Assembly (NCBI GenBank): GCA_035316325.1
Contig: DATHJB010000043.1
Span: forward strand, 1 to 64,000
DNA: 64,000 bases
From: Acidimicrobiales bacterium
Lineage (GTDB): Bacteria; Actinomycetota; Acidimicrobiia; Acidimicrobiales; VFJN01
Direction of reading: 5' to 3'
A model generated the notes under the pieces. That model worked only from the letters and a program-made list of their open reading frames with translations, made no database searches and was not told the DNA's origin. The position numbers were made by a program, and so were the translations under genes. Below are positions 1-64,000 of this stretch, in pieces; position 1 is the first letter of the stretch, and each line of letters opens with the position of its first letter.

Positions 1-1050
1 CTCGGTTTGGCGACCTGGCAGCGGCGCTGGCTGGGCGCCCAGGCGCCCCGGCTGCTGGCCGGCCTGGCCTACGTGGCGCTGGGGGTGATCCCGGCGACGT
101 TCCTGGTGGGCCAGATCGGCCTGGTGGGGGAGCGCACGATCCCGTACCTGATGGGCGTCGCCGTGCTGGCGCTGGGCATCGGGGTGGTCGCCTGGCTGGC
201 GGACCGGCGGCGGCGCGGCATCGGGGCGCTCGTGGGTGTCGGGTTCACCGTCGGGATGGTGACCGTGGACGTGCTGCTGGGCGCGCCGCTGCAGCTCAAC
301 ACGGCGTTCGGCTACTCGGTGGCCGTGGCCGGGCGGTTCACCGGCCTGGGCAACCTGGCGTTCGCCCTGTTCGGCTCGGCCACGATCATGCTGGCCGTGC
401 TGATCGTCGACCGCGCCGGCCGGCCCGGGCTGCGCGTCGCCTACGCCCTGCTGGTGGCGGCGATCGTGCTGGAGGGGCTGCCGATGCTGGGCGCCGACGT
501 GGGCGGCGTCACGTCGATGGTGCCGGCCTTCGGGGTGACCGCGCTGCTGCTGGCCGACCGCCGGGTGACCAGCCGCGACCTGTGCATCCTGGTGGCGGTG
601 ACCGCCGGCGTGCTGCTGGGGTTCGCCTTCGTCGACGCGGCCCGCCCGTCGCAGTCGCAGACCCACCTGGCGCGCCTGGCGCAGCACCTGGTGGCGGGCC
701 GGTGGTCGGCGTTCGCCGACACGCTGACCCGGCGCTGGCAGGCCAGCTTCGGCGGCGCCGAGCTGGCGGCGTGGGGGGCGGTGCTGGGGGTGATCGTGGT
801 GACGGCGTTGTACGTGGTGCTGGTGGCGCTGGGGCGCGCCGGACCGGAGGCACCCCGCCGCACCGGGCCGTGGGTGGCCGGCGCCGGTGGGCTGGTGGTG
901 CTGGCGGTGGTGGGCCTGGTGGCCAACGACTCCTCGATCGCGGTGCCGGCGACGATGCTGCTCGTGGTGGTGCCGGTCGTGGTGCTCCAGGTCCTCCGGG
1001 CGACGCCCGGTGGCATCCGGTGGACAGGATCGGCGGAGGGAGCGAGATGA
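1..1050 (+). CDS. Polytopic membrane protein, 5'-truncated by window edge
   Basis: The frame is already open at base 1, so the true start lies upstream; the TTG at 7 is not a convincing start. The roughly 350 visible residues are mostly membrane helices. The protein is a tandem paralogue of the membrane half of the next gene: the same motifs come in the same order (LNTAFGYS vs LSAAFGYS, GADVGGV vs GSDVGGI, FVDAARP vs FVDLARP, ANDSS vs VNDSG). By analogy the missing N-terminus may hold an alkaline-phosphatase-like ectodomain. The stop overlaps the next ATG (ATGA, 1047-1050), so the two are probably cotranscribed. Biochemical function unknown. Confidence 0.7.
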   Translation, partial: LGLATWQRRWLGAQAPRLLAGLAYVALGVIPATFLVGQIGLVGERTIPYLMGVAVLALGIGVVAWLADRRRRGIGALVGVGFTVGMVTVDVLLGAPLQLNTAFGYSVAVAGRFTGLGNLAFALFGSATIMLAVLIVDRAGRPGLRVAYALLVAAIVLEGLPMLGADVGGVTSMVPAFGVTALLLADRRVTSRDLCILVAVTAGVLLGFAFVDAARPSQSQTHLARLAQHLVAGRWSAFADTLTRRWQASFGGAELAAWGAVLGVIVVTALYVVLVALGRAGPEAPRRTGPWVAGAGGLVVLAVVGLVANDSSIAVPATMLLVVVPVVVLQVLRATPGGIRWTGSAEGAR

Positions 1051-3350
1051 CCTCGAAGAGATGGCGCGGTGCGGCAGGAGCGTTGCTGGTCGGCGTCGTG
1101 CTGCTGGGGCTGGCGCCGGCGGCGGGGGCGCAGGAGGCGCCGGGCACCGAGGGCACCCGGGGCAGTGACGACGAGCCGCCCCAGCCCGAGAAGCTCCTCC
1201 TGCTGTCGCTCCCCGGGGTGACCTGGCGCGACCTCGACGAGCACGACCTGCCGGCGCTCGAAGGGCTGCTGGCCGACTCGTCGCTGGCCGACCTCGCCCC
1301 CCGTGGCGTGAACCCCCGGGCGTTGCCGGGCGCCGCCTACCTCACGATCTCGGCCGGCACCCGCGGGATCTCGGAGCCCTCGGTCGACGGCCAGCAGCTG
1401 GCGACCGGCGAGGAGTCGGGCGGCTCGACCGCCGGGGAGATCTTCCACCGCCGCACCGGCACCCGCCCCGACGGCGAGTACGTGGCGCTGGCGTGGCCGG
1501 CGCTGGTGAAGGCCAACGACCGGGAGCCCTACGACGCCGTGCTGGGGGCGCTGGGCGACTCCCTGCAGGAGGCGGGGCTCGGGGCGGTCGCGATCGGCAA
1601 CGCCGACGGCACCGACACGATCGGTCCCTCCTACGAGCGCCAGGTCGGCCTGGCGGTGGTGACGAGCGACGGTGTGATCCCGGCCGGCAGCCTCGGCACC
1701 GGGCTGCTGGTCGACGATCCCTCTAGCCCCTTCGGCCGGCGGCTCGACATCGACGCCGTGGCCGCGGCGTTCCGCAGCGCCTGGGCGGCACCGGCCGGCC
1801 AGAACGGTGGGCTGGTGGTGGTCGAGGCCTCCGACCTGGCCCGCACTCTTCGCTACCGCGACCGGGTCGACAAGGCCCGCTTCGACGACCTGTGGGCCGA
1901 CGCCCTGGCCGACACCGACCGGCTGGTCGCCCGGCTGCTGGAGGAGGTCGACCTCGACCGCGATGCGGTGCTGACCGCGGCCCCCTACAACCTGTCCAAC
2001 GACCGCGACCTCACGATCGCCGGCCTGCACCTGCCGGGCCGGGCGCCCGGCTACCTGCGGTCGGCGTCGACCCAGCGGTCGGGCTTCCTCACCCTGGTCG
2101 ACCTCGCCCCGACCGTGCTGCAGCGCCTCGACGTGGGCCGGCCGGTCGACATGGAGGGCCGCCCCGCCGAGCTGGTCGGCTCCGGCGACACCTACGAGCA
2201 GAAGGTCGACCGGCTGGTGACGCTCAACGCGGCATCGCGCTTCCGGGAGCAGACCCTGTTCCCGACCACGCTGGTGGTGGTGTTGCTGCTGGCGATCACG
2301 TGCGGCGCCGCGGCGGTGCTGGTGTCGCGGCGCAGCACGGGTCGGGCCCGCCGGGTGGTGTGGTGGCTGGCGCTGGTCGACCTGGCGCTGCTGCCGTTCT
2401 CGTACCTGGCCCGGGCGTTCCCGCTGGAGGAGTGGGGCAGCGGGTTCTACTGGGCGTTCATCGTGACCGGCGCCGTGCTGGTGGCGACGGCGGCGACCGT
2501 CGTCGCGACCCGGTTGGGCCGGCCCCGGCTGGCGCTGGTGGCGATGCTGCTGCTGGTGATGGGGGTGCTGCTGGGCGACGTGATGACCGGGTCGCGCCTG
2601 AGCCTCAGCGCTGCGTTCGGCTACTCGCCGACCGGCAACTCGCGGCTCTACGGCATCAGCAACTACTCGTTCGGGCAGGTGGCGGCGGCGGCGTGCCTGC
2701 TGGCGGCGTTCGTGGCCGCGCTCCCGCCGGAGCGGCGCACCCGCTGGCAGTCCCTGGCGCTGCTGGGGGCGGTGCTGGTGGTGATCGGCCTCCCGATCTG
2801 GGGGTCCGACGTGGGTGGCATCATCGCCTTCACGCCCACGATCCTGGTGTTCGCGGGGCTGCTGTGGCGGCGGGGCGTGAACGTCAGGAACCTGGTGATC
2901 GCCAGCCTGGCCACCGTCGCCGCGGTGACCGTGTTCGGCTTCGTCGACCTGGCCCGGCCGGCCGACGAGCGGGCGCACCTGGGCCGCCTGTTCGAGCGGA
3001 TCGGCAACGAGGGACTGGAGCCGCTGCTGTCGATCGTCGAGCGCAAGCTGCTGGCCAACCTGCGGGTGTCGACCACGTCGTTCTGGATCGCGGCGATCCC
3101 GGTGGCGGTGGCGTTCCTGGTGTTCCTCGTCCGGTACTCGGGGCGGCCGCTGGAGGCGGTGCGGGCCCGGATCCCGACGCTGCACGTCGGTCTGGTGGCA
3201 GCGGCGGTGGCGGCGGTGCTGGGCAGCCTGGTGAACGACTCGGGCGCGATCGTGGGAGGCGTGACGCTGATGGTCATGACGGCCTCGCTGGTGTGCCTGG
3301 TGCTGGAGCCGGGCCAACCCCTGGTGGTGGACGATGGCGACGCCGACTGA
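1047..3350 (+). CDS. Exported alkaline-phosphatase-like domain fused to a polytopic membrane domain
   Basis: 767 residues. A signal peptide (about 1-29, ending APAAGAQ) is followed by an extracytoplasmic alpha/beta region (about 50-395) with the layout of the alkaline phosphatase superfamily. The opening strand reads LLLLSLPGVTW where catalytic members have an Asp-Gly metal site, so hydrolytic activity is uncertain. From about residue 415 there are about eleven membrane helices. I chose ATG 1047, which overlaps the previous stop; upstream in-frame codons would only overlap that gene. Similar PG-type proteins occur in actinobacterial envelope loci (family recollection). Substrate unknown; an envelope or lipid-linked role is inference. 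Confidence 0.7.
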   Translation: MTSKRWRGAAGALLVGVVLLGLAPAAGAQEAPGTEGTRGSDDEPPQPEKLLLLSLPGVTWRDLDEHDLPALEGLLADSSLADLAPRGVNPRALPGAAYLTISAGTRGISEPSVDGQQLATGEESGGSTAGEIFHRRTGTRPDGEYVALAWPALVKANDREPYDAVLGALGDSLQEAGLGAVAIGNADGTDTIGPSYERQVGLAVVTSDGVIPAGSLGTGLLVDDPSSPFGRRLDIDAVAAAFRSAWAAPAGQNGGLVVVEASDLARTLRYRDRVDKARFDDLWADALADTDRLVARLLEEVDLDRDAVLTAAPYNLSNDRDLTIAGLHLPGRAPGYLRSASTQRSGFLTLVDLAPTVLQRLDVGRPVDMEGRPAELVGSGDTYEQKVDRLVTLNAASRFREQTLFPTTLVVVLLLAITCGAAAVLVSRRSTGRARRVVWWLALVDLALLPFSYLARAFPLEEWGSGFYWAFIVTGAVLVATAATVVATRLGRPRLALVAMLLLVMGVLLGDVMTGSRLSLSAAFGYSPTGNSRLYGISNYSFGQVAAAACLLAAFVAALPPERRTRWQSLALLGAVLVVIGLPIWGSDVGGIIAFTPTILVFAGLLWRRGVNVRNLVIASLATVAAVTVFGFVDLARPADERAHLGRLFERIGNEGLEPLLSIVERKLLANLRVSTTSFWIAAIPVAVAFLVFLVRYSGRPLEAVRARIPTLHVGLVAAAVAAVLGSLVNDSGAIVGGVTLMVMTASLVCLVLEPGQPLVVDDGDAD

Positions 3351-3798
3351 CGTCACCGAGGTCCCGCGCACCGCCCGCTGGTTCGTGGCGGTGCTGTTCG
3401 CCCTGCTGCTGGTGCCGGGCGTGGTCGGCTTCGACACGTGGCCGCTCACGGGCTGGCGGCTGTTCTCGGCGCTGCGGGACGAGAGCCAGAACCGCTGGGT
3501 GGTGCAGGCGGTCGACGGCTCGGGCGAGGCGCGGATCGTCAGCCTGGAGGAGCTGCCGCTGGGCTACCGCCATGCCGAGTGGCCGATGGCCGACCTCCCC
3601 GGCTCGTCGGAGGCGCACCGGCGGTCCGTGTGCCGGGCGCTGGCCGACGCGGTCGTGAAGGTCCGCCCCGACACGGTCGAGGTGCAGATCGCCGAGGACG
3701 CCCAGAGGTTGGTCGAGCGGGACGGCGAGTGGGTCCTGACCCACGACCCGGAGGTGGAGGCGACCTGCACGCCCCGGCGAGGGGAGCAGGCGTCGTGA
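3334..3798 (+). CDS. Small membrane-anchored protein, partner of HTTM-like protein
   Basis: 154 residues with one N-terminal membrane segment (about 16-37) followed by an extracytoplasmic domain rich in Trp and charged residues (motif WPLTGWRLFSALRD just after the helix). It overlaps the preceding gene by 17 nt and the following gene by 4 nt, so it sits in one transcription unit with both. Short single-helix proteins with a WR-F motif often accompany HTTM-domain proteins; that association is family recollection. No catalytic motif is visible. Confidence 0.6.
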   Translation: MATPTDVTEVPRTARWFVAVLFALLLVPGVVGFDTWPLTGWRLFSALRDESQNRWVVQAVDGSGEARIVSLEELPLGYRHAEWPMADLPGSSEAHRRSVCRALADAVVKVRPDTVEVQIAEDAQRLVERDGEWVLTHDPEVEATCTPRRGEQAS

Positions 3799-4727
3799 CC
3801 CGCTTCCGCCGCTGGCTCGACGACACCCTGTGGGGCCCCGAGACGGCCGCCCGGCTGGTGGTCGTGCACGTCGGGCTGTCGCTGCTGATCGGGGCGCGGG
3901 TCGCCCTGGGGTCGTACCGGCAGCTGGCCGACACGCCGCGGGCGCTGGTCGACCCGGTGCCGCTGCTGTTCTGGGTCGAGCGGATGCCGCCGGTGTGGGT
4001 GTTCGTCGCCCTCCAGGTGGTGGGGACCGTGGCCGCCCTCGCGGCCGCCTGGCGCCGCAGCCCCCGGGTGACGTTCGCCGTCGCCTGGGTCTGCTACCTG
4101 GTGCTGGCCGGGCTGCGGGGGAGCCGGGGCAAGGTGCTGCACAACGACCTGCTGCTGCTGTGGGCGTCGGCGCCGTTCCTGCTCGCCCCGGTCGGGGGTG
4201 CGGCCGCCCGGCTGAAGGATGCGTGGCGGTCGCGGGAGCCCCGGTCGGCGTGGGGCTGGCCGATCCGGGTGGCGACGGTGATCATCGTCCTCGTCTACTT
4301 CCTCGCCGGCTACCACAAGCTGCGGCGCTCCGGGCCCGAGTGGGTGCTGGGCGACAACATGCGCTACGTGATGCTGTGGGGGCCGAGCATCGGGTCGCCG
4401 GCGTGGGGCGACCTGGCCCGCTGGGTGGGGGAGCACGTGTGGGCGGCCCGGGTGTCGGCGGGGTTCATCCTCGGCATCGAGCTGACGTTCCCCGTGGTGC
4501 TGGTGGTGCGCCGTGTCCAGGTGCTCTACGCCCTGGCGGCGGCGGTGCTGCACGTCGGCACGTGGTTCCTGCTGGGCCTCGACTACTGGGCCTGGGCGAT
4601 CACCGTGCCGCTGGTGCTGGTCGACTGGCCGGCCGTCGCTCAGCGCTTCTCGACGAACCGGGTGAACAGCTCGGCGAAGGTGCGACGTTCGTCGGCCGAC
4701 CAGCCCTCCATGCCCTCCGCCATGTGA
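3795..4727 (+). CDS. HTTM-like polytopic membrane protein
   Basis: 310 residues from GTG 3795, which overlaps the previous stop (GTGA). About seven hydrophobic helices; around residue 170 a GYHKLRRSG stretch followed by WVLGDNMRYVM resembles HTTM (vitamin-K-carboxylase-like transmembrane) proteins. The family's usual enzymatic residues cannot be confirmed, so function is open. The last 29 codons (4640-4727) lie antisense to the 3' end of the MarR gene, and this C-terminal tail is hydrophilic and of low complexity (Ser/Arg rich), suggesting the gene lost an earlier stop. Confidence 0.6.
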   Translation: MTRFRRWLDDTLWGPETAARLVVVHVGLSLLIGARVALGSYRQLADTPRALVDPVPLLFWVERMPPVWVFVALQVVGTVAALAAAWRRSPRVTFAVAWVCYLVLAGLRGSRGKVLHNDLLLLWASAPFLLAPVGGAAARLKDAWRSREPRSAWGWPIRVATVIIVLVYFLAGYHKLRRSGPEWVLGDNMRYVMLWGPSIGSPAWGDLARWVGEHVWAARVSAGFILGIELTFPVVLVVRRVQVLYALAAAVLHVGTWFLLGLDYWAWAITVPLVLVDWPAVAQRFSTNRVNSSAKVRRSSADQPSMPSAM

Positions 4728-5116
4728 GCGCGGCGGACGTCCTGCTCCACCTCGAACACCCGCTGACCGAGCTCGGTGAGCGTGAGGTGGATGCGGCGGC
4801 CGTCCTCCTGGGAGGCCTCCCGCCGCACGAGCCCGGTGGCGACCGCGCTCGCGACGAGCCGGCTGGCGCGTGAGGCGTCGAGCCCGAGGCGTTCGGCGAC
4901 GAGCCCGACGGTGACGTCCGCGCCGTCCGACGTCGGTTCCTCGACGGCGTCGACCACCGCCGCGGCGCCGGAGTCGAGCTCGATCCCGAGGCGCTCCTCG
5001 ACCGCCCGCAGCATCGGCGGCCAGAGCGCCCGGCGGGTCTGCGACCGCCGCACCCCGACCATGGCCCGTTCCACCGCGGCGACGGTCGGGTCGTCGGGGG
5101 AGAGGGGCTTGCTCAT
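4640..5116 (-). CDS. MarR-family transcriptional regulator
   Basis: 158 residues with a winged helix-turn-helix in the middle (VAERLGLDASRASRLVASAV, then a wing with REASQEDGRRIHLTLTELG), the classic MarR layout. The start is taken at ATG 5116 because a TACGGT -10-like hexamer lies nine bases upstream on the minus strand (5126-5131), consistent with a leaderless mRNA; the alternative TTG at 5158 would add 14 residues without a ribosome site. Divergent from the hemerythrin gene, with a palindrome between them, so it probably controls that gene and itself. Ligand unknown. Confidence 0.85.
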   Translation of the reverse strand: MSKPLSPDDPTVAAVERAMVGVRRSQTRRALWPPMLRAVEERLGIELDSGAAAVVDAVEEPTSDGADVTVGLVAERLGLDASRASRLVASAVATGLVRREASQEDGRRIHLTLTELGQRVFEVEQDVRRAHMAEGMEGWSADERRTFAELFTRFVEKR

Positions 5117-5144
5117 CGGTGGGACACCGTACCCAACCAGGGAG

Positions 5145-5198
5145 TGTGCGATTCGCAATCAATTGCGATAGGCATATGGATGCGAAACGCACAGGAGG
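5145..5198. promoter_or_regulatory. Divergent operator between MarR and hemerythrin genes
   Basis: A 16-bp inverted repeat TCGCAAT-CA-ATTGCGA occupies 5153-5168. It is nested within a wider repeat, TGTGCG (5145-5150) and CGCACA (5188-5193), which overlaps an AGGAGG ribosome site (5193-5198) eight bases before the hemerythrin ATG. Size and symmetry fit a MarR dimer site; binding itself is inferred. Confidence 0.6.
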
Positions 5199-5206
5199 TA
5201 CTTCGC

Positions 5207-5824
5207 ATGACGACGCTCCCCACCCTCGATCCCGACGGCCGGCCCACGCCGGTGACCCTGTTCCTGGCCATCCACCATGCTCTGCGGCGCGATGCCCACC
5301 GGTTCCCGGTCGCGCTGCGGGCGGCGACCGACCTCCCCCGGGTCGCGCGGCACTGGGACCAGTACCGGGAGATCCTCGTCTTCCACCACGACCAGGAGGA
5401 CGCCCTGCTGTTCCCCCAGGTGCTCGCCGAGGCGCCCGAGCTGGCCGGGGTCGTCGAGCAGCTCGCCGCCGACCACCACTCGCTCGACGACCTCCTGGTC
5501 CGGGTCGACGCGGCCTGCGCCGCCCTCCCGGCGGGGGCCGCTGCCTGCGCCGACCTCGTCGCCCACCTGGCCACCGTCCTCGGCCGGCACCTCGACCTGG
5601 AGGAGGAGCACCTCGTCCCGGTGATGGAGCGCGGCACGCTCGCCGACGGCCCCGCGCCGGGCGGCGGGCCGCAGAACCCGGCGTTCACCCTGCCCTGGCT
5701 CGCCGACGACCTCGCTCCCGACGTCGTCACCGCGCTCCTGGCCGCCATGCCGGCCGACTGGCGGTCGTCGTTCCCGGAGTGGCAGTCGGCCTACCGCACC
5801 GGCCCCGTTCCCTCCGCCGTCTGA
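5207..5824 (+). CDS. Hemerythrin HHE domain protein
   Basis: 205 residues. Four-helix HHE cation-binding pattern: His pair near 23-24, HHDQED near 60-65, DHH near 90 and HLDLEEEHLVP near 135, the expected carboxylate/histidine ligands of a di-iron site. Start ATG 5207 is fixed by AGGAGG at 5193-5198. Such cytosolic proteins bind O2 or react with NO or peroxide, but the substrate cannot be told from sequence. The divergent MarR gene and intervening palindrome suggest stress-responsive control. Confidence 0.85.
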   Translation: MTTLPTLDPDGRPTPVTLFLAIHHALRRDAHRFPVALRAATDLPRVARHWDQYREILVFHHDQEDALLFPQVLAEAPELAGVVEQLAADHHSLDDLLVRVDAACAALPAGAAACADLVAHLATVLGRHLDLEEEHLVPVMERGTLADGPAPGGGPQNPAFTLPWLADDLAPDVVTALLAAMPADWRSSFPEWQSAYRTGPVPSAV

Positions 5825-5854
5825 CCACCCGCGGCGCAGTACCGTCGGCGGGCT

Positions 5855-6697
5855 ATGGCTGTCGTGGTTGCGTTCGTCGCAGGGGTCCTGGGTGCGGTGG
5901 TGGGGTGGAAGGCGCTCGAGCCGGCGTTCGGCGCCGAGGTGTTCACCCGGGAGAACTTCCGGCAGCGGACGTTGCCCACCGCCGTCGGGGTCGTCGCGGC
6001 GCTCGTGGTGGTGGCCGGGGCGGCGGTCGTGGCGGTCGCCGACGCGGCCGGGTGGGACCTCGACCCGGCGATCCCCGCGGGACTGGCGGCCGCCGTTCCC
6101 GTGGCGGTCGGCTTCGCCCTGCTCGGCCTGCTCGACGACCTGGGCGGCGTCGGCCAGAGCGGCGGCTTCCGGGGCCACCTCACCGAGCTCGCTCGTGGTC
6201 GCCTGACGACCGGCGGCGCCAAGCTGTTCGGCGGCGCCGCCCTGGGTGTCGTCGCCGCGGCGCCGTTCGCCGACGGCAGCGTGTGGCGCCTGCTGGCCGA
6301 CGGGGCCCTCGTCGCCCTGGCCGCCAACCTCGCCAACCTCTTCGACCGCCGGCCGGGCCGCGTCGTGAAGGTCAGCCTCCTGGCGGGCCTGGTGCTCGTG
6401 GTGACCGTGGGCCTCGAACCGGAGCTGACCGGCGTGGCCCTCGCGCTCGGTGCTGCCGCCGGCCTCCTCGTCCCCGACCTCCGGGAGCGCCTCATGCTGG
6501 GCGACGCCGGCGCCAACGTCCTCGGCGCCGTCCTCGGCCTCGGCGTGGTGCTGACCTGCGCTCCCTGGGTCCGCACGGTGGTCCTGGTCGGCGTCCTGTG
6601 CCTGAACCTGGTGAGCGAGGTCGTCTCGTTCAGCAAGGTGATCGACGCCGTTCCGCCGCTGCGGGCGCTCGACCGGTTGGGCCGCCAGTCACCCTAG
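5855..6697 (+). CDS. MraY/WecA-superfamily membrane glycosyltransferase-like protein, RPGR subfamily
   Basis: 280 residues, mostly membrane helices. Three cytoplasmic motifs of polyprenyl-phosphate sugar-1-phosphate transferases appear in order: LLDDLGG (about 92), NLANLFDRRPGR (about 152) and LGDAGAN (about 213). The middle motif has RPGR where classical MraY/WecA have DGxDG, and a GHLTELARGRLTTGGAK loop lies between the first two; this is a distinct subfamily, and its donor and acceptor are unknown. ATG 5855 follows a TACCGT hexamer (5840-5845). Two steps upstream lie membrane-protein genes of envelope type. Confidence 0.7.
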   Translation: MAVVVAFVAGVLGAVVGWKALEPAFGAEVFTRENFRQRTLPTAVGVVAALVVVAGAAVVAVADAAGWDLDPAIPAGLAAAVPVAVGFALLGLLDDLGGVGQSGGFRGHLTELARGRLTTGGAKLFGGAALGVVAAAPFADGSVWRLLADGALVALAANLANLFDRRPGRVVKVSLLAGLVLVVTVGLEPELTGVALALGAAAGLLVPDLRERLMLGDAGANVLGAVLGLGVVLTCAPWVRTVVLVGVLCLNLVSEVVSFSKVIDAVPPLRALDRLGRQSP

Positions 6698-6762
6698 GTG
6701 CGGTCGGGGTCACGGATGGTGCTACGGTCCGCGGCTGGCGCGGCACGATCCAGGAGAGATAG

Positions 6763-7023
6763 ATGAACAAGGTTCGAGCGAGTCTGGCGGCCGTCGGCGT
6801 GTCCCTCGCGGTGCTCGCACTGCCTGCGGCTGCTGGTGCGCAGGTCCCCGAGATGCCTTCGTTGCCGGAGCTCCCCGAGATGCCGGCCAGCGACATGGGT
6901 GGGGTCGGTGCCAAGGTTGCGGACGTCGGCATGACCGCCGGCCAGACCGTGGGCGAGCTCGCCGCCACGACCGTTGCCGAGCTCCTCGGCAGCACGGCCG
7001 CCTCGGTGATGGGCGGGATGTAG
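6763..7023 (+). CDS. Small secreted protein 1 of 3
   Basis: 86 residues: signal peptide (about 1-26, ending AAAGAQ), a Pro/Met/Glu-rich stretch (PEMPSLPELPEMP), then a small-residue amphipathic tail with VAELLGSTAASVMGG. RBS AGGAG at 6752-6756 and a TACGGT hexamer at 6723-6728 give a conventional leadered gene. No known domain. First of three consecutive genes for short exported peptides on the same strand. Confidence 0.65.
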   Translation: MNKVRASLAAVGVSLAVLALPAAAGAQVPEMPSLPELPEMPASDMGGVGAKVADVGMTAGQTVGELAATTVAELLGSTAASVMGGM

Positions 7024-7101
7024 TCCCCGACGGCGCGCCGGCCGACGTTGTGTCGGCGCGCCGTCGACTGTTCGCACAAGGCGGGCCGGAAGAGGAACGA
7101 A

Positions 7102-7371
7102 GTGGAAGAGAGCAAGGACACGGGCGACGGGCGTGAGGCGTCGTCGTCGCCGGTCGCACGATCGAGAGGGATCACCAGGCCCCGCTCGGCCATCGTCGCC
7201 GCGCTGGCGATCGCCGGCGGCGTCGTGGCCGGTGGGGCCACCGCCGCCAACGCGGCACCGGTGGAGACCGCGCCGCCGGCCGCGGTGGTGAAGCACTTCG
7301 AGCTGCGGCAGATGCAGTCGCCCCTCGGGCTGGTGATCGGGACCGCCGAGCAGCTCCTGGGCATCAGCTGA
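7102..7371 (+). CDS. Small secreted protein 2 of 3
   Basis: 89 residues from GTG 7102, preceded by AGAGGA at 7091-7096; the upstream codons from 7048 lack a ribosome site. A charged cytoplasmic lead of about 28 residues precedes a signal-type helix ending TAANAAP, then a 35-residue mature part ending IGTAEQLLGIS. It shares the LLG-plus-small-residue ending with its upstream neighbour. Its stop overlaps the next ATG by one base, implying translational coupling. Function unknown. Confidence 0.6.
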   Translation: MEESKDTGDGREASSSPVARSRGITRPRSAIVAALAIAGGVVAGGATAANAAPVETAPPAAVVKHFELRQMQSPLGLVIGTAEQLLGIS

Positions 7372-7628
7372 TGCGCGCCGCCCGACTGATCGTGGGAGCA
7401 GCCGTCGGCGTGCTCGCGCTGACGGCGAGCGCCGGTGCCGCGTCGGCGGCCGAGCCGCCGGCCGACGCGCTCACGCCGAGGAGCCTGGTGACCGACCTGG
7501 TCGGCACGGTGGCGCAGCCGGTCGACAAGATCGGCGACGCCGTCGTCAGCGCCGGTGGCACCACCATGACCCAGGAGCAGGTCACGCAGGCGATCCTCGA
7601 CTGGTACCAGACCCAGCCCCAGCTCTAA
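7371..7628 (+). CDS. Small secreted protein 3 of 3
   Basis: 85 residues with a clear signal peptide (1-27, ending GAASAAE), a Pro/Ala-rich start to the mature protein, a region with TDLVGTVAQPVDKIGD and an aromatic tail ILDWYQTQPQL. ATG 7371 shares its first base with the previous stop. No domain is recognised. A strong palindrome follows four bases after the stop. Confidence 0.65.
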   Translation: MRAARLIVGAAVGVLALTASAGAASAAEPPADALTPRSLVTDLVGTVAQPVDKIGDAVVSAGGTTMTQEQVTQAILDWYQTQPQL

Positions 7629-7631
7629 ACC

Positions 7632-7681
7632 CGTTCTGTCTTCGCTCAGCCGGCTATGCCGGGCTGAGCGAAGACAGAACG
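7632..7681. repeat. Palindromic element, family 1, copy 1 (intergenic)
   Basis: Perfect 20-bp arms (CGTTCTGTCTTCGCTCAGCC at 7632-7651 and its complement at 7662-7681) around a short centre that itself contains GGC-TAT-GCC. It follows the stop at 7628 and abuts the TAGTCT -10-like hexamer of the next gene, so it could act as a terminator. The near-identical copy inside rhaB (59073-59120) shows it is an interspersed element and not simply a local terminator. There is no T-tract. Confidence 0.85.
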
Positions 7682-7695
7682 TAGTCTCGGGGGCT

Positions 7696-8088
7696 ATGGA
7701 GCGACGTGGGGGTACCGGCGGCCGGCTGGGGCTGGCGCTGCTTATGCTGGGGGCCGGGGTGACGCACTTCGTCGCCCCGCAGTACTACGACAAGATCGTG
7801 CCCCGCTGGCTGGGCGACGCCCGCCGGGTGGTCCTCGTCAGCGGTGCGGCCGAGCTGGTGTGCGGGGCGCTGCTGCTCGACCGGCGCACCGCCCGCACCG
7901 GGGGCTGGCTGACCGCGGCGCTGCTGGTGGCGGTGTTCCCCGCCAACGTGCAGATGGCGCTCGACGCCGGCACAGAGCACCAGGCCGCCGACATGCCCGT
8001 CGACCGCTTCCGCCTGGTCGCCCTGTGCCGCCTCCCGCTGCAGCTCCCGCTGATCGTGTGGGCGACGCGGGTCGCCCGGCGTCCGTAG
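7696..8088 (+). CDS. DoxX-like small membrane protein
   Basis: 130 residues, about four membrane helices, with the DoxX/DoxD-like features GAGVTHFVAPQYYDKIVP near the start and GAAELVCGALLL in helix two. Members are poorly characterised inner-membrane proteins linked to redox or thiol stress in some bacteria. ATG 7696 lies eight bases after TAGTCT (7682-7687), suggesting a leaderless transcript. Twenty-seven bases separate it from the dehydrogenase gene, so cotranscription is likely. Confidence 0.75.
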   Translation: MERRGGTGGRLGLALLMLGAGVTHFVAPQYYDKIVPRWLGDARRVVLVSGAAELVCGALLLDRRTARTGGWLTAALLVAVFPANVQMALDAGTEHQAADMPVDRFRLVALCRLPLQLPLIVWATRVARRP

Positions 8089-8115
8089 ACCGACCACACC
8101 ACGGGGGAACACAAC

Positions 8116-11536
<3,421 letters not shown>

Positions 11537-11546
11537 GCCGGGCCGG

Positions 11547-12497
11547 GTGGGGCCGGTGGATCCGGTGGGACTGGTGGACGAGCCGGCGCTCCTCCCGCTC
11601 GACGTGGAGGAGTGGCTGTCGTGGCTGGCCGCCGAGAAGGGCCGCGCCCGATCGACCCTCGAGGCCTACCGCCGCGACATCCACCGCTTCTGGGACTGGC
11701 TGGGCCCGGGTGCCGAGCTGGGTGAGGTCGACGAGGCGACGGTCGAGCGCTACATCGCCCACCTGCGGGCGTCGGGCCTGGCGCCGGGGACGGTGAAGCG
11801 GGCGGTGGTGGTGATCCGGTCGCTGTACCGGTTCCTGGTGGAGGAGGAGCGGCTGGCGGTCGATCCCGGGGCCGACGTCGCCGTCCCCGGGGTGCCGGCG
11901 GGTCTCCCCAAGGCACTCGACGAGGCGGAGGTGATGTCGCTGCTCGACGCGGTGGTCGGCGACGAGCCGGTCGCCCGCCGCGACCGGGCCGTGCTGGAGA
12001 CCCTCTACGGCACGGGGGTGCGGATCTCGGAGCTGGTGGGGCTGTCGCTGGGGGCGGTCGACCTGGAGTCGCGGCTGCTGCGGGCGTTCGGCAAGGGGTC
12101 GAAGGAGCGGATCGTGCCCATCGGCCGGCACGCGGCCGCGGCGTTGGCCCACTGGCTGGCGCCGTCCGGGCGGGGCGCGCTCGAGCCGAAGCAGTGGCGC
12201 CGGCGGGGCGACGCCGAGGCCGTGTTCCTCAACCAGCGGGGCGGCCGGCTGACCCGCCAGGGCGCCTGGTTGGTCGTGAAGCGCTACGGCGACGTGGTCG
12301 GACTCGGCGACCGGCTGACCCCCCACGTCCTGCGCCACTCCTGCGCCACCCACATGCTCGACCACGGCGCCGACATCCGCACCGTCCAGACGATGCTGGG
12401 CCACGCCTCGATCGCCACCACCCAGGTGTACACGAAGGTGTCGACCGAGCGGCTCTTCGCCGCCTACCGGGCCGCCCACCCCCGGGCGACGCTGTGA
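11547..12497 (+). CDS. xerD: Tyrosine recombinase XerD
   Basis: 316 residues. N-terminal SAM-like core-binding domain (about 18-105), then the catalytic domain with GVRISEL (Arg), GKGSKER (Lys), HVLRHSCATHM (His-x-x-Arg), LGHASIATTQVY (His and Tyr nucleophile). It acts with a XerC partner at dif to resolve chromosome dimers; this housekeeping assignment rests on the scpA-scpB neighbourhood. GTG 11547 was used; several in-frame GTG codons within the next ten residues are possible starts. Confidence 0.92.
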   Translation: MGPVDPVGLVDEPALLPLDVEEWLSWLAAEKGRARSTLEAYRRDIHRFWDWLGPGAELGEVDEATVERYIAHLRASGLAPGTVKRAVVVIRSLYRFLVEEERLAVDPGADVAVPGVPAGLPKALDEAEVMSLLDAVVGDEPVARRDRAVLETLYGTGVRISELVGLSLGAVDLESRLLRAFGKGSKERIVPIGRHAAAALAHWLAPSGRGALEPKQWRRRGDAEAVFLNQRGGRLTRQGAWLVVKRYGDVVGLGDRLTPHVLRHSCATHMLDHGADIRTVQTMLGHASIATTQVYTKVSTERLFAAYRAAHPRATL

Positions 12498-12500
12498 CCC

Positions 12501-12558
12501 ACCCGAAATCTCGACAGAAGTGGTGGCTATAACGCCATCTGTGTCGAAGTTTCGGGGT
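12501..12558. repeat. Palindromic element, family 2, copy A (intergenic)
   Basis: A 58-bp imperfect palindrome four bases after the xerD stop. Outer arms ACCCGAAA (12501-12508) and TTTCGGGGT (12550-12558), inner arms TCGACA (12511-12516) and TGTCGA (12542-12547), then GTGGCTATAACGCC near the centre. The terminal sequences match copy B at 21545-21598 almost base for base. Visibly AT-richer than its surroundings. It could terminate xerD transcription, but its recurrence argues for a mobile or duplicated element. Confidence 0.8.
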
Positions 12559-12716
12559 GTCCGTCGGTTCGCAGCGAGAGTGGCTCGCTACTCGGCGTGT
12601 CTCGCCGGAAGTCGCGACGTGGCCGTCCCGTCATTGCCGGTCGGACGCATCTGCCCTGCTCAGAGGCCTGTTCTTGCGGCTTGGCGACACTTCGGACGTG
12701 CATCGGCCCCGTCCGG
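12559..12716. other. Intergenic remainder between xerD and the DksA-like gene
   Basis: Apart from the palindrome just upstream I see no gene here. A short stem AGCGAG (12573-12578) / CTCGCT (12584-12589) could form a weak hairpin. The 3' end leads into the TACCCT hexamer of the next gene. Confidence 0.4.
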
Positions 12717-12730
12717 TACCCTTCCTCGGG
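12717..12730 (+). promoter_or_regulatory. Leaderless-type -10 hexamer for DksA-like gene
   Basis: TACCCT at 12717-12722 is followed by seven bases and then GTG 12730 with no ribosome site, so transcription probably begins at the start codon. It is the clearest case of a pattern seen before many genes in this window. Confidence 0.55.
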
Positions 12731-13053
12731 TGCCGGACAGAACCTTGCTCTCGACGTTGCGCGGCCGCCTCGTGGCCGAGAGCGAGCGACTCCGCGCCCA
12801 GATCGTGGCCCTGGGCGGCGAGGGCGAGCTGTCCTACGACGAGAACTTCGCCGACTCCGGTCAGGTCGCCGCCGAGCAGGGGGAGAACAAGGCGTTGCTC
12901 AACCAGCTGCGCGAGCAGTTGGCCGACACGGAGCACGCCCTCGCCAAGTTCGACGCCAGCACCTACGGCGTGTGCGAGCGCTGCGGCAACCCCATCGCGG
13001 AGGCCCGTCTCGAGGCGATGCCGGCCACCCGCTACTGCATCGAACACGCCTGA
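12730..13053 (+). CDS. DksA/TraR-family zinc-finger protein
   Basis: 107 residues: a coiled-coil helical hairpin (about 5-75, with EGELSYDENFADSGQVAAEQ) then a C-terminal zinc finger beginning CERCGNPI. The second half of the finger reads YCIEH, giving three Cys plus a possible His, where classical members have CxxC. Such proteins enter the RNA polymerase secondary channel; in actinobacteria several are uncharacterised. GTG start chosen from the TACCCT hexamer seven bases upstream and the family length. Confidence 0.82.
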   Translation: MPDRTLLSTLRGRLVAESERLRAQIVALGGEGELSYDENFADSGQVAAEQGENKALLNQLREQLADTEHALAKFDASTYGVCERCGNPIAEARLEAMPATRYCIEHA

Positions 13054-13192
13054 GGGCCTCCAGTGCCGGCGCACCAGGAGCCGAGCCGACAGGCGAGGCG
13101 TGGCCCGAGCGGCCCGGCGCCGCAGGCGCCATGAGCGGGAAGCTCGCGCATGGCTTGACCTCTCGGCCGCGAAGCGCCGAGGACTCGCAGAC

Positions 13193-13735
13193 GTGACCTA
13201 TCCGCACAACCTTTTGACGCACCTGGTCCATCTCGTCCGGCGGTTCCTCGGCTCGCTGTGGCCCGGTGGTCCCGCGGCCGGCGACGACGCCTGGGCGACG
13301 GCACAGCTGCTGCCCGGCGAGGTCGACCTGTGGCGGCAGATGTCGGCGGCCGACCGGCGTCATGCCGTGGGCGTCGCCCGTCGCACCGCCGCGGAGCTGG
13401 GCGACGCGGCGACACGGCCGGTGCTGGCGGCGGCGCTGCTCCACGACGTCGGCAAGGTGGCATCGGGCTTCGGGCCGTGGCGGCGGGCGATCGCCACGGT
13501 GGTGGGCGCCGTCGCCGGCCACCAGCGCGCCGAGCGTTGGCGGAGCGAGGGCCCGGCGCCGCTGGCCCGCGTGGGTCGCTACCTGTGCCACGACGCGATC
13601 GGGGCCGACCTGCTGGCGGCGGCGGGCAGCGACCCGCTGACCGTGACGTGGGCCCGGGAGCACCACCTCGCCCCCGAGCGCTGGACCCTGCCGGCGCCGG
13701 TGGGAGTGGCGCTGAAGGTCGCCGACGACGACTGA
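13193..13735 (+). CDS. HD-domain protein
   Basis: 180 residues from GTG 13193. HD phosphohydrolase signature LLHDVGK at about residue 85, preceded by the HAVGVARR helix and followed by VGAVAGHQR and REHHLAPERW, consistent with a metal-dependent phosphohydrolase core. Substrate unknown. It occupies the place between xerD and scpA where many actinobacteria carry a parA-like gene. The start is uncertain because the 139-nt upstream gap shows neither a good ribosome site nor a close -10 hexamer. Confidence 0.7.
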   Translation: MTYPHNLLTHLVHLVRRFLGSLWPGGPAAGDDAWATAQLLPGEVDLWRQMSAADRRHAVGVARRTAAELGDAATRPVLAAALLHDVGKVASGFGPWRRAIATVVGAVAGHQRAERWRSEGPAPLARVGRYLCHDAIGADLLAAAGSDPLTVTWAREHHLAPERWTLPAPVGVALKVADDD

Positions 13736-13841
13736 TCCCGCTCTCCAGCTGCGAGACTGGTGGCTCGGAAGTTGGGGAACGCAAGACATGAACCACCCCG
13801 GGTGACGGGCGAACGACACGGTTGTGATTAACATCGGCTCG

Positions 13842-14636
13842 ATGTCCTATGAGGTGCAGACCCCTGTCTTCGAGGGGCCTTTCGACCTGCTGCTGCACCT
13901 CATCCTGCGCGAGCAGGTGGACCTCTACGAGGTGAGCCTGTCGACGATCGTCGACGGCTACATCAGCTACCTCGATGCGCTCGAGGGCCTCGAGGGCCTC
14001 GACCTGGAGATCACCACCGATTTCCTGATGATCGCGGCCACGCTGGTGGAGCTGAAGAGCCGCCGCCTGTTGCCCACGGTCGACGAGATGGAGCTCGACG
14101 ACGAGCTGGCCCTGTGGGAGGAGCGCGACCTGCTGCTCCACCGCCTCGTCGAGTGCAAGACCTTCAAGGAAGCCGCCATCGCCATGCAGGTGCTGGCGGG
14201 CGAGGCCGGTCGCTCCTACCCCCGCACGCTGGGGATGGAGGAGCGCTTCGTCGGTCTGATGCCCGACCTGCTGGCGGCGATCACCGGCGACGTCCTGCGG
14301 CGGGCCTTCCTCAAGGCCAGCGCCCCCAAGCCGATTCCCCGGGTCGACCTGGAGCACGTTGCGCCGATCCGGGTGTCGGTCACCGACGCCATCGCCGAGC
14401 TGGCCGACGAGCTGCCCCGGGTGGGGCGCATCACGTTCCGGCGGCTCACCGGCGGCCTGGTCGAGCGGCTCGACGTGGTGGTCCGCTTCCTCGCCATCCT
14501 GGAGATGTTCAAGCGGGGCCTGATCGACCTCGACCAGGGCGAGCGCTTCGGCGACATCGAGATCGTCTGGTGCGGCCCCGAGCGCGGCGACCTCGACCTC
14601 GGCGCCCTCGAAGCCATGGACGTCTACGAGGGATGA
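13842..14636 (+). CDS. scpA: Segregation and condensation protein A
   Basis: 264 residues. The kleisin N-terminus (VFEGPFDLLLHLILREQVDLYEV) and the C-terminal winged helix (about 185-264) are both present. With ScpB it bridges the SMC heads in chromosome condensation; smc is not in the window. ATG 13842 was chosen because TAACAT (13829-13834) lies seven bases upstream; the GTG at 13824 would overlap that hexamer. It overlaps scpB by four bases. Confidence 0.93.
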   Translation: MSYEVQTPVFEGPFDLLLHLILREQVDLYEVSLSTIVDGYISYLDALEGLEGLDLEITTDFLMIAATLVELKSRRLLPTVDEMELDDELALWEERDLLLHRLVECKTFKEAAIAMQVLAGEAGRSYPRTLGMEERFVGLMPDLLAAITGDVLRRAFLKASAPKPIPRVDLEHVAPIRVSVTDAIAELADELPRVGRITFRRLTGGLVERLDVVVRFLAILEMFKRGLIDLDQGERFGDIEIVWCGPERGDLDLGALEAMDVYEG

Positions 14637-15451
14637 CGGATCTCGGGGATCGGCTCAGGTCGGCGACCAAGCGGGCCATCGAGGCGTTGGTGCTGGTGGC
14701 CGAGGAGCCGTTGACGTCGCACCTGCTGGCGCAGCTGCTCGAGGTGTCGCCGACGGTGGTCGACGAGCTGTGCCGTGAGCTGGCCGACGGCTACGACGCC
14801 GACGGTCGGGGCTTCCAGCTCGTGCGGGTGGCCGGTGGCTGGCGCTACCAGACCCACCCCGACCTGGCGCCCTACGTCGAGCGGCTGGTGCTCGAGGGCC
14901 AGAGCGGCAAGCTGTCGGCCGCGGCGCTGGAGACGCTGGCGATCGTCGCCTACAAGCAGCCGCTGTCCCGGGCGCAGGTGGCGTCGATCCGAGGCGTGAG
15001 CGTCGACGGCGTGATGCGGACGCTGCAGCAGCGCGGCTACATCGACGAGATCGGCAAGGACCCGGGGCCCGGCCAGGCGATCCTGTTCGGCACCACCCGG
15101 CAGTTCCTGGAGAAGCTGGGCATCGACAGCCTCGACGAGCTGCCGCCGCTGCGGGAGTTCGTGCCCGCCGCCGACGTGGTGGAGCAGCTGGAGCGGGGCC
15201 TGCGCCCCGATCGGGAGCCGCTGCGGCCCGAGGACGCCATGCCGCGGGACGACACGGCCCTCGACGACGATCTCGACGGCGACGACCTCGGCCCGCAGGT
15301 CGAGGGCCTCGGGGACCTCGGGGACGACGAGGCCGAGGACGAGGACGACGACGTCGGTCCCGACGAGTCCGACGACCTCGAGGAGCTCGACTTCGTCGAC
15401 ACCTACTTCGACGACGAGGACGACACCCCCGCCGCCCGCAGCGAGGGTTAG
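14633..15451 (+). CDS. scpB: Segregation and condensation protein B
   Basis: 272 residues. Tandem winged-helix domains in the first 175 residues, including LETLAIVAYKQPLSRAQV and the IRGVSVDGVMRTL segment typical of ScpB, end at the FGTTRQFLEKLGI strand. About the last 85 residues form an acidic Asp/Glu-rich tail, longer than in most homologues and probably disordered. ATG 14633 overlaps the scpA stop; the stop shares one base with rluB's GTG, so the three are translationally coupled. Confidence 0.92.
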   Translation: MTDLGDRLRSATKRAIEALVLVAEEPLTSHLLAQLLEVSPTVVDELCRELADGYDADGRGFQLVRVAGGWRYQTHPDLAPYVERLVLEGQSGKLSAAALETLAIVAYKQPLSRAQVASIRGVSVDGVMRTLQQRGYIDEIGKDPGPGQAILFGTTRQFLEKLGIDSLDELPPLREFVPAADVVEQLERGLRPDREPLRPEDAMPRDDTALDDDLDGDDLGPQVEGLGDLGDDEAEDEDDDVGPDESDDLEELDFVDTYFDDEDDTPAARSEG

Positions 15452-16188
15452 TGACCGACGACGTCGAGGATGTCGAGGGCGAGCGGCTGCAGAAGGTGCT
15501 GGCCCGGGCCGGGCTGGGCAGCCGGCGGGTGTGCGACGAGATGGTCGCCGACAGGCGCGTCACCGTGAACGGCGTGCTCGCCGAGCCGGGCGCCCGGGTC
15601 GACCCGGAGACCGACCGCATCGAGGTGGACGGCGTGACGATCGGCGTCCGCCCCGGCCTCGTCTACTACCTGGTGAACAAGGCGCGGGGCGTGGTGTCGA
15701 CGTCGTCCGATCCCCAGGGCCGCCCCACCGTGGTCGGCCTGGTGCCCGCCGAGCCCCGGGTGTTCTCCGTCGGCCGTCTCGACGCCGACACCGAGGGCCT
15801 CCTGCTGCTCACCAACGACGGCGACCTGGCGCAGCGGGTGGCCCACCCGTCGCACGGCGTCGACAAGGAGTACCTCGCCGAGGTGAAGGGCAAGCCCAGC
15901 CGGGGGGCTCTGCGGCAGCTGCGCGACGGCGTCGAGCTGGACGACGGTCGCACCGCACCCGCCAAGGTGTCGCTGGTGGGCGACGGCGCTCTGCGCATCG
16001 TGCTGCACGAGGGCCGCAACCGGCAGGTGCGGCGGATGTGCGAGGCGGTCGGCCACCCGGTGCGGCGGCTGGTGCGCACCCGCATCGGCCCGCTGACCGA
16101 CCGGAAGCTGGCGCCGGGGGAGTGGCGGGAGCTCACGCAGGCCGAAGTGCGTTCCATGGAGCGCGCCACCGGAGCGGCGCGCCGCTAG
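15451..16188 (+). CDS. rluB: 23S rRNA pseudouridine synthase, RluB/RsuA family
   Basis: 245 residues. N-terminal S4 RNA-binding domain (RLQKVLARAGLGSRRVCDEM) and catalytic domain with the Asp motif GRLDADTEGLLLLTNDG, plus the later GRNRQVRRMCEAVGHPVRRL. It isomerises a uridine in large-subunit rRNA. The position directly after scpB is the standard actinobacterial and firmicute arrangement. GTG 15451 shares a base with the scpB stop. Confidence 0.92.
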   Translation: MTDDVEDVEGERLQKVLARAGLGSRRVCDEMVADRRVTVNGVLAEPGARVDPETDRIEVDGVTIGVRPGLVYYLVNKARGVVSTSSDPQGRPTVVGLVPAEPRVFSVGRLDADTEGLLLLTNDGDLAQRVAHPSHGVDKEYLAEVKGKPSRGALRQLRDGVELDDGRTAPAKVSLVGDGALRIVLHEGRNRQVRRMCEAVGHPVRRLVRTRIGPLTDRKLAPGEWRELTQAEVRSMERATGAARR

Positions 16189-16200
16189 TCTCGGTCCGCC

Positions 16201-16569
16201 ATGCCCCCGACCATCCGCGCCCTCCGTGGCGCCACGACCATCGACGTGGACGAGAAGGAGCACCTGTTCGAGCGGGTGATCGCGCTGCTGGAGGCGCTCT
16301 TCGACCGCAACGACATCGACCACGACGACGTCGTCAGCGTGATCATGACCGCCACGCCGGACGTGCACAGCGCCTTCCCGGCCGTGGCGGCCCGCAAGTT
16401 CGGCCTCGGCGACATCCCGCTGCTGTGCGCCCAGGAGCTCGACGTCCGCGACGCCACCCCGCTCTGCATCCGGGTGCTGGTCCACCTGACCACCGAGCGG
16501 ACCCGCCCCGAGCTGCACCACGTCTACCTCGAGGGCGCGCGCAACCTGCGCGACGACCTGCCCGACTGA
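16201..16569 (+). CDS. aroH: Chorismate mutase, AroH type
   Basis: 122 residues, the usual length of the monofunctional AroH class. It begins with the characteristic RALRGATTIDVDEKEHLFE and ends with the VYLEGARNLRDDL helix that closes the trimeric active site. It converts chorismate to prephenate, feeding the tyrA product encoded two bases downstream. ATG 16201 lies nine bases after TAGTCT (16186-16191). Confidence 0.93.
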   Translation: MPPTIRALRGATTIDVDEKEHLFERVIALLEALFDRNDIDHDDVVSVIMTATPDVHSAFPAVAARKFGLGDIPLLCAQELDVRDATPLCIRVLVHLTTERTRPELHHVYLEGARNLRDDLPD

Positions 16570-16571
16570 TC

Positions 16572-17663
16572 GTGGCGCTGGGTCAACCGCCCCTCCCGGG
16601 GCGCGCGATGGTGGTCGGCACCGGTCTCATCGGAGGTTCGGTGGGGATGGCGCTGCGGCGGCTGGGCTGGCACGTGACCGGCCGCGACCTCGAGGCCGAC
16701 CGGGCGACGCAGGCGCTGCGGCTGGGGGCCCTCGACGCCGTCGGCGACGACCCCGAGGCCACCGTCACCTTCGTCGCCACCCCCGTGCGGTCGGTGGCGG
16801 GCGAGGTGCAGGAGGCGCTGGCGAAGACGTCGGGCCTGGTGACCGACGTGGGCAGCGTGAAGGCCCCGATCGTCGGGGCCGTGAGCGACGCCCGGTTCGT
16901 GGGCGGTCACCCCATGGCCGGCTCCGAGCAGGAGGGCGTCGAGGGCGCCACCCCCGACCTGTTCCAAGGCGCCACCTGGGTGCTCACCCCCACGGCCGGC
17001 ACCGACGCTGGGGCCTACTCCCAGGTGCAGCAGCTGGTGGTCGCCTTCGGGGCCGAGGTGGTGGCGCTGTCGGCCGAGCGCCACGACGAGCTGGTGGCCG
17101 TGATCTCGCACGTGCCCCACCTGACCGCGGCGACGCTGATGCGCCTGGCCGCCGGGCGGGGCGAGGAGCAGCGGGCGCTGCTGCGGCTGGCCGCGGGCGG
17201 CTTCCGCGACATGACCCGCATCGCCGGCGGCAGCTCGGCGATCTGGCCCGACATCTGCGGCGAGAACCGGCTGGCCATCGTCGACGTGATGGACGAGCTG
17301 CTGGCGGCGCTCGGGGAGATGCGCGACGTGGTGGCCCGTGGCGACCGGTCGCAGCTCCTCGACGCGCTGGAGGAGGCCCGGGCCGCCCGGGTGAACCTGC
17401 CGGTGCTGATCGGGCCGGCCGACGACCTGCGCGAGCTGCGCATCCCCGTGCCCGACCGTCCGGGCGTGCTGGCCGACGTCACCACGCTGGCCACCGACCT
17501 CGACGTCAACATCGCCGACCTGGAGATCGCCCACTCGTCCGAGGGGCCACGCGGTGTGCTGATCGTCCTGGTGGAGGCCACCGCGGTGCCGGTGCTGCGG
17601 GAGGCGCTGGCAGCCAAGGGCTACCGCTCGTCGGTGCACCCGGTCGACGGCCTCCAGGCCTGA
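16572..17663 (+). CDS. tyrA: Prephenate dehydrogenase with C-terminal ACT domain
   Basis: 363 residues from GTG 16572, two bases after the aroH stop (ATG 16608 is an internal alternative). Rossmann motif VVGTGLIGGSVGMAL, GGHPMAGSEQEGVEGA and the helical C-terminal dimerisation segment are those of TyrA; an ACT domain (about 285-360, IPVPDRPGVLADVTTLA) probably mediates feedback by tyrosine. Oxidises prephenate to 4-hydroxyphenylpyruvate with NAD. Pairs with aroH in one operon. Confidence 0.92.
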   Translation: MALGQPPLPGRAMVVGTGLIGGSVGMALRRLGWHVTGRDLEADRATQALRLGALDAVGDDPEATVTFVATPVRSVAGEVQEALAKTSGLVTDVGSVKAPIVGAVSDARFVGGHPMAGSEQEGVEGATPDLFQGATWVLTPTAGTDAGAYSQVQQLVVAFGAEVVALSAERHDELVAVISHVPHLTAATLMRLAAGRGEEQRALLRLAAGGFRDMTRIAGGSSAIWPDICGENRLAIVDVMDELLAALGEMRDVVARGDRSQLLDALEEARAARVNLPVLIGPADDLRELRIPVPDRPGVLADVTTLATDLDVNIADLEIAHSSEGPRGVLIVLVEATAVPVLREALAAKGYRSSVHPVDGLQA

Positions 17664-17694
17664 ACCGACCGCTCCGGCCGCCGCCCGGCCGCCT

Positions 17695-17889
17695 GGCACA
17701 CTCTCGGGAGCAGATCTCGTCGGCCGCAACGAGGTGGTGGGCACGGCGCAGCCGGACCGGGTGCTGACGTCGCCGGTGACCGGCGAGCCGTGCGTGTGGT
17801 TCGAGTGGCTGGTGGAGCAGTACCGGGAGACCCGCGACAGCAAGGGCAACGTGTCCGGGGGCTGGCACGACGTGGGTCAGCGCTCGTGG
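17695..17889 (+). pseudogene. GIDE (E3-ligase-like) domain remnant
   Basis: In one frame the sequence encodes ADLVGRNEVVGTAQPDRV, then LTSPVTGEPCVWFEW and a GWHDVGQRSW end. This matches my memory of the core of GIDE-domain membrane proteins (a GTA turn, then SP-SG-PCV-Y), but it lacks the N-terminal membrane helix and everything after the first half of the domain. The frame continues meaninglessly to a stop at 17946. Remnant status is inferred; GIDE and LemA genes are commonly neighbours. Confidence 0.6.
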
Positions 17890-18046
17890 GTTCTACAACG
17901 ACGCGGTGACGGTATTGCGCGACCGCCGGCAGGCGTTCCCCGGTAACTTGCTGGCGCGGTACGTGACGACCCCGTCATGGCACCTGTTCGACGCCCACGA
18001 CCACGAGACCTACGTGCCCCCAGTCACCCCCCTTCCCTCCGGATGA
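17888..18046 (+). pseudogene. LemA C-terminal remnant, shifted frame
   Basis: A second frame (shifted by one) reads GFYNDAVTVLRDRRQAFPGN, then LLARYVTTPSWHLFDA and an ETYVPP end before a TGA at 18044-18046. The YNDAV-x-FPGNLLA pattern is the hallmark of the C-terminal half of LemA proteins. The N-terminal membrane helix and first helices are absent, so a deletion probably joined a GIDE gene to a LemA gene near 17885. The stop still overlaps the aroA ATG (ATGA), preserving the old gene junction. Confidence 0.65.
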
Positions 18047-19299
18047 CGGAGTCGTCGGCCCCCCGAGCCGTCACTCCGCTGCCGGGCCCGGTCGACGCCA
18101 CCGTTCGCCCCCCGGGGTCGAAGAGCCTCACCAACCGGGCCCTCGTCTGCGCCGCCCTGGCGGACCCTCCCGGCGAGAGCGACATCGGCGGCGCCCTCGA
18201 CGCCGACGACACCCAGGCGATGGCCGCGGCCCTCCCCGTCGCGCTCGGCCTCGACCCCGACACCTCGGCGCGACCGGAGGAGGTGCCGACGGTGGACGCC
18301 CGGCTGTCGGGGACGACGGCCCGGTTCGTGCTGCCGCTGCTGGCGCTGGCGGCGGGACCGGTCCGGCTCGACGGTGCGCCGCCCCTGCGGAGGCGACCGA
18401 TGGCCGACGGCATCGCCGCGCTGGGGCAGCTCGGCGTCGACGTGGTCGAGGAGGGCGAGCCGGGCCACCTCCCGGTGGTCGTCCACGGTGCCGACGTCGG
18501 CCGCCGCCGCTCGACGGTCGAGGTGGCCGGCGACGCCTCGAGCCAGTTCCTCTCGGGGCTGCTGATGGTGGGCCCGGTGTGGCCGGGGGGCCTGCGGGTG
18601 ACGACGAGCGGTCCGCTGGTGTCGCGGCCGTACGTCGACATGACGGTGGCGGTGATGCGGGCGTTCGGGGCCACCGTGACCGACGACTCCCGGGGCTGGA
18701 CGGTGGCGCCGAGCGGCTACCGGTCCACGTCGTACGAGGTCGAGCCGGACGCCAGCACCGCCTCCTACTTCTTCGCCGCGGCCGCGATCTGCGGTGGCCG
18801 GGTGACCGTCGAGGGCCTGGGCAAAGCGAGCCTGCAGGGCGACCTGGCGTTCGTCGACGTGCTGGAGCGGATGGGCTGCCGGGTGGAGCGGGGGGTCGAC
18901 GCCACCACCGTGGAGCGCCGGGGGGAGCTGGTGGGCGTGGACGCCGACATGGGCGACATGTCCGACACCGCCCAGACCCTGGCCGCGGTGGCGGTCTACG
19001 CCTCGTCGCCCACGCGGGTGCGGGGCATCGGGTTCATCCGGGCCAAGGAGACCGACCGGGTGGGCAACGTGGTGCGAGAGCTGCGGCGCTGCGGCATCGC
19101 CGCCGACGAGGAGCCGGACGGCTTCCTGGTCCGCCCCGGCACCCCTCGCCCGGCCACGATCGAGACCTATCACGACCACCGCATGGCGATGAGCTTCGCC
19201 CTCCTCGGCCTCCGTGCCGAGGGCATCCGGATCGCCGACCCCTCCTGCGTTGCCAAGACGTTCCCCACGTTCTGGCAGGAGCTGGATCGGCTCCGATAA
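18043..19299 (+). CDS. aroA: 3-phosphoshikimate 1-carboxyvinyltransferase (EPSP synthase)
   Basis: 418 residues. Both halves of the inverse alpha/beta barrel are present: PPGSKSLTNRALV near the start, LSGTTARFVLPLLAL, SSQFLSGLLM, DASTASYFFAAAA and the late TYHDHRMAMSFAL. It joins phosphoenolpyruvate to shikimate 3-phosphate on the way to chorismate, upstream of the aroH and tyrA steps encoded nearby. ATG 18043 follows the LemA remnant; an in-frame ATG at 17977 adds 22 non-family residues. Confidence 0.94.
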   Translation: MTESSAPRAVTPLPGPVDATVRPPGSKSLTNRALVCAALADPPGESDIGGALDADDTQAMAAALPVALGLDPDTSARPEEVPTVDARLSGTTARFVLPLLALAAGPVRLDGAPPLRRRPMADGIAALGQLGVDVVEEGEPGHLPVVVHGADVGRRRSTVEVAGDASSQFLSGLLMVGPVWPGGLRVTTSGPLVSRPYVDMTVAVMRAFGATVTDDSRGWTVAPSGYRSTSYEVEPDASTASYFFAAAAICGGRVTVEGLGKASLQGDLAFVDVLERMGCRVERGVDATTVERRGELVGVDADMGDMSDTAQTLAAVAVYASSPTRVRGIGFIRAKETDRVGNVVRELRRCGIAADEEPDGFLVRPGTPRPATIETYHDHRMAMSFALLGLRAEGIRIADPSCVAKTFPTFWQELDRLR

Positions 19300-19300
19300 T

Positions 19301-19331
19301 CACCGATATCAACTCATCACCGCGATATCAT
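19301..19331 (+). promoter_or_regulatory. Promoter/operator of the toxin-antitoxin pair
   Basis: Two copies of the palindrome GATATC lie at 19305-19310 and 19324-19329, 19 bp apart start to start, i.e. on nearly the same face of the helix. The second overlaps the -10-like TATCAT (19326-19331), seven bases before ATG 19339. Repeated short sites over the promoter suit cooperative binding by a ribbon-helix-helix antitoxin; this is inference. Confidence 0.55.
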
Positions 19332-19338
19332 GGTGGTC

Positions 19339-19644
19339 ATGAAGCAGCTCCTCCTCCGAGTCCCCGAGGACGTCCACGCCCGCCTCGCCGCTCGCGCCCA
19401 GCGCGAGGGGCGCAGCATCAACTCGATCGCCACCGAGATCCTCGACCTGACGGTCGACGTCGACAAGGGCGACCTCCGCGCCCGGGTCCGGGCGAAGGCC
19501 GCTGCTCTGGGCATGCTGCACCCGGGCACCACCGACGGCGGCCCGCGCATGACGCCGGAGGAACGCCAACGGGCCCTCGACTCGACACGCGGGCTCGGCC
19601 CGATCGCCGACCGGCTCATCGACGAGGAACGTAACCGGCTGTGA
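19339..19644 (+). CDS. Ribbon-helix-helix antitoxin (FitA/VapB-like)
   Basis: 101 residues. The N-terminal ribbon-helix-helix is visible (KQLLLRVPEDVHARLAARAQ, then GRSINSIATEIL); the C-terminal half is charged and likely wraps the toxin. ATG 19339 preferred over 19330 because the latter lies on the TATCAT hexamer. The stop overlaps the toxin GTG. Expected to neutralise the PIN toxin and repress its own promoter. Confidence 0.8.
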   Translation: MKQLLLRVPEDVHARLAARAQREGRSINSIATEILDLTVDVDKGDLRARVRAKAAALGMLHPGTTDGGPRMTPEERQRALDSTRGLGPIADRLIDEERNRL

Positions 19645-20081
19645 TCGCCTACATCGATTCCTCGACGCTCGTGCGGGCCTACCTCTCGGATGAGCCCGAC
19701 CATGCCGACGCGCTCGCGTTGCTGGCCGATGCGGACGTGGCGGCCGTCACCGGCAGCTGGACGTGGATCGAGGTGTCCGGGGCGCTCGTGCGGGCGGCCA
19801 GAGCCGGCCGGGGCGACGCGGACGAGTTCCTGAAGTCGCTCGACGAGGACCTCGACGCGGGCGGGCTGATCACCATGATGAAGGTGTCCCAGGTCGACGC
19901 GGAGGAGAAGGCGCTCGGGTTGGTGCGTGAGTACGGCATCCGGGCGATGGATGCGTGGCACCTCGCGGCGGCGTCGCTGATGCTGCCCGAGCTGGTCGGG
20001 CCGGGCCAGACCGCCGCGTTCGCCACGAGGGACGCCGATCAGGCGAAAGTGGCGAAGTCACTGGGGTTCGAGGTGATCTGA
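19641..20081 (+). CDS. vapC: PIN-domain toxin, VapC family
   Basis: 146 residues. Acidic PIN residues are in place: YIDSS (Asp6 region), a Glu in WIEVSGAL, AMDAWHLAAA and ATRDADQ, forming a Mg-dependent ribonuclease site. GTG 19641 overlaps the antitoxin stop. The target RNA cannot be predicted. The pair lies between aroA and cmk inside an otherwise conserved housekeeping block, so it is probably a later insertion. Confidence 0.85.
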   Translation: MIAYIDSSTLVRAYLSDEPDHADALALLADADVAAVTGSWTWIEVSGALVRAARAGRGDADEFLKSLDEDLDAGGLITMMKVSQVDAEEKALGLVREYGIRAMDAWHLAAASLMLPELVGPGQTAAFATRDADQAKVAKSLGFEVI

Positions 20082-20103
20082 CCGTGGCTAGGGTTTACGT
20101 TCC

Positions 20104-20766
20104 GTGAGGGTGATCGCGATCGATGGGCCGGCCGGATCGGGGAAGTCGACCGTGGCGAGGCTGTTGGCCGAGCGGCTGGGCCTCGAGTACCTCGACACGG
20201 GGGCGATGTACCGGGGGGTGACGTTCGCCGCGATCCGGCGGGGGATCGACCCGGCCGATCCCGAGCCCGTGGCCCACCTGGCCAAGGTCGTCGAGATGGA
20301 GATCACCGACAGCTCGATCCGGGTCGACGGGGTCGACGCGTCGATCGAGATCCGGGGTCCCGAGGTGTCGCGGGCGGTGTCGGTCGTGTCCGCCAACCCG
20401 CAGGTGCGCGAGGAGCTGGTGCGCCGCCAGCGCGAGTGGGCCTACAAGCGCGACGGCGGCGTGATGGAGGGGCGCGACATCGGCACGGTCGTCTTCCCCG
20501 ACGCGGTGCTCAAGGTGTACCTCACGGCCCGGCCCGAGGTCCGCGTCGAGCGGCGGGCCGCCGAGGCGTCCGACCTTAGCTACGAGGCCGTGGCCGCCGA
20601 CATCACCCGGCGAGACACCTACGACTCCGGCCGGGAGGCGTCGCCGCTGCAGCAGGCGTCCGACTCGGTGGCGCTCGACACCAGCGACCTCAGCCTCGAC
20701 GAGATCGTGGAGGAGATCGTCGAGCTGCTGGCCCGGAGGGTCGACGAGGGTCACGTCGATGACTGA
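20104..20766 (+). CDS. cmk: Cytidylate kinase
   Basis: 220 residues. P-loop near the start (IDGPAGSGKSTVARLLAERL), the LDTGAMYRGVT CMP-binding segment, and GRDIGTVVFPDAVLKVYLTA are all family marks. Phosphorylates CMP/dCMP with ATP. GTG 20104 follows TAGGGT (20089-20094) by nine bases. It overlaps the acyltransferase start by eight bases, a common actinobacterial cmk-plsC pairing. Confidence 0.94.
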   Translation: MRVIAIDGPAGSGKSTVARLLAERLGLEYLDTGAMYRGVTFAAIRRGIDPADPEPVAHLAKVVEMEITDSSIRVDGVDASIEIRGPEVSRAVSVVSANPQVREELVRRQREWAYKRDGGVMEGRDIGTVVFPDAVLKVYLTARPEVRVERRAAEASDLSYEAVAADITRRDTYDSGREASPLQQASDSVALDTSDLSLDEIVEEIVELLARRVDEGHVDD

Positions 20767-21508
20767 CGTGGCGTCGGAGGAAGCGGAGAAGGACGAGGCC
20801 GCCAAGGCCACCAAAGTCGATACGGCCCGGGCCGACCCGATCGACGTCCACCCGCCCAAGTGGTACGAGCGGGCGGTCTACCGCGGGATCCACCTGCTCC
20901 TCACGGCGATCGCCGCGGTGTGGCTGCGGGTCGAGGTCGTCGGCAAGGAGAACGTGCCGAAGAACGGGCCGTTCGTGCTGGCGCCCGTCCACCGGTCGAA
21001 CGTCGACTTCCTGCTGGTGGCCCTCGTGCGCACCAGCCGGATGCGCTACATGGGCAAGGCGTCGATCTGGAAGTACAAGTGGCCCGGCCGCTTCTTCAAC
21101 ATGCTGGGCGCCTTCCCCGTGCACCGGGGCCACGCCGACCGGGCGTCGCTGCGCACCTGCATGCAGGTGATCGAGTACGGCGAGCCGCTGGTCATGTTCC
21201 CCGAGGGCACCCGTCAGGCGGGGCCGGTGGTGCAGGAGGTGTTCGACGGCACCGCCTACGTCGCCGCCCGCACCGGTGTGCCGCTGGTGCCGGTGGGCAT
21301 CGGCGGCTCCGAGGAGGCCATGCCCAAGGGCGCCAAGTTCCTCAAGCCCCACAAGGTGGTGCTGGTGGTGGGCGAGCCCATCCCGGTCCCGAAGGGCGAC
21401 GGCACCGGCCGCGTGCCCCGCCGGGTCGTCCGGGAGCTGACCGAGGAGCTGCACACCGCGGTGCAGACGGTGTTCGACGACGCCCGCCGCCGCGCCGGCA
21501 CCGCGTAG
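20759..21508 (+). CDS. plsC: 1-acyl-sn-glycerol-3-phosphate acyltransferase family protein
   Basis: 249 residues. A charged N-terminal lead (about 35 residues) and one hydrophobic segment precede the PlsC domain with HRSNVDFLL (the H-x4-D catalytic pair), GAFPVHRG, FPEGTRQ and a late VPLVPVGIGG. Acylates lysophosphatidic acid or a related lysolipid at the membrane; substrate preference is not visible. Translation is probably coupled to cmk through the 8-nt overlap. Confidence 0.88.
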   Translation: MTDVASEEAEKDEAAKATKVDTARADPIDVHPPKWYERAVYRGIHLLLTAIAAVWLRVEVVGKENVPKNGPFVLAPVHRSNVDFLLVALVRTSRMRYMGKASIWKYKWPGRFFNMLGAFPVHRGHADRASLRTCMQVIEYGEPLVMFPEGTRQAGPVVQEVFDGTAYVAARTGVPLVPVGIGGSEEAMPKGAKFLKPHKVVLVVGEPIPVPKGDGTGRVPRRVVRELTEELHTAVQTVFDDARRRAGTA

Positions 21509-21544
21509 GTCGAGGCGGGGCCAGGGCCGGGGGCCGGGGCCGGG

Positions 21545-21598
21545 TCGAAATCTCGACAGAGATGGCGCCATAGCGACCGTCTCTGTCGAAGTTTCGGG
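21545..21598. repeat. Palindromic element, family 2, copy B (between convergent genes)
   Basis: 54 bp: TCGAAA (21545-21550) pairs with TTTCGG (21592-21597); the inner arms TCGACAGAGA (21553-21562) and TCTCTGTCGA (21580-21589) are perfect. The first 16 bases (CGAAATCTCGACAGA) and last 14 (TGTCGAAGTTTCGG) repeat those of copy A, while the centre differs. It fills the gap between the plsC and ispH 3' ends, so a bidirectional terminator role is possible. Confidence 0.8.
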
Positions 21599-22633
21599 TC
21601 AGAGGAGTGACAGCACGTCGCTGGCCTCGAGGTGGCGGTCGTTGAGCGACGGGCGGTCGGGGACGGAGCCACCGAACGCGAACGTGGCGGCCACGTCGAT
21701 GCCGGCGAGCATGTCGCGCAGCTCGCGGGGCGGGGGGAAGTACTCGTCCTCGTCGGTGATGCGCACCTCCTCGACGCCCGCCGTCGGGGCGAGGTGGGCG
21801 ATCACGGCCTCGACCAGCTCCTCGGGGGCCGACGCCCCGGCGGTGACGCCCACGATCCCCGTGAGGTCGTCGGGCAGCTCGGCGGCGCCGTTCACCCGGA
21901 ACACCCGGGGGCAGCCCGACTCGACCGCCAGCCGCTCCAGCGCCCGCGTGTTCGACGAGTTCGCCGACCCGATCACCACCACCGCGTCGCTGCGGGGGGC
22001 GATCTCGGCCAGCGCCGACTGCCGGTTGGTGGTGGCGAAGCACAGGTCGCTGCGGCCGGGGCGCCACAGGGCGGGGAAGCGCTCGGCGGCCCGCTCGGCG
22101 ATCGCCGACCAGTCGCGGTGCGACAGCGTGGTCTGGGCCAGGAGCGCGACGGGCGTCTCGGGGTCGGCGATCTCGATGGCGTCGACCTCGGCGATCGACT
22201 CGACCAGGTCGATGGCCTCGGGGGCGACGGCCATCGTGCCGACCGCCTCCTCGTGACCCTCGTGGCCCACGTAGACGATGCGGAAGCCCTTGCCGGCCCG
22301 CACCTTCACCTCGTGGTGCACCTTGGTGACCAGCGGGCACACCGCGTTCACCACGTAGGAGCCCTTGGCCCTGGCCGCCGCGACCACCTCGGGGGCGGAG
22401 CCGTGGGCCGAGAGCATGATGGGCTGGCCGTCGGGCACCTCGGCGATGTCGTCGACGAACACCACGCCGAGGTCGCGGAAGCGGTCGACCACCAGCTGGT
22501 TGTGGACGATCTCGTGGTAGCAGTACACAGGCGGCTCGAAGGCCCGCACCATCCAGGCGAGAGCCTTGATCGCCATCTCCACCCCGGCGCAGAAGCCCCG
22601 CGGCGCTGCCAGCAACACCTTCTCGACGGCCAC
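21599..22633 (-). CDS. ispH: 4-hydroxy-3-methylbut-2-enyl diphosphate reductase
   Basis: 344 residues from GTG 22633, at the family start (VEKVLLAAPRGFCAGVEMAI). An upstream ATG at 22723 would add a Pro-rich stretch. Three iron-sulfur Cys are visible (GFCAG, NAVCPLV, SDLCFATTNRQ), along with SANSSNT, which binds the substrate diphosphate. Last step of the MEP isoprenoid pathway, giving IPP and DMAPP. Divergent from the DUF512 gene. Confidence 0.94.
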   Translation of the reverse strand: MAVEKVLLAAPRGFCAGVEMAIKALAWMVRAFEPPVYCYHEIVHNQLVVDRFRDLGVVFVDDIAEVPDGQPIMLSAHGSAPEVVAAARAKGSYVVNAVCPLVTKVHHEVKVRAGKGFRIVYVGHEGHEEAVGTMAVAPEAIDLVESIAEVDAIEIADPETPVALLAQTTLSHRDWSAIAERAAERFPALWRPGRSDLCFATTNRQSALAEIAPRSDAVVVIGSANSSNTRALERLAVESGCPRVFRVNGAAELPDDLTGIVGVTAGASAPEELVEAVIAHLAPTAGVEEVRITDEDEYFPPPRELRDMLAGIDVAATFAFGGSVPDRPSLNDRHLEASDVLSLL

Positions 22634-22775
22634 CCACCAAGGGTACGCCTCGGCGCAGCCGAGACCGCTTGGGGGGGGCGGCGGGGTGGTTGGCGGGGGT
22701 ATCGATCGGTCTCCGCCCAACATGCCTCAGGATGAGGGCCGGGTCGAGGGCCCAAGCGCCGTAAGCTGGCTGGCT

Positions 22776-24230
22776 ATGTCCGTTCCCCGTGTCGTCGCTG
22801 TCGCGCCCGGTTCCCCTGCCGCGCGCGCCGGCGTGGCGGAGGGCGACGAGATCCTCACGGTGAACGGCGAGATGCCCCGTGACCTCATCGAATGGCGGAT
22901 GCTGGTGGACGAGCCCCACGTCGTGCTCGACATCCGGCGGGGGACGCTGGCCGAGACGTCGCTGGCCGTCGACAAGCAGGCCGGCGAGCCGCTGGGCGTC
23001 GAGGTGCACTCCGCCCTGTTCGACCGGGTGCGCACCTGCGACAACCACTGCGAGTTCTGCTTCATCTACCAGCTGCCCCCGGGTCTGCGCCGCAGCCTCT
23101 ACCTGAAGGACGACGACTACCGGCTGTCGTTCCTCTATGGGAACTTCACCACGCTCACCCGCTTCACCGAGGCCGACCTGGAGCGGGTCGTGACCGAGGG
23201 GCTCAGCCCGCTGTACGTGTCGATCCACGCCACCGACCCCGAGGTGCGGTCGGAGCTGCTGCGCAACCGGCGGGGCGCCACGAGCCTGCGCTGGCTGCGG
23301 GCGCTGCTCGACCACGGCGTCGAGGTGCACGGCCAGGTGGTGGTGTGCCCGGGCGTCAACGACGGTGCGGTGCTGGACGACACGCTGGCCGGCGTGCTCG
23401 ACCGCTACCCCGAGCTGGCGTCGCTGTGCATCGTGCCGCTGGGGGTGTCGCGCTACAACCGGGAGGCCCGGATGCGGCCGCACACCCGGTCGGAGGCGGA
23501 GGCCGTCGTCGAGGCCGTGGACGACTGGCAGTCGGTCTTCCTGTCCGCCCTGGGCCGCCGCCTGGTCTTCGCCGGCGACGAGTACTACCTGCTCGCGGCC
23601 CGCCCGTTCCCGTCCGCGTCAACGTACGGCGACTTCTCCATGCACGAGGACGGCATCGGCATGGCCCGCTCGTTCGAGGCCGAGCTCCTCGGCCCCGCCG
23701 AGCAAGCCCACCGAAATGTGCACGGAAACGCACGGATTCCGTCCGCTTCGGTGCACATTTCGGGGTGTGAGCGCGGCGGCTTCTTCCAGTGGGCCGACGG
23801 CGACCTATCGAAGTCCGTCGACTCGGAGTACGAGCCCTACCGCACGGTCCGGTCGTCCGAGCAGTCCGAGCAGTCCGTGCAGCTGAGCCCCCGGAAGGAC
23901 GCTCCCGTCGCCATCCTCACCGCCCCGTACGGCGCCCAGGTGCTGGAGCCGCTCGTGGCCCAGCTCGGCCGCCCCGAGGTCCGCCTCGTCCCCGTCGAGA
24001 ACCGCTACTTCGGTGGCAACATCGCCGTGTCGGGCCTGATGGTCGGCGAGGACCTGCAGCGCGTGCTGCTCGACCAGCCCTCGGGCCACCGCTACCTGCT
24101 TCCCGACGTCTGCCTGTCGCAGGGGCGCTTCCTCGACGGCACCGGCCCCGAGGACCTGCCGCACCCCGTCGAGGTCGTCCCCACCACGGGCGCCGCGCTC
24201 CGCGACGCTCTCGGCCTGGTGACCTCGTGA
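22776..24230 (+). CDS. DUF512 family PDZ/radical-SAM-like iron-sulfur protein
   Basis: 484 residues. N-terminal PDZ-like fold (VVAVAPGSPAARAGVAEGDE), then CDNHCEFCFIYQLPPGLRRS with a C-x3-C-x2-C cluster motif of radical-SAM type, then the DUF512 C-terminus (APVAILTAPYGAQVLEPLV; NRYFGGNIAVSGL). Usually found beside der, as here; its function is not established. ATG 22776 follows TAAGCT (22762-22767) by eight bases. Residues about 312-331 are encoded by a palindromic element (23709-23767) that keeps the frame open. Confidence 0.85.
   Translation: MSVPRVVAVAPGSPAARAGVAEGDEILTVNGEMPRDLIEWRMLVDEPHVVLDIRRGTLAETSLAVDKQAGEPLGVEVHSALFDRVRTCDNHCEFCFIYQLPPGLRRSLYLKDDDYRLSFLYGNFTTLTRFTEADLERVVTEGLSPLYVSIHATDPEVRSELLRNRRGATSLRWLRALLDHGVEVHGQVVVCPGVNDGAVLDDTLAGVLDRYPELASLCIVPLGVSRYNREARMRPHTRSEAEAVVEAVDDWQSVFLSALGRRLVFAGDEYYLLAARPFPSASTYGDFSMHEDGIGMARSFEAELLGPAEQAHRNVHGNARIPSASVHISGCERGGFFQWADGDLSKSVDSEYEPYRTVRSSEQSEQSVQLSPRKDAPVAILTAPYGAQVLEPLVAQLGRPEVRLVPVENRYFGGNIAVSGLMVGEDLQRVLLDQPSGHRYLLPDVCLSQGRFLDGTGPEDLPHPVEVVPTTGAALRDALGLVTS
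23709..23767. repeat. Palindromic element, family 2-like, copy C (inside DUF512 gene)
   Basis: 59-bp near-palindrome: perfect 13-bp arms CCGAAATGTGCAC (23711-23723) and GTGCACATTTCGG (23751-23763), and further pairing inward with about four mismatches. Its ends (CACCGAAAT and ATTTCGGGGTG) resemble those of copy A (CACCCGAAAT, TTTCGGGGTG), but the stem differs. It adds HRNVHGNARIPSASVHISGC to the protein at a point where relatives, as I remember them, go straight into a GFF-WVDG segment. Confidence 0.8.
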
Positions 24231-25555
24231 CCCAGCCCGTCGTCGCCATCGTCGGCCGACCCAACGTCGGCAAGTCGACGCTGATCAACCGGGTCGTCGG
24301 CCGCCGGGCCGCGATCGTGGAGGAGCGGCCCGGCGTCACCCGCGACCGCAAGGACCTCGACGCCAACTGGCTGGGCCGCGACTTCCTCATCGTCGACACC
24401 GGCGGCTGGATGGTCGGTGGCGACACCCTCGACCAGAAGGTGAGCCACCAGGCGGAGCGGGCCATCGCCGACGCCGACCTCGTCCTCCTCGTGGTCGACG
24501 CGACCACCGGCATCACCGAGGACGACAGCCGCGTCGCCGAGCTGCTGCGCCGCTCCGGCAAGCCGGTCCTCCTGGTCGCCAACAAGGTCGACGATCTCAC
24601 CCACGAGAACCTGAAGTGGGAGCTCCTGTCGCTCGGCCTGGGCGAGCCCCTCACCGTGAGCGCCCTCCACGGCCGGGGTTCCGGCGACCTGCTCGACCGG
24701 GTGGTCGACATGCTGCCGCCGGCCGACGAGCCCGAGCTGGTCGTGGACGACGACCTCGACGCGGCCGAGAAGTCCGAGGACGAGACCGCTGTGTCGGTCG
24801 CCATCATCGGCCGGCCGAACGTGGGCAAGTCGACCCTCTTCAACCGCCTCATCGGCGACGACCGGGCCGTCGTCCACGACATGCCCGGCACCACCCGCGA
24901 CGCCATCGACACCGTGATCGAGACCGAGCTGGGGCGCATCCGGCTGGTCGACACCGCGGGCATGCGGCGCAAGTCCAAGGTGTCGGAGGCGACCGAGTAC
25001 TACTCGCTCGTCCGGGCGCTGGAGGCGGTCGACAAGTCCGAGGTGGCGCTGCTGGTGATCGACTCCGTCGATGGCGTCACCGGCCAGGACCAGCGGTTGG
25101 CCGAGCGGATCGACGCCGCCGGCTGCCCCATCGTCGTGCTGTTGAACAAGTGGGAGCTGCTCAACACGGAGCAGCGGGCCGACCTGCGCTGGCAGGTGGG
25201 TGACAAGCTGCGGTTCGTCGGCGAGGCCCCGGTGCTGCCGATCACCGCGATCTCGGGCAAGGGCGTGCACAAGCTGATGCCGGCGCTGGAGAACAGCATC
25301 GACGCCTACCACCGGCGGGTGCCCACCCGGAAGGTCAACGACGTGATCCAGGCGGCCCAGCAGATGCAGGCGGCGCCCGGCGGGGCCCGCGTCCTCTACG
25401 CCACGCAGGGGGCGACCGACCCGCCGACGTTCACGCTGTTCGCCAACCGCGAGCTGCCCCGGACCTACCTCCGCTACATCGAGCGCAAGCTGCGGGAGGC
25501 GTTCGACCTGGGCGCCACGCCCGTGAAGCTCCGCGTCCGCCGCCGGACGTCGTGA
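24227..25555 (+). CDS. der: Ribosome-associated GTPase Der (EngA)
   Basis: 442 residues. Two tandem GTPase domains, each with a complete P-loop (GRPNVGKSTLINR and GRPNVGKSTLFNR), DTGG and DTAG G3 motifs, and NKVD and NKWE G4 motifs, followed by the KH-like C-terminal domain (about 355-442). Needed for 50S assembly. GTG 24227 overlaps the stop of the DUF512 gene. The acidic linker between the G domains (about residues 160-185) is typical. Confidence 0.95.
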   Translation: MTQPVVAIVGRPNVGKSTLINRVVGRRAAIVEERPGVTRDRKDLDANWLGRDFLIVDTGGWMVGGDTLDQKVSHQAERAIADADLVLLVVDATTGITEDDSRVAELLRRSGKPVLLVANKVDDLTHENLKWELLSLGLGEPLTVSALHGRGSGDLLDRVVDMLPPADEPELVVDDDLDAAEKSEDETAVSVAIIGRPNVGKSTLFNRLIGDDRAVVHDMPGTTRDAIDTVIETELGRIRLVDTAGMRRKSKVSEATEYYSLVRALEAVDKSEVALLVIDSVDGVTGQDQRLAERIDAAGCPIVVLLNKWELLNTEQRADLRWQVGDKLRFVGEAPVLPITAISGKGVHKLMPALENSIDAYHRRVPTRKVNDVIQAAQQMQAAPGGARVLYATQGATDPPTFTLFANRELPRTYLRYIERKLREAFDLGATPVKLRVRRRTS

Positions 25556-25664
25556 GAGGGGTCGAACGTTACGTGTACGCGTGCACCCATGTTTTACTTA
25601 CGTTACGACTTGGGGTGGGGCACTCCCCGCGGCCCGGTCCGCGCCAGTAACATCTCGCCTGCGC
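25556..25664. other. AT-richer intergenic segment upstream of PP2C phosphatase
   Basis: 109 nt. A degenerate inverted repeat is seen: GTCGAACGTTACGTGTA (from 25561) against TTACTTACGTTACGAC (about 25595-25610). TAACAT at 25648-25653 is a -10-like hexamer eleven bases before ATG 25665. Whether the repeat is an operator or a decayed palindromic element cannot be told. Confidence 0.35.
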
Positions 25665-26738
25665 ATGAGTTTGGTCCTGACCCTCGTGGCCGTCGCGTGC
25701 TTCCTCGCCTCTGTGGTGTGGGGGCGGTCGGCCCTCCGTGTCCGCTCGGTGTGGCGCCGCGTGGAGGGTGAGCACGGGTCCGACGCCGACACAGTTGTCC
25801 TGTTCCGCTCGTCGTTCCGCAAGGACCTCCACAACGCCACTCTGTACGGCGCGGTGGCGGTCGGTGCCAGCGCCGTGGCGATCTGGGGCACGTCGGCGGC
25901 TCCGGTGTTCGCCCTGGTGCTCATCCCCGTCGCGGCGTCGCTCGGCTACAGCCGTGAGATGGTGAAGGACACCCACCTCGCCGAGGACCGGGCGTCGATC
26001 GAGCGCCGGGCCGAGGAGGTGCTCACCCAGGAGGAGCTGGCGCCGAGGCGCTGGGCCGCCCGCCTGGCGCCCGAGGACCTGCCCGACTTCGCCGGGTTCG
26101 AGCTCGGCCGGGTCTACCAGGCCGGCACCGGCATGATGGCCGGCGACTTCTACGACGTGTTCCAGCTCGACACGCACCGCATCGCCGCGGTGATCGGCGA
26201 CGTGACCGGCCGCGGCATCGAGCCGTCGATCACGGCGTTCCAGGCGAAGTACCTGCTGCGGGTCTTCCTGCGCCAGTACCGCGATCCGGCGCAGGCGCTG
26301 GAGGAGCTGAACACCCAGATGTCGGCGCTCGAGCGCGGCGAGGAGTTCATCTCGCTGGTGGTCGTGGTGTTCGACACCGACGCCGGCACGCTGCGGTTCT
26401 CCTCGGCGGGCCACCCGGCGGCGTGGCTGTGGCACGACAAGGGCGTCAAGCCGCTGCGGGCCACCGGTCCGCTGCTGATGCTCGACCCCCACTCCCGCTT
26501 CCACAGCCGGGAGATCCCGCTGGCGCTGGGCGACCTGCTGCTGCTCTACACCGACGGGCTGGCCGAGGTGCGCAACGGCGAGCAGATCTTCGGCGAGGAG
26601 CGCATCGCCAACACCCTGCGGCGCGACCCGGGGGCGACGCCGGCGGTGCTGTGCAAGAGCCTGCTGGAGGCGGCACGCGACTTCGCGTCCGACCCGATGT
26701 CGGACGACGTCGCCATCCTCGCGATCCGCCGCACCTGA
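25665..26738 (+). CDS. Membrane-anchored PP2C-type serine phosphatase, RsbU/SpoIIE family
   Basis: 357 residues. Two N-terminal membrane helices (about 1-25 and 60-90), a linker, then the phosphatase domain from about 145 with the metal-binding MMAGDFYDVF, DVTGRG, SSAGHPA, YTDGL and a final SDDVAIL. Such proteins dephosphorylate anti-anti-sigma factors in partner-switching stress circuits; no partner genes lie nearby. ATG 25665 chosen at the first helix; it follows TAACAT. Confidence 0.85.
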   Translation: MSLVLTLVAVACFLASVVWGRSALRVRSVWRRVEGEHGSDADTVVLFRSSFRKDLHNATLYGAVAVGASAVAIWGTSAAPVFALVLIPVAASLGYSREMVKDTHLAEDRASIERRAEEVLTQEELAPRRWAARLAPEDLPDFAGFELGRVYQAGTGMMAGDFYDVFQLDTHRIAAVIGDVTGRGIEPSITAFQAKYLLRVFLRQYRDPAQALEELNTQMSALERGEEFISLVVVVFDTDAGTLRFSSAGHPAAWLWHDKGVKPLRATGPLLMLDPHSRFHSREIPLALGDLLLLYTDGLAEVRNGEQIFGEERIANTLRRDPGATPAVLCKSLLEAARDFASDPMSDDVAILAIRRT

Positions 26739-26746
26739 CCCGTCCC

Positions 26747-26760
26747 GCCGGCCGGCCGGC
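26747..26760. terminator. GC palindrome at convergent junction
   Basis: GCCGGCCGGCCGGC, a 14-bp perfect palindrome between the phosphatase stop and the TAG of the lipoprotein gene on the other strand. Could fold as a short bidirectional hairpin; no T-tract. A 12-bp relative occupies another convergent junction at 56941-56952. Confidence 0.3.
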
Positions 26761-29700
26761 TAGCGGACCTCGATGAAGTCCCAGGTGGCGGGGAAGGTGG
26801 GTGCGGGCCCGGTCGAAGTGGAGATGATGCCGACCGCCGGGCCGGCGGCACCGGAGAGCCACGACGCCGGGATCGCCTGCGGGGGGCCGACGGCCACCGG
26901 TGCGGCGCCGTCGAGCGAGTAGCTGGCCTGCACGGTCAGCGCGGCCGGGTCGACCCGCAGGAAGAGGTCGACCGTGGGCCCCGACGCCGGCCACAGCGGG
27001 CCCGGTGCGGTCACCGTGGATGCGGCATCCGCCACCTCCCGCACCAGGGTGAACCCGCCGGCTCCACCGTTGGCGGCGACCACCAGCTTCACGTAGTCGC
27101 TCTGGGTACCGGTCCCGAAGGTCACCCCGTAGGACTGGCCGCCGAACGCGGACGTCCCGGCGAACGGCGCCGGCAGCCGCGTCCGCACCGTGAACGGCTC
27201 CGACGACGCCGTCACGTCGATGCCGAACTGGAAGCCGTACTCCTGGCTGTTGGGCGCGCCCACGGCGTCCCCGTCGGCCACCTCGTCGACGGTGAGGACC
27301 CCCGCGGCGCCGCCCGCGGTCATCTTCGAGGGGTCGAACAGGCTGGCGTAGTCGGCGGCCCCGTTGGTCATGAGCCCGGTGAAGCCGAGGCCGAGGATCC
27401 CGCCCGCGGGCGGGGCGTCGTTGTCCCAGGTGTAGCTGACCGGCAGCGACGTGGTCCGGCCGTTGGCGGGGTCGCGGGCGAAGCGGTCGGAGGTGTCGGC
27501 CGCCCCGTCGTTGTCGTCGTCGGGGTCGTTGCGGTCGGAGGTGTGGTCGCCGTCGGCGTCGGGCGGGACGTCGGCGGCCGAGCACGGGTTGGTGCCGTTG
27601 TCGATCTCGTCGGCGTTGTCGAACAGGTCGCCGTCCTCGTCGACGCCGGGGTCGTCGGCGCCGGAGCAGACGAAGTCGGCGGGCTCGAACACGACGATGG
27701 CGTCGCCGACCATGTCGGCGACCCAGATCGTCCCGGGGAACGGATCGTCCACGCCCGAGGCGGTGAGGTCGAGCGGCAGCTCCGCCGCCGACGAGAACAT
27801 CGCCGAGCTGTGGGTGACCGCAGTGCCGGCCGCGTCGAGTTGGATGCGGTAGATGCCCTTGTCATGGGAGGCGGCGAACAGGTCGCCCTGGAGGGCGCCG
27901 GCGAAGTTGGGGGCGGTGTACTCGTCGAGCCCGTTGGTCGAGAAGCCGAAGCTGGCCAGGGCGCCCCGCTCGACCTCGTTGCGGTAGTCGCACTCGACCG
28001 GGTTGGCGGCCGACACCGGTGACTGTGGGTTCGCCGGGTTGAAGGTGTTGCCCGGGTTGGCCCGGGTGGGGTTGGGGTGGCCGCCGTAGAAGCCGGGGCC
28101 GGTGATGCGCATGAGGGTGTCGCTGTCGGTGTCGCTCGACTCGACGGTGGCGTTGGTGCACGTGCCGCCGGGGCCGTCGGGCTGGGGGACCCCGCCCCAG
28201 CCGGCGTTGCCGCCGTTGTCGATGGTGTAGAGGGCTCCCGAGGTGGTGCGCACCAGGTCGTAGGGGTTGCGGAAGCCGGGCGCGTAGACCTGCACCGGGC
28301 CGCCGGGCACCAGCCGGGCCATGTTCTGGCCGTCGTTCCCGCCGAACGGGTCGTTGGCGTCGGTGGTGCCGGGGCGGTCCTCGTCGTCGAGCGTGGGCAG
28401 GTTGTAGGTGGTGCTGCCGATGGCGTCGAGGTCGATGCGCAGGATCGCGCCCGACAGGGCGTACTCGGGCAGGAAGGCGAAGTTGTGCGACGGCCCGCCC
28501 TTGTTGGTGTTGCCGCCGTAGGCGAGGAGCAGGTCGTTGGTGGCCGGGTCGAGGGACAGGCCGTTGCCGGTGTGGTTCTCCTCGGAGCGGGGCAGGCCGC
28601 GGACCAGGTCGGTCCTGGTCCAGGTGCTGCCGCTGCGCTGCAGGCGCGACACGATGCCGGAGTTGGTGTCGAGGTTCAGGTCGTTGCCGGCGGGGCCGCC
28701 GTCGGAGCCGGCACCGATGCGCGGGTCCGACGAGTTGACGTAGACCACCGGGTTGGCCGCCGTCCCGGTGACCAGCAGCCCGGTGACGAGACGGCCGGTG
28801 ACCGCGGGGTTGGGCACGCCGTCGTCGTTGCGGTTGGGCAGGGCACCGACGAGGCCGATGGTCTCGGCGGCGGTCACCGCGTACGCGTCCTCGCCGGTGC
28901 GGGCGACGGTGAGCACCCGGATGGTGCCGTTCATCTGGGCGACGTAGAGGCGGCCGTCGGGGCCGAACTGCAGCGACGTCGGCGCGGCCAACCCGAGGCC
29001 GGCGACACCTGCGAGCTGCGACTTCCCGAACGACGGGTGGATCGTCGACGGCGGCGGGCCGGCGGTGCCGCCGAGGGGCACGACCAGCGGTGCGTTGGTG
29101 CCGGTGTGGTTGACGGTGAGGTTGGCGGACTTGGTGCCGGTGCTGCTGGCGAGGAACGCGACCGGCACGCTGGTCGACCCGCCGGGGGCGAGCACGACCG
29201 GCTGCCCGTCGGCGAACCGGTCGGTGAACATCTTGGCGTTGGTGCCACCGATCGTCGTCGAGGTGATCGTCAAGGGACCGAGGGTGCCGACGTTGGTGAG
29301 CACCACGTTCTGGGTGGAGGTCTGGCGGACGGTGGCCGACGCGAAGTTGGTGCCCCCGGAGGCGGCCAGCGTGGGGGGCGCGTCGTTGGAGGCGGTCACG
29401 ACCTCGATCGCGCCGATGGCGGGGTTCTGCACGCCGTGGCTGAACGAGACGTTCACCGTTCCGTCGGACATGGCGGGCACCGAGAGGACGATCGCCTTGT
29501 TGGCGCCGGCGAGGGCGAAGACGTCGACGTCGCGCAGGGCGACGCTGCCCTCCACGACGACGTCGTAGAGGCGGGCGCCGACCGACTGGGTGGACGGGTA
29601 GGTGTCGGCCAGGTACAGGCGCACCGTGACCGGCAGCCCCGCGGTGACCGGGAACGCCCAGGCGAGGTTGGGTGACGGGGGATCGTCGTAGCGCTCGTTC

Positions 29701-30662
29701 TGCAGCAGTGCCATCGGGGTGCCGGCCGGCACCGACGGGTGGGTCATGTTGACGGTGGCCGTGCTGGTCGCCACCTTGTTGCCGGTGGCCGCCGCGTTGA
29801 CGAGGGCCGACGGGGCGGCGGCGGTGTCGGCCGCCCATGCCGGGGTGCCCGCTTGGCCGACGACGGCGGGCCCGCCGGCGTTGACCCGGTGCAACACCAC
29901 GGGCGGGGCGGTGGTCTGCCCGGTGCCGCTGAGCGACACCTTCACGGGCGAGTTGGTGCCGGTGTGGCTGACGACCAGCTGGGCGGCCCGAGCGCCGGCG
30001 GCCGTGGGTGTGAAGCGGGCGGTGAGGGTGACGGTCTCGCCCGGGTCGAGCACCACGGGCTGGTCGGCGAAGCTGTCGGAGAACATCGCCGCCGCCGTGC
30101 CGGTGACGCTGGTGGAGCTCACCGTGACCGTGCCGGAGGTGCCGGTGTTCGTCAGCACGACGTCGTGGTTGGCGGTCTGCCCCAAGGTAGTCGTGGGGAA
30201 GGCGACGGAGCCGGGCGTGGCCTGCAGGGGGTGGACCCCGAGGGGCGCCGCCACGGCCGTGCCCGCGATCGGCACGCTGAACGCGCCACTGGCGTTGTGG
30301 TTGATGCGCAGGGTGGCGTCGTGGGTGCCGGTGGCAGTGGGGGAGTAGGTGATGGCGACGATCGTGGTCTGGCCGGCCCCGAGCACCCGCGACGAGGCGT
30401 CGTCGAAGCTGTCGGTGTACATGGCGGCGCCGGTGCCGGCCATGCCCATCGACTCGAGTGTGATCGACCCGCTGGTGTTGGTGTTCTTGATGGTGAGGTT
30501 CTTGTTCACCGACTGCCCGACGGTGACCTGGCCGAAGTCGAACGGGTTGGGGGTCACCGCGATGCCGGCCGGCGTGACGAGGCAGCCGGTGAGCCCGGCG
30601 GCCAGGGCGGCGACGAGCGCGCCCGCGATCCCGCGACGACCCTTGCCTGCCCGTCCGCCCAT
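26760..30662 (-). CDS. Large multidomain lipoprotein: choice-of-anchor-D, malectin-like and PQQ/sorbosone-dehydrogenase-like propeller
   Basis: 1300 residues. Lipoprotein signal with lipobox LTGC (Cys27). Then two choice-of-anchor-D Ig-like repeats (about 35-135 and 147-247), a malectin-like domain (257-425), a third repeat (430-535), and a glucose/sorbosone-dehydrogenase-like beta-propeller (545-1000; LYVAQMNGTIRVL, GFRNPYDLV). Calcium-type thrombospondin-3 repeats (1005-1070; DEDGDLFDNADEIDNG) and a jelly-roll C-terminus complete it. Probably surface-exposed and sugar-binding or sugar-oxidising. The ATG at 30662 has a purine-rich ribosome site. Confidence 0.8.
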   Translation of the reverse strand: MGGRAGKGRRGIAGALVAALAAGLTGCLVTPAGIAVTPNPFDFGQVTVGQSVNKNLTIKNTNTSGSITLESMGMAGTGAAMYTDSFDDASSRVLGAGQTTIVAITYSPTATGTHDATLRINHNASGAFSVPIAGTAVAAPLGVHPLQATPGSVAFPTTTLGQTANHDVVLTNTGTSGTVTVSSTSVTGTAAAMFSDSFADQPVVLDPGETVTLTARFTPTAAGARAAQLVVSHTGTNSPVKVSLSGTGQTTAPPVVLHRVNAGGPAVVGQAGTPAWAADTAAAPSALVNAAATGNKVATSTATVNMTHPSVPAGTPMALLQNERYDDPPSPNLAWAFPVTAGLPVTVRLYLADTYPSTQSVGARLYDVVVEGSVALRDVDVFALAGANKAIVLSVPAMSDGTVNVSFSHGVQNPAIGAIEVVTASNDAPPTLAASGGTNFASATVRQTSTQNVVLTNVGTLGPLTITSTTIGGTNAKMFTDRFADGQPVVLAPGGSTSVPVAFLASSTGTKSANLTVNHTGTNAPLVVPLGGTAGPPPSTIHPSFGKSQLAGVAGLGLAAPTSLQFGPDGRLYVAQMNGTIRVLTVARTGEDAYAVTAAETIGLVGALPNRNDDGVPNPAVTGRLVTGLLVTGTAANPVVYVNSSDPRIGAGSDGGPAGNDLNLDTNSGIVSRLQRSGSTWTRTDLVRGLPRSEENHTGNGLSLDPATNDLLLAYGGNTNKGGPSHNFAFLPEYALSGAILRIDLDAIGSTTYNLPTLDDEDRPGTTDANDPFGGNDGQNMARLVPGGPVQVYAPGFRNPYDLVRTTSGALYTIDNGGNAGWGGVPQPDGPGGTCTNATVESSDTDSDTLMRITGPGFYGGHPNPTRANPGNTFNPANPQSPVSAANPVECDYRNEVERGALASFGFSTNGLDEYTAPNFAGALQGDLFAASHDKGIYRIQLDAAGTAVTHSSAMFSSAAELPLDLTASGVDDPFPGTIWVADMVGDAIVVFEPADFVCSGADDPGVDEDGDLFDNADEIDNGTNPCSAADVPPDADGDHTSDRNDPDDDNDGAADTSDRFARDPANGRTTSLPVSYTWDNDAPPAGGILGLGFTGLMTNGAADYASLFDPSKMTAGGAAGVLTVDEVADGDAVGAPNSQEYGFQFGIDVTASSEPFTVRTRLPAPFAGTSAFGGQSYGVTFGTGTQSDYVKLVVAANGGAGGFTLVREVADAASTVTAPGPLWPASGPTVDLFLRVDPAALTVQASYSLDGAAPVAVGPPQAIPASWLSGAAGPAVGIISTSTGPAPTFPATWDFIEVR

Positions 30663-30742
30663 GCCCTGTCCTGCCTTCGCCTGCGCCTCGCCGGCTGTTT
30701 GCCGTCCATTTACTAGCGCGGACCGGGCCGGCCGTGTCGAGC

Positions 30743-30790
30743 AACCCGGTGAAGGCCTTCGGCTTCACTGTCACACCGGTTAAGTAGCCT
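30743..30790. promoter_or_regulatory. Nested palindrome and -10 hexamer upstream of carboxylase gene
   Basis: AACCCGGTGAAG (30743-30754) pairs with CTTCAC (30763-30768) and ACCGGTT (30775-30781), giving a 39-bp imperfect nested hairpin over the expected -35 region. TAGCCT (30785-30790) follows, seven bases before ATG 30798. It may be an operator, or a further member of the palindromic elements seen elsewhere; the sequence does not match either family. Confidence 0.45.
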
Positions 30791-30797
30791 CGGTGGC

Positions 30798-32351
30798 ATG
30801 ACGGTGTTCGGTCCCGACGAGTTGCCCGAGGGGTCCAGCGAGCTGACCCAGCGGGTGGAGCGCGCGCTCGCCGGCAACCTCGCCAAGGTGGGCGACAAGC
30901 TGGCGAAGCAGAACAAGCTGTTCGTGCGCGACCGGCTGGCGCTGCTGCTCGACGAGGGGTCGTTCGCCGAGGACGCCCTGCTGGCCAACAACACGGCCGA
31001 CGACCTGCCGGCCGACGGGGTCGTCACCGGGGTGGGGCGGGTCGACGGCCGGCCGGTGTGCGTGATGGCCAACGACCCCACGGTGAAGGCGGGGTCCTGG
31101 GGGGCCCGTACGGTCGAGAAGATCGTGCGGCTCACGGAGTACGCGCTGCACCACGAGCTGCCGGTGTTCTGGCTGGTCGACTCGGCGGGTGCCCGGATCA
31201 CCGACCAGGTCGAGCTGTTCCCGGGCCGTCGGGGCGCCGGTCGGATCTTCTACAACCAGGTGCGGCTGTCGGGGCGGGTGCCCCAGGTCTGCTGCCTGTT
31301 CGGGCCGTCGGCGGCGGGCGGCGCCTACATCCCGTCGTTCTGCGACGTGGTGTTCATGGTGGAGGGCAACGCCTCCATGTACCTGGGGTCGCCGCGGATG
31401 GCCGAGATGGTGATCGGCGAGAAGGCCACGTTCGAGGAGATGGGCGGTGCCCGGATGCACGCCACCTTGTCGGGCTGCGGCGACAACCTGGCGGTCGACG
31501 ACGCCGACGCCCTCGACCAGGCCCGCGCCTGGTTCAGCTACTTCCCGCAGACGTGGCGGGAGGTCCCGCCGCGCTACGAGGCCCGACCACCGGCCGCGGC
31601 GCTGACCGCGGCGGTCGTGCCCGCCGAGGAGCAGCTCGCCTACGACATGCACGAGGTGATCGACGGGCTGGTCGACGCCGAGTCGTTCTTCGAGCGCATG
31701 CCGCTGTTCGCCCCGGAGCTGATCACCGGCCTGGCGCTCCTCGACGGGCAGCCGGTGGGCGTGGTCGCCAACAACCCGCAGAACAAGGGCGGGGTGCTGT
31801 TCGTCGACTCGGCCGACAAGGCGGCCCGGTTCGTCTGGCTGTGCGACGCCTTCAACGTCCCGCTGCTGTTCCTGGCCGACGTGCCGGGCTTCATGATCGG
31901 CACCGAGGTCGAGCGGCACGGGATCATCCGCCACGGGGCGAAGATGGTCACGGCGGTGAGCGAGGCGACGGTGCCGAAGCTGTCGGTGATCGTGCGGAAG
32001 GCCTACGGGGCCGGGCTGTACGCCATGTCGGGGCCGGCGTTCGAGCCCGAGGCGACGATCGCCCTCCCGACGGCCCGCATCGCGGTGATGGGGCCCGACG
32101 CCGCGGTCAACGCGGTGTTCGCCAACAAGATCGCCGCCATCGAGGATCCCGACGAGCGCGAGGCCTTCGTCGAGGCGCAGCGCCGGGAGTACGAGGCCGA
32201 CGTCGACCTGTACCGCCTGGCCTCCGAGCTCGTGATCGACGCCGTCGTCGACTTCCCCCAGCTCCGCGACGAGTGCATCCGCCGCCTCGCCCTGGCCACG
32301 GGCAAGCGGCGCGAGTTCTCGGACCGCCGCCACGGGGTGCCGCCGGTATGA
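30798..32351 (+). CDS. Acyl-CoA carboxylase, carboxyltransferase (beta) subunit
   Basis: 517 residues. Two crotonase-like halves with SAGARI, FGPSAAGGAYIPSFCDVVFM, GGARMHATLSGCGDNLA, the second-half oxyanion segment VPGFMIGTEVE and YGAGLYAMSG. The GGARMH-SGCGD-A segment resembles methylcrotonyl- and other branched acyl-CoA carboxylases. The HMG-CoA-lyase-like gene coupled downstream supports a role in leucine or similar branched-chain breakdown. The biotin-carrying alpha subunit must be elsewhere. Confidence 0.88.
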   Translation: MTVFGPDELPEGSSELTQRVERALAGNLAKVGDKLAKQNKLFVRDRLALLLDEGSFAEDALLANNTADDLPADGVVTGVGRVDGRPVCVMANDPTVKAGSWGARTVEKIVRLTEYALHHELPVFWLVDSAGARITDQVELFPGRRGAGRIFYNQVRLSGRVPQVCCLFGPSAAGGAYIPSFCDVVFMVEGNASMYLGSPRMAEMVIGEKATFEEMGGARMHATLSGCGDNLAVDDADALDQARAWFSYFPQTWREVPPRYEARPPAAALTAAVVPAEEQLAYDMHEVIDGLVDAESFFERMPLFAPELITGLALLDGQPVGVVANNPQNKGGVLFVDSADKAARFVWLCDAFNVPLLFLADVPGFMIGTEVERHGIIRHGAKMVTAVSEATVPKLSVIVRKAYGAGLYAMSGPAFEPEATIALPTARIAVMGPDAAVNAVFANKIAAIEDPDEREAFVEAQRREYEADVDLYRLASELVIDAVVDFPQLRDECIRRLALATGKRREFSDRRHGVPPV

Positions 32352-33256
32352 GCGCGTCCGAGCGGGTGACGATTCGGGAGGTGGGGCCGCGTGACGGGCT
32401 CCAACCCGAGGCGGTGCAGCCGGTGACGGTGCGGGCGGGGTTGGTCGACCGGTTGGTGGCGGCGGGGGTGACGACGGTCGAGGCGGTGGCGTTCGTGTCG
32501 CCCAGGGCGGTCCCGCAGATGGAGGGCGCGGGCGAGGTGCTGGCCGCGGTGGAGCGGGTGGAGGGGGTCCGGTACCTGGCGCTGGTCCCCAACGCCAAGG
32601 GGGCCGAGCTGGCCGTGGCCGCGGGGGTCGACGGGCTGTCGCTCACGGTGTCGGCCTCGGCCGTCTACAGCCAGCGCAACGTGCGGATGTCGGTGGAGGA
32701 GTCGTTGGGCCAGGTGGCCGCGGTGCGCCGGGTGGTGGGCGCCGCGCTGCCGCTCGACACCGTGATCTCCTGCGCCTTCGGGTCGCCGTACGAGGGTGAC
32801 ATCCCGGTCGCCGAGGTGGCGGCCATCGCCGGCCGGGCCACCGACGCCGGTTCCACCAGCCTCACGTTCGCCGACACCACCGGCATGGGCGGCCCCCGGG
32901 GCGTGGAGGAGCTGCTGGCCGTGGTGGGCGTCGACGTCGGCCTGCACCTCCACGACACCCGCGGCACCGCGCTGGTCAACGCCTATGCGGGGCTCCAGGC
33001 CGGCGTCCGCCGCTTCGACACCGCGGTGGGCGGCATCGGCGGCTCCCCGTTCGCCAAGGGGGCGGGCGGCAACCTCGCCACCGAGGACCTGGTCAACCTG
33101 TGCGACAGCCTCGGCCTCGCCACCGGCATCGACCTGGCGCAGCTGCTCGACGTCTCCCGCGGCCTCGCCGACACCCTCGGCCACCCCATGCCCTCCCGCC
33201 TCACCGCCGCCGGCCCGTCGACGGCGCCTACGGCGCCTGAGAAGGGCCGCGGATAG
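32348..33256 (+). CDS. HMG-CoA lyase-like protein with altered active-site loop
   Basis: 302 residues from ATG 32348, overlapping the previous stop (ATGA). TIM barrel with VGPRDGLQPE (catalytic Arg-Asp), HLHDTRG (metal His pair) and SCAFGSPYEGD. The flexible-loop signature reads GGIGGSPFAKGAGGNLATED; the Cys of the classical GG-GGCP loop, needed for HMG-CoA cleavage in characterised lyases, is Ser here. It could still be an aldolase-type lyase on another 3-hydroxy-3-methyl acyl-CoA. Context suggests branched-chain degradation. Confidence 0.8.
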   Translation: MSASERVTIREVGPRDGLQPEAVQPVTVRAGLVDRLVAAGVTTVEAVAFVSPRAVPQMEGAGEVLAAVERVEGVRYLALVPNAKGAELAVAAGVDGLSLTVSASAVYSQRNVRMSVEESLGQVAAVRRVVGAALPLDTVISCAFGSPYEGDIPVAEVAAIAGRATDAGSTSLTFADTTGMGGPRGVEELLAVVGVDVGLHLHDTRGTALVNAYAGLQAGVRRFDTAVGGIGGSPFAKGAGGNLATEDLVNLCDSLGLATGIDLAQLLDVSRGLADTLGHPMPSRLTAAGPSTAPTAPEKGRG

Positions 33257-33261
33257 GTCCG

Positions 33262-33279
33262 CCTCGCCCCGGAGCGAGG
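33262..33279 (+). terminator. Possible hairpin after the lyase gene
   Basis: CCTCGC (33262-33267) and GCGAGG (33274-33279) enclose a six-base loop, starting a few bases after the stop at 33256. No T-run follows, as usual at this GC content; assignment is tentative. Confidence 0.35.
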
Positions 33280-33370
33280 TGCTGTGCTGCCGGGAGGCCC
33301 CGCTGCCGAGCAGGTCGTCGGCCGCCGAATGCCCACGTGTGGGCTGCACGAACGCCCTGTTCGCGGGCCT

Positions 33371-34171
33371 CTACAGCAGGGTGAGCGATGTGGCGATCTC
33401 GTCGGCGACCTCGCGCTCGAGGTCGAGCTGGCGGAAGGTGAGGTAGGTCAGCTTCCACACCTGGCCGCCATGGACGAGCAGGTAGTCGACGCGGCTGAAC
33501 GCTCCCGATGCGGTGTTCTCGACCCAGGCGATGTCGCCGGACGGACCGGTCAGCCGGCCCTGGGCGGGGTTGGTGACGCCCACGCCGGCGTAGGCGTCGA
33601 CGAACGTACTGACCACCTGGTCGAGCCCCATGTCGCCGGGGTTCCGCTCGATCGCGACGAACGCCGGCTGCGCCGGGCCGGAGTCGGGAGCCTCGCCGTC
33701 GAGGGCGAGCAGACGGGGACCGGTGGAGGCGATCTCGGCGGCGACGTTGTCGGCGAACGTGGCGCCGTCGGGGCTGTCGGGCTGCAGCTGCGCCCCGACG
33801 CCGGTGGCGTCGCCGTCGAGCACGGCGTAGCGCCAGGTGCCCGGGAGGCGGATCGTGAACCCCTGGGCGCCGCCGTCGACGTCCTGCCAGGCGGGCTCGG
33901 GAGCGGTGGTGGTGGTCGTCGAGGTGGAGGTGGAGGTGGACGTCGTGGTGGTCGCCGCCGGCTCCTCCCCGGCGTCCTCGCCGGCGGCGGTGTCGTCCGC
34001 CGGGTCGTCGTCGCCCGACCTGGTGACGACGAACACGCTCGCCGCGGCGACCACGGCCACGATCGCCGCCAGCGCCACCCACAACCCGACCTTCCGCCCT
34101 GCCGGCGGCGGCTCGGCCGCCACCGTGTCGTCGCCCGTGCCGTCCTGTGTCCCGTCCGCCTCGTCGCCCAT
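33371..34171 (-). CDS. Membrane-anchored protein with Thr/Ser linker and extracytoplasmic domain
   Basis: 266 residues: acidic cytoplasmic lead (1-25), one membrane helix (about 28-50), an Asp/Glu/Thr-rich linker with a long Thr-Ser repeat (about 53-92), then a 170-residue domain starting FTIRLPGTWRYAVLDGD. The domain resembles PsbP/Mog1-like folds in layout (PGTW near the start, VAIERNPG in the middle), but this is a weak recollection. A TAGCGT hexamer lies nine bases before the ATG on the minus strand (34181-34186). Confidence 0.6.
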   Translation of the reverse strand: MGDEADGTQDGTGDDTVAAEPPPAGRKVGLWVALAAIVAVVAAASVFVVTRSGDDDPADDTAAGEDAGEEPAATTTTSTSTSTSTTTTTAPEPAWQDVDGGAQGFTIRLPGTWRYAVLDGDATGVGAQLQPDSPDGATFADNVAAEIASTGPRLLALDGEAPDSGPAQPAFVAIERNPGDMGLDQVVSTFVDAYAGVGVTNPAQGRLTGPSGDIAWVENTASGAFSRVDYLLVHGGQVWKLTYLTFRQLDLEREVADEIATSLTLL

Positions 34172-34205
34172 GGTGGCGAGACGCTAGCGCTGGCAGCATG
34201 GGGGG

Positions 34206-34817
34206 ATGTCGTCGCCCGGGCCTGCGCAGAACCGGGTGACGCCGGGCGGGGAGATCGTGGCGCTCGACCAGCGGGGGATGTTCATGGGCAACCGGGGGTG
34301 CATCCACCGGCGGGTCGGGGAGATCGCCCGGCCGTGGCAGGTGCGCCGCTGGATCACCTGCCGGCTGGAGCACAAGGGCTGGGTGGCGCCCAAATGGGAG
34401 CCGAACCGCTGGACGCCGCTGTTCTTCTGGGACGAGGCGGTGGCGCTGGCGGCGGGCCATCGCCCCTGCGCGCTGTGCCGTCGGCCCGACTTCGACCGCT
34501 GGTGCGATGCCTGGGCAGCGGCGTTCGGGGAGCGCCAGCGGGTCGACCCGATGGACCGCCGGATGCACGACGACCGCGTCGACGCGACCCGTTCCCAGCG
34601 CCACCACCTCCTCGCCTGGGCCGACGTCCCCGCCGGTGCGTTCGCCCTGGTGGACGGCTCCCCGTCACTGGTGCTCCGCGACCGGGTCGTGCCGTGGTCG
34701 CCCGCCGGCTACGGCCCGCCGCACGACCGGCCGACCGTGGGCGAGGCCGTGGTGATGACACCGGCCTGCACCGTCGACGTGCTGCGGCACGGCTACGAAC
34801 CGGTGGTCCACCCGTGA
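34206..34817 (+). CDS. Conserved hypothetical protein with PCALCRRPDF motif
   Basis: 203 residues, no signal peptide. Recognisable features: EIVALDQRGMFMGNRGCIH at the start, LFFWDEAVALAAGHRPCALC then RRPDF in the middle and a RHHLLAW segment. I recall a widespread uncharacterised family with these marks; the paired cysteines and histidines may bind a metal. The stop overlaps the GTG of the Nudix gene, so the two are coupled. Confidence 0.65.
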   Translation: MSSPGPAQNRVTPGGEIVALDQRGMFMGNRGCIHRRVGEIARPWQVRRWITCRLEHKGWVAPKWEPNRWTPLFFWDEAVALAAGHRPCALCRRPDFDRWCDAWAAAFGERQRVDPMDRRMHDDRVDATRSQRHHLLAWADVPAGAFALVDGSPSLVLRDRVVPWSPAGYGPPHDRPTVGEAVVMTPACTVDVLRHGYEPVVHP

Positions 34818-35359
34818 TCCTGGAGTTCTGCGCCGACTGCGGCGCACCGCTGGGGAAGCCGCCGCCCTGCGCGTGCGCGTCCTGCGGGGCCGAGTTCTGG
34901 GACAACGCCAAGCCGTGCGGCGGCGCCTTCGTGACCCACCGCGGGCGGTTGCTCTTGGTCCAGCGGGCGCACGCACCGTGGGCCGGCCACTGGGACGTGC
35001 CGGGCGGCTTCTGCGACGGCGCCGAGCACCCGGAGGCGACCACCCTGCGGGAGGTCCGGGAGGAGACGGGCCTGGCGATCCGGCTGACGGGCCTGCTGGG
35101 GATGTGGATCGACCGCTACGGCGACGACACCACGTACGCCACCCTCAACATCTACTTCCACGCCGTGCCCGACCCCGACGGCCCCGACGGCCCCGATGGC
35201 GTCGATGGGGACGTCGTCGCCGCGGTAGTCGCCGAGGACGAGATCGCCGCCGTCCGTTGGTTCACACCCGCCGAGCTGGCCGATGCCCCGCTGGCGTTCT
35301 CGGATCACATGCGTGACGCCGTCGACCGCTGGCTCACGTGGGACGCGGGGCGTACATGA
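34814..35359 (+). CDS. Nudix hydrolase with N-terminal zinc ribbon
   Basis: 181 residues from GTG 34814. A Cys-rich ribbon (CADCGAPLG, then [11 protein letters not shown]) precedes the Nudix domain with [20 protein letters not shown] and EVREETGL. Similar zinc-ribbon Nudix proteins include NADH pyrophosphatase-like enzymes, but their SQPWPFPxS motif is not visible, so the substrate is open. A Gly-Asp-Pro repeat (DGPDGPDG) lies in a loop near residue 125. The last 26 bases overlap the ynfA-like gene tail to tail. Confidence 0.8.
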
Positions 35360-35669
35360 TCACCGCCACGCCGAGGAGGCAGAGGGCGGCGCCGGCGAGG
35401 TCGTAGCGGTCGGGGCGGAAGCCGTCGGCCGCGACGCCCCAGGCCAGGGAGCCGGCGACAAAGATCCCGCCGTAGGCCGCCAGGATCCGGCCGAAGTTGG
35501 GGTCGTCCTGGAGGGTCGCGACGAACCCGTAGGCGGCCAGCGCGGCGATGCCGGCGCCGATCCAGGCGACGCCGCGGTGCTCGCGGACGCCCTGCCAGAC
35601 GAGCCAGGCGCCGCCGATCTCGGCGACGGCGGCGAGGGCGAACAGCAGGAGGGAGCGCAGCACCGACAT
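35334..35669 (-). CDS. YnfA/UPF0060 family small membrane protein
   Basis: 111 residues with four membrane helices, the usual length and layout of this SMR-like family: [17 protein letters not shown] in helix one, [19 protein letters not shown] in helix three, [20 protein letters not shown] in helix four. Implicated in drug or cation efflux in some species; substrate unknown here. Convergent with the upstream Nudix gene. Confidence 0.85.
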
Positions 35670-35710
35670 GGCGGCCGACGCTACCCACGCCGGGTGGTGC
35701 GGCGTGGGGC

Positions 35711-35742
35711 TTGACCTTCAAGTCGACTCGAAGGCTTACCCT
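35711..35742 (+). promoter_or_regulatory. MerR-type promoter with operator in an elongated spacer
   Basis: TTGACC (35711-35716) and TACCCT (35737-35742) are separated by 20 bp, longer than the normal 17, and the spacer holds a dyad CCTTCAAGTCGACTCGAAGG (35715-35734) with one mismatched pair. This is the hallmark of promoters that MerR-family activators untwist. ATG 35749 follows six bases later, so the regulator likely controls itself. Confidence 0.8.
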
Positions 35743-35748
35743 GCCGTC

Positions 35749-36504
35749 ATGGCCACCACGTACCGGATCGCCGAGGTGGCGCAGCGCTCGGGCTTCACGC
35801 CGGCCACGCTGCGCTACTACGAGGACATCGGCCTGCTCACGCCGTCCGGTCGCACCGCGGCGGGCTACCGGCTCTACGACGACACCTCGCTGGACCGGCT
35901 CCGCTTCATCGGCCGGGCCAAGCAGCTCGGTTGCAGCCTCGACGAGGTCGCCGAGCTGACGGAGGCCTGGGACGGCGGGCGCTGCGGGCCGGTGCAGGAG
36001 CGCCTGCGGGCGGCCGTCGACGCCAAGGTCGCCGAGGCCCACGCCCAGATCGCCGAGCTCACCACCTTCACGGCCGACCTCCAGCGGGCCGCCGCGGTGC
36101 TGTCGACACACCGCCCCGAGGGCCCCTGCGACGACCACTGCGGCTGCGTCTCGGCCGGCGGCGCCGACTCGGTCGGGGCGCCGGTGCCGCTGGTCGCCAA
36201 GGCCGACGCGGGTGGCGGGGAGCCGATCGCCTGCACGCTCGGCGCTGCCGACATGGCGGGGCGCCTGGGGGAGTGGCAGTCGCTGCTGGAGGGTGTCGTC
36301 GCCCGCCGGCCGCTCGACGATGCCGGCCTCCGCCTCGAGCTCGGCGCCGACGTCGACGTGGCGGAGGTCGCCCGCCTCGCCGCCGCCGAGCAGGTCTGCT
36401 GCCGGTTCTTCGGTTTCGCCCTGGTGATCGACGCCCGGGGCACCGCCCTGGAGGTCCACGCCCCGGCCGACGCCGCCGACGTCGTGTCCGCGCTCTTCGG
36501 CTAG
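35749..36504 (+). CDS. MerR-family metal-responsive regulator with extra C-terminal domain
   Basis: 251 residues. N-terminal winged helix (YRIAEVAQRSGFTPATLRYY), dimerisation coiled coil, a Cys near residue 79 and a GPCDDHCGC cluster near 125-131 that look like metal ligands. A C-terminal domain of about 95 residues (from IACTLGAADMAGRL) contains EQVCCRFFGFALVID, whose vicinal cysteines may add a second thiol site. Metal identity unknown. ATG 35749 placed by the promoter just upstream. Ends against the response regulator gene with overlapping stop codons. Confidence 0.82.
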   Translation: MATTYRIAEVAQRSGFTPATLRYYEDIGLLTPSGRTAAGYRLYDDTSLDRLRFIGRAKQLGCSLDEVAELTEAWDGGRCGPVQERLRAAVDAKVAEAHAQIAELTTFTADLQRAAAVLSTHRPEGPCDDHCGCVSAGGADSVGAPVPLVAKADAGGGEPIACTLGAADMAGRLGEWQSLLEGVVARRPLDDAGLRLELGADVDVAEVARLAAAEQVCCRFFGFALVIDARGTALEVHAPADAADVVSALFG

Positions 36505-37169
36505 GGGGCGTCACCCACACCGGCGAGGCCGGTCTGGTAGGCGACGACGACGAGTTGGGCGCGGTCGCGGGCGTGGAGCTTGGTCATCGCCCGGTTGACG
36601 TGGGTCTTCGCCGTGTGGGGGCTCATGACCAGGTGGCGGGCGATGGCGTCGTTGGTGAAGCCGTGGGCGACCAGTCGGGTGACCTCCCGTTCCCGGTCGG
36701 TGAGCACGTCGAGGCGCTCGGGGGCGACGGGCCGGGGTGAGCGGCGGGTGAACTCGTCGACCACCCGGCGGGTGACGGTGGGCGCCAGCAGGCTGTGGCC
36801 GGCGGCGACGGTGCGGACCGCGGCGTGGAGCTCGTCGGCGTCGAGGTCCTTGAGCAGGAAGCCGCTGGCGCCGGCTTCGAGCGCCCCGAACACGTAGTCG
36901 TCGATCTCGAAGGTGGTGAGCACCACGACCCGCACGTCGTCGAGCGTGGGGTCGGCGGCGATGGCACGGGTGGCGGCGAGCCCGTCGAGCACCGGCATGC
37001 GGACGTCCATGAGCACGACGTCGGGCCGGGCGGCGCGGGCGAGGTCGATGGCGTCGCGGCCGTTGGCGGCCTCGCCGACCACGACGATGTCGTCGGTGAG
37101 CTCGAGCATGGCCCGGAACCCGACGCGCACGACGGTCTGGTCGTCGGCGAGCAGCACGCGGATGGTCAT
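36501..37169 (-). CDS. NarL/FixJ-family response regulator
   Basis: 222 residues. Receiver domain with the Asp9-Asp10 pocket, phosphoacceptor Asp55 (VVLMDVRMP) and Lys in FLLKDLD; C-terminal LuxR-type HTH (LTDREREVTRLVAHGFTND). Overlaps its cognate kinase gene by four bases, last of a four-gene minus-strand operon with an ABC exporter, so it may regulate that exporter. Confidence 0.93.
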   Translation of the reverse strand: MTIRVLLADDQTVVRVGFRAMLELTDDIVVVGEAANGRDAIDLARAARPDVVLMDVRMPVLDGLAATRAIAADPTLDDVRVVVLTTFEIDDYVFGALEAGASGFLLKDLDADELHAAVRTVAAGHSLLAPTVTRRVVDEFTRRSPRPVAPERLDVLTDREREVTRLVAHGFTNDAIARHLVMSPHTAKTHVNRAMTKLHARDRAQLVVVAYQTGLAGVGDAP

Positions 37170-38329
37170 GCCGAGGCAGCCGTGTCGGTCGTGGCGGGGA
37201 GGACGGCGTGGACGGCGAAGCCACCGCCGGGGACGGGGCCGTGCGAGAGGTGGCCACCGGCAGCGCCGGCTCGTTCGGTCATGCCGAGCAGGCCGTAGCC
37301 GTTCCCGGTCGGCGGCGCCGGGGTGGTGCCGTCGTCGGTCACGTCGACCACCAGGCAGTTGCCGCGCCGCCGCAGCGACACGGCGACCGTGCGGGCGTTG
37401 CTGTGGCGGACCACGTTGGTGAGCGCCTCCTGGACGATGCGGTAGGCCGCCAGCTCGGTCGCCGCCGGTAGCTCGACGGCCGCGGCAACTGGGTCCTCGT
37501 CGACGGTGACGGCGATCCCGGCGGCCCGGGCGGTGTGCGCCAACCCGTCGAGGCCCGCCAGCCGGGGCGCCGGACCGATGCCGTCGCCGGCGCCGTCGCG
37601 CATGAGGGCCACGGTGGCGCGCAGCTCCTGCAGCGCCTCCTTGCTCGACGCCCGGGCCTGGGCGAGGGCGGCGCGGGCCGTGTCGGGGTTGGTGTCGAAC
37701 GCCGCGACCGCCAGCCCCATCTGCACGTTGACCGCCGCCATGGTGTGGGCGACGAGGTCGTGGAACTCGTGGGCGATGCGGGCCCGCTCGGCGTCGACCC
37801 GGCGCCCGGCCTCCCGCTCGCGCTCGGCGTGCGCCCAGGCGAGCAGCTCACGGCGATTCCGGGTCGCCTCGCCCAGGGCGAGCGGCACGAGCGGCCACAG
37901 CATCTCCATCACCGGCGACCCGCCGCGGGCGCCGATCGGGTCGCTGCTGGTGAACCCGAGCAGCCCCGACCACGCCGACGCCACCGCCCCGGTGACCAGC
38001 GTGGTCCGGCGGTCGTGGGACACGGCGACGGCGTAGAGGGCGACCATGGTGGGAAGGTTGAGCAGCTCGCCGTGGTGGCCGAGCAGGTACCAGCCGGTCA
38101 GCGCCGCGCCGCACACGAGGGCGGTGGCGAAGGGCCGGCGCCGCCGGAACCACAGCGCCCCGATCGACACGACGGTCAGGGCGTAGGTGAGGGCGTCGGC
38201 CTGGCGGGTGCCCGCCTCGTTCCACCAGGCATCCATCGCCGTCGGGAGGCCGACGGCGACGAGCACGGCCGCGTCGAGCACGGCCGGCGGTGCTCGACGC
38301 ACCCGATCGAACCAGGTCACGGTCGCCAC
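37166..38329 (-). CDS. NarL-type sensor histidine kinase
   Basis: 387 residues. Four to five N-terminal membrane helices with little external sequence, then HisKA_3 dimerisation helix with ERARIAHEFHDLVAHTMA (phospho-His about 190) and a HATPase with VQEALTNVVRHS and GNGYGLLGMTERA. The helix-rich sensor resembles kinases that sense membrane stress or pair with ABC transporters. Start GTG at 38329, 15 bases after the permease gene. Confidence 0.92.
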   Translation of the reverse strand: MATVTWFDRVRRAPPAVLDAAVLVAVGLPTAMDAWWNEAGTRQADALTYALTVVSIGALWFRRRRPFATALVCGAALTGWYLLGHHGELLNLPTMVALYAVAVSHDRRTTLVTGAVASAWSGLLGFTSSDPIGARGGSPVMEMLWPLVPLALGEATRNRRELLAWAHAEREREAGRRVDAERARIAHEFHDLVAHTMAAVNVQMGLAVAAFDTNPDTARAALAQARASSKEALQELRATVALMRDGAGDGIGPAPRLAGLDGLAHTARAAGIAVTVDEDPVAAAVELPAATELAAYRIVQEALTNVVRHSNARTVAVSLRRRGNCLVVDVTDDGTTPAPPTGNGYGLLGMTERAGAAGGHLSHGPVPGGGFAVHAVLPATTDTAASA

Positions 38330-38344
38330 GGTACGCGAGCCGGC

Positions 38345-39118
38345 TCAGGAGTCCCGGGAACGCAGCAGCCACACGGCGCCGCCCACGGTCACGAGCGTGT
38401 AGGCGGCGACGACCGCCAGCGAGAGCCAGGCGCCGAGGCTCCCGACCGCCTCGGGTGTGGCGTCGCTGCTCTGGGTCATCTTCTGCAGGACCCCGTTGAG
38501 GGAGGCGCCGCCCACCCAGCGCTCGACGTCGCCCAGCAGCGGCGCGACGAGCCCGGGCACGAGCACCACGCCGACCACGGCGGCGATCGCGCCCGCGGAG
38601 TGGCGCACCATGCTGCCGACCCCGACGCCGAGCACGCCGATGGCGGTGATCGCCAGCACGACGCCGGCCAACGCTGGGAACGGGTCGCCGGTGGCGTAGC
38701 CGTCGCCGTCGAGCAGCACCCGGCCGATCCCGAACGCGGCCACCGCGGAGGGTGCCGTGACCGCGGCCACGACGCCGGCGACCACCGTGGCCTTGGCCGC
38801 CAGCACGACGAGGGGGCGGGGGCAGGCGGTGAGGGTGGTGCGGATCATGCCGGTGCGGAACTCGCCGGTCACCACCAGGGCACCCAGCGCGGCGGCGGTC
38901 AGCTGGGCGAGGACCGCGCCGCCCAGCAGGCTCGCCCCGAGGATGGTGTCGTCGGGCTGCAGGCTCCCGGTGGCGGCCACCACCGCCGCCAGCAACGGCA
39001 GCGCGGCGCCCAGCGCCACGGTGACCCCCACGGTCGACCGCACCGTGCGGAACTTGGTCCACTCCGACCGCACGGCCTCCCCGAACCCGGCCCGGGCGTC
39101 GCCCAGGTCGCCGCTCAT
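38345..39118 (-). CDS. ABC transporter permease
   Basis: 257 residues with six membrane helices; layout of ABC-2 type permeases in actinobacteria (SEWTKFRTVRSTVGVTVALG at the N-terminus, GEFRTGMIRTTLTACPRP in the first cytoplasmic loop). Four-base overlap with the ATPase gene upstream. Likely exports a lipid, peptide or antibiotic; the substrate cannot be deduced. Confidence 0.88.
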   Translation of the reverse strand: MSGDLGDARAGFGEAVRSEWTKFRTVRSTVGVTVALGAALPLLAAVVAATGSLQPDDTILGASLLGGAVLAQLTAAALGALVVTGEFRTGMIRTTLTACPRPLVVLAAKATVVAGVVAAVTAPSAVAAFGIGRVLLDGDGYATGDPFPALAGVVLAITAIGVLGVGVGSMVRHSAGAIAAVVGVVLVPGLVAPLLGDVERWVGGASLNGVLQKMTQSSDATPEAVGSLGAWLSLAVVAAYTLVTVGGAVWLLRSRDS

Positions 39119-40056
39119 CGGGCGACCGCCTCGGTCGGCGCGGCGTCGGTCGGTGGGAGGGCCCGGTACTCGACGCTGGTGGTGGTCAGGCGGGTGTAGA
39201 CCTCCTCCAGGGTGGAGCGGAGGGGGTGCAGTGCGTGGAGGGGGACGGCGTGGTGGTGGGCGAGGTCGCCGATCGTGGCGGCGGACATCCCGGTGACGCG
39301 CCAGCCGCCGCCGGGGTCGGGTGCCACCACCGCGCCGGCGGCCTCCAGCCCCGCCAGCAGGTCGGCGCCCCGGGGCGAGCGGACCACCGTGACCGGCCGG
39401 GTGTGGGTGTCGATGAACTCCGTCACGGTGGTGTCGGCGATCAGGCGGCCCCGGCCGATGACCACCAGGTGGTCGGCGGTCAGCTCCATCTCGCTCATCA
39501 GGTGGCTCGACAGGAAGACCGTGCGACCCTCGGCGGCCAGGCGCCGCAACAGGTCGCGGATCCAGCGGATGCCCTCGGTGTCGAGGCCGTTCACCGGCTC
39601 GTCGAACAGCAGCACCGACGGGTCGCCGAGCAGCGCGGCGCCGATCCCGAGCCGCTGGCGCATCCCCAACGAGAACGCCCCGGCCCGCCGCTGGGCCACG
39701 TCGGACAGGCCGACGAGGTCGAGGACCTCGCCGACCCGCCGCTCCGGGAGGCGGTTCGAGTGCGCCAGGGCCAGCAGATGGTCAGCAGCGCGGCGCCCGC
39801 CGTGCAGCGCCGTCGCGTCCAGGAGCGCGCCCACCTCGCGCAACGGTGCCCGCAGCGACCGGTAGGGGCGGCCGTTCACCGTCGCCGTCCCGGACGACGG
39901 GCGGTCGAGCCCGAGGATCACCCGCATGGTGGTCGACTTGCCGGAACCGTTGGGCCCCAGGAAGCCGGTCACCCGACCCGGTCGCACGGTGAAGGAGAGG
40001 TCGTCGACCGCCGGCGTCCTCCCGTAGCGCTTCGTCAGGCCCTGCACGTCGATCAT
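39115..40056 (-). CDS. ABC transporter ATP-binding protein
   Basis: 313 residues. Walker A GPNGSGKST, signature FSLGMRQRLGIGAALLG, Walker B VLLFDEPVNGLD, and H-loop FLSSHLMSE, then a C-terminal extension of about 90 residues as in drug- or lantibiotic-exporter ATPases. First gene of the operon; TACCGT lies seven bases before ATG 40056 on the minus strand (40064-40069), suggesting a leaderless message. Confidence 0.92.
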   Translation of the reverse strand: MIDVQGLTKRYGRTPAVDDLSFTVRPGRVTGFLGPNGSGKSTTMRVILGLDRPSSGTATVNGRPYRSLRAPLREVGALLDATALHGGRRAADHLLALAHSNRLPERRVGEVLDLVGLSDVAQRRAGAFSLGMRQRLGIGAALLGDPSVLLFDEPVNGLDTEGIRWIRDLLRRLAAEGRTVFLSSHLMSEMELTADHLVVIGRGRLIADTTVTEFIDTHTRPVTVVRSPRGADLLAGLEAAGAVVAPDPGGGWRVTGMSAATIGDLAHHHAVPLHALHPLRSTLEEVYTRLTTTSVEYRALPPTDAAPTEAVAR

Positions 40057-40132
40057 GGAACCGACGGTACGGACACCCGGCCGCCGGCCGCATCGCCCAA
40101 CGGGACCGTCGGGCTACCACCGCTGCAGTACG

Positions 40133-40180
40133 CGTCAACTTCGAATTGACGTCGAGCTGTTCGTCAATCCATGATTGACG
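40133..40180. promoter_or_regulatory. Twin inverted-repeat operators CGTCAA-N7-TTGACG
   Basis: Two sites with identical half-sites and spacing: CGTCAACTTCGAATTGACG (40133-40151) and CGTCAATCCATGATTGACG (40162-40180), centres 29 bp apart. The second ends one base before the ATG of the HTH-ClpN gene, and both lie between it and the divergent ABC/two-component operon. Probable binding sites of the adjacent regulator or of the response regulator. Confidence 0.75.
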
Positions 40181-40181
40181 C

Positions 40182-40931
40182 ATGGACGTCAGGAACCTCA
40201 TCGCCGAGGTCGAGCGGGGCGCCACCAGCGACGAGCCGCTCGACCGATTGACCGCCGCCGTCACCCGCCACCGCGAGCTGACCGATCAGGCCGACCAGCT
40301 GCTCGACCACTTCGTCATCGCCGCCCGCGAGACCGGTTGCTCGTGGGCGCAGGTGGGCGAGGTGCTGGGCGTCACCAAGCAGGCCGCCCAGCAGCGGCAC
40401 GGTCGCTGGCGGCTGCCCCGCGAGCTGCTGCGGGGCGTGCTCGGCAAGCGGCCGGGCCTGTTCCAGCGCTTCACCCCGCGGTCGCGCGCCGCCGTGGTCG
40501 ACGGCGTGGAGGCGGCCCGCCAGCTGGGGCACGTCTCCATCGGTACCGAGCACGTGCTGGTGGGGATCCTCGGTCAGCCCGACAGCGTCGGCGCCAAGGT
40601 GCTGGCCCGGTGGGGGCTCACCCGCGACGGTGTGTTCGCCGACGTGGCCGAGCGGCTCGGGCGCAACGAGCCCGCGACCAGCCGTCGGCACATCCCGTTC
40701 AGCCCCCACGCCAAGAAGGCCCTCGAGCTGGCCCTGCGGGAGAGCATCAGCCTCGGCCACAACCACATCGGGACCGAGCACGTGCTGCTGGGCCTGATCC
40801 GCGTCGACGACGGGGCGGCCGCCATCCTCCGCGACCACGGCGTCAAGCTCGGCGACGCCCGCACCGCTGTCGTCGAGGAGCTGGCCGCAGCCGAGGCCGA
40901 CGACTCCGACCCGGTCCACTCAGGCGAGTGA
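40182..40931 (+). CDS. HTH protein with ClpC N-domain repeats, no ATPase
   Basis: 249 residues. Residues about 30-75 contain a helix-turn-helix (GCSWAQVGEVLGVTKQAAQQ), followed by two Clp N-terminal repeats (about 95-160, LGHVSIGTEHVLVGIL; and 172-235, LGHNHIGTEHVLLGLI). There is no AAA+ domain, so it is not a chaperone; actinobacterial proteins of this kind are thought to be regulators. The twin operators end one base before its ATG, suggesting autoregulation and possibly control of the divergent ABC operon. Confidence 0.8.
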   Translation: MDVRNLIAEVERGATSDEPLDRLTAAVTRHRELTDQADQLLDHFVIAARETGCSWAQVGEVLGVTKQAAQQRHGRWRLPRELLRGVLGKRPGLFQRFTPRSRAAVVDGVEAARQLGHVSIGTEHVLVGILGQPDSVGAKVLARWGLTRDGVFADVAERLGRNEPATSRRHIPFSPHAKKALELALRESISLGHNHIGTEHVLLGLIRVDDGAAAILRDHGVKLGDARTAVVEELAAAEADDSDPVHSGE

Positions 40932-40934
40932 CGC

Positions 40935-42872
40935 TCAGCGGCTGTAGCCGGCCACCGGGAGGGCGGGGGCGCCCTCCACCAGGAGGGTGAGCGGGAGGTG
41001 GACGACCGCCGTGATGCCGCCGCCCTGGGAGGCGTAGAGGGTGACGCCGATGCCGTGGCGGGCGGCGAGGTGGCCGGCGACGTAGTGGCCGAGGTACTTC
41101 GACGGGGCGATCGTGAACGACTCGGCGCCGGCGAGGCGGCGGTTGGCCCGGTCGATCTCCTCGGTCCGCATGCCCAGGCCGGCGTCGATCACGGCGAGGG
41201 TGTAGCCGCCGCCCTCGACGTCGGAGCGGCGCCCGCCGCGCACCTCGACGGCCTGGTCGGGCGGTGAGTAGATCAGGGCGTTGTCGATCAGCTCGGCCAG
41301 CAGGTGGGCCAGGTCGGCGGCCGCGACGCCCAGGATCATGGCGGGTTCGACGCCGCGGTCGACCACCCGCTGGTAGTCCTCGACCTCGCCCAGCGCGGCG
41401 CGGATGACGTCGTTGACCCGCACCGGCCCCGACCACGTCCGGGGCGGATCCACGCCCGCCAGTAGCAGCAGCGACTCGGCGTTGCGGCGCATGCGGGTGG
41501 CGAGGTGGTCCAGGCGGAAGAGGTTCGACAGGATCTCGGGGTCGGTCTCGTTGGCCTCGAGCTCGGTGATGAAGTTGAGCTGCCGGGACAGCAGGTGCTG
41601 GTTGCGCCGGCCCAGGTTGACGAACGAGTCGGAGATGTTGCGGCGCAGCACGGCCTGCTCCACGGCCAGGCTGAGCGCCGAGTCCTGCACGGTGTTGAGC
41701 GCGCTGGCCACGTCCGCGACCTCGTCCTTGGTCTCCACCTGGACGGACTCCACCGCCGGCACGCTCACGTCGTCGCCCAGCGGTGTGTCCAGGATCCCGA
41801 CGACCGCCTCGGGGAGCCGGTGGTTGGCCATGTCGGTGGCCTGCCGGGTGAGCGCCCGCAGCGGTCCCGTGATCGACCGGGACACCACGTAGGTGGCGAT
41901 CGCGGCCGCGACCACCGCGACGGCGGCCAGGATGCGGAAGAGGTTGACGCGCCGTTCGGCGGTCGACTTGATGTCGTCGGCCTCGGTGAGGAGCTGCGCG
42001 GAGAACTCGTCGCGCAGGCCGTTGTAGGAGTCCTCGACGGGGATGTTGGCCACGTCGAGCACGTGGGTGATGTCGACGTTCCCGGCGACCGCGGCGTCGA
42101 CCACCTCCTGGACCTCCACGCCGAAGCTCTCCGGCACCCCGTTGGCGGCGATGCGGCGGTAGGGATCCGTGGCCTCCGCGATGGCCGTCTCGTTGCGGCG
42201 GGCCTCGGCGGCGTACCCGGAGATCAGGCGGATGTCGTGACGGTCGACGCCCCGGTTCAGCTCGCCCTGGATGGTCCCCCGGATCACGAGGGCGATCGTC
42301 TCGACCTGCCGCGAGGCGAGGTCGATCAGCTCGACGCCCTTGCGGAGGGTCGGGTCGTCGATGGCGAGGGCCAGGCGGCTGTTGCCGTCGTGGAACGGCG
42401 TGATGAGCGCGGCGTAGCGCTCGAACACCTGGTCCGCGAACAGGTTGTTGCCGTCGAGGGTGCGGGGCTCGTCGTTGGCGTCGATCTCCTGGCGGAGGGC
42501 GACGAGCTTCCCGAGCTGCTCGAGCGCGGGTCCGTAGGCGTCGGCCACGGCGCCGCCCTTGCTGGCCACCTCCCGCTGGAACTCGGCGATGGCCCCGTCG
42601 GTGTTCGCCCGGGTCTCCTCGTAGCCGGTGACCGGCATGGTGACCGTGGCCTGCTGCCCGATCAGCTCGACGACGGCCCAGGTGCGCTCGTCCTGGAGCC
42701 CGGTCATGAGCCCGGCCGGACCGACCGCGGCCGTGGCCATGTCGGTCTCCTCCCGGATCTCGGCGGCCCGCCCGGAGGTGCTCACGACCTCCACGAGGAT
42801 GACGCCGAGCAGGCACAGGAGCGGTGCCGCGAGGGCACCGAGGAGTTTGAAACGGATAGGTATGCGGCGCAC
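40935..42872 (-). CDS. Nitrate/nitrite-sensor-like histidine kinase (CvnA type)
   Basis: 645 residues from GTG 42872, preceded by a GGGGG run; an ATG at 42905 would add 11 residues without a ribosome site. Membrane helix near residue 15, a long extracytoplasmic helical NIT domain (about 40-300), second helix about 315-335, HAMP, and a HATPase with ELIDNALIYSPP and AGLGMRTEEI. This is the CvnA layout of Streptomyces conservons, yet no roadblock, DUF742 or small GTPase gene lies nearby. Confidence 0.8.
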   Translation of the reverse strand: MRRIPIRFKLLGALAAPLLCLLGVILVEVVSTSGRAAEIREETDMATAAVGPAGLMTGLQDERTWAVVELIGQQATVTMPVTGYEETRANTDGAIAEFQREVASKGGAVADAYGPALEQLGKLVALRQEIDANDEPRTLDGNNLFADQVFERYAALITPFHDGNSRLALAIDDPTLRKGVELIDLASRQVETIALVIRGTIQGELNRGVDRHDIRLISGYAAEARRNETAIAEATDPYRRIAANGVPESFGVEVQEVVDAAVAGNVDITHVLDVANIPVEDSYNGLRDEFSAQLLTEADDIKSTAERRVNLFRILAAVAVVAAAIATYVVSRSITGPLRALTRQATDMANHRLPEAVVGILDTPLGDDVSVPAVESVQVETKDEVADVASALNTVQDSALSLAVEQAVLRRNISDSFVNLGRRNQHLLSRQLNFITELEANETDPEILSNLFRLDHLATRMRRNAESLLLLAGVDPPRTWSGPVRVNDVIRAALGEVEDYQRVVDRGVEPAMILGVAAADLAHLLAELIDNALIYSPPDQAVEVRGGRRSDVEGGGYTLAVIDAGLGMRTEEIDRANRRLAGAESFTIAPSKYLGHYVAGHLAARHGIGVTLYASQGGGITAVVHLPLTLLVEGAPALPVAGYSR

Positions 42873-43008
42873 GGTGACCCCCAGCCTCAAAATGCCCCAC
42901 TGCATTCAAAAGGCGCGCTGATCTGGGACTTTAGCGGCCTTCGATGGGTCGTTCGCGATGACGAACCGAGGGTGAGGAGACGGCTACGGGGAGCGTCCGG
43001 GGACCCGC

Positions 43009-44142
43009 GTGGGCGCCACGGTTTGGAAGACTGCGGCGGTGATCGAGGGGAGGGGCCGGGTCGCGATCGGCAGCGTCGTGGTCGTCGTGCTGGTGTCGGT
43101 AGCGGCGTGTTCGGTGCTCGACGACGGTGGGTCGGGCGCGGCGCGGTCGGTGGCGGCGCTGCGGGTGCCCGCGACCACGGTGACGACGTCCACCGCGACC
43201 ACCCTCGCCGCCACCACGACGACGCTGCCGCCGACCACCGCGACACCCTTGACCACGGCAGCGCCGCCGCCGGCCGACTGCCGCGACGTCCCCGCCGACA
43301 GCCACTGGCACGCCCGGGTCGACGGACTGCCGGTGCACCCTCGCAGCGGCGACTACGTGGCCAGCATCGGTGCCGGCAGCGGCGTGAAGGCCGACTTCGG
43401 GGCGGGCCTCTGGGAGGGCGGGCCGATCGGCATCCCCGTCACCGAGGCGGCAGCGGGGCAGGCCGAGGTGCCGGTGTCGTTCGAGTACGCCGACGAGAGC
43501 GACCCGGGCCCCTACGCCATCCCGCCCGACGCCCCGGTGGAGGGCGGCCCCGACGCCGACGGCGACCGGCACGTGCTGGTGGTCGACCCGGGCCGGTGTC
43601 GCCTCTACGAGCTGTACGCCGCCCACCCGAACGCCGACGGCTCGTGGCGGGCGGGGTCGGGCGCCGTCTACGACCTGCGCTCGCACGACCTGCGGCCCGC
43701 GGGCTGGACGTCGGCCGACGCCGCCGGGCTGCCGATCGCCCCCGGCCTGGTCCGCTACGACGAGGTGGCGGCGGGCCGGATCGACCACGCCATCCGGGTG
43801 ACCGTGCCCTCCAGCCAGGACGCCTACGTCTGGCCGGCCCGCCACGCCGCGTCCGACAGCACCGACCCGGCGCTCCCGCCGATGGGCCTGCGGTTGCGCC
43901 TGCGGGCCGACGTCGACCTGTCGGGGCTGGCTCCGCAAGCCCGGGTGGTCGCCGAGGCGATGCGGGACCACGGCGTGATCGTCGCCGACAACGGGTCGGC
44001 CTGGTACCTCGGTGGCGTGCCCGACGACCGCTGGGACAACGACGCCCTCCAGACCCTCGGCTCGCTCACCGGCGCCGACTTCGAGGCCGTCGACTCGGCA
44101 CCCCTGATGGTCGACCCCGATTCCGGCCGGGCGGGCCCTTGA
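43009..44142 (+). CDS. Conserved secreted lipoprotein of unknown function
   Basis: 377 residues. A lipoprotein signal ends in VSVAAC (Cys34), followed by a Thr-rich low-complexity linker (about 50-90) and a globular domain of about 280 residues. The domain holds YVASIGAGSGVKADFGAGLW, ADESDPGPYAIPPDAPVEGG, GWTSADAAGLPIAPGLVRYD, PPMGLRLRL and VADNGSAW. I recall these motifs from a widespread uncharacterised secreted family. GTG 43009 has GGGGA upstream. Confidence 0.7.
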   Translation: MGATVWKTAAVIEGRGRVAIGSVVVVVLVSVAACSVLDDGGSGAARSVAALRVPATTVTTSTATTLAATTTTLPPTTATPLTTAAPPPADCRDVPADSHWHARVDGLPVHPRSGDYVASIGAGSGVKADFGAGLWEGGPIGIPVTEAAAGQAEVPVSFEYADESDPGPYAIPPDAPVEGGPDADGDRHVLVVDPGRCRLYELYAAHPNADGSWRAGSGAVYDLRSHDLRPAGWTSADAAGLPIAPGLVRYDEVAAGRIDHAIRVTVPSSQDAYVWPARHAASDSTDPALPPMGLRLRLRADVDLSGLAPQARVVAEAMRDHGVIVADNGSAWYLGGVPDDRWDNDALQTLGSLTGADFEAVDSAPLMVDPDSGRAGP

Positions 44143-44165
44143 GGGGTGACGCGGGTTGGGATTAA

Positions 44166-44183
44166 TGTAAATCCTCGTTTACA
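44166..44183 (+). promoter_or_regulatory. TetR-type operator upstream of dioxygenase gene
   Basis: TGTAAA-TCCTCG-TTTACA, an 18-bp palindrome with perfect 6-bp arms, within a longer AAT/ATT-flanked stretch. It lies about 25 bases before the start of the dioxygenase-TetR operon in an unusually AT-rich patch. A natural site for the TetR protein encoded downstream; inferred. Confidence 0.65.
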
Positions 44184-44208
44184 CATTTGAGCGTTCACGG
44201 GGGTGGCG

Positions 44209-45165
44209 ATGGCGTCGACGACGATCGTGCCGGCGACACTGGTCGAGGCGTTCCGCCGTGACGGCTACGTGGTGGTGCCCGACCTGCTGTCCCACGACGA
44301 GCTCGACCGCTACGCCGTCGAGGTCACCCGGGCGGTGGCGGCGCGCAAGGCGGGCGACGGGCGGGCGCTGGAGGAGAAGTCCCGCTACGAGCAGTCGTTC
44401 GTGCAGTGCCAGAACCTGTGGGAGGACTGGCCGACGGTCCGGCCCCTCACGTTCCACCCCCGGCTCGCCCAGGTGGCGGCCGAGCTGCTGGGCGCCGAGG
44501 GGGTGCGGCTGTGGCACGACCAGGCCCTCTACAAGGAGCCGCACGGCCGGGAGACCGACGCCCACCAGGACCAGCCCTACTGGCCGATCGAGGAACCGCT
44601 CACGGCGACGGCGTGGATCCCGTTCGAGGGGTCGACCCTGCGGTCGGGGGCGATGGGGTACGTGCCGGGGTCGCACCGGATCGGGCTCCGGCGGTTCGTG
44701 GACATCTTCACCGGGGAGCCCGACGACCTGCTCGCGGAGCCGTCGCTGCAGGGGCGGGAGCCGGTGTTCGTCGAGGTGCCGAAGGGCTCGGTGGCCTTCC
44801 ACCACGGCCTGACCGCCCACCTGGCCCGGCCCAACGCGACCGACCGGCCGCGGGCGGTGCACACGGTGATCTACCTGGCCGACGGCTGCCACCGCTCGTC
44901 GGGCCGGCAGCGGCACCCGGCGGTCGACCGGCCCGGCATCCCGCCCGGCGGCCTCATCGCCAGCGGTGTCACCCCGATCGCCTGGCCCCGCCCTGCGGGT
45001 GACCTCCCACCCCGCCCGTCCGAGCCCTGGCCGTCGACGGCCCACGTCCGGTCGGGCGTCACCCCGACCACCGAGTCGCCCGAGTCGTCGGGCGAGACCG
45101 AGGCTCCGGGCGGGACCGAGGCGCCGGGCGGGACCGAGGCGCCGAGGCCGTCGGGGGCGGGTTGA
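44209..45165 (+). CDS. Phytanoyl-CoA dioxygenase (PhyH) family protein
   Basis: 318 residues from ATG 44209, five bases after a GGGGG ribosome site; GTG 44203 is an alternative. Double-stranded beta-helix with the iron ligands HQD (DAHQDQPYWPIE) and the distal His in FHHGLTAHLARPN. Fe(II)/2-oxoglutarate hydroxylase; substrate unknown. The last 55 residues are low complexity, including a repeated EAPGGT unit that is absent from the family core. Followed four bases later by its probable regulator. Confidence 0.85.
   Translation: MASTTIVPATLVEAFRRDGYVVVPDLLSHDELDRYAVEVTRAVAARKAGDGRALEEKSRYEQSFVQCQNLWEDWPTVRPLTFHPRLAQVAAELLGAEGVRLWHDQALYKEPHGRETDAHQDQPYWPIEEPLTATAWIPFEGSTLRSGAMGYVPGSHRIGLRRFVDIFTGEPDDLLAEPSLQGREPVFVEVPKGSVAFHHGLTAHLARPNATDRPRAVHTVIYLADGCHRSSGRQRHPAVDRPGIPPGGLIASGVTPIAWPRPAGDLPPRPSEPWPSTAHVRSGVTPTTESPESSGETEAPGGTEAPGGTEAPRPSGAG
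45096..45146 (+). repeat. 18-bp tandem repeat in the dioxygenase tail
   Basis: The unit GACCGAGGCGCCGGGCGG occurs nearly three times (45096-45113 with one change, 45114-45131, then a partial copy), coding for TEAPGG in frame. Copy number is likely to vary between strains. Confidence 0.7.
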
Positions 45166-45169
45166 CGGC

Positions 45170-45778
45170 GTGGCCGGGATCAAGGGCCAGGTGCAGCGGC
45201 GGGGGGTCGTCCGGCGGGAGGCGATCCTGCGGGCCGCGGCCGAGGTGTTCGCCCGCCAGGGCTACCGGGGCGGGTCGCTGGCGCTGATCGGCGAGCGGGT
45301 CGGGTTGACGCCGGCGGGAGTGCTGCGGCACTTCAAGTCGAAGGAGGCGCTGCTGCTCGCCGTCATCGCCGACCGCGATCAGCGGGCCTCGGCGATCGCC
45401 GCCGAGCTGGCCCCGCTGCCGGCGCTCGACGCCATCCGGGGAATCGTCCGCTACGCCGAGCTGTCGGAGTCGGAGCCCGGGATCGCTGCGCTCTACACGG
45501 TCCTCCAGTCGGAGCACCTCGAGGCGGAGGGCGAGGTGCGGCGGTTCTTCCTCGACCGCAACCGCCTGATCCGCGACGCCGTCGCCCAGTCGCTCGCCCG
45601 GGGCCGACGGGAGGGCGTCGTCCGCCCCGACGTCGACCCCGCCCGGGTGGCGACCGAGCTGGTCGCCTTCATGGAGGGCGCCTCGCTCGTCTGGCTCCTC
45701 GACCGCACCCAGTCCCTGGTCGACATGTACCGCCACTACCTCACCCGCCTGGCCACCGACCTCCACCCCGGGTCGTGA
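45170..45778 (+). CDS. TetR-family transcriptional regulator
   Basis: 202 residues from GTG 45170. HTH is typical (REAILRAAAEVFARQGYRGG, then LALIGERVGLTPAGVLRHF), followed by an all-helical ligand domain. Close spacing to the dioxygenase gene and the palindrome at 44166-44183 indicate that it represses its own operon. The inducer is presumably related to the dioxygenase substrate. Confidence 0.9.
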   Translation: MAGIKGQVQRRGVVRREAILRAAAEVFARQGYRGGSLALIGERVGLTPAGVLRHFKSKEALLLAVIADRDQRASAIAAELAPLPALDAIRGIVRYAELSESEPGIAALYTVLQSEHLEAEGEVRRFFLDRNRLIRDAVAQSLARGRREGVVRPDVDPARVATELVAFMEGASLVWLLDRTQSLVDMYRHYLTRLATDLHPGS

Positions 45779-45789
45779 CCGGCGACCAC

Positions 45790-45827
45790 TTGACAGCCGC
45801 CCATCGGTCAGTCTCTACTAACGGTTC
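45790..45827 (+). promoter_or_regulatory. Promoter of the ArsR-SRPBCC operon
   Basis: TTGACA (45790-45795) is followed after 18 bp by TCTACT (45814-45819), eight bases before GTG 45828. TACTAA (45816-45821) is an overlapping alternative. No ribosome site precedes the GTG, so the message may be leaderless. Confidence 0.55.
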
Positions 45828-46151
45828 GTGGAGACTTACCAAGATGAGGACGGCCTAGGGGCCCTCGGTGACCGGACCAGACGGGCGATCGTCCTGCTCC
45901 TGGCCGAACGACCCCAAGCGGTCGGCGAGCTCGCCGCCGAGCTCCCCGTCAGCCGCCCCGCCGTGTCCCAGCACCTCAAGGTGCTCAAGGACGCCGGTCT
46001 CGTCGACGAGGAACCGATCGGCACCCGACGGGTCTACCACCTCAACGCCGCAGGTCTCCTCGCGCTCCGCGACCAGCTCGACACCTTCTGGAACCGGGCA
46101 CTCAACGCGTACCAGGACATCACCGAACAACCAGCAGAGGAGACCCCATGA
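45828..46151 (+). CDS. ArsR-family regulator
   Basis: 107 residues, winged helix with LGDRTRRAIVLLLAERPQAV, VSRPAVSQHLKVLKDAGLV and a wing GTRRVYHL. No metal-binding Cys motif, as in the subgroup paired with AHSA1/SRPBCC proteins. It overlaps the SRPBCC gene by four bases and probably autoregulates the pair. Confidence 0.9.
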   Translation: METYQDEDGLGALGDRTRRAIVLLLAERPQAVGELAAELPVSRPAVSQHLKVLKDAGLVDEEPIGTRRVYHLNAAGLLALRDQLDTFWNRALNAYQDITEQPAEETP

Positions 46152-46630
46152 GCCTTGCCGACGACACCATCGTCCGCCACGAGATCGTCGTCGACGCGCC
46201 GATCGACCATGCGTTCTCGACCTTCGTCGAGCGCTTCGGGGACTTCAAGCCACCCGAGCACAACCTCCTCGGTTCCCCGATCGCCCGGACGACCTTCGAC
46301 CCCCACGTCGGCGGAAACATCTACGACGTCGCCGAGGACGGCTCCGAGTGCCGTTGGGCCCGCATCCTCGCCTACGACCCCCCGCACCGGGTCGTGTTCA
46401 GCTGGGACATCAGCCCGTACTGGCAGCTCCAGACCGATCCCGACCAGGCCAGCGAGGTCGAGGTCCGCTTCTCCACCGAAACGCCCGAACGCACCCGCGT
46501 CGAGCTCGTGCACCGCCACCTCGAGCGACACGGCCAAGGCTGGGAGGGCGTCCGCGACGGCGTCGACGGAGATGCCGGCTGGCCGCTCTACCTCTCGCGC
46601 TACGCCACCCTGCTCGACACAGCCACCTGA
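46148..46630 (+). CDS. SRPBCC/AHSA1-like domain protein
   Basis: 160 residues. Begins with IVRHEIVVDAPIDHAFSTFV and has the GGNIYDVAEDGSECRWARIL and PPHRVVFSWDI strands of the AHSA1-type START-like fold, ending in a long helix (GWPLYLSRYATLL). Lipid- or ligand-binding cavity proteins; usually encoded with an ArsR regulator as here. GAGGAG ribosome site lies within the ArsR gene end. Confidence 0.88.
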   Translation: MSLADDTIVRHEIVVDAPIDHAFSTFVERFGDFKPPEHNLLGSPIARTTFDPHVGGNIYDVAEDGSECRWARILAYDPPHRVVFSWDISPYWQLQTDPDQASEVEVRFSTETPERTRVELVHRHLERHGQGWEGVRDGVDGDAGWPLYLSRYATLLDTAT

Positions 46631-46631
46631 G

Positions 46632-46661
46632 GGGCGCCAGCTCGTCCGGCTGGTGGCGCCC
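46632..46661 (+). terminator. Hairpin after the ArsR-SRPBCC operon
   Basis: GGGCGCCAGC (46632-46641) pairs with GCTGGTGGCGCCC (46649-46661), with a small bulge, directly after the stop at 46630. The strong stem and position suit a terminator, although the following TTC is no T-tract. The next 160 nt to the YCII gene show no coding frame. Confidence 0.55.
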
Positions 46662-46822
46662 TTCATGGCCCGGGCCGTCCGCTTCGGCCCTCGGGGGTCT
46701 CGCTCGCCGGGCGCGACCTTGGATCCGTGGGTTCTCCGGGTAGGGATGTCCATCTGGGCCGAGGCCCTTCGTAGTGAGGGAGAGCGGCGGGACACGCCCA
46801 CCGCCCGACGAGGAGATCAGCG

Positions 46823-47182
46823 ATGGCGAAGTACATGTTGGCGACCCACACCGTGGAGGGTGCCTCCCGCGAGCCGGTGACCGAGGCCGAGGCGCAGGCC
46901 GGCTGGCAGAAGCTCGGCGAGGTGGAGGAGGAGATGAAGGCGACCGGTGCCTGGTTCTTCTCGGGGCGCCTCCACGACCCCGACACCGCCACAGTCCTGC
47001 GGCGGGCCGGCGACGAAGTCGTGACCACCGACGGCCCCTTCGTCGAGTCCAAGGAGCACATCGCGGGCTTCTACATCATCGAGGCCCCCGATCTCGACGC
47101 CGCGCTCGGCTGGGGCTCGAAGGTGACCGTGTGCATCGGCGCGCCGATCGAGGTGCGTCCCTTCCTGGACACCGGGTCCTGA
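46823..47182 (+). CDS. YCII/DGPF-domain protein
   Basis: 119 residues. YCII-related fold with YMLATHTVEGAS at the start, VTTDGPFVESKEHIAGFYII in the middle (the DGPF signature) and a final VRPF. Such proteins are encoded directly before ECF42-type sigma factors, as here, and are presumed to take part in that system; the biochemical role is unsettled. ATG 46823 follows AGGAGA (46811-46816). Confidence 0.88.
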   Translation: MAKYMLATHTVEGASREPVTEAEAQAGWQKLGEVEEEMKATGAWFFSGRLHDPDTATVLRRAGDEVVTTDGPFVESKEHIAGFYIIEAPDLDAALGWGSKVTVCIGAPIEVRPFLDTGS

Positions 47183-47193
47183 CCGAGCCGGAC

Positions 47194-48390
47194 GTGGACG
47201 AGGCCAGGGTCGGTCGGATCTTCCGTGAAGAGGCCGGGCGGTCGGTGGCCACGCTGGTACGGGCCTTCGGTGACATCGACCTGGCCGAGGACGCCGTCCA
47301 GGAGGCGTTCGCCGTCGCCCTGCAAAGGTGGCCGGCTGAGGGCCTACCGCCGAACCCGGGCGGGTGGATCACCACCACCGCCCGCCACCGGGCCATCGAC
47401 CGGCTGCGCCGCGACGACCGCGGCCGGGAACTTCAGGAGCAGGCGGCGCTCGGCCGGTCCGAGGACGAGCCCGAGGCGACAGGTCCCGTGATCGACGATC
47501 GGCTCCGCCTCATCTTCACGTGCTGCCATCCCGCACTGTCGACCGAGGCCCGGATCGCGCTCACCTTGCGACTGCTCGGGGGCCTCAGCACCCGGGAGGT
47601 CGCTGCAGCCTTCCTGGTCCCGGAAGCCACCATGGCCAAGCGCCTGGTCCGAGCGAAGCACAAGATCAAAGCGGCCCGGATCCCCTACCGGGTGCCGACC
47701 GACCCCGAACTGGTCGATCGCCTCCCGCCCGTCCTCGCCGTCCTCTACCTCGTCTACAACGCCGGTGCCCCGGGCGCTCCCGGGGCCGACCTGCGCGGCG
47801 AGGCCATCCGGCTGACGCGCACCGTCGCCGCGCTGATGCCCGACGAGCCCGAGGTCGCCGGGCTGCTTGCCCTCCTGGTGCTCACCGAGGCACGGCAACC
47901 CGCCCGGGTCGACCACGACGGTTCACTTGTGGTGCTCAGGGACCAGGACCGCATCCTCTGGGACCACGCCCTCGTCGACGAGGGCCACGCCCTGGTCCGG
48001 GCCTGCGCCCGCCGAGACCGGCCGGGGCCCTACCAGCTCCAGGCCGCGATCGGTGATGTCCACAGCCAGGCGGCCTCGATCGAAGCAACGGACTGGCCCC
48101 AGATCCTCGCCCTCTACGACCACCTGCTCCGCTTGTCCCCGACACCGGTCGTGGCCCTCAACCGCGCCATCGCCTACGGCGAGGTCCATGGCCCGGCCCC
48201 CGCCCTCGCTCTCGTCGACCGGCTCGACCTCGACACCTACTACCTCTTCCACGCCACACGCGCCGACCTCCTCCGGCGCCTCGCCCGCCCGGCCGACGCC
48301 GTCCGGGCCTACCAGACCGCCGCCGACCTGGCGCCCAGCCCGGCCGAGCGCACCTTCCTCGAAGGCCGCGCCGAACGACTTGCTCCTTGA
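47194..48390 (+). CDS. ECF sigma factor, ECF42 type, with TPR-like C-terminal extension
   Basis: 398 residues from GTG 47194. Sigma-2 region about 5-75 (GDIDLAEDAVQEAFAVALQR), sigma-4 about 110-165 (LRLLGGLSTREVAAAFLVPE), then about 220 helical residues resembling TPRs (ALNRAIAYGEVHGPAPAL). The extension and the DGPF gene 12 bases upstream define the ECF42 group, which lacks a classical anti-sigma factor. Target promoters are not evident in the window. Confidence 0.88.
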   Translation: MDEARVGRIFREEAGRSVATLVRAFGDIDLAEDAVQEAFAVALQRWPAEGLPPNPGGWITTTARHRAIDRLRRDDRGRELQEQAALGRSEDEPEATGPVIDDRLRLIFTCCHPALSTEARIALTLRLLGGLSTREVAAAFLVPEATMAKRLVRAKHKIKAARIPYRVPTDPELVDRLPPVLAVLYLVYNAGAPGAPGADLRGEAIRLTRTVAALMPDEPEVAGLLALLVLTEARQPARVDHDGSLVVLRDQDRILWDHALVDEGHALVRACARRDRPGPYQLQAAIGDVHSQAASIEATDWPQILALYDHLLRLSPTPVVALNRAIAYGEVHGPAPALALVDRLDLDTYYLFHATRADLLRRLARPADAVRAYQTAADLAPSPAERTFLEGRAERLAP

Positions 48391-48450
48391 TCGGACCGGC
48401 GTACCGGCAACCTCGTCGTAAGCTCTCCGAGCCACGAGTCGACGTCGCCG

Positions 48451-48897
48451 CTAGCGGTGGGGGCGGGGGTGGGCGGGGGGCGGGATCCAGCGGGGGTCGA
48501 CGTCGTCGTCGGGTTCGAGGGGGCGCATCGCCAGGTCGACGGCGCTCCACAGGGTCTTCGAGAACGGGTAGAAGACCAGCGGGACGACGACGGCGACCGT
48601 CACCGTGACCGCGATCAGGGGCCCGACGGCGATGTCCGGGTAGGTGATGATCAGGCCGGCCGTCATCGTGACGAACAGGGCACCGAAGCTGACGATCGTG
48701 TTCATGCCCAGGGCGCCCATCCAGTGGCCCTCGATCCGCTGCTCCAGCGGGAAGTCGCAGCGGGGGCAGCGCTCCCGGATCGTGAACCAGCGCTGGAACA
48801 GGCCCGACGCCCCGCACACCGGGCACCGCCGGGTGAGCCCCCGCCCCAGCAGCCGGGGCACCGTCAGCGGGGCCAGCCGGCCGGGTTCGTCGTCCAC
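48451..48897 (-). CDS. DUF983 family membrane protein
   Basis: 148 residues. N-terminal zinc-ribbon-like CPVCG and CPRCDF pairs are followed by two membrane helices (about 60-80 and 87-110), the DUF983 layout. Function unknown. Convergent with the sigma-factor gene and divergent from the amidase gene. Confidence 0.82.
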   Translation of the reverse strand: MDDEPGRLAPLTVPRLLGRGLTRRCPVCGASGLFQRWFTIRERCPRCDFPLEQRIEGHWMGALGMNTIVSFGALFVTMTAGLIITYPDIAVGPLIAVTVTVAVVVPLVFYPFSKTLWSAVDLAMRPLEPDDDVDPRWIPPPAHPRPHR

Positions 48898-48944
48898 GGG
48901 CCCAGCATGCCGGACGCGGCCGCGGCGACCTAGCGTCTCCGGGC

Positions 48945-50423
48945 ATGGGGGAACTGCACTTCCGATCGGCCAGCGAGCTGTGTGCGTTGCTGGCGAAGGG
49001 CGAGGTGTCCAGCGTCGAGCTGCTGGACCACTTCCTGCGCCGGGTCGAGTCGGCCGACCTGGGCGGGCGGGTCAACGCCGTCGTCGCCCTCGACGTCGAC
49101 CGCGCCCGGCAGCGAGCCGAAGATGCCGACGCCGCCCGCGCCCGGGGCGAGAGCTGGGGGCCGCTGCACGGGCTGCCGATGACCGTCAAGGACACCTTCG
49201 AGACCAAGGGCCTGGTCACCACGTCCGGGGCGCCCGAGCTGCGCGACCACGTGCCCGACGCCGACGCCACCTCGGTCGCCCGGCTCAAGGCGGCGGGCGC
49301 GGTCGTGTTCGGGAAGACCAACACGCCCCTCTACGCCGGCGACCTGCAGACCTACAACGACGTCTACGGGCGGACCGACAACCCGTGGGCACTCGACCGC
49401 ACGGCGGGCGGGTCGTCGGGCGGCCCGGCCGCGGCGCTGGCCGCCGGACTCACGGGGTTCGAGCTGGGCAGCGACATCGGCGGCTCCATCCGCAACCCGG
49501 CCCACTTCTGCGGGGTCTTCGGCCTCAAGACGACCTGGGGCATCATCCCGGCCCGGGGTCACATCCCGGGCCCGCCGGGCTCGCTCGGCACCCCGGACGT
49601 GGGCGTCTTCGGCCCGATGGGGCGCAGCGCCGCCGACCTGGCCCTCGGCCTCGACGTGCTGGCGGGGCCCGACGAGCGCGACGGCGTCGGCTGGCGGCTG
49701 GAGCTGCCGGCACCCCGCAACGGGGGAGCGCTCGCCGGCCTGCGGGTGGCGACCTGGTTCGACGACCCGTTCGTCCCGCTGGCGGCCGACGTCCGGGCCT
49801 GCCTCGACGAGGCGGCCGCGGCGCTGGCCGACGGGGGCGCCACGGTGGTCGCCCTCGACACGCCGCCCGTCGGGCTCGGTGACCTCACCCGCTCGTGGGA
49901 GAGCCTGGTGCTCCCCCTGACCTTCGCCGGTCTGCCCGACGAGACGTTCGCCGGGTTCGCCGCCGCGGCCGACAGCACGCCGACGACCGGTCCCGGAGCC
50001 GACGAGCCGGCGATCCGGGCGCTGCGCGCCATCACCCGGCGCCACCGGGACTGGCTGCGGGCCGACGAGCGGCGCCAGCACCACCGCGCCGCCTTCGCCC
50101 GGCTGTTCCGGGACCACGACGTGCTGCTCGCCCCGGTCATGACCACCGCCGCCTTCCCGCACGACACCGAGCGCGAGATCATCGCCCGCACGCTCGACGT
50201 CGACGGCACGACCCGCTCCTACATGGACGGCATCGCCTGGAACGGCGGTATCGGCACGCTGCTGGTGCCGGTCGCCGTGCCGCCGGCCGGCCGGACGCCG
50301 CAGGGGCTGCCCGTGGGCGTCCAGGTGGTGGCCGGCCATCTGGAGGACCGGACGGCGATCGCCGTCGCGGGCCACCTGGAGGATCTGCTCGGCGGCTTCA
50401 CCCCGCCGCCGGACTTCGCCTGA
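48945..50423 (+). CDS. Amidase-signature hydrolase
   Basis: 492 residues. Ser-cisSer-Lys triad visible as TVKDTFETKG (Lys about 81), AGGSSGGPAAALAAGL (about 157) and GSDIGGSIRNPA (nucleophile about 181). The second half is variable, so the amide substrate is unknown; GatA is unlikely because no gatB/gatC adjoins. ATG 48945 lies eight bases after TAGCGT (48931-48936). Confidence 0.9.
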   Translation: MGELHFRSASELCALLAKGEVSSVELLDHFLRRVESADLGGRVNAVVALDVDRARQRAEDADAARARGESWGPLHGLPMTVKDTFETKGLVTTSGAPELRDHVPDADATSVARLKAAGAVVFGKTNTPLYAGDLQTYNDVYGRTDNPWALDRTAGGSSGGPAAALAAGLTGFELGSDIGGSIRNPAHFCGVFGLKTTWGIIPARGHIPGPPGSLGTPDVGVFGPMGRSAADLALGLDVLAGPDERDGVGWRLELPAPRNGGALAGLRVATWFDDPFVPLAADVRACLDEAAAALADGGATVVALDTPPVGLGDLTRSWESLVLPLTFAGLPDETFAGFAAAADSTPTTGPGADEPAIRALRAITRRHRDWLRADERRQHHRAAFARLFRDHDVLLAPVMTTAAFPHDTEREIIARTLDVDGTTRSYMDGIAWNGGIGTLLVPVAVPPAGRTPQGLPVGVQVVAGHLEDRTAIAVAGHLEDLLGGFTPPPDFA

Positions 50424-50428
50424 GCCCA

Positions 50429-50473
50429 CGTTGCGGCGTCGACGCACCGAAACGGTCGCTCCGGGCCGCAACG
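50429..50473. repeat. Imperfect palindrome between convergent amidase and oxidoreductase genes
   Basis: Perfect 9-bp arms CGTTGCGGC (50429-50437) and GCCGCAACG (50465-50473) enclose a centre with its own ACCGAAACGGT palindrome. About the same size as the other palindromic elements but of different sequence. It is equally compatible with a bidirectional terminator. Confidence 0.5.
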
Positions 50474-50495
50474 ACGGCGACGTTCCGTCAGGGCG

Positions 50496-52727
50496 TCACG
50501 TGACGGGCTCGACGCTCACGACGGCGCTGTAGGCGGGCACCTTCGAGCCCGGCTCGCGGTGCTCGGCGCCGGTCGGGATCAGCACGTTGCCCTCCGGCCA
50601 GTGGACCTGCAGCGAGCGGGCGGGGAGGCGCACCAGCTTGGCGGTGCCCTCGAAGGTGCCGGTGTCCGACGTCAGGCGCACCCGGTCGCCGTCGGCGAGG
50701 CCCAGGTCGGCAGCGTCGGCGTGGTCGACGAACACGGCATCGCGGACCGCGCCCGTCAGCGGGTCGACCGCGGCGTGGACCATCGAGTTGAACTGCTTGC
50801 CCCGGCGGGTGGTCACCAGGAACCGGCCGTCGGGCAGGTCGGGCTCGACCGGGGTCAGCACGGAGAAGTGGCCTCGGCCATCGGGCGTGGGGAAGGCGCC
50901 GTCGGCGCACAGGTGCCGGCCGCCCCACTGCACCTGGTCACCGGGCTCGGCGAGGGTCTCGATGCCGGCGTAGAACGGCACGACGTCGGCGATCTCGGCC
51001 CGCAGGTCGCGGTTGGTGGGCCAGGCGAAGCGGTCGGCGAGGTCGGGCCGGGTACGGGCGGCGACCTCGGCGAACAGGCGCCACTCGCTGCGGGCCTCGC
51101 CCACCCGGCGGGGGATCTCGGGGCTGAAGATGATGCGGCGCTCGGTGGTGGTCTCGGTGCCGCCGCCCTCCTGCTCGTAGCGGGTGGCGACCGGCAGGAG
51201 CAGCACGTCGTCGCCGTCGACCAGCATCTGGCTGCTCAGCACCACGTCCTGGTGGACCCGCAGGGGAACGTTGGCCAGCGCGGCCTCGACCCGGGGCGGG
51301 TCGGGCAGCACGTCGAGGAAGTTGCCGCCCGACATCCACAGCACGTCGAGGTCGCCCCGCTCGGCGGCGTCGACCATCTCGGGGGCGGTGAGGCCCGGAG
51401 CCGGAGGGACGGGGAAGCCCCACTGCTCGGCCAGCGCCGCGGCGTGCACGTCGTCGACCGGCAGGCCGCCCGGGAGAGCCGTGGCGTAGGCACCCATCTC
51501 GGCGCCGCCCTGCACGCCCGAGTGGCCCCGGATGGGCATGAGGCCCGCGCCGTCCCGGCCCACGTCGCCCCGGGCGAGGGCCAGGTTGACGATGGCCTGC
51601 ACGCCGGCGACCGAGTCGCGGTGCTGGGTGATGCCCATCGACCAGAGGTGGATGGCGGCGCCGGCCTTCATGAGCTCGTCGACGAAGGCGTCGACGGTGG
51701 GGCGGTCGACGCCGGCGAGACGCAGGAGGTCGTCGAGGTCCTGCCCGTCGAGATCCTGCCGCAGCGCCGCGAAGCCCTCGGTGTGCTCGGCGACGAACCG
51801 CTCGTCGATCCCGCCCCGCTCGACCAGCAGCTTGAGCGCCGCGTTGGCCAGGGCGACGTCGCCGCCGGGGCGGACCGGCACGTGCAGGTCGCTCATCTTC
51901 GTGCCGAAGACCGCCGACTCGACGTTGGACGGCACCCAGTAGCGCTCGAGCCCGGGCTCCAGGTAGGGGTTGACCACGACCACCCGGCAGCCCCGGCGAC
52001 GGGCCAGGTAGAGGTACTTCATGAACACCGGCTGGTTGTTGGCCGGGTTGGCGCCCCACAGGACCACCAGGTCGCTCTCGATCACGTCCTGGTAGGAGCA
52101 GGTGGTGGCGGCCACGCCGATGGTCGCCTTGAGGCCGAGGGTCGAGGGGGCGTGGCAGACGCGGGCGGCCGAGTCGACGCCGGCGATCCCCAGCGCCCGG
52201 GCCGCCTTGCCGGCGACGTAGTAGGTCTCGTTGGTGATGCCCCGGCTGGTCAGGTAGAGGGCGACGCGGTCGGGCTCCGCGGTGCCGAGGGCCGAGGTGA
52301 GGGCGTCGAGGGCCTCGTCCCAGGTGACGCGGCGGAACCCGGGCTCGCCGCGGCGGCGTCGCATGGGGTGGGCCAGGCGGCCGAGGCGGCGGAGCTGGCT
52401 GCCGGTCTTGGTGCGGAGGGGGCCGACGTCGGCCAGGAGCGCCGGGTCGAACGGGTCGGCGGTGTTGAGCTTCAGGAGCTGCAGGCGGGTGGAGCAGAGG
52501 TGGACGCCGTCGAGGGTCCAGTCGTGCAGCCCGGTGACGCCCAGTGCGCAGCCGTCGCAGGCGCCCCGGTTCAGGACCTTCAACGCGTAGACGGGGTGCT
52601 TGCGGTTGTCCCACGCCGTCTTGGCCATCTCGCGGTAGTGGTGGGGCTTCTGCTCGCCGACGCCGTTGGGCCGCCAGCCCGCCCACAGCCGGGGGTTCCA
52701 GCCGGTGAACTGCTCGCGGAGGCTCAC
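50496..52727 (-). CDS. Molybdopterin oxidoreductase, FdhF-like alpha subunit
   Basis: 743 residues from GTG 52727. Fe-S region GACDGCALGV with a later HLCSTR, the Mo ligand segment ARVCHAPST, WGANPANNQPVF and a C-terminal dinucleotide-binding domain (RGKQFNSMVHA). This matches the soluble formate-dehydrogenase-like alpha group; true formate activity is unproven. Begins one base after fdhD, which sulfurates such enzymes, so the pair is an operon. No electron-transfer subunit is adjacent. Confidence 0.87.
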   Translation of the reverse strand: MSLREQFTGWNPRLWAGWRPNGVGEQKPHHYREMAKTAWDNRKHPVYALKVLNRGACDGCALGVTGLHDWTLDGVHLCSTRLQLLKLNTADPFDPALLADVGPLRTKTGSQLRRLGRLAHPMRRRRGEPGFRRVTWDEALDALTSALGTAEPDRVALYLTSRGITNETYYVAGKAARALGIAGVDSAARVCHAPSTLGLKATIGVAATTCSYQDVIESDLVVLWGANPANNQPVFMKYLYLARRRGCRVVVVNPYLEPGLERYWVPSNVESAVFGTKMSDLHVPVRPGGDVALANAALKLLVERGGIDERFVAEHTEGFAALRQDLDGQDLDDLLRLAGVDRPTVDAFVDELMKAGAAIHLWSMGITQHRDSVAGVQAIVNLALARGDVGRDGAGLMPIRGHSGVQGGAEMGAYATALPGGLPVDDVHAAALAEQWGFPVPPAPGLTAPEMVDAAERGDLDVLWMSGGNFLDVLPDPPRVEAALANVPLRVHQDVVLSSQMLVDGDDVLLLPVATRYEQEGGGTETTTERRIIFSPEIPRRVGEARSEWRLFAEVAARTRPDLADRFAWPTNRDLRAEIADVVPFYAGIETLAEPGDQVQWGGRHLCADGAFPTPDGRGHFSVLTPVEPDLPDGRFLVTTRRGKQFNSMVHAAVDPLTGAVRDAVFVDHADAADLGLADGDRVRLTSDTGTFEGTAKLVRLPARSLQVHWPEGNVLIPTGAEHREPGSKVPAYSAVVSVEPVT

Positions 52728-52728
52728 G

Positions 52729-53529
52729 TCAGCCGACCCCCGCGCCCGAGTAGACGTTGAGCCGGCCGTCGCGGGCGAAGCCGCACAGGGTCATCTCGGC
52801 CAGGCGGGCGGCGCTCACGGCGAGCGACGACGGGGCGCTGACCGCCACCACCGTCGCGACGCCGGCGGCCCAGGCCTTCTGCACGATCTCGAAGCTGGCC
52901 CGGCCGCTCACCCACAGGCCCAGGCCGGTGGCGGGGAGGCGGCCGTCGAGCAGCAGGCGCCCGACCACCTTGTCGACGGCGTTGTGGCGACCGATGTCCT
53001 CCCTGGTGACCAGGGGTTCGCCGTCGGGGGCGAACAGCATGGCGGCGTGGACGGCGCCGGTGGCGTCGAACAGCTCCTGCGACTTGGCGGCCCGGGATGC
53101 GAGGTCGGCGAGGACGTCGAGCGGTGGGGGCTCGCTCGGCGGGAGGGGCCGCAGGCGGTCGCGCAGCTCGTCGATGGCGGTGGTGCCGCACATCCCGCAC
53201 GCCGAGGTGGTGGCGGTGAGGCGGGGCGTCGGTGTCGGGGCGAGGCCGCCGGTCTCGACGGTGACGACGTTGAAGTCGCTCTCTATCGCCGCCCCGGTGC
53301 CGCAGTAGCGGCAGCCTCGGACGGGCGCGCCGGCCAGGAGCCCTTCGGTGTGGCAGAAGCCGGCGGCCAGCTCGAAGTCGTGGCCGGGGGTGCGCATGGT
53401 GGTGGCGACCAGCACGCCGTCGAGGTGGATCTCCAGCGGCTCCTCGACGATCAGCTCGTCCGGCCGCTGGCTGGACGTCCGCCCGTCGAAGTGCCGCGTG
53501 AGCACCTTCATCGTCCGACCGCGCGACAT
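52729..53529 (-). CDS. fdhD: Formate dehydrogenase accessory sulfurtransferase FdhD
   Basis: 266 residues from ATG 53529, set by TACCCT seven bases upstream on the minus strand (53537-53542). The functional CxxC is SACGMCGTTA, followed by the conserved DIGRHNAVDKVVG and WVSGRASFEIVQKA segments. Transfers sulfur to the molybdenum cofactor of the enzyme encoded next. Confidence 0.93.
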   Translation of the reverse strand: MSRGRTMKVLTRHFDGRTSSQRPDELIVEEPLEIHLDGVLVATTMRTPGHDFELAAGFCHTEGLLAGAPVRGCRYCGTGAAIESDFNVVTVETGGLAPTPTPRLTATTSACGMCGTTAIDELRDRLRPLPPSEPPPLDVLADLASRAAKSQELFDATGAVHAAMLFAPDGEPLVTREDIGRHNAVDKVVGRLLLDGRLPATGLGLWVSGRASFEIVQKAWAAGVATVVAVSAPSSLAVSAARLAEMTLCGFARDGRLNVYSGAGVG

Positions 53530-53542
53530 GTCCCGGAGGGTA

Positions 53543-53676
53543 ACGGGGCGACGAACCCGTGGTGTCCACGTCGTCGCCGGGTCCACTACTCATCGCGCTG
53601 GCGGCGGCACGGGTCGACCCCGGGACGAGTAGGGTCGGGTTTGCAAGTGGGGTGCCCGAACCTGGGGGGCGGGAAC
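53543..53676. other. Intergenic region between fdhD and the membrane synthase-like gene
   Basis: No gene seen. A TAGGGT hexamer at 53630-53635 could be the -10 of the downstream gene, which would then have a leader of about 40 nt with a GGGGGGCGGGAAC ribosome site. Confidence 0.4.
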
Positions 53677-56196
53677 ATGACCGAAGTCGCCGGTGCGTTG
53701 CGCGCTCGCCCCGCCACGTACGCGGGCCTGTTCGTCGTGACGCTGACCACGCTCATGTACGAGATCGTGCTGACGCGGATCTTCAGCGTGACGATGTGGT
53801 ACCACTTCGCATTCGTCGCGATCTCGGTCGCGCTGTTCGGCATGACGGTGGGCGCGTTGATCGTGCACCTGCGGCCCGCCATGTTCCCCGACGAGGCGGT
53901 CAAGCGGCAGATGCACCGCTTCTCGCTGTTCTTCTCCGTGTCGATCGTGGTGGCGTTCCTGACCCAGCTCGCGGTCCCCTTCGTTCCCCGCCTGACCGCG
54001 GTCGGCCTGTGGTCGGTCCTGCTCACGTGCGTCGTCATCTCGGTCCCGTTCGTCTGCAGCGGGGTGGTCGTGTGCCTGGCGCTGACGAGGTTCCCGAGCC
54101 GGGTGAACCGCCTCTACGCCACCGACCTGGTCGGTGCGGGGCTGGGCTGTGTGTTGCTGGTGGTCGCCTTCAACTGGCTCGACGGTCCGAGCCTGGTCGT
54201 GGGTGTGGCCGCCCTCGCGAGCGTCGCCGCGCTCGCCTTCGCCGTCGACGCCGGCGTCCGCGGCGGCAAGATCGTGTCGGTCGCCGTCCTCGCGACGTTC
54301 GCGGTCGTGTCGGTCGGCAACAACATCCGCCACGACGACGGCAAGCCGTTCATCCGCGTGCTGTGGACCAAGGAGGTGCAGGATCCTCTGCACGTCCAGG
54401 ATCGCTGGAACGCCTTCTCACGGGTCACTGTCGACGGCGACATGAACCGGGCCGGGCCGCCCGCGGGCTGGGGCCTCAGCACGACTCTCGATCCGAGCAT
54501 CACGGTGCCGCAGCTCACGCTCACGATCGACTCGACGGCGGCCACGTCGATGACCGGGTACGACGGCGGCGCCGACGAGACCGATTTCCTGCGCTACGAC
54601 GTGACCAACATCGGCTTCCACGCGCAGGACCGGGGCTGCGACGTCGCCACCATCGGCGTCGGGGGAGGCCGCGACGTCCTGTCGGCCCTCGAGTTCGGGT
54701 GCGACGACGTCACCGGGATCGAGATCAACGGCAACATCCTCGGCCTGCTCAACGACACCTACGGCGACTTCAGCGGGCACCTCGACGAGGACCCACGGGT
54801 CCACTTCGTCAACGACGAGGCTCGGAGCTGGCTTACCCGCACCGATCGTCGCTTCGACCAGATCCAGATCTCGATGATCGACACGTGGGCGGCCACGGCG
54901 GCGGGGGCGTTCTCGCTCAGCGAGAACTCGCTCTACACGACCGACGCCTGGGCGACCTTCTTCGACCGGCTCAGTCCCGGCGGCGTCCTGTCGGTGTCAC
55001 GTTGGTACGAGGCCCCCGGTCGGGAGCCGCTCGAGATGCTGCGCACGACCGCGCTGGCGGCCCAGGCGCTGACCGAGCGGGGTGTCGAGAACCCGCGCGA
55101 CCACATCCTGATCTACGCGGGCCCCCAGAACCTCGACGGGGTCAGCGTCGCGACGCTGCTGGTCAGCCCGGAGCCCTTTCCCGAGGCGACGATCGACGCC
55201 CTGACACGGACGGCCGACCGGATGGAGTTCCCGGTCGTCCTGACGCCCGACAGCGTGGGCGACTCCCGGTTCGCGGAGCTCGCGGTCGCCGGTGGACCGG
55301 AGGAGGCGATCGGGCGTTTCAAGCCCGACATCTCGGCGCCGACCGACGACCGGCCGTTCTTCTTCCAGATGGCGAGGCTCAGCACGTTCCTCGGCGGCGA
55401 GGGGTTCAGCGACGAGCAGGTGTACCGGTCCGTGGCCACCCTCGCGCTGCTGGCACTGGCCGTGCTGCTCCTGGCCGGAGTGTGCATCGGGGGCCCGCTG
55501 GTGCACATGGCCCGGGCGGAGGGCCGGCGGCGGGACCGGGCGATGCGGCCGTTCTACCTGTTCTTCGCCGGCATCGGGCTCGGGTTCATGTTCGTCGAGT
55601 TCAGCCAGCTCCAGCGGTTGTCGACCTTCCTGGGGCATCCCACCTACGCCCTGGGCGTGGTGCTGTTCACGGTGCTGCTGTTCGGCGGGGTGGGCAGCAT
55701 GCTGGTCGAACGGGTGACCGACCCCCGGCGACCCCGGTCGTTGCTCCTGCCCCTGGCCGCGCTGTTGGGCCTGCTGGTGGTGTTCGGGGTGGCGACGCCG
55801 CAGGTCATCGACACCATGGACGGCGAGACGACGCCGGTGCGGATCCTCACCGCGGTGGCGATCCTGGCCCCGCTCGCGCTCCTGATGGGCATGCCGTTCT
55901 CGATCGGCATGCGGGCCGCGGGGCGCGTCACCGGTGCACCGACCGCGTTCCTGTGGGGCATCAACGGGGCGATGTCGGTGGTGGGATCGGTGATGGCGGC
56001 GCTGGTGTCGATCTTCTTCGGCATCACGGCCACGTTCGCCACCGGGTTCCTCACCTACGTCCTCGCGGCGGTCTCGCTGTGGACGATCGTGGGCACGCTG
56101 CGGGCGGGCACCGGCGCCGACGAGCCCGACGAACCGTTGGTGGCCCCCGCGGACCCGTCCGAGGTCCTCGCCGACGTCGCCCCAGCCGGCGGGTGA
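53677..56196 (+). CDS. Spermidine-synthase-like domain within a polytopic membrane protein
   Basis: 839 residues. About seven N-terminal membrane helices (11-245), a Rossmann-type methyltransferase/aminopropyltransferase fold (about 320-555; IGVGGGRDVLSALEFG, VTGIEIN, SLSENSLYTTDAWATFFDRL), then about eight more helices (590-810). Similar fusions occur widely in bacteria; whether they bind decarboxylated SAM and make polyamines is unknown. ATG 53677 is preceded by a G-rich ribosome site. Confidence 0.78.
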   Translation: MTEVAGALRARPATYAGLFVVTLTTLMYEIVLTRIFSVTMWYHFAFVAISVALFGMTVGALIVHLRPAMFPDEAVKRQMHRFSLFFSVSIVVAFLTQLAVPFVPRLTAVGLWSVLLTCVVISVPFVCSGVVVCLALTRFPSRVNRLYATDLVGAGLGCVLLVVAFNWLDGPSLVVGVAALASVAALAFAVDAGVRGGKIVSVAVLATFAVVSVGNNIRHDDGKPFIRVLWTKEVQDPLHVQDRWNAFSRVTVDGDMNRAGPPAGWGLSTTLDPSITVPQLTLTIDSTAATSMTGYDGGADETDFLRYDVTNIGFHAQDRGCDVATIGVGGGRDVLSALEFGCDDVTGIEINGNILGLLNDTYGDFSGHLDEDPRVHFVNDEARSWLTRTDRRFDQIQISMIDTWAATAAGAFSLSENSLYTTDAWATFFDRLSPGGVLSVSRWYEAPGREPLEMLRTTALAAQALTERGVENPRDHILIYAGPQNLDGVSVATLLVSPEPFPEATIDALTRTADRMEFPVVLTPDSVGDSRFAELAVAGGPEEAIGRFKPDISAPTDDRPFFFQMARLSTFLGGEGFSDEQVYRSVATLALLALAVLLLAGVCIGGPLVHMARAEGRRRDRAMRPFYLFFAGIGLGFMFVEFSQLQRLSTFLGHPTYALGVVLFTVLLFGGVGSMLVERVTDPRRPRSLLLPLAALLGLLVVFGVATPQVIDTMDGETTPVRILTAVAILAPLALLMGMPFSIGMRAAGRVTGAPTAFLWGINGAMSVVGSVMAALVSIFFGITATFATGFLTYVLAAVSLWTIVGTLRAGTGADEPDEPLVAPADPSEVLADVAPAGG

Positions 56197-56234
56197 GCGG
56201 GAACGCCCCCTCGGCCGTCTCCTAGGGTGACCCC

Positions 56235-56939
56235 GTGGCGGACGACGAGGCGCAGGAACCCGACGTCCCGGCCGAGGACGACGACGAGCCCGCCGCGGAG
56301 GACGAGCCCGCCGACGGTGGCGATGGCGGTGGGGGATCGCGGCGGGGTTGGATCGTCGGGGGAGTCGCGGCGGTCGCGGTCGCCTGTCTCGTCGGGCTCG
56401 TCGTGGTGGTGCGGTCGGGCGACGACGACTCCGCGGAGCCGGGGACGACCACGACGACGGAGGCCGCCGACGACGAGGGGGACGTGACCACGCCGTCGTC
56501 GGAGCCACCGGCCGACGGGGAGGAGCCGGTGCCGGGCCCGGCCGGGCTCGTACCGGTGGATGGGGAGCCGTGGGAGCCGGCCGACGTGGGGATCGGCGGG
56601 AGCGCCCACGGCGAGACGTTCGTGTCGGAGCCGATCGGCGGCTGCGAGGGCGGCGCCACCCGCACCGTCACCTACGACCTCGGCGGCGGCTACACCCGCC
56701 TCGACGGCACCCTCGGCCTGGCCGACGACTCGGCGCCCGGCGTGACCGTCGAGATCCGCTTCTCGCTCGACGGCGCCGAGGTGTACTGGCGCTCCTTCGT
56801 CGTGGGTGAGGCCAGCCGCATCCAGCTCGACCTCACCGGCGCCCGGCAGCTCACCGTCACCGCCACCCGGGTCTTCGGCGGCGACACCGCCCCCGACGCC
56901 TGCGCCCGCGCCGCCCAGGCCGACCTCATGCTCACCTGA
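56235..56939 (+). CDS. Membrane-anchored NPCBM-like carbohydrate-binding protein
   Basis: 234 residues: acidic cytoplasmic lead (1-35), one membrane helix (38-60), Thr/Asp/Glu-rich linker (62-105), then a beta-rich domain (128-234). The domain reads YDLGGGYTRLDGTLGLADD and later RFSLDGAEVYW, the NPCBM/NEW2 pattern. Probably binds cell-wall or capsular sugar outside the cell. GTG 56235 lies six bases after TAGGGT (56223-56228). Confidence 0.75.
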   Translation: MADDEAQEPDVPAEDDDEPAAEDEPADGGDGGGGSRRGWIVGGVAAVAVACLVGLVVVVRSGDDDSAEPGTTTTTEAADDEGDVTTPSSEPPADGEEPVPGPAGLVPVDGEPWEPADVGIGGSAHGETFVSEPIGGCEGGATRTVTYDLGGGYTRLDGTLGLADDSAPGVTVEIRFSLDGAEVYWRSFVVGEASRIQLDLTGARQLTVTATRVFGGDTAPDACARAAQADLMLT

Positions 56940-56940
56940 A

Positions 56941-56952
56941 CGCCGGCCGGCG
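56941..56952. terminator. GC palindrome at convergent junction
   Basis: CGCCGGCCGGCG, a perfect 12-bp palindrome, fills the 14-nt gap between the NPCBM-like gene and the 3' end of lldD. Same core as the palindrome at 26747-26760. Possible short bidirectional hairpin. Confidence 0.3.
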
Positions 56953-56953
56953 G

Positions 56954-58162
56954 TCAGTCGACCAGGGCGCGGGTGATCTCGGCGACGGTGGGGGCGCCGA
57001 CGAGGGCCATGGTGCGGCGGACGTCGGCGTCGAGGAGGGCGAGGGCCTTGTCGACGCCACGCTCGCCGCCGGCGCCGAGGCCGTAGAGGTAGGCGCGCCC
57101 GGCCATGCAGGCGGTGGCCCCCAGCGCCAGGGCCTTCACGATGTCGCTGCCTCGCCGGACGCCGCCGTCGCACAGCACCGGGGCCGCGTCGCCCACCTCC
57201 TGCACCACCGGCTCGACCAGGTCGAGTGGGGTCGGCGCGGTGTCGAGCTGCCGGCCGCCGTGGTTGGACAGGGCGATCGCGTCGACCCCGGCGTCGACGG
57301 CCAGGCGGGCGTCCTCCACGGTCTGGATGCCCTTCACGACGATCGGGCCGTCCCAGATCGTGCGCATCCAGTCGAGGTCGCGCCACGACAGCGACGGGTC
57401 GAACTGGGAGTTGACGTACTCGGCCAGTGAGACGGCGTCGCTGCCGTCGCCCACCTCCCGGGTGACCACGTTGGCGAACTTGATCGGCTCGGACCGCACG
57501 AACGCCCACGTCCAGGCCGGGTGCACGGCCCCGTCGACCAGCGTGCCCAGCCCGATCTTCGGCGGCAGCGAGAAGCCCCGGCGGACGTCGCGCTCGCGCT
57601 TGCCGAGCACGGCCGTGTCGACGGTGACCACGAGCGCCTCGTAGCCGGCGGCCGCGGCCCGGCGGATCAGCTCCTCGACCAGACCCCGGTCGCGCCACAC
57701 GTACACCTGGAACCAGCGGGGCCCGTCGCTGACCGCCGCGACCTCCTCGATCGAGCGGGTGGCCAGCGTGGACAGCGTGTAGGTGAGCCCCGCCTTCGCC
57801 GCCGACCGGGCGACGGCCAGCTCACCCTGGGGATCGGCGATGCGGCCGAACCCGGTGGGGGAGAGCACCAGCGGCAGCGGCAGGCGGCGGCCCAGCAGGG
57901 TGGTCGACGGGTCGACCTCGGCGACGTCGCGCAGCACCCGGGGCCGGAAGCCGAGCCGGGCGAAGGCGTCGCTGTTGGCGGCCAGGGTGCGCTCGTCCTC
58001 GGCGGCGCCGTCGATGTAGTCGAACACGCCGCGGGGCAGGCGCCGCCGGGCGATCGACCGCAGGTCGCCGATCGACGCCGCCCGGTTGAGCCGCCGCACG
58101 ACGGGGTCGAGCTCGAGCGCCCGGAACTGGAGCACCGAACGGAGCGTCTCGACCATGCCCAT
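56954..58162 (-). CDS. lldD: FMN-dependent alpha-hydroxy-acid dehydrogenase, probable L-lactate dehydrogenase
   Basis: 402 residues. TIM barrel with FDYIDGAAEDERTL near 47, PLPLVLSPTGFGR, FQVYVW, VVKGIQTVEDA, the catalytic LSNHGGRQLD and CDGGVRRGSDIVKALALGA. Family members oxidise L-lactate to pyruvate (or glycolate, mandelate). Last gene of the rhamnose operon, where L-lactate is the expected product of the RhaD dehydrogenase domain, which makes lactate the likely substrate. ATG shares one base with the deoR stop. Confidence 0.88.
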   Translation of the reverse strand: MGMVETLRSVLQFRALELDPVVRRLNRAASIGDLRSIARRRLPRGVFDYIDGAAEDERTLAANSDAFARLGFRPRVLRDVAEVDPSTTLLGRRLPLPLVLSPTGFGRIADPQGELAVARSAAKAGLTYTLSTLATRSIEEVAAVSDGPRWFQVYVWRDRGLVEELIRRAAAAGYEALVVTVDTAVLGKRERDVRRGFSLPPKIGLGTLVDGAVHPAWTWAFVRSEPIKFANVVTREVGDGSDAVSLAEYVNSQFDPSLSWRDLDWMRTIWDGPIVVKGIQTVEDARLAVDAGVDAIALSNHGGRQLDTAPTPLDLVEPVVQEVGDAAPVLCDGGVRRGSDIVKALALGATACMAGRAYLYGLGAGGERGVDKALALLDADVRRTMALVGAPTVAEITRALVD

Positions 58163-58908
58163 CAGAGGACCTCCCAGTGCTCCCGGTAGGGGTCGAGGCG
58201 CTCGTCGGCCGGGTCGAGCTCGGTGACGAGGACGTCGATCCGGTCGGGGAACAGGCCCCGCGCCACGCCCCGCTTGCCGAGCTTGCTGGAGTCCATGGCC
58301 ACGATCACCTCGCCGGCGACGTCGGCCAGCGCCTGCTTCACCTCGGCGTCCTCGAGCGTCATCTCCGAGGTGCCGTAGCGCGTGTGGACCGCCGCCGCCG
58401 ACACGAACAGCCGCCGCAGCAGCAGCTGGCGCGCCGAGTGGGTGGCCAGCGGGCCCACCAGGCTGCCGCTCCGCGGGTCGAGCTGGCCGCCGGTGAGCAG
58501 GGCGGTGACGCCGGGCTTGTTCTGGAGGGCGTTGAACGTGTCGGGCCCGTTGGTGACCACGGTGAGGTCGACGACGCCGCCGAGGTGGGAGGCGATCCCC
58601 TGGACGGTGCTGGAGGCGTCGACGCCGATCGCGCCGCCGTCGCCGACCAGCTCGGCCAGCTTGGCGGCGATGCGGCTCTTGGCCCGGGGGTGGCGGGTGA
58701 AGCGCTCGGCGAACGGCTCCGCTCCGATGCTCACCGCCCCGCCGCGGATGCGCCGGACGACCCCCTGCTCGGCGAGGATGTCGAGGTCGCGGCGGATGGT
58801 CATCTCGCTGACGTCGAACTCGGTCGCCAGCTCACCGACCTTGGCCTTCCCGGCCCGCCGCACCTCGGCCTCGATGCGCTGCAGGCGGATGAGGGCGTCG
58901 ACGCTCAT
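58162..58908 (-). CDS. DeoR-family regulator of the rhamnose operon
   Basis: 248 residues. N-terminal HTH (KVGELATEFDVSEMTIRRDL) and C-terminal sugar-isomerase-like sensor domain with GVDASSTVQGIASHL and the VVTNGPDTFNAL strand. ATG 58908 overlaps the rhaB stop. Position inside the operon suggests it responds to a phosphorylated intermediate such as rhamnulose 1-phosphate; inferred. Confidence 0.9.
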   Translation of the reverse strand: MSVDALIRLQRIEAEVRRAGKAKVGELATEFDVSEMTIRRDLDILAEQGVVRRIRGGAVSIGAEPFAERFTRHPRAKSRIAAKLAELVGDGGAIGVDASSTVQGIASHLGGVVDLTVVTNGPDTFNALQNKPGVTALLTGGQLDPRSGSLVGPLATHSARQLLLRRLFVSAAAVHTRYGTSEMTLEDAEVKQALADVAGEVIVAMDSSKLGKRGVARGLFPDRIDVLVTELDPADERLDPYREHWEVL

Positions 58909-60218
58909 CGGGTGGCGGTCCTTTCGGGGGTGAGGCCCAACGCCATGCCCTGGACCAGGGCGTTGCCGAGGGCCGTGGCCTCGACGGGGCCGGCGGCGAC
59001 GGGCAGGCCGGTCTGCTCGGCGAGGCGGCGGCGGTAGAGGGCCGACCGAGCGCCGCCGCCGATGACTTCCACGTTCTGTCTTCGCTGAGCCGGGTATGGC
59101 CGGCTCAGCGAAGACAGAAGCACCCGGGCCGTGGCGTCGACCATCGACTCGACGATCGTGCGGACCACCACGGGCGGCGGCGTGGAGCGGGGGAGGCCGG
59201 CCGCCCGGGTGACCTCGCCGAGCATGTCGTCGGGGTGGAGGAAGCGGGTGTCGGTGACGTCCACGATCGTCCCATCGTGCTCCACGGCGGCCGCCGCGGC
59301 GAGCAGGTCGTCGATCGGCGGGTCGCCCCAGGCCGGGCGGCACCCCTCGATCAGCCAGCTGCCGGCCAGGTTCTTGAGGAAGCGGATGCCGCCGAGGGCG
59401 CCGGCCTCGTTGGTGAAGTTGGCGAGCCGCGCCCACTCGGCCAGCTCGGGTGCGGGCTGCTCCCGGCCGACCAGCATCCAGGTGCCCGCGGAGACGAACG
59501 CCGCCCTCGGGCCCAGGTCGAGGGCGGCGACCGCCGAGGCGGTGTCGTGCCCGCCGACCAGGTGGACCGGGACGCCCTCCCAGGTGCCGACCCGGGTGCC
59601 GGCCGGCTCGATCGGGGCGAGCAGCATGGGGTCGACGCCGATCGCCTCCAGGAGCGCGGGCGACCAGTCGCCGGTGGCGAGGTCGACCAGCGCCGTGGTG
59701 CCGGCACTGGTGCGCTCGGCGTGGACCTCGCCGGTGAGGTGGTGGGCGAGGAGCTCGGGGAGGAGCACGACGTGCCGGGCCCGGGCCAGCTCGGCGCGGT
59801 CGTGGACGGCCAGCTGGAACAGCGTGTTGAACGGCTGCAGCTGGACCCCGGTGGTCCGGTAGAGGGCGACCTCGCCGAGGCGGTCGACGATCGTGCGGTA
59901 GCCGTCGGTGCGGGGGTGCCGGTACGAGAACGGCGGGGCGACCAGGCGACCGTCGGCGTCGAGGAGCCCGTAGTCGACGCCCCAGGTGTCGATCCCGATC
60001 GACGCCACCGGCCCGGCGGCCCGGGCGAGCTGCAGGCCCCGGATCATCTCGTCGACCAGGCGGTCCCAGTCCCAGCGGCCGTCGGGGGTCGGTTGGTGGG
60101 CGTGGCGGTGGACGACCTCCAGCCGGGCCGACGGCAGGTCGACCCGGCAGACCCGGATCGACGCCGCGCCGAAGTCGACGGCGACGACCGTGGTGACCTC
60201 GCCGGCGCCCCCGGTCAC
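58905..60218 (-). CDS. rhaB: Rhamnulokinase
   Basis: 437 residues from GTG 60218, overlapping the rhaI stop. FGGY kinase with VAVDFGAASIRV (phosphate-1 loop), GIDTWGVDYGLLD (rhamnulokinase-type substrate motif), HDTASAVAAL, SAGTWMLVG and VIGGGARSALY. Phosphorylates L-rhamnulose at O1. Residues about 367-382, just before VEVIGGG, are encoded by a palindromic element (59073-59120) that keeps the frame open, so this surface segment differs from relatives. Confidence 0.9.
   Translation of the reverse strand: MTGGAGEVTTVVAVDFGAASIRVCRVDLPSARLEVVHRHAHQPTPDGRWDWDRLVDEMIRGLQLARAAGPVASIGIDTWGVDYGLLDADGRLVAPPFSYRHPRTDGYRTIVDRLGEVALYRTTGVQLQPFNTLFQLAVHDRAELARARHVVLLPELLAHHLTGEVHAERTSAGTTALVDLATGDWSPALLEAIGVDPMLLAPIEPAGTRVGTWEGVPVHLVGGHDTASAVAALDLGPRAAFVSAGTWMLVGREQPAPELAEWARLANFTNEAGALGGIRFLKNLAGSWLIEGCRPAWGDPPIDDLLAAAAAVEHDGTIVDVTDTRFLHPDDMLGEVTRAAGLPRSTPPPVVVRTIVESMVDATARVLLSSLSRPYPAQRRQNVEVIGGGARSALYRRRLAEQTGLPVAAGPVEATALGNALVQGMALGLTPERTATR
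59073..59120. repeat. Palindromic element, family 1, copy 2 (inside rhaB)
   Basis: Perfect 20-bp arms TTCTGTCTTCGCTGAGCCGG (59074-59093) and its complement (59100-59119) around GTATGG. Relative to copy 1 at 7632-7681 the stem is identical except that one C-G pair is G-C, a compensatory change, and the loop differs slightly. It encodes LSSLSRPYPAQRRQN in the rhaB frame without a stop codon. Confidence 0.85.
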
Positions 60219-61507
60219 AGGCCGGTCGCGACCGTGTCGCTGCCCCGGGCTGCGATGGTGGCCGCCCGGTAGCCGAGGGCGCGGTAGGTGGCCAGGGGGT
60301 CGAGGGCGGCGCCGTTGCGGCGGCGGGCCTCGGCGACCAGCGGCCGGACGTCGGTGCGCCACGCCCGGTGCAGCACCTCGGCGGCCCGGGCGGGGTCGTT
60401 GGCCTCCTGGGCGTCACGCAGCGACGGCCGGTCGAGGCACAGCGCCTGCGCCAGCGCGTGCTGGATGGCGTCGCTCGCCTGGATCAGGTCCTCGAGCGGG
60501 TCCTTGAGGTTGTGGCTCTCGTCGATCATGTAGGCGAGCTCGGGCATCCGCCCACCACCGGCTTCGAGCAGCTCCAGCACGATGAGGTACAGCTGGAACG
60601 GCGTGATCGACCCGACGGTGAGGTCGTCGTCGCCGTACTTCGAGTCGTTGAAGTGGAACCCGCCGAGGCGGCCCACCATCGCCAGGCGCGACACCACCTG
60701 CTCGATGTTGGTGTTGGGCAGGTGGTGGCCCAGGTCGACCAGGCACCTGGCCCGGTCGCCGGTGCCCTGGGCGAGGAGCAGCGACGTGCCCCAGTCGTTG
60801 TTGACCGACGAGTAGAAGGCCGGCTCGAAGGGCTTGTGCTCCACGTAGAGCTCCCAGTCGGCGGGCAGGTGGGCGTAGATCTCCTGCAGCCCCGCCAGCA
60901 CCCGCTCGAACTGGCCCCGGAACGACGCCTGGCCGGGGTGGTTCATCCCGTCGGCCAGCCACACCGTGAGTGCCCGCGACCCCAGGGCGACGCCGAGGTC
61001 GACCACGTAGCGGTTGTGCTCGACGGCGGCCTCCCGCACCGCGGGGTCGGTGTTGGCCAGGCTCCCGAACTTGTAGGACACGGCGCCGTCGCGGGTGGTC
61101 GACGGGTTGTCCTGGAAGGTGTTGGAGTTCATGGCGTCGAAGCCGATGCCCCGCTCCTCGGCGTGGCGGCGCAGGGCCGCGGCACCGACGCCGAGGCCGG
61201 GGTCGTCCCAGGGGACGTGCAGGCTGACGGTGGGGTTGGCACCGGTCAGGGCGTGCAGCGCGGCGACGTCGTCGATCTTCTCGTAGGTGTCGCGGGGCTC
61301 GCCGCCGCCGGGGAAGCGGCCGAAGCGGGTGCCGCCGGTGCCGACCGCCCACGACGGCGCGGCCACGCTGAAGCGGGCGACCTCGGCGATCACGGCCTCG
61401 CCGTCGACCCCCGTGCGGCCCACGACGTCGAGCGTGTGCGCCAGGTCGGGCTCGTGCCAGGCCCGCCGCAGCTCGTTCTCCTCCTGGACCCTGGTCGGAT
61501 CGATCAT
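60215..61507 (-). CDS. rhaI: L-rhamnose isomerase, RhaI type
   Basis: 430 residues, the length and motifs of the Pseudomonas stutzeri-type enzyme rather than the E. coli RhaA type: FSVAAPSWAVGTGGTRF, EHKPFEPAFYSSV, DLGHHLPNTNIEQ and GGFHFNDSKYGDDDL, with the His/Asp/Glu metal ligands of the barrel. Converts L-rhamnose to L-rhamnulose. Overlaps rhaB by four bases. Confidence 0.92.
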   Translation of the reverse strand: MIDPTRVQEENELRRAWHEPDLAHTLDVVGRTGVDGEAVIAEVARFSVAAPSWAVGTGGTRFGRFPGGGEPRDTYEKIDDVAALHALTGANPTVSLHVPWDDPGLGVGAAALRRHAEERGIGFDAMNSNTFQDNPSTTRDGAVSYKFGSLANTDPAVREAAVEHNRYVVDLGVALGSRALTVWLADGMNHPGQASFRGQFERVLAGLQEIYAHLPADWELYVEHKPFEPAFYSSVNNDWGTSLLLAQGTGDRARCLVDLGHHLPNTNIEQVVSRLAMVGRLGGFHFNDSKYGDDDLTVGSITPFQLYLIVLELLEAGGGRMPELAYMIDESHNLKDPLEDLIQASDAIQHALAQALCLDRPSLRDAQEANDPARAAEVLHRAWRTDVRPLVAEARRRNGAALDPLATYRALGYRAATIAARGSDTVATGL

Positions 61508-61529
61508 GGTTCCCCTCTTCCCCCGGGAC

Positions 61530-63575
61530 TCAGCGGACGAACGCCATCGGCACGCCGCCGTCCACGGGCACGATGCTGCCCGTCGTCAGGGCCAGGTCGC
61601 CACCCACCAGGGCGAACACGGCGGCGGCGACGTGCTCGGGCAGCACCTCCTGCTGGAGCAGCGTGCGGCCGGCGTAGAAGCGGCCCAGCTCCTCGGGCGG
61701 CACCCCGTAGACCTTGGCCCGCTCCTCGCCCCACCCGCCCGAGAAGATGCCGGAGCCGCGCACCACACCGTCGGGGTTGACGCCGTTCACCCGGATGCCG
61801 GCGGGCCCCAGCTCGGTGGCGAGCAGCCGCACCTGGTGGGCCTGGTCGGCCTTGGCGGCGCCGTAGGCCACGTTGTCCTTCCCGGCGACCACGGCGTTCT
61901 TCGACACCACGTACACGATGTCGCCGCCCGTGCCCTGGTCGAGCATCGTGCGGGCGGTCTCCCGGCTCACCAGGAACGAGCCGCGGGCCATCACGCTGTG
62001 CTGGACGTCCCAGTCGGCGGCGGTGGTGGCGAGCAGCGGTTTGGAGATGGAGAGGCCGGCGTTGTTCACCACGAGGTCGACACCGCCGTAGGCGACGCCG
62101 GCCTCGGCGACGAGGCGGGTGATCGCGGCCTCGTCGGCCACGTCGACCGCGACGGGGACGGCGACGTCGGCCCCGCCCAGGGCCTCGGCCAGCGCGGCCG
62201 CGCCCTCGTGGTCGCGGTCGGCCAGCACCACCGCGGCGCCCTCGGCCGCGAGCCGCACCGCGATGGCCTTCCCGATGCCCGACGCCGCGCCCGTCACCAG
62301 CGCCACGCGCCCGGCCAGCGGCCGCGGCGGGGGGAGCCGCCGCAGCTTGGCCTCTTCGAGCGCCCAGTACTCGATGCGGAACTTCTCGGCCTCGTCGATC
62401 GGGGCGTAGGTGGACAGCGCCTCGGCGCCGCGCATCACGTTGACGGCGTTGAGGTAGAACTCGCCGGCGATGCGGGCGCTGCGGGCGTCGGCGCCGAAGC
62501 TGAACATGCCGACGCCGGGCACCAGCACGATCGCCGGGTCGGCACCCCGCATCGGCGGCGAGTCGGGCCCGGCGTGGCGGGCGTAGTAGGCCGAGTAGTC
62601 GTCGCGGTAGGCCTGGTGCAGCTCGCGCAGCTCGGCCACCAGCTCGTCGAACGGCGTGCCCCGCGGCAGGTCGAGCAGCAGCGGCCGCACCTTGGTGCGC
62701 AGGAAGTGGTCGGGGCACGACGTGCCCAGCTGCACCAGGCGAGGGGCCTCGGTGCGGGCGAGCAGGTCGAGCACTGCGGGGTCGCTGGTGAACCGCCCGA
62801 CGACCCGACCGTCGGTGGAGCACAGACCCCGGACGTGGGGTGCGAGCCGGGCGGCGAGGGCGTGCCGGTCAGCGCCGGGGAGCGGTTCGTAGCCGGGGCG
62901 GAGCTCGCCGAAGGGATCGGGGCGGCCCCGCTCGCGGATGAACCGCTCGGCCTGGTCGATCACCGCCAGCGACGTGGCGCGGCAGCCGTCGGCGGTGTCG
63001 GCCCACGTGGTCAGGCCGTGCCCGCCGAGCACCACGCCCCGCAGGCCGGGGTTGTCGTGCTGCAGCGCCCGCAGCTGCAGGCCCAGCTCGAAGCCGGGAC
63101 GGCGCCACGGCACCCAGGCCACCTCCCGCCCGAAGCACTCCTTGGTCAACGACTCGCCGTCGGCGGCGGCCGCCAGGGCGATGACGGCGTCGGGGTGCAG
63201 GTGGTCGACGTGGCGGGCGTCGAGGAGGGCGTGCATGGCCGTGTCGATCGACGGCGCCGCCCCCGCCGGGCCGAAGCCGCAGTGGGCGAACAGACCGACG
63301 ACCTCGTCCTCGTGCTCGGGCCCCCGGTAGGCGCCCTCGATCGCCCGCACCCGGTCGAGCCGCAGCCAGGCCAGGCCCTCCGGCGTGAGCGTGCCGAGGT
63401 CGCCGCCCGAGCCCTTCACCACCAGCACGTCGGTGGGCTCACCGGTGACCGGATCGTCGACGGACGTCTTGCACGACGTGTTGCCGCCGCCGTGGTTCGT
63501 GACCCGCGGGTCGGCCCCGAGGGCGTGCGAGCGCTCCAGCAGGGCCTCGACCTCGGTGTGAGCGGGGGCGTCCAT
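61530..63575 (-). CDS. rhaD: Bifunctional rhamnulose-1-phosphate aldolase/lactaldehyde dehydrogenase
   Basis: 681 residues. N-terminal class-II aldolase domain (about 1-410; NHGGGNTSCK, HVDHLHPDAVIAL, GGHGLTTWA) and C-terminal short-chain dehydrogenase (about 430-681; VTGAASGIGKAIA, VVNNAGLSIS, VAYGAAKADQ). It cleaves rhamnulose 1-phosphate to DHAP and L-lactaldehyde and oxidises the latter to L-lactate. ATG 63575 shares one base with the rhamnosidase stop; the frame runs on upstream but there overlaps that gene. Confidence 0.92.
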   Translation of the reverse strand: MDAPAHTEVEALLERSHALGADPRVTNHGGGNTSCKTSVDDPVTGEPTDVLVVKGSGGDLGTLTPEGLAWLRLDRVRAIEGAYRGPEHEDEVVGLFAHCGFGPAGAAPSIDTAMHALLDARHVDHLHPDAVIALAAAADGESLTKECFGREVAWVPWRRPGFELGLQLRALQHDNPGLRGVVLGGHGLTTWADTADGCRATSLAVIDQAERFIRERGRPDPFGELRPGYEPLPGADRHALAARLAPHVRGLCSTDGRVVGRFTSDPAVLDLLARTEAPRLVQLGTSCPDHFLRTKVRPLLLDLPRGTPFDELVAELRELHQAYRDDYSAYYARHAGPDSPPMRGADPAIVLVPGVGMFSFGADARSARIAGEFYLNAVNVMRGAEALSTYAPIDEAEKFRIEYWALEEAKLRRLPPPRPLAGRVALVTGAASGIGKAIAVRLAAEGAAVVLADRDHEGAAALAEALGGADVAVPVAVDVADEAAITRLVAEAGVAYGGVDLVVNNAGLSISKPLLATTAADWDVQHSVMARGSFLVSRETARTMLDQGTGGDIVYVVSKNAVVAGKDNVAYGAAKADQAHQVRLLATELGPAGIRVNGVNPDGVVRGSGIFSGGWGEERAKVYGVPPEELGRFYAGRTLLQQEVLPEHVAAAVFALVGGDLALTTGSIVPVDGGVPMAFVR

Positions 63576-64000
63576 CACGTGTCCTCGGCGGGCAGCTCGT
63601 AGGACCAGTGGTGCGTCCCGGAGCCCACCTCGACGGGCTCGCCGGCGCCGTTCGGCGGCACCACCGTGGCCGTGGTGTTGGGCGGGACGATGGCCGACAG
63701 CTCGAACGTGTCGCCGCGGAGCCGCCACGCCGACTCGGCCATCCCGTAGGGCGTGCGGTGACGGCTGGTGGCCCAGGTCAGGCCGCCCTCGGCCCGATCG
63801 ACCACGGGAGCGATGCGGATCCGGCGGTGGCCCGGCGCCGCCGGTGCCAGGCCACCCACCCGACGGTGCAGCCAGTCGCCGATGGCGCCGAGGGCGTAGT
63901 GGTTGAACGAGTTCATCTGCATGGCGTCGGGGTTGATCCGGCCGTCGGGCAGCAGGCCGTCCCAACGCTCCCAGATCGTGGTCGCCCCCAGCTCGACGGG
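63575..64000 (-). CDS. Alpha-L-rhamnosidase (GH78), C-terminal part
   Basis: Truncated by the window end; the frame is open to 64000. The visible 141 residues begin with VELGATTIWERWDGLLPDGR and continue MNSFNHYALGAIGDWL, then PGHRRIRIAPVVD, RTPYGMAESAWRL and VPPNTTATVV, the end of the (alpha/alpha)6 barrel and the C-terminal beta domain of bacterial GH78 enzymes. Releases L-rhamnose from glycosides, feeding the operon that follows it on the minus strand. Confidence 0.9.
   Translation of the reverse strand, partial: PVELGATTIWERWDGLLPDGRINPDAMQMNSFNHYALGAIGDWLHRRVGGLAPAAPGHRRIRIAPVVDRAEGGLTWATSRHRTPYGMAESAWRLRGDTFELSAIVPPNTTATVVPPNGAGEPVEVGSGTHHWSYELPAEDT

Follow-up and report, generated by a model that had tools for sequence, protein, structure and literature searches.

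How does a near-perfect palindrome come to be translated within a metabolic enzyme, and does it add to the protein or take the place of residues that were already there? The rhamnulokinase gene (rhaB) of an Acidimicrobiales bacterium raises this question, and we addressed it by analysing the 64,000-nucleotide stretch of DNA that carries the gene (hereafter the window) together with the rest of the genome assembly (6.37 Mb in 244 contigs, estimated to be 97% complete). We consider it likely that the palindrome belongs to a lineage-specific REP-like repeat, here called F1, whose habitat is the 3' end of genes, which has been copied around the genome and which entered rhaB as an in-frame replacement.

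A stable palindrome is translated within rhaB

The rhaB palindrome has the sequence TTCTGTCTTCGCTGAGCCGGGTATGGCCGGCTCAGCGAAGACAGAA (Table 1). An earlier note on this DNA had placed it at 59073-59120 (48 nt), and the two outer bases of that interval, G and G, are unpaired, so that the true length is 46 nt. As DNA, the element folds into a perfect stem of 20 bp closed by a 6-nt loop (-30.7 kcal/mol), and none of 200 shuffled sequences was equally stable; as RNA, on the rhaB strand, the z score is -7.3. As the same note described, the palindrome is read in frame within an uninterrupted ORF, and its product, LSSLSRPYPAQRRQN, directly precedes the VEVIGGG stretch of RhaB. The ORF matches rhamnulokinases on both sides of the element.

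Table 1. Positions of the gene and of the palindromes discussed, in window coordinates.
Feature	Position	Strand	Remarks
F1 palindrome in rhaB	59074..59119	-	encodes LSSLSRPYPAQRRQ(N); in frame; fold z -8.3; one of 34 copies
Rhamnulokinase (rhaB) coding region	58905..60203	-	from ORF list, TIGR02627, FGGY_N + FGGY_C and E. coli RhaB 2cgj
Second F1 palindrome of the window (copy L024)	7634..7679	+	5 nt past a predicted gene end, the usual habitat
Family C palindrome (51-nt core)	23711..23763	+	in frame in ORF 22833-24230
Family A palindrome, 51 nt	21546..21596	.	between convergent genes, gap 21509-21598

The rest of the protein is that of a rhamnulokinase. The product matches TIGR02627 (E 6e-87, profile positions 1-438 of 454) and E. 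coli RhaB 2cgj (E 2e-67), both the FGGY_N and the FGGY_C domain are found in it, and it contains the stretches DTWGVDYG, GHDTASA and GGG. The start of the coding region at 60203 is provisional, as the ORF extends from its end at 58905 on the minus strand to 60362. Among the 419 windows of 14 codons in the gene, the codons of the element are the second most atypical. RhaB probably still works, as the intact remainder of the protein suggests and because the replacement proposed below changed its length by whole codons. An AlphaFold model made from the single sequence, with no alignment, reached a pLDDT of 37.6 and was too poor to use.

The palindrome belongs to a family of fixed length

F1 occurs 34 times in the genome and every copy is exactly 46 nt long. 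The half-site CTGTCTTCGCT has 65 exact occurrences, 64 of which fall within these palindromes. The fixed length therefore does not simply reflect the pattern used for searching, and a chance origin of the rhaB palindrome is excluded. The copies end in TTCTG/CAGAA, positions 4-13 of the arms are nearly invariant and the central AT is present in 34/34. Where the stem does vary it varies in pairs, 22 cells being changed on both sides compared with 12.9 in shuffled data (0/500 shuffles). One copy (in L042) has the ends AACTG/CAGTT, a paired change.

The assembly is fragmented and several F1 copies lie near contig ends, as might be expected if the palindrome were an assembly artefact. Against this, the 34 copies, each of which has its own context, have 29 different centres, they show a strong location bias and covariation, and the half-site is nearly absent elsewhere in the genome. 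The probability that the palindrome is a product of chance or of the assembly is, in our estimate, negligible.

F1 was absent from the 30 relatives searched, it was not found in the viral contigs searched, and a search of Rfam with the palindrome returned no match. Among GTDB contigs, a collection that may omit records very near this genome, no palindrome with the F1 spacing was detected. The same contigs contain hairpins with the 11-bp arms of F1, in other spacing and with different flanks, in Scytonema, Rhizonema and Trichodesmium, with single ones in Aliiroseovarius and Tannerella. The cyanobacterial hairpins (L075-L080 and L083-L085) share the arms CTGTCTTCGCT/AGCGAAGACAG, and most of these arm matches sit inside a longer palindrome, GTAGTTGCG...CGCAACTAC. 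Kinship of F1 with these GTDB hairpins was considered and set aside, the match of the arms being probably a coincidence given the very many hairpins in the collection.

Native codons are missing where F1 lies within genes

The palindrome could be dismissed as coincidental if hairpin-free homologues of RhaB encoded the same residues, and none of them does. In 21 homologues from the order, the segment corresponding to the element consists of different and mostly shorter residues, and E. coli RhaB aligns with similar length across the region. The net gain in rhaB is 2 codons relative to most of these homologues and 7 relative to the closest one (58% identity), not the 15 that the element spans. 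The suggestion in the earlier note that the element replaces or fills a variable stretch thus stands, and the evidence favours the first of its two halves: the rhaB copy appears to have replaced about 15 codons, namely a variable segment before the GGG strand.

A second copy tells a similar story. It lies at L041 1500-1545, within a gene at L041 790-2148, at the place where most of 24 homologues carry a conserved DDLxxTVGN motif, and the net length of the gene differs from theirs by -2 to +3 codons. For both genes, the ancestral lengths are those implied by homologues, the closest of which, for rhaB, is the one 58% identical. Pfam recognises only ChsH2_C in the L041 gene, whose upstream part we take to resemble 3-oxoacyl/HMG-CoA synthases, and a paralogue with 54% identity is found at G000:C84:4232-5650. 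With a conserved motif overwritten, the L041 protein may be inactive.

F1 copies lie close to stop codons

Only 2 of the 34 copies lie wholly inside genes, as called by a simple script based on codon usage; the rest are intergenic or overlap gene ends. The distances between F1 and the stop codon cluster at 2-9 nt, and the copies are often found between convergent genes. Where both gene ends of a convergent pair are clear of F1, just 8-15 nt are left besides the element; when insertions are placed at random in those convergent gaps of a sample of the genome that have no hairpin, far more is left (0/20,000 draws as tight). In about six further copies a gene enters the element and stops inside it, so that the element forms the C-terminus; these genes encode an enoyl-CoA hydratase, a lipoyl synthase, a luciferase-like protein, a pseudouridine synthase, a trypsin/PDZ protein and one protein of no recognised kind. 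Two copies flank a predicted gene matching AbiEi_4/MTES_1575 between convergent genes, in a cassette-like arrangement (L042 1500-2547).

Alternatively, the rhaB palindrome might be a selected regulatory hairpin, for instance an attenuator that lowers expression of the DeoR-type ORF directly following rhaB. A very stable RNA hairpin lying 165 nt before rhaB ends would suit that role. But translation passes through the palindrome, there is no terminator-like site (T-tract) around the rhaB copy, and the same palindrome adjoins unrelated housekeeping genes, which makes a regulatory origin very improbable. The rhaB copy would instead be a tolerated passenger. Elsewhere, at gene ends, the hairpin may act at the RNA level, on transcript ends or on ribosomes, as described for REPs.

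In one case the junction of F1 with its surroundings is seen in two forms. Contigs C86 and C218 carry one and the same copy, with 160 of 161 bases identical in the right flank and 95% identity in the gene on the left. In one of the two variants the gene keeps its own stop codon, and a spacer separates it from the element; in the other both are gone and the intact element supplies the C-terminus. These variants probably represent two strains in one assembly, and an assembly error at the palindrome could also produce the difference. The contig ends that hold this copy and its two left junctions, L030 1-463 and L043 1261-1706, are 94% identical. Across the family, the flanks adjoining F1 are more alike between copies than sequence farther out: 31 end pairs share at least 6 matching bases next to the element, compared with 2-6 at other offsets. 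The flanks often contain a stop codon with CCG or CG directly after it, a pattern that is only suggestive, CCG following 9.5% of all stops in the genome.

F1 resembles REPs and falls outside their tagged superfamilies

F1 is short, palindromic, present in many highly similar copies and mostly extragenic, and in this general sense it is a REP. It also shares with REPs the preference for gene 3' ends and convergent gaps, the supply of some stop codons and the occasional intragenic copy. Published REPs show the same closeness to stop codons, GTAG- and CGTC-type REPs lie inside genes in many other bacteria, and REPs that supply stop codons or lie less than 20 bp from both ends of convergent genes have been reported (PMC3733652). 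The Rickettsia elements, the case named in the earlier note, are therefore not the only precedent. Our search of the open-access literature found no report of in-frame palindromes in an actinobacterium.

Unlike GTAG/CGTC REPs, F1 has no terminal unpaired tetranucleotide and no such conserved tag in its flanks, and its stem has 20 bp compared with 5-13 bp and 8-9 bp in the GTAG- and CGTC-tagged elements (PMC3733652). The GTAG superfamily is associated with RAYTs (Y1 transposases), whereas a profile search (PF01797) of the F1 genome, 97% complete by estimate, gave no match while its controls were positive; nor is there a transposase among the 30 proteins neighbouring F1 copies. Unlike REPs, moreover, F1 is fixed at 46 nt and its copies in rhaB and in the L041 gene stand in place of native codons. 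F1 and the families described below thus behave like REPs but lie outside the definition of the GTAG/CGTC superfamilies, and the best reading is that F1 is a new family of REP-like repeats that carry no tag and for which no RAYT was found.

Other repeats offer partial parallels. The Rickettsia palindromic elements (RPEs) are about 150 bp long, lie in frame within protein genes and have nearly half of their copies in ORFs (PMC10969869). F1 resembles them in being read in frame in genes of unrelated function (rhaB and the L041 gene) and is set apart by its size, 46 nt, and by its location, with two copies of 34 wholly intragenic. Like MITEs, F1 is a short, non-coding, multi-copy inverted repeat whose copies lie close to genes and are in some cases in frame; unlike them, its whole unit is a single palindrome, with neither a parent transposon nor a target-site duplication identified. 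The flanks often have CG on both sides, itself a palindrome, and no parent element was found. Intrinsic terminators are likewise stable hairpins shortly past stop codons and often between convergent genes, but the arms and length of F1 are near-invariant at its 34 loci, more than termination alone requires, and the F1 flanks listed have no T-run. Integron attC sites were set aside, the F1 copies being dispersed and symmetric; by inspection, they appear to lack attC core boxes.

How the palindromes may spread

The reading that we prefer, a REP-like repeat copied to gene ends and on one occasion into rhaB, would run as follows. A palindrome of fixed length, forming a very stable hairpin and usually sited directly past stop codons, would be copied to new sites in the genome, presumably by a conversion-like or repair-like process with loss of target DNA. 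In rhaB, the element would have taken the place of the variable helix/loop segment that precedes the GGG strand, with a net change of whole codons. The intragenic replacements, the variant junctions and the likeness of the flanks favour a copying or repair process in which target DNA is replaced and the edges are left soft.

A stronger version holds that untagged palindromes with no transposase found spread by overwriting, that is, by conversion-like or template-switch copying in which a target stretch of similar length is substituted and a few flanking bases are carried along. If true, it would account for the replacements that keep the reading frame as well as for how closely the elements fit between convergent genes. 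We regard it as possible but doubtful. A family C copy within the window counts against the reading that we prefer: its gene has about 17 more codons than its homologues, which is the length of the element itself and thus a pure insertion. That clean insertion of 17 codons agrees with another scenario, in which the 46-nt element (+2 nt) inserts cleanly and small deletions then trim the native codons flush, under selection for loop length; the variant contigs, with flank lost beside an intact element, agree with it too. However, two unrelated genes and many gene ends would all have had to be trimmed flush while the arms stayed near-invariant, and we think this scenario rather unlikely.

Palindromes inside genes are already known as a kind for REP-like repeats; overwriting is the new part. 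Judging by the rhaB copy, repeats of this sort may overwrite protein sequence as well as sit between genes, and here part of an actinobacterial enzyme that is apparently intact comes from a palindrome. These observations bear on the spread of REP-like palindromes in genomes where no transposase is found and on why they lie so near to stop codons.

F1 shares its genome with at least four other palindrome families of fixed length, making at least five in all, which emerged from a hairpin survey of a 1.07-Mb sample of the same genome. Families A (CGAAAYYTCGACAG...), B (CGAAATTGCGTGG...) and C (CGAAATGTGCAC...) are 51 nt long and family D (TCTTTGAAGGGAA...) is 45 nt long. Exact patterns find about 40 copies of family A and 10 of family D in the genome, and neither family in 247 further genomes from the order; in samples of two genomes from the same taxonomic family, gene ends carried no repeated families of this kind. 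With at least five lineage-specific families, homologues of the genes that hold intragenic copies reveal the probable prior sequence, and as insertion (family C) and overwriting (F1) can be told apart within one genome, the mechanism becomes testable. A family D copy within a membrane protein gene (L130) adds 6 codons relative to the closest homologue and 0 relative to another. At L119 11478-11524, a family D palindrome holds the stop codons of both flanking convergent genes.
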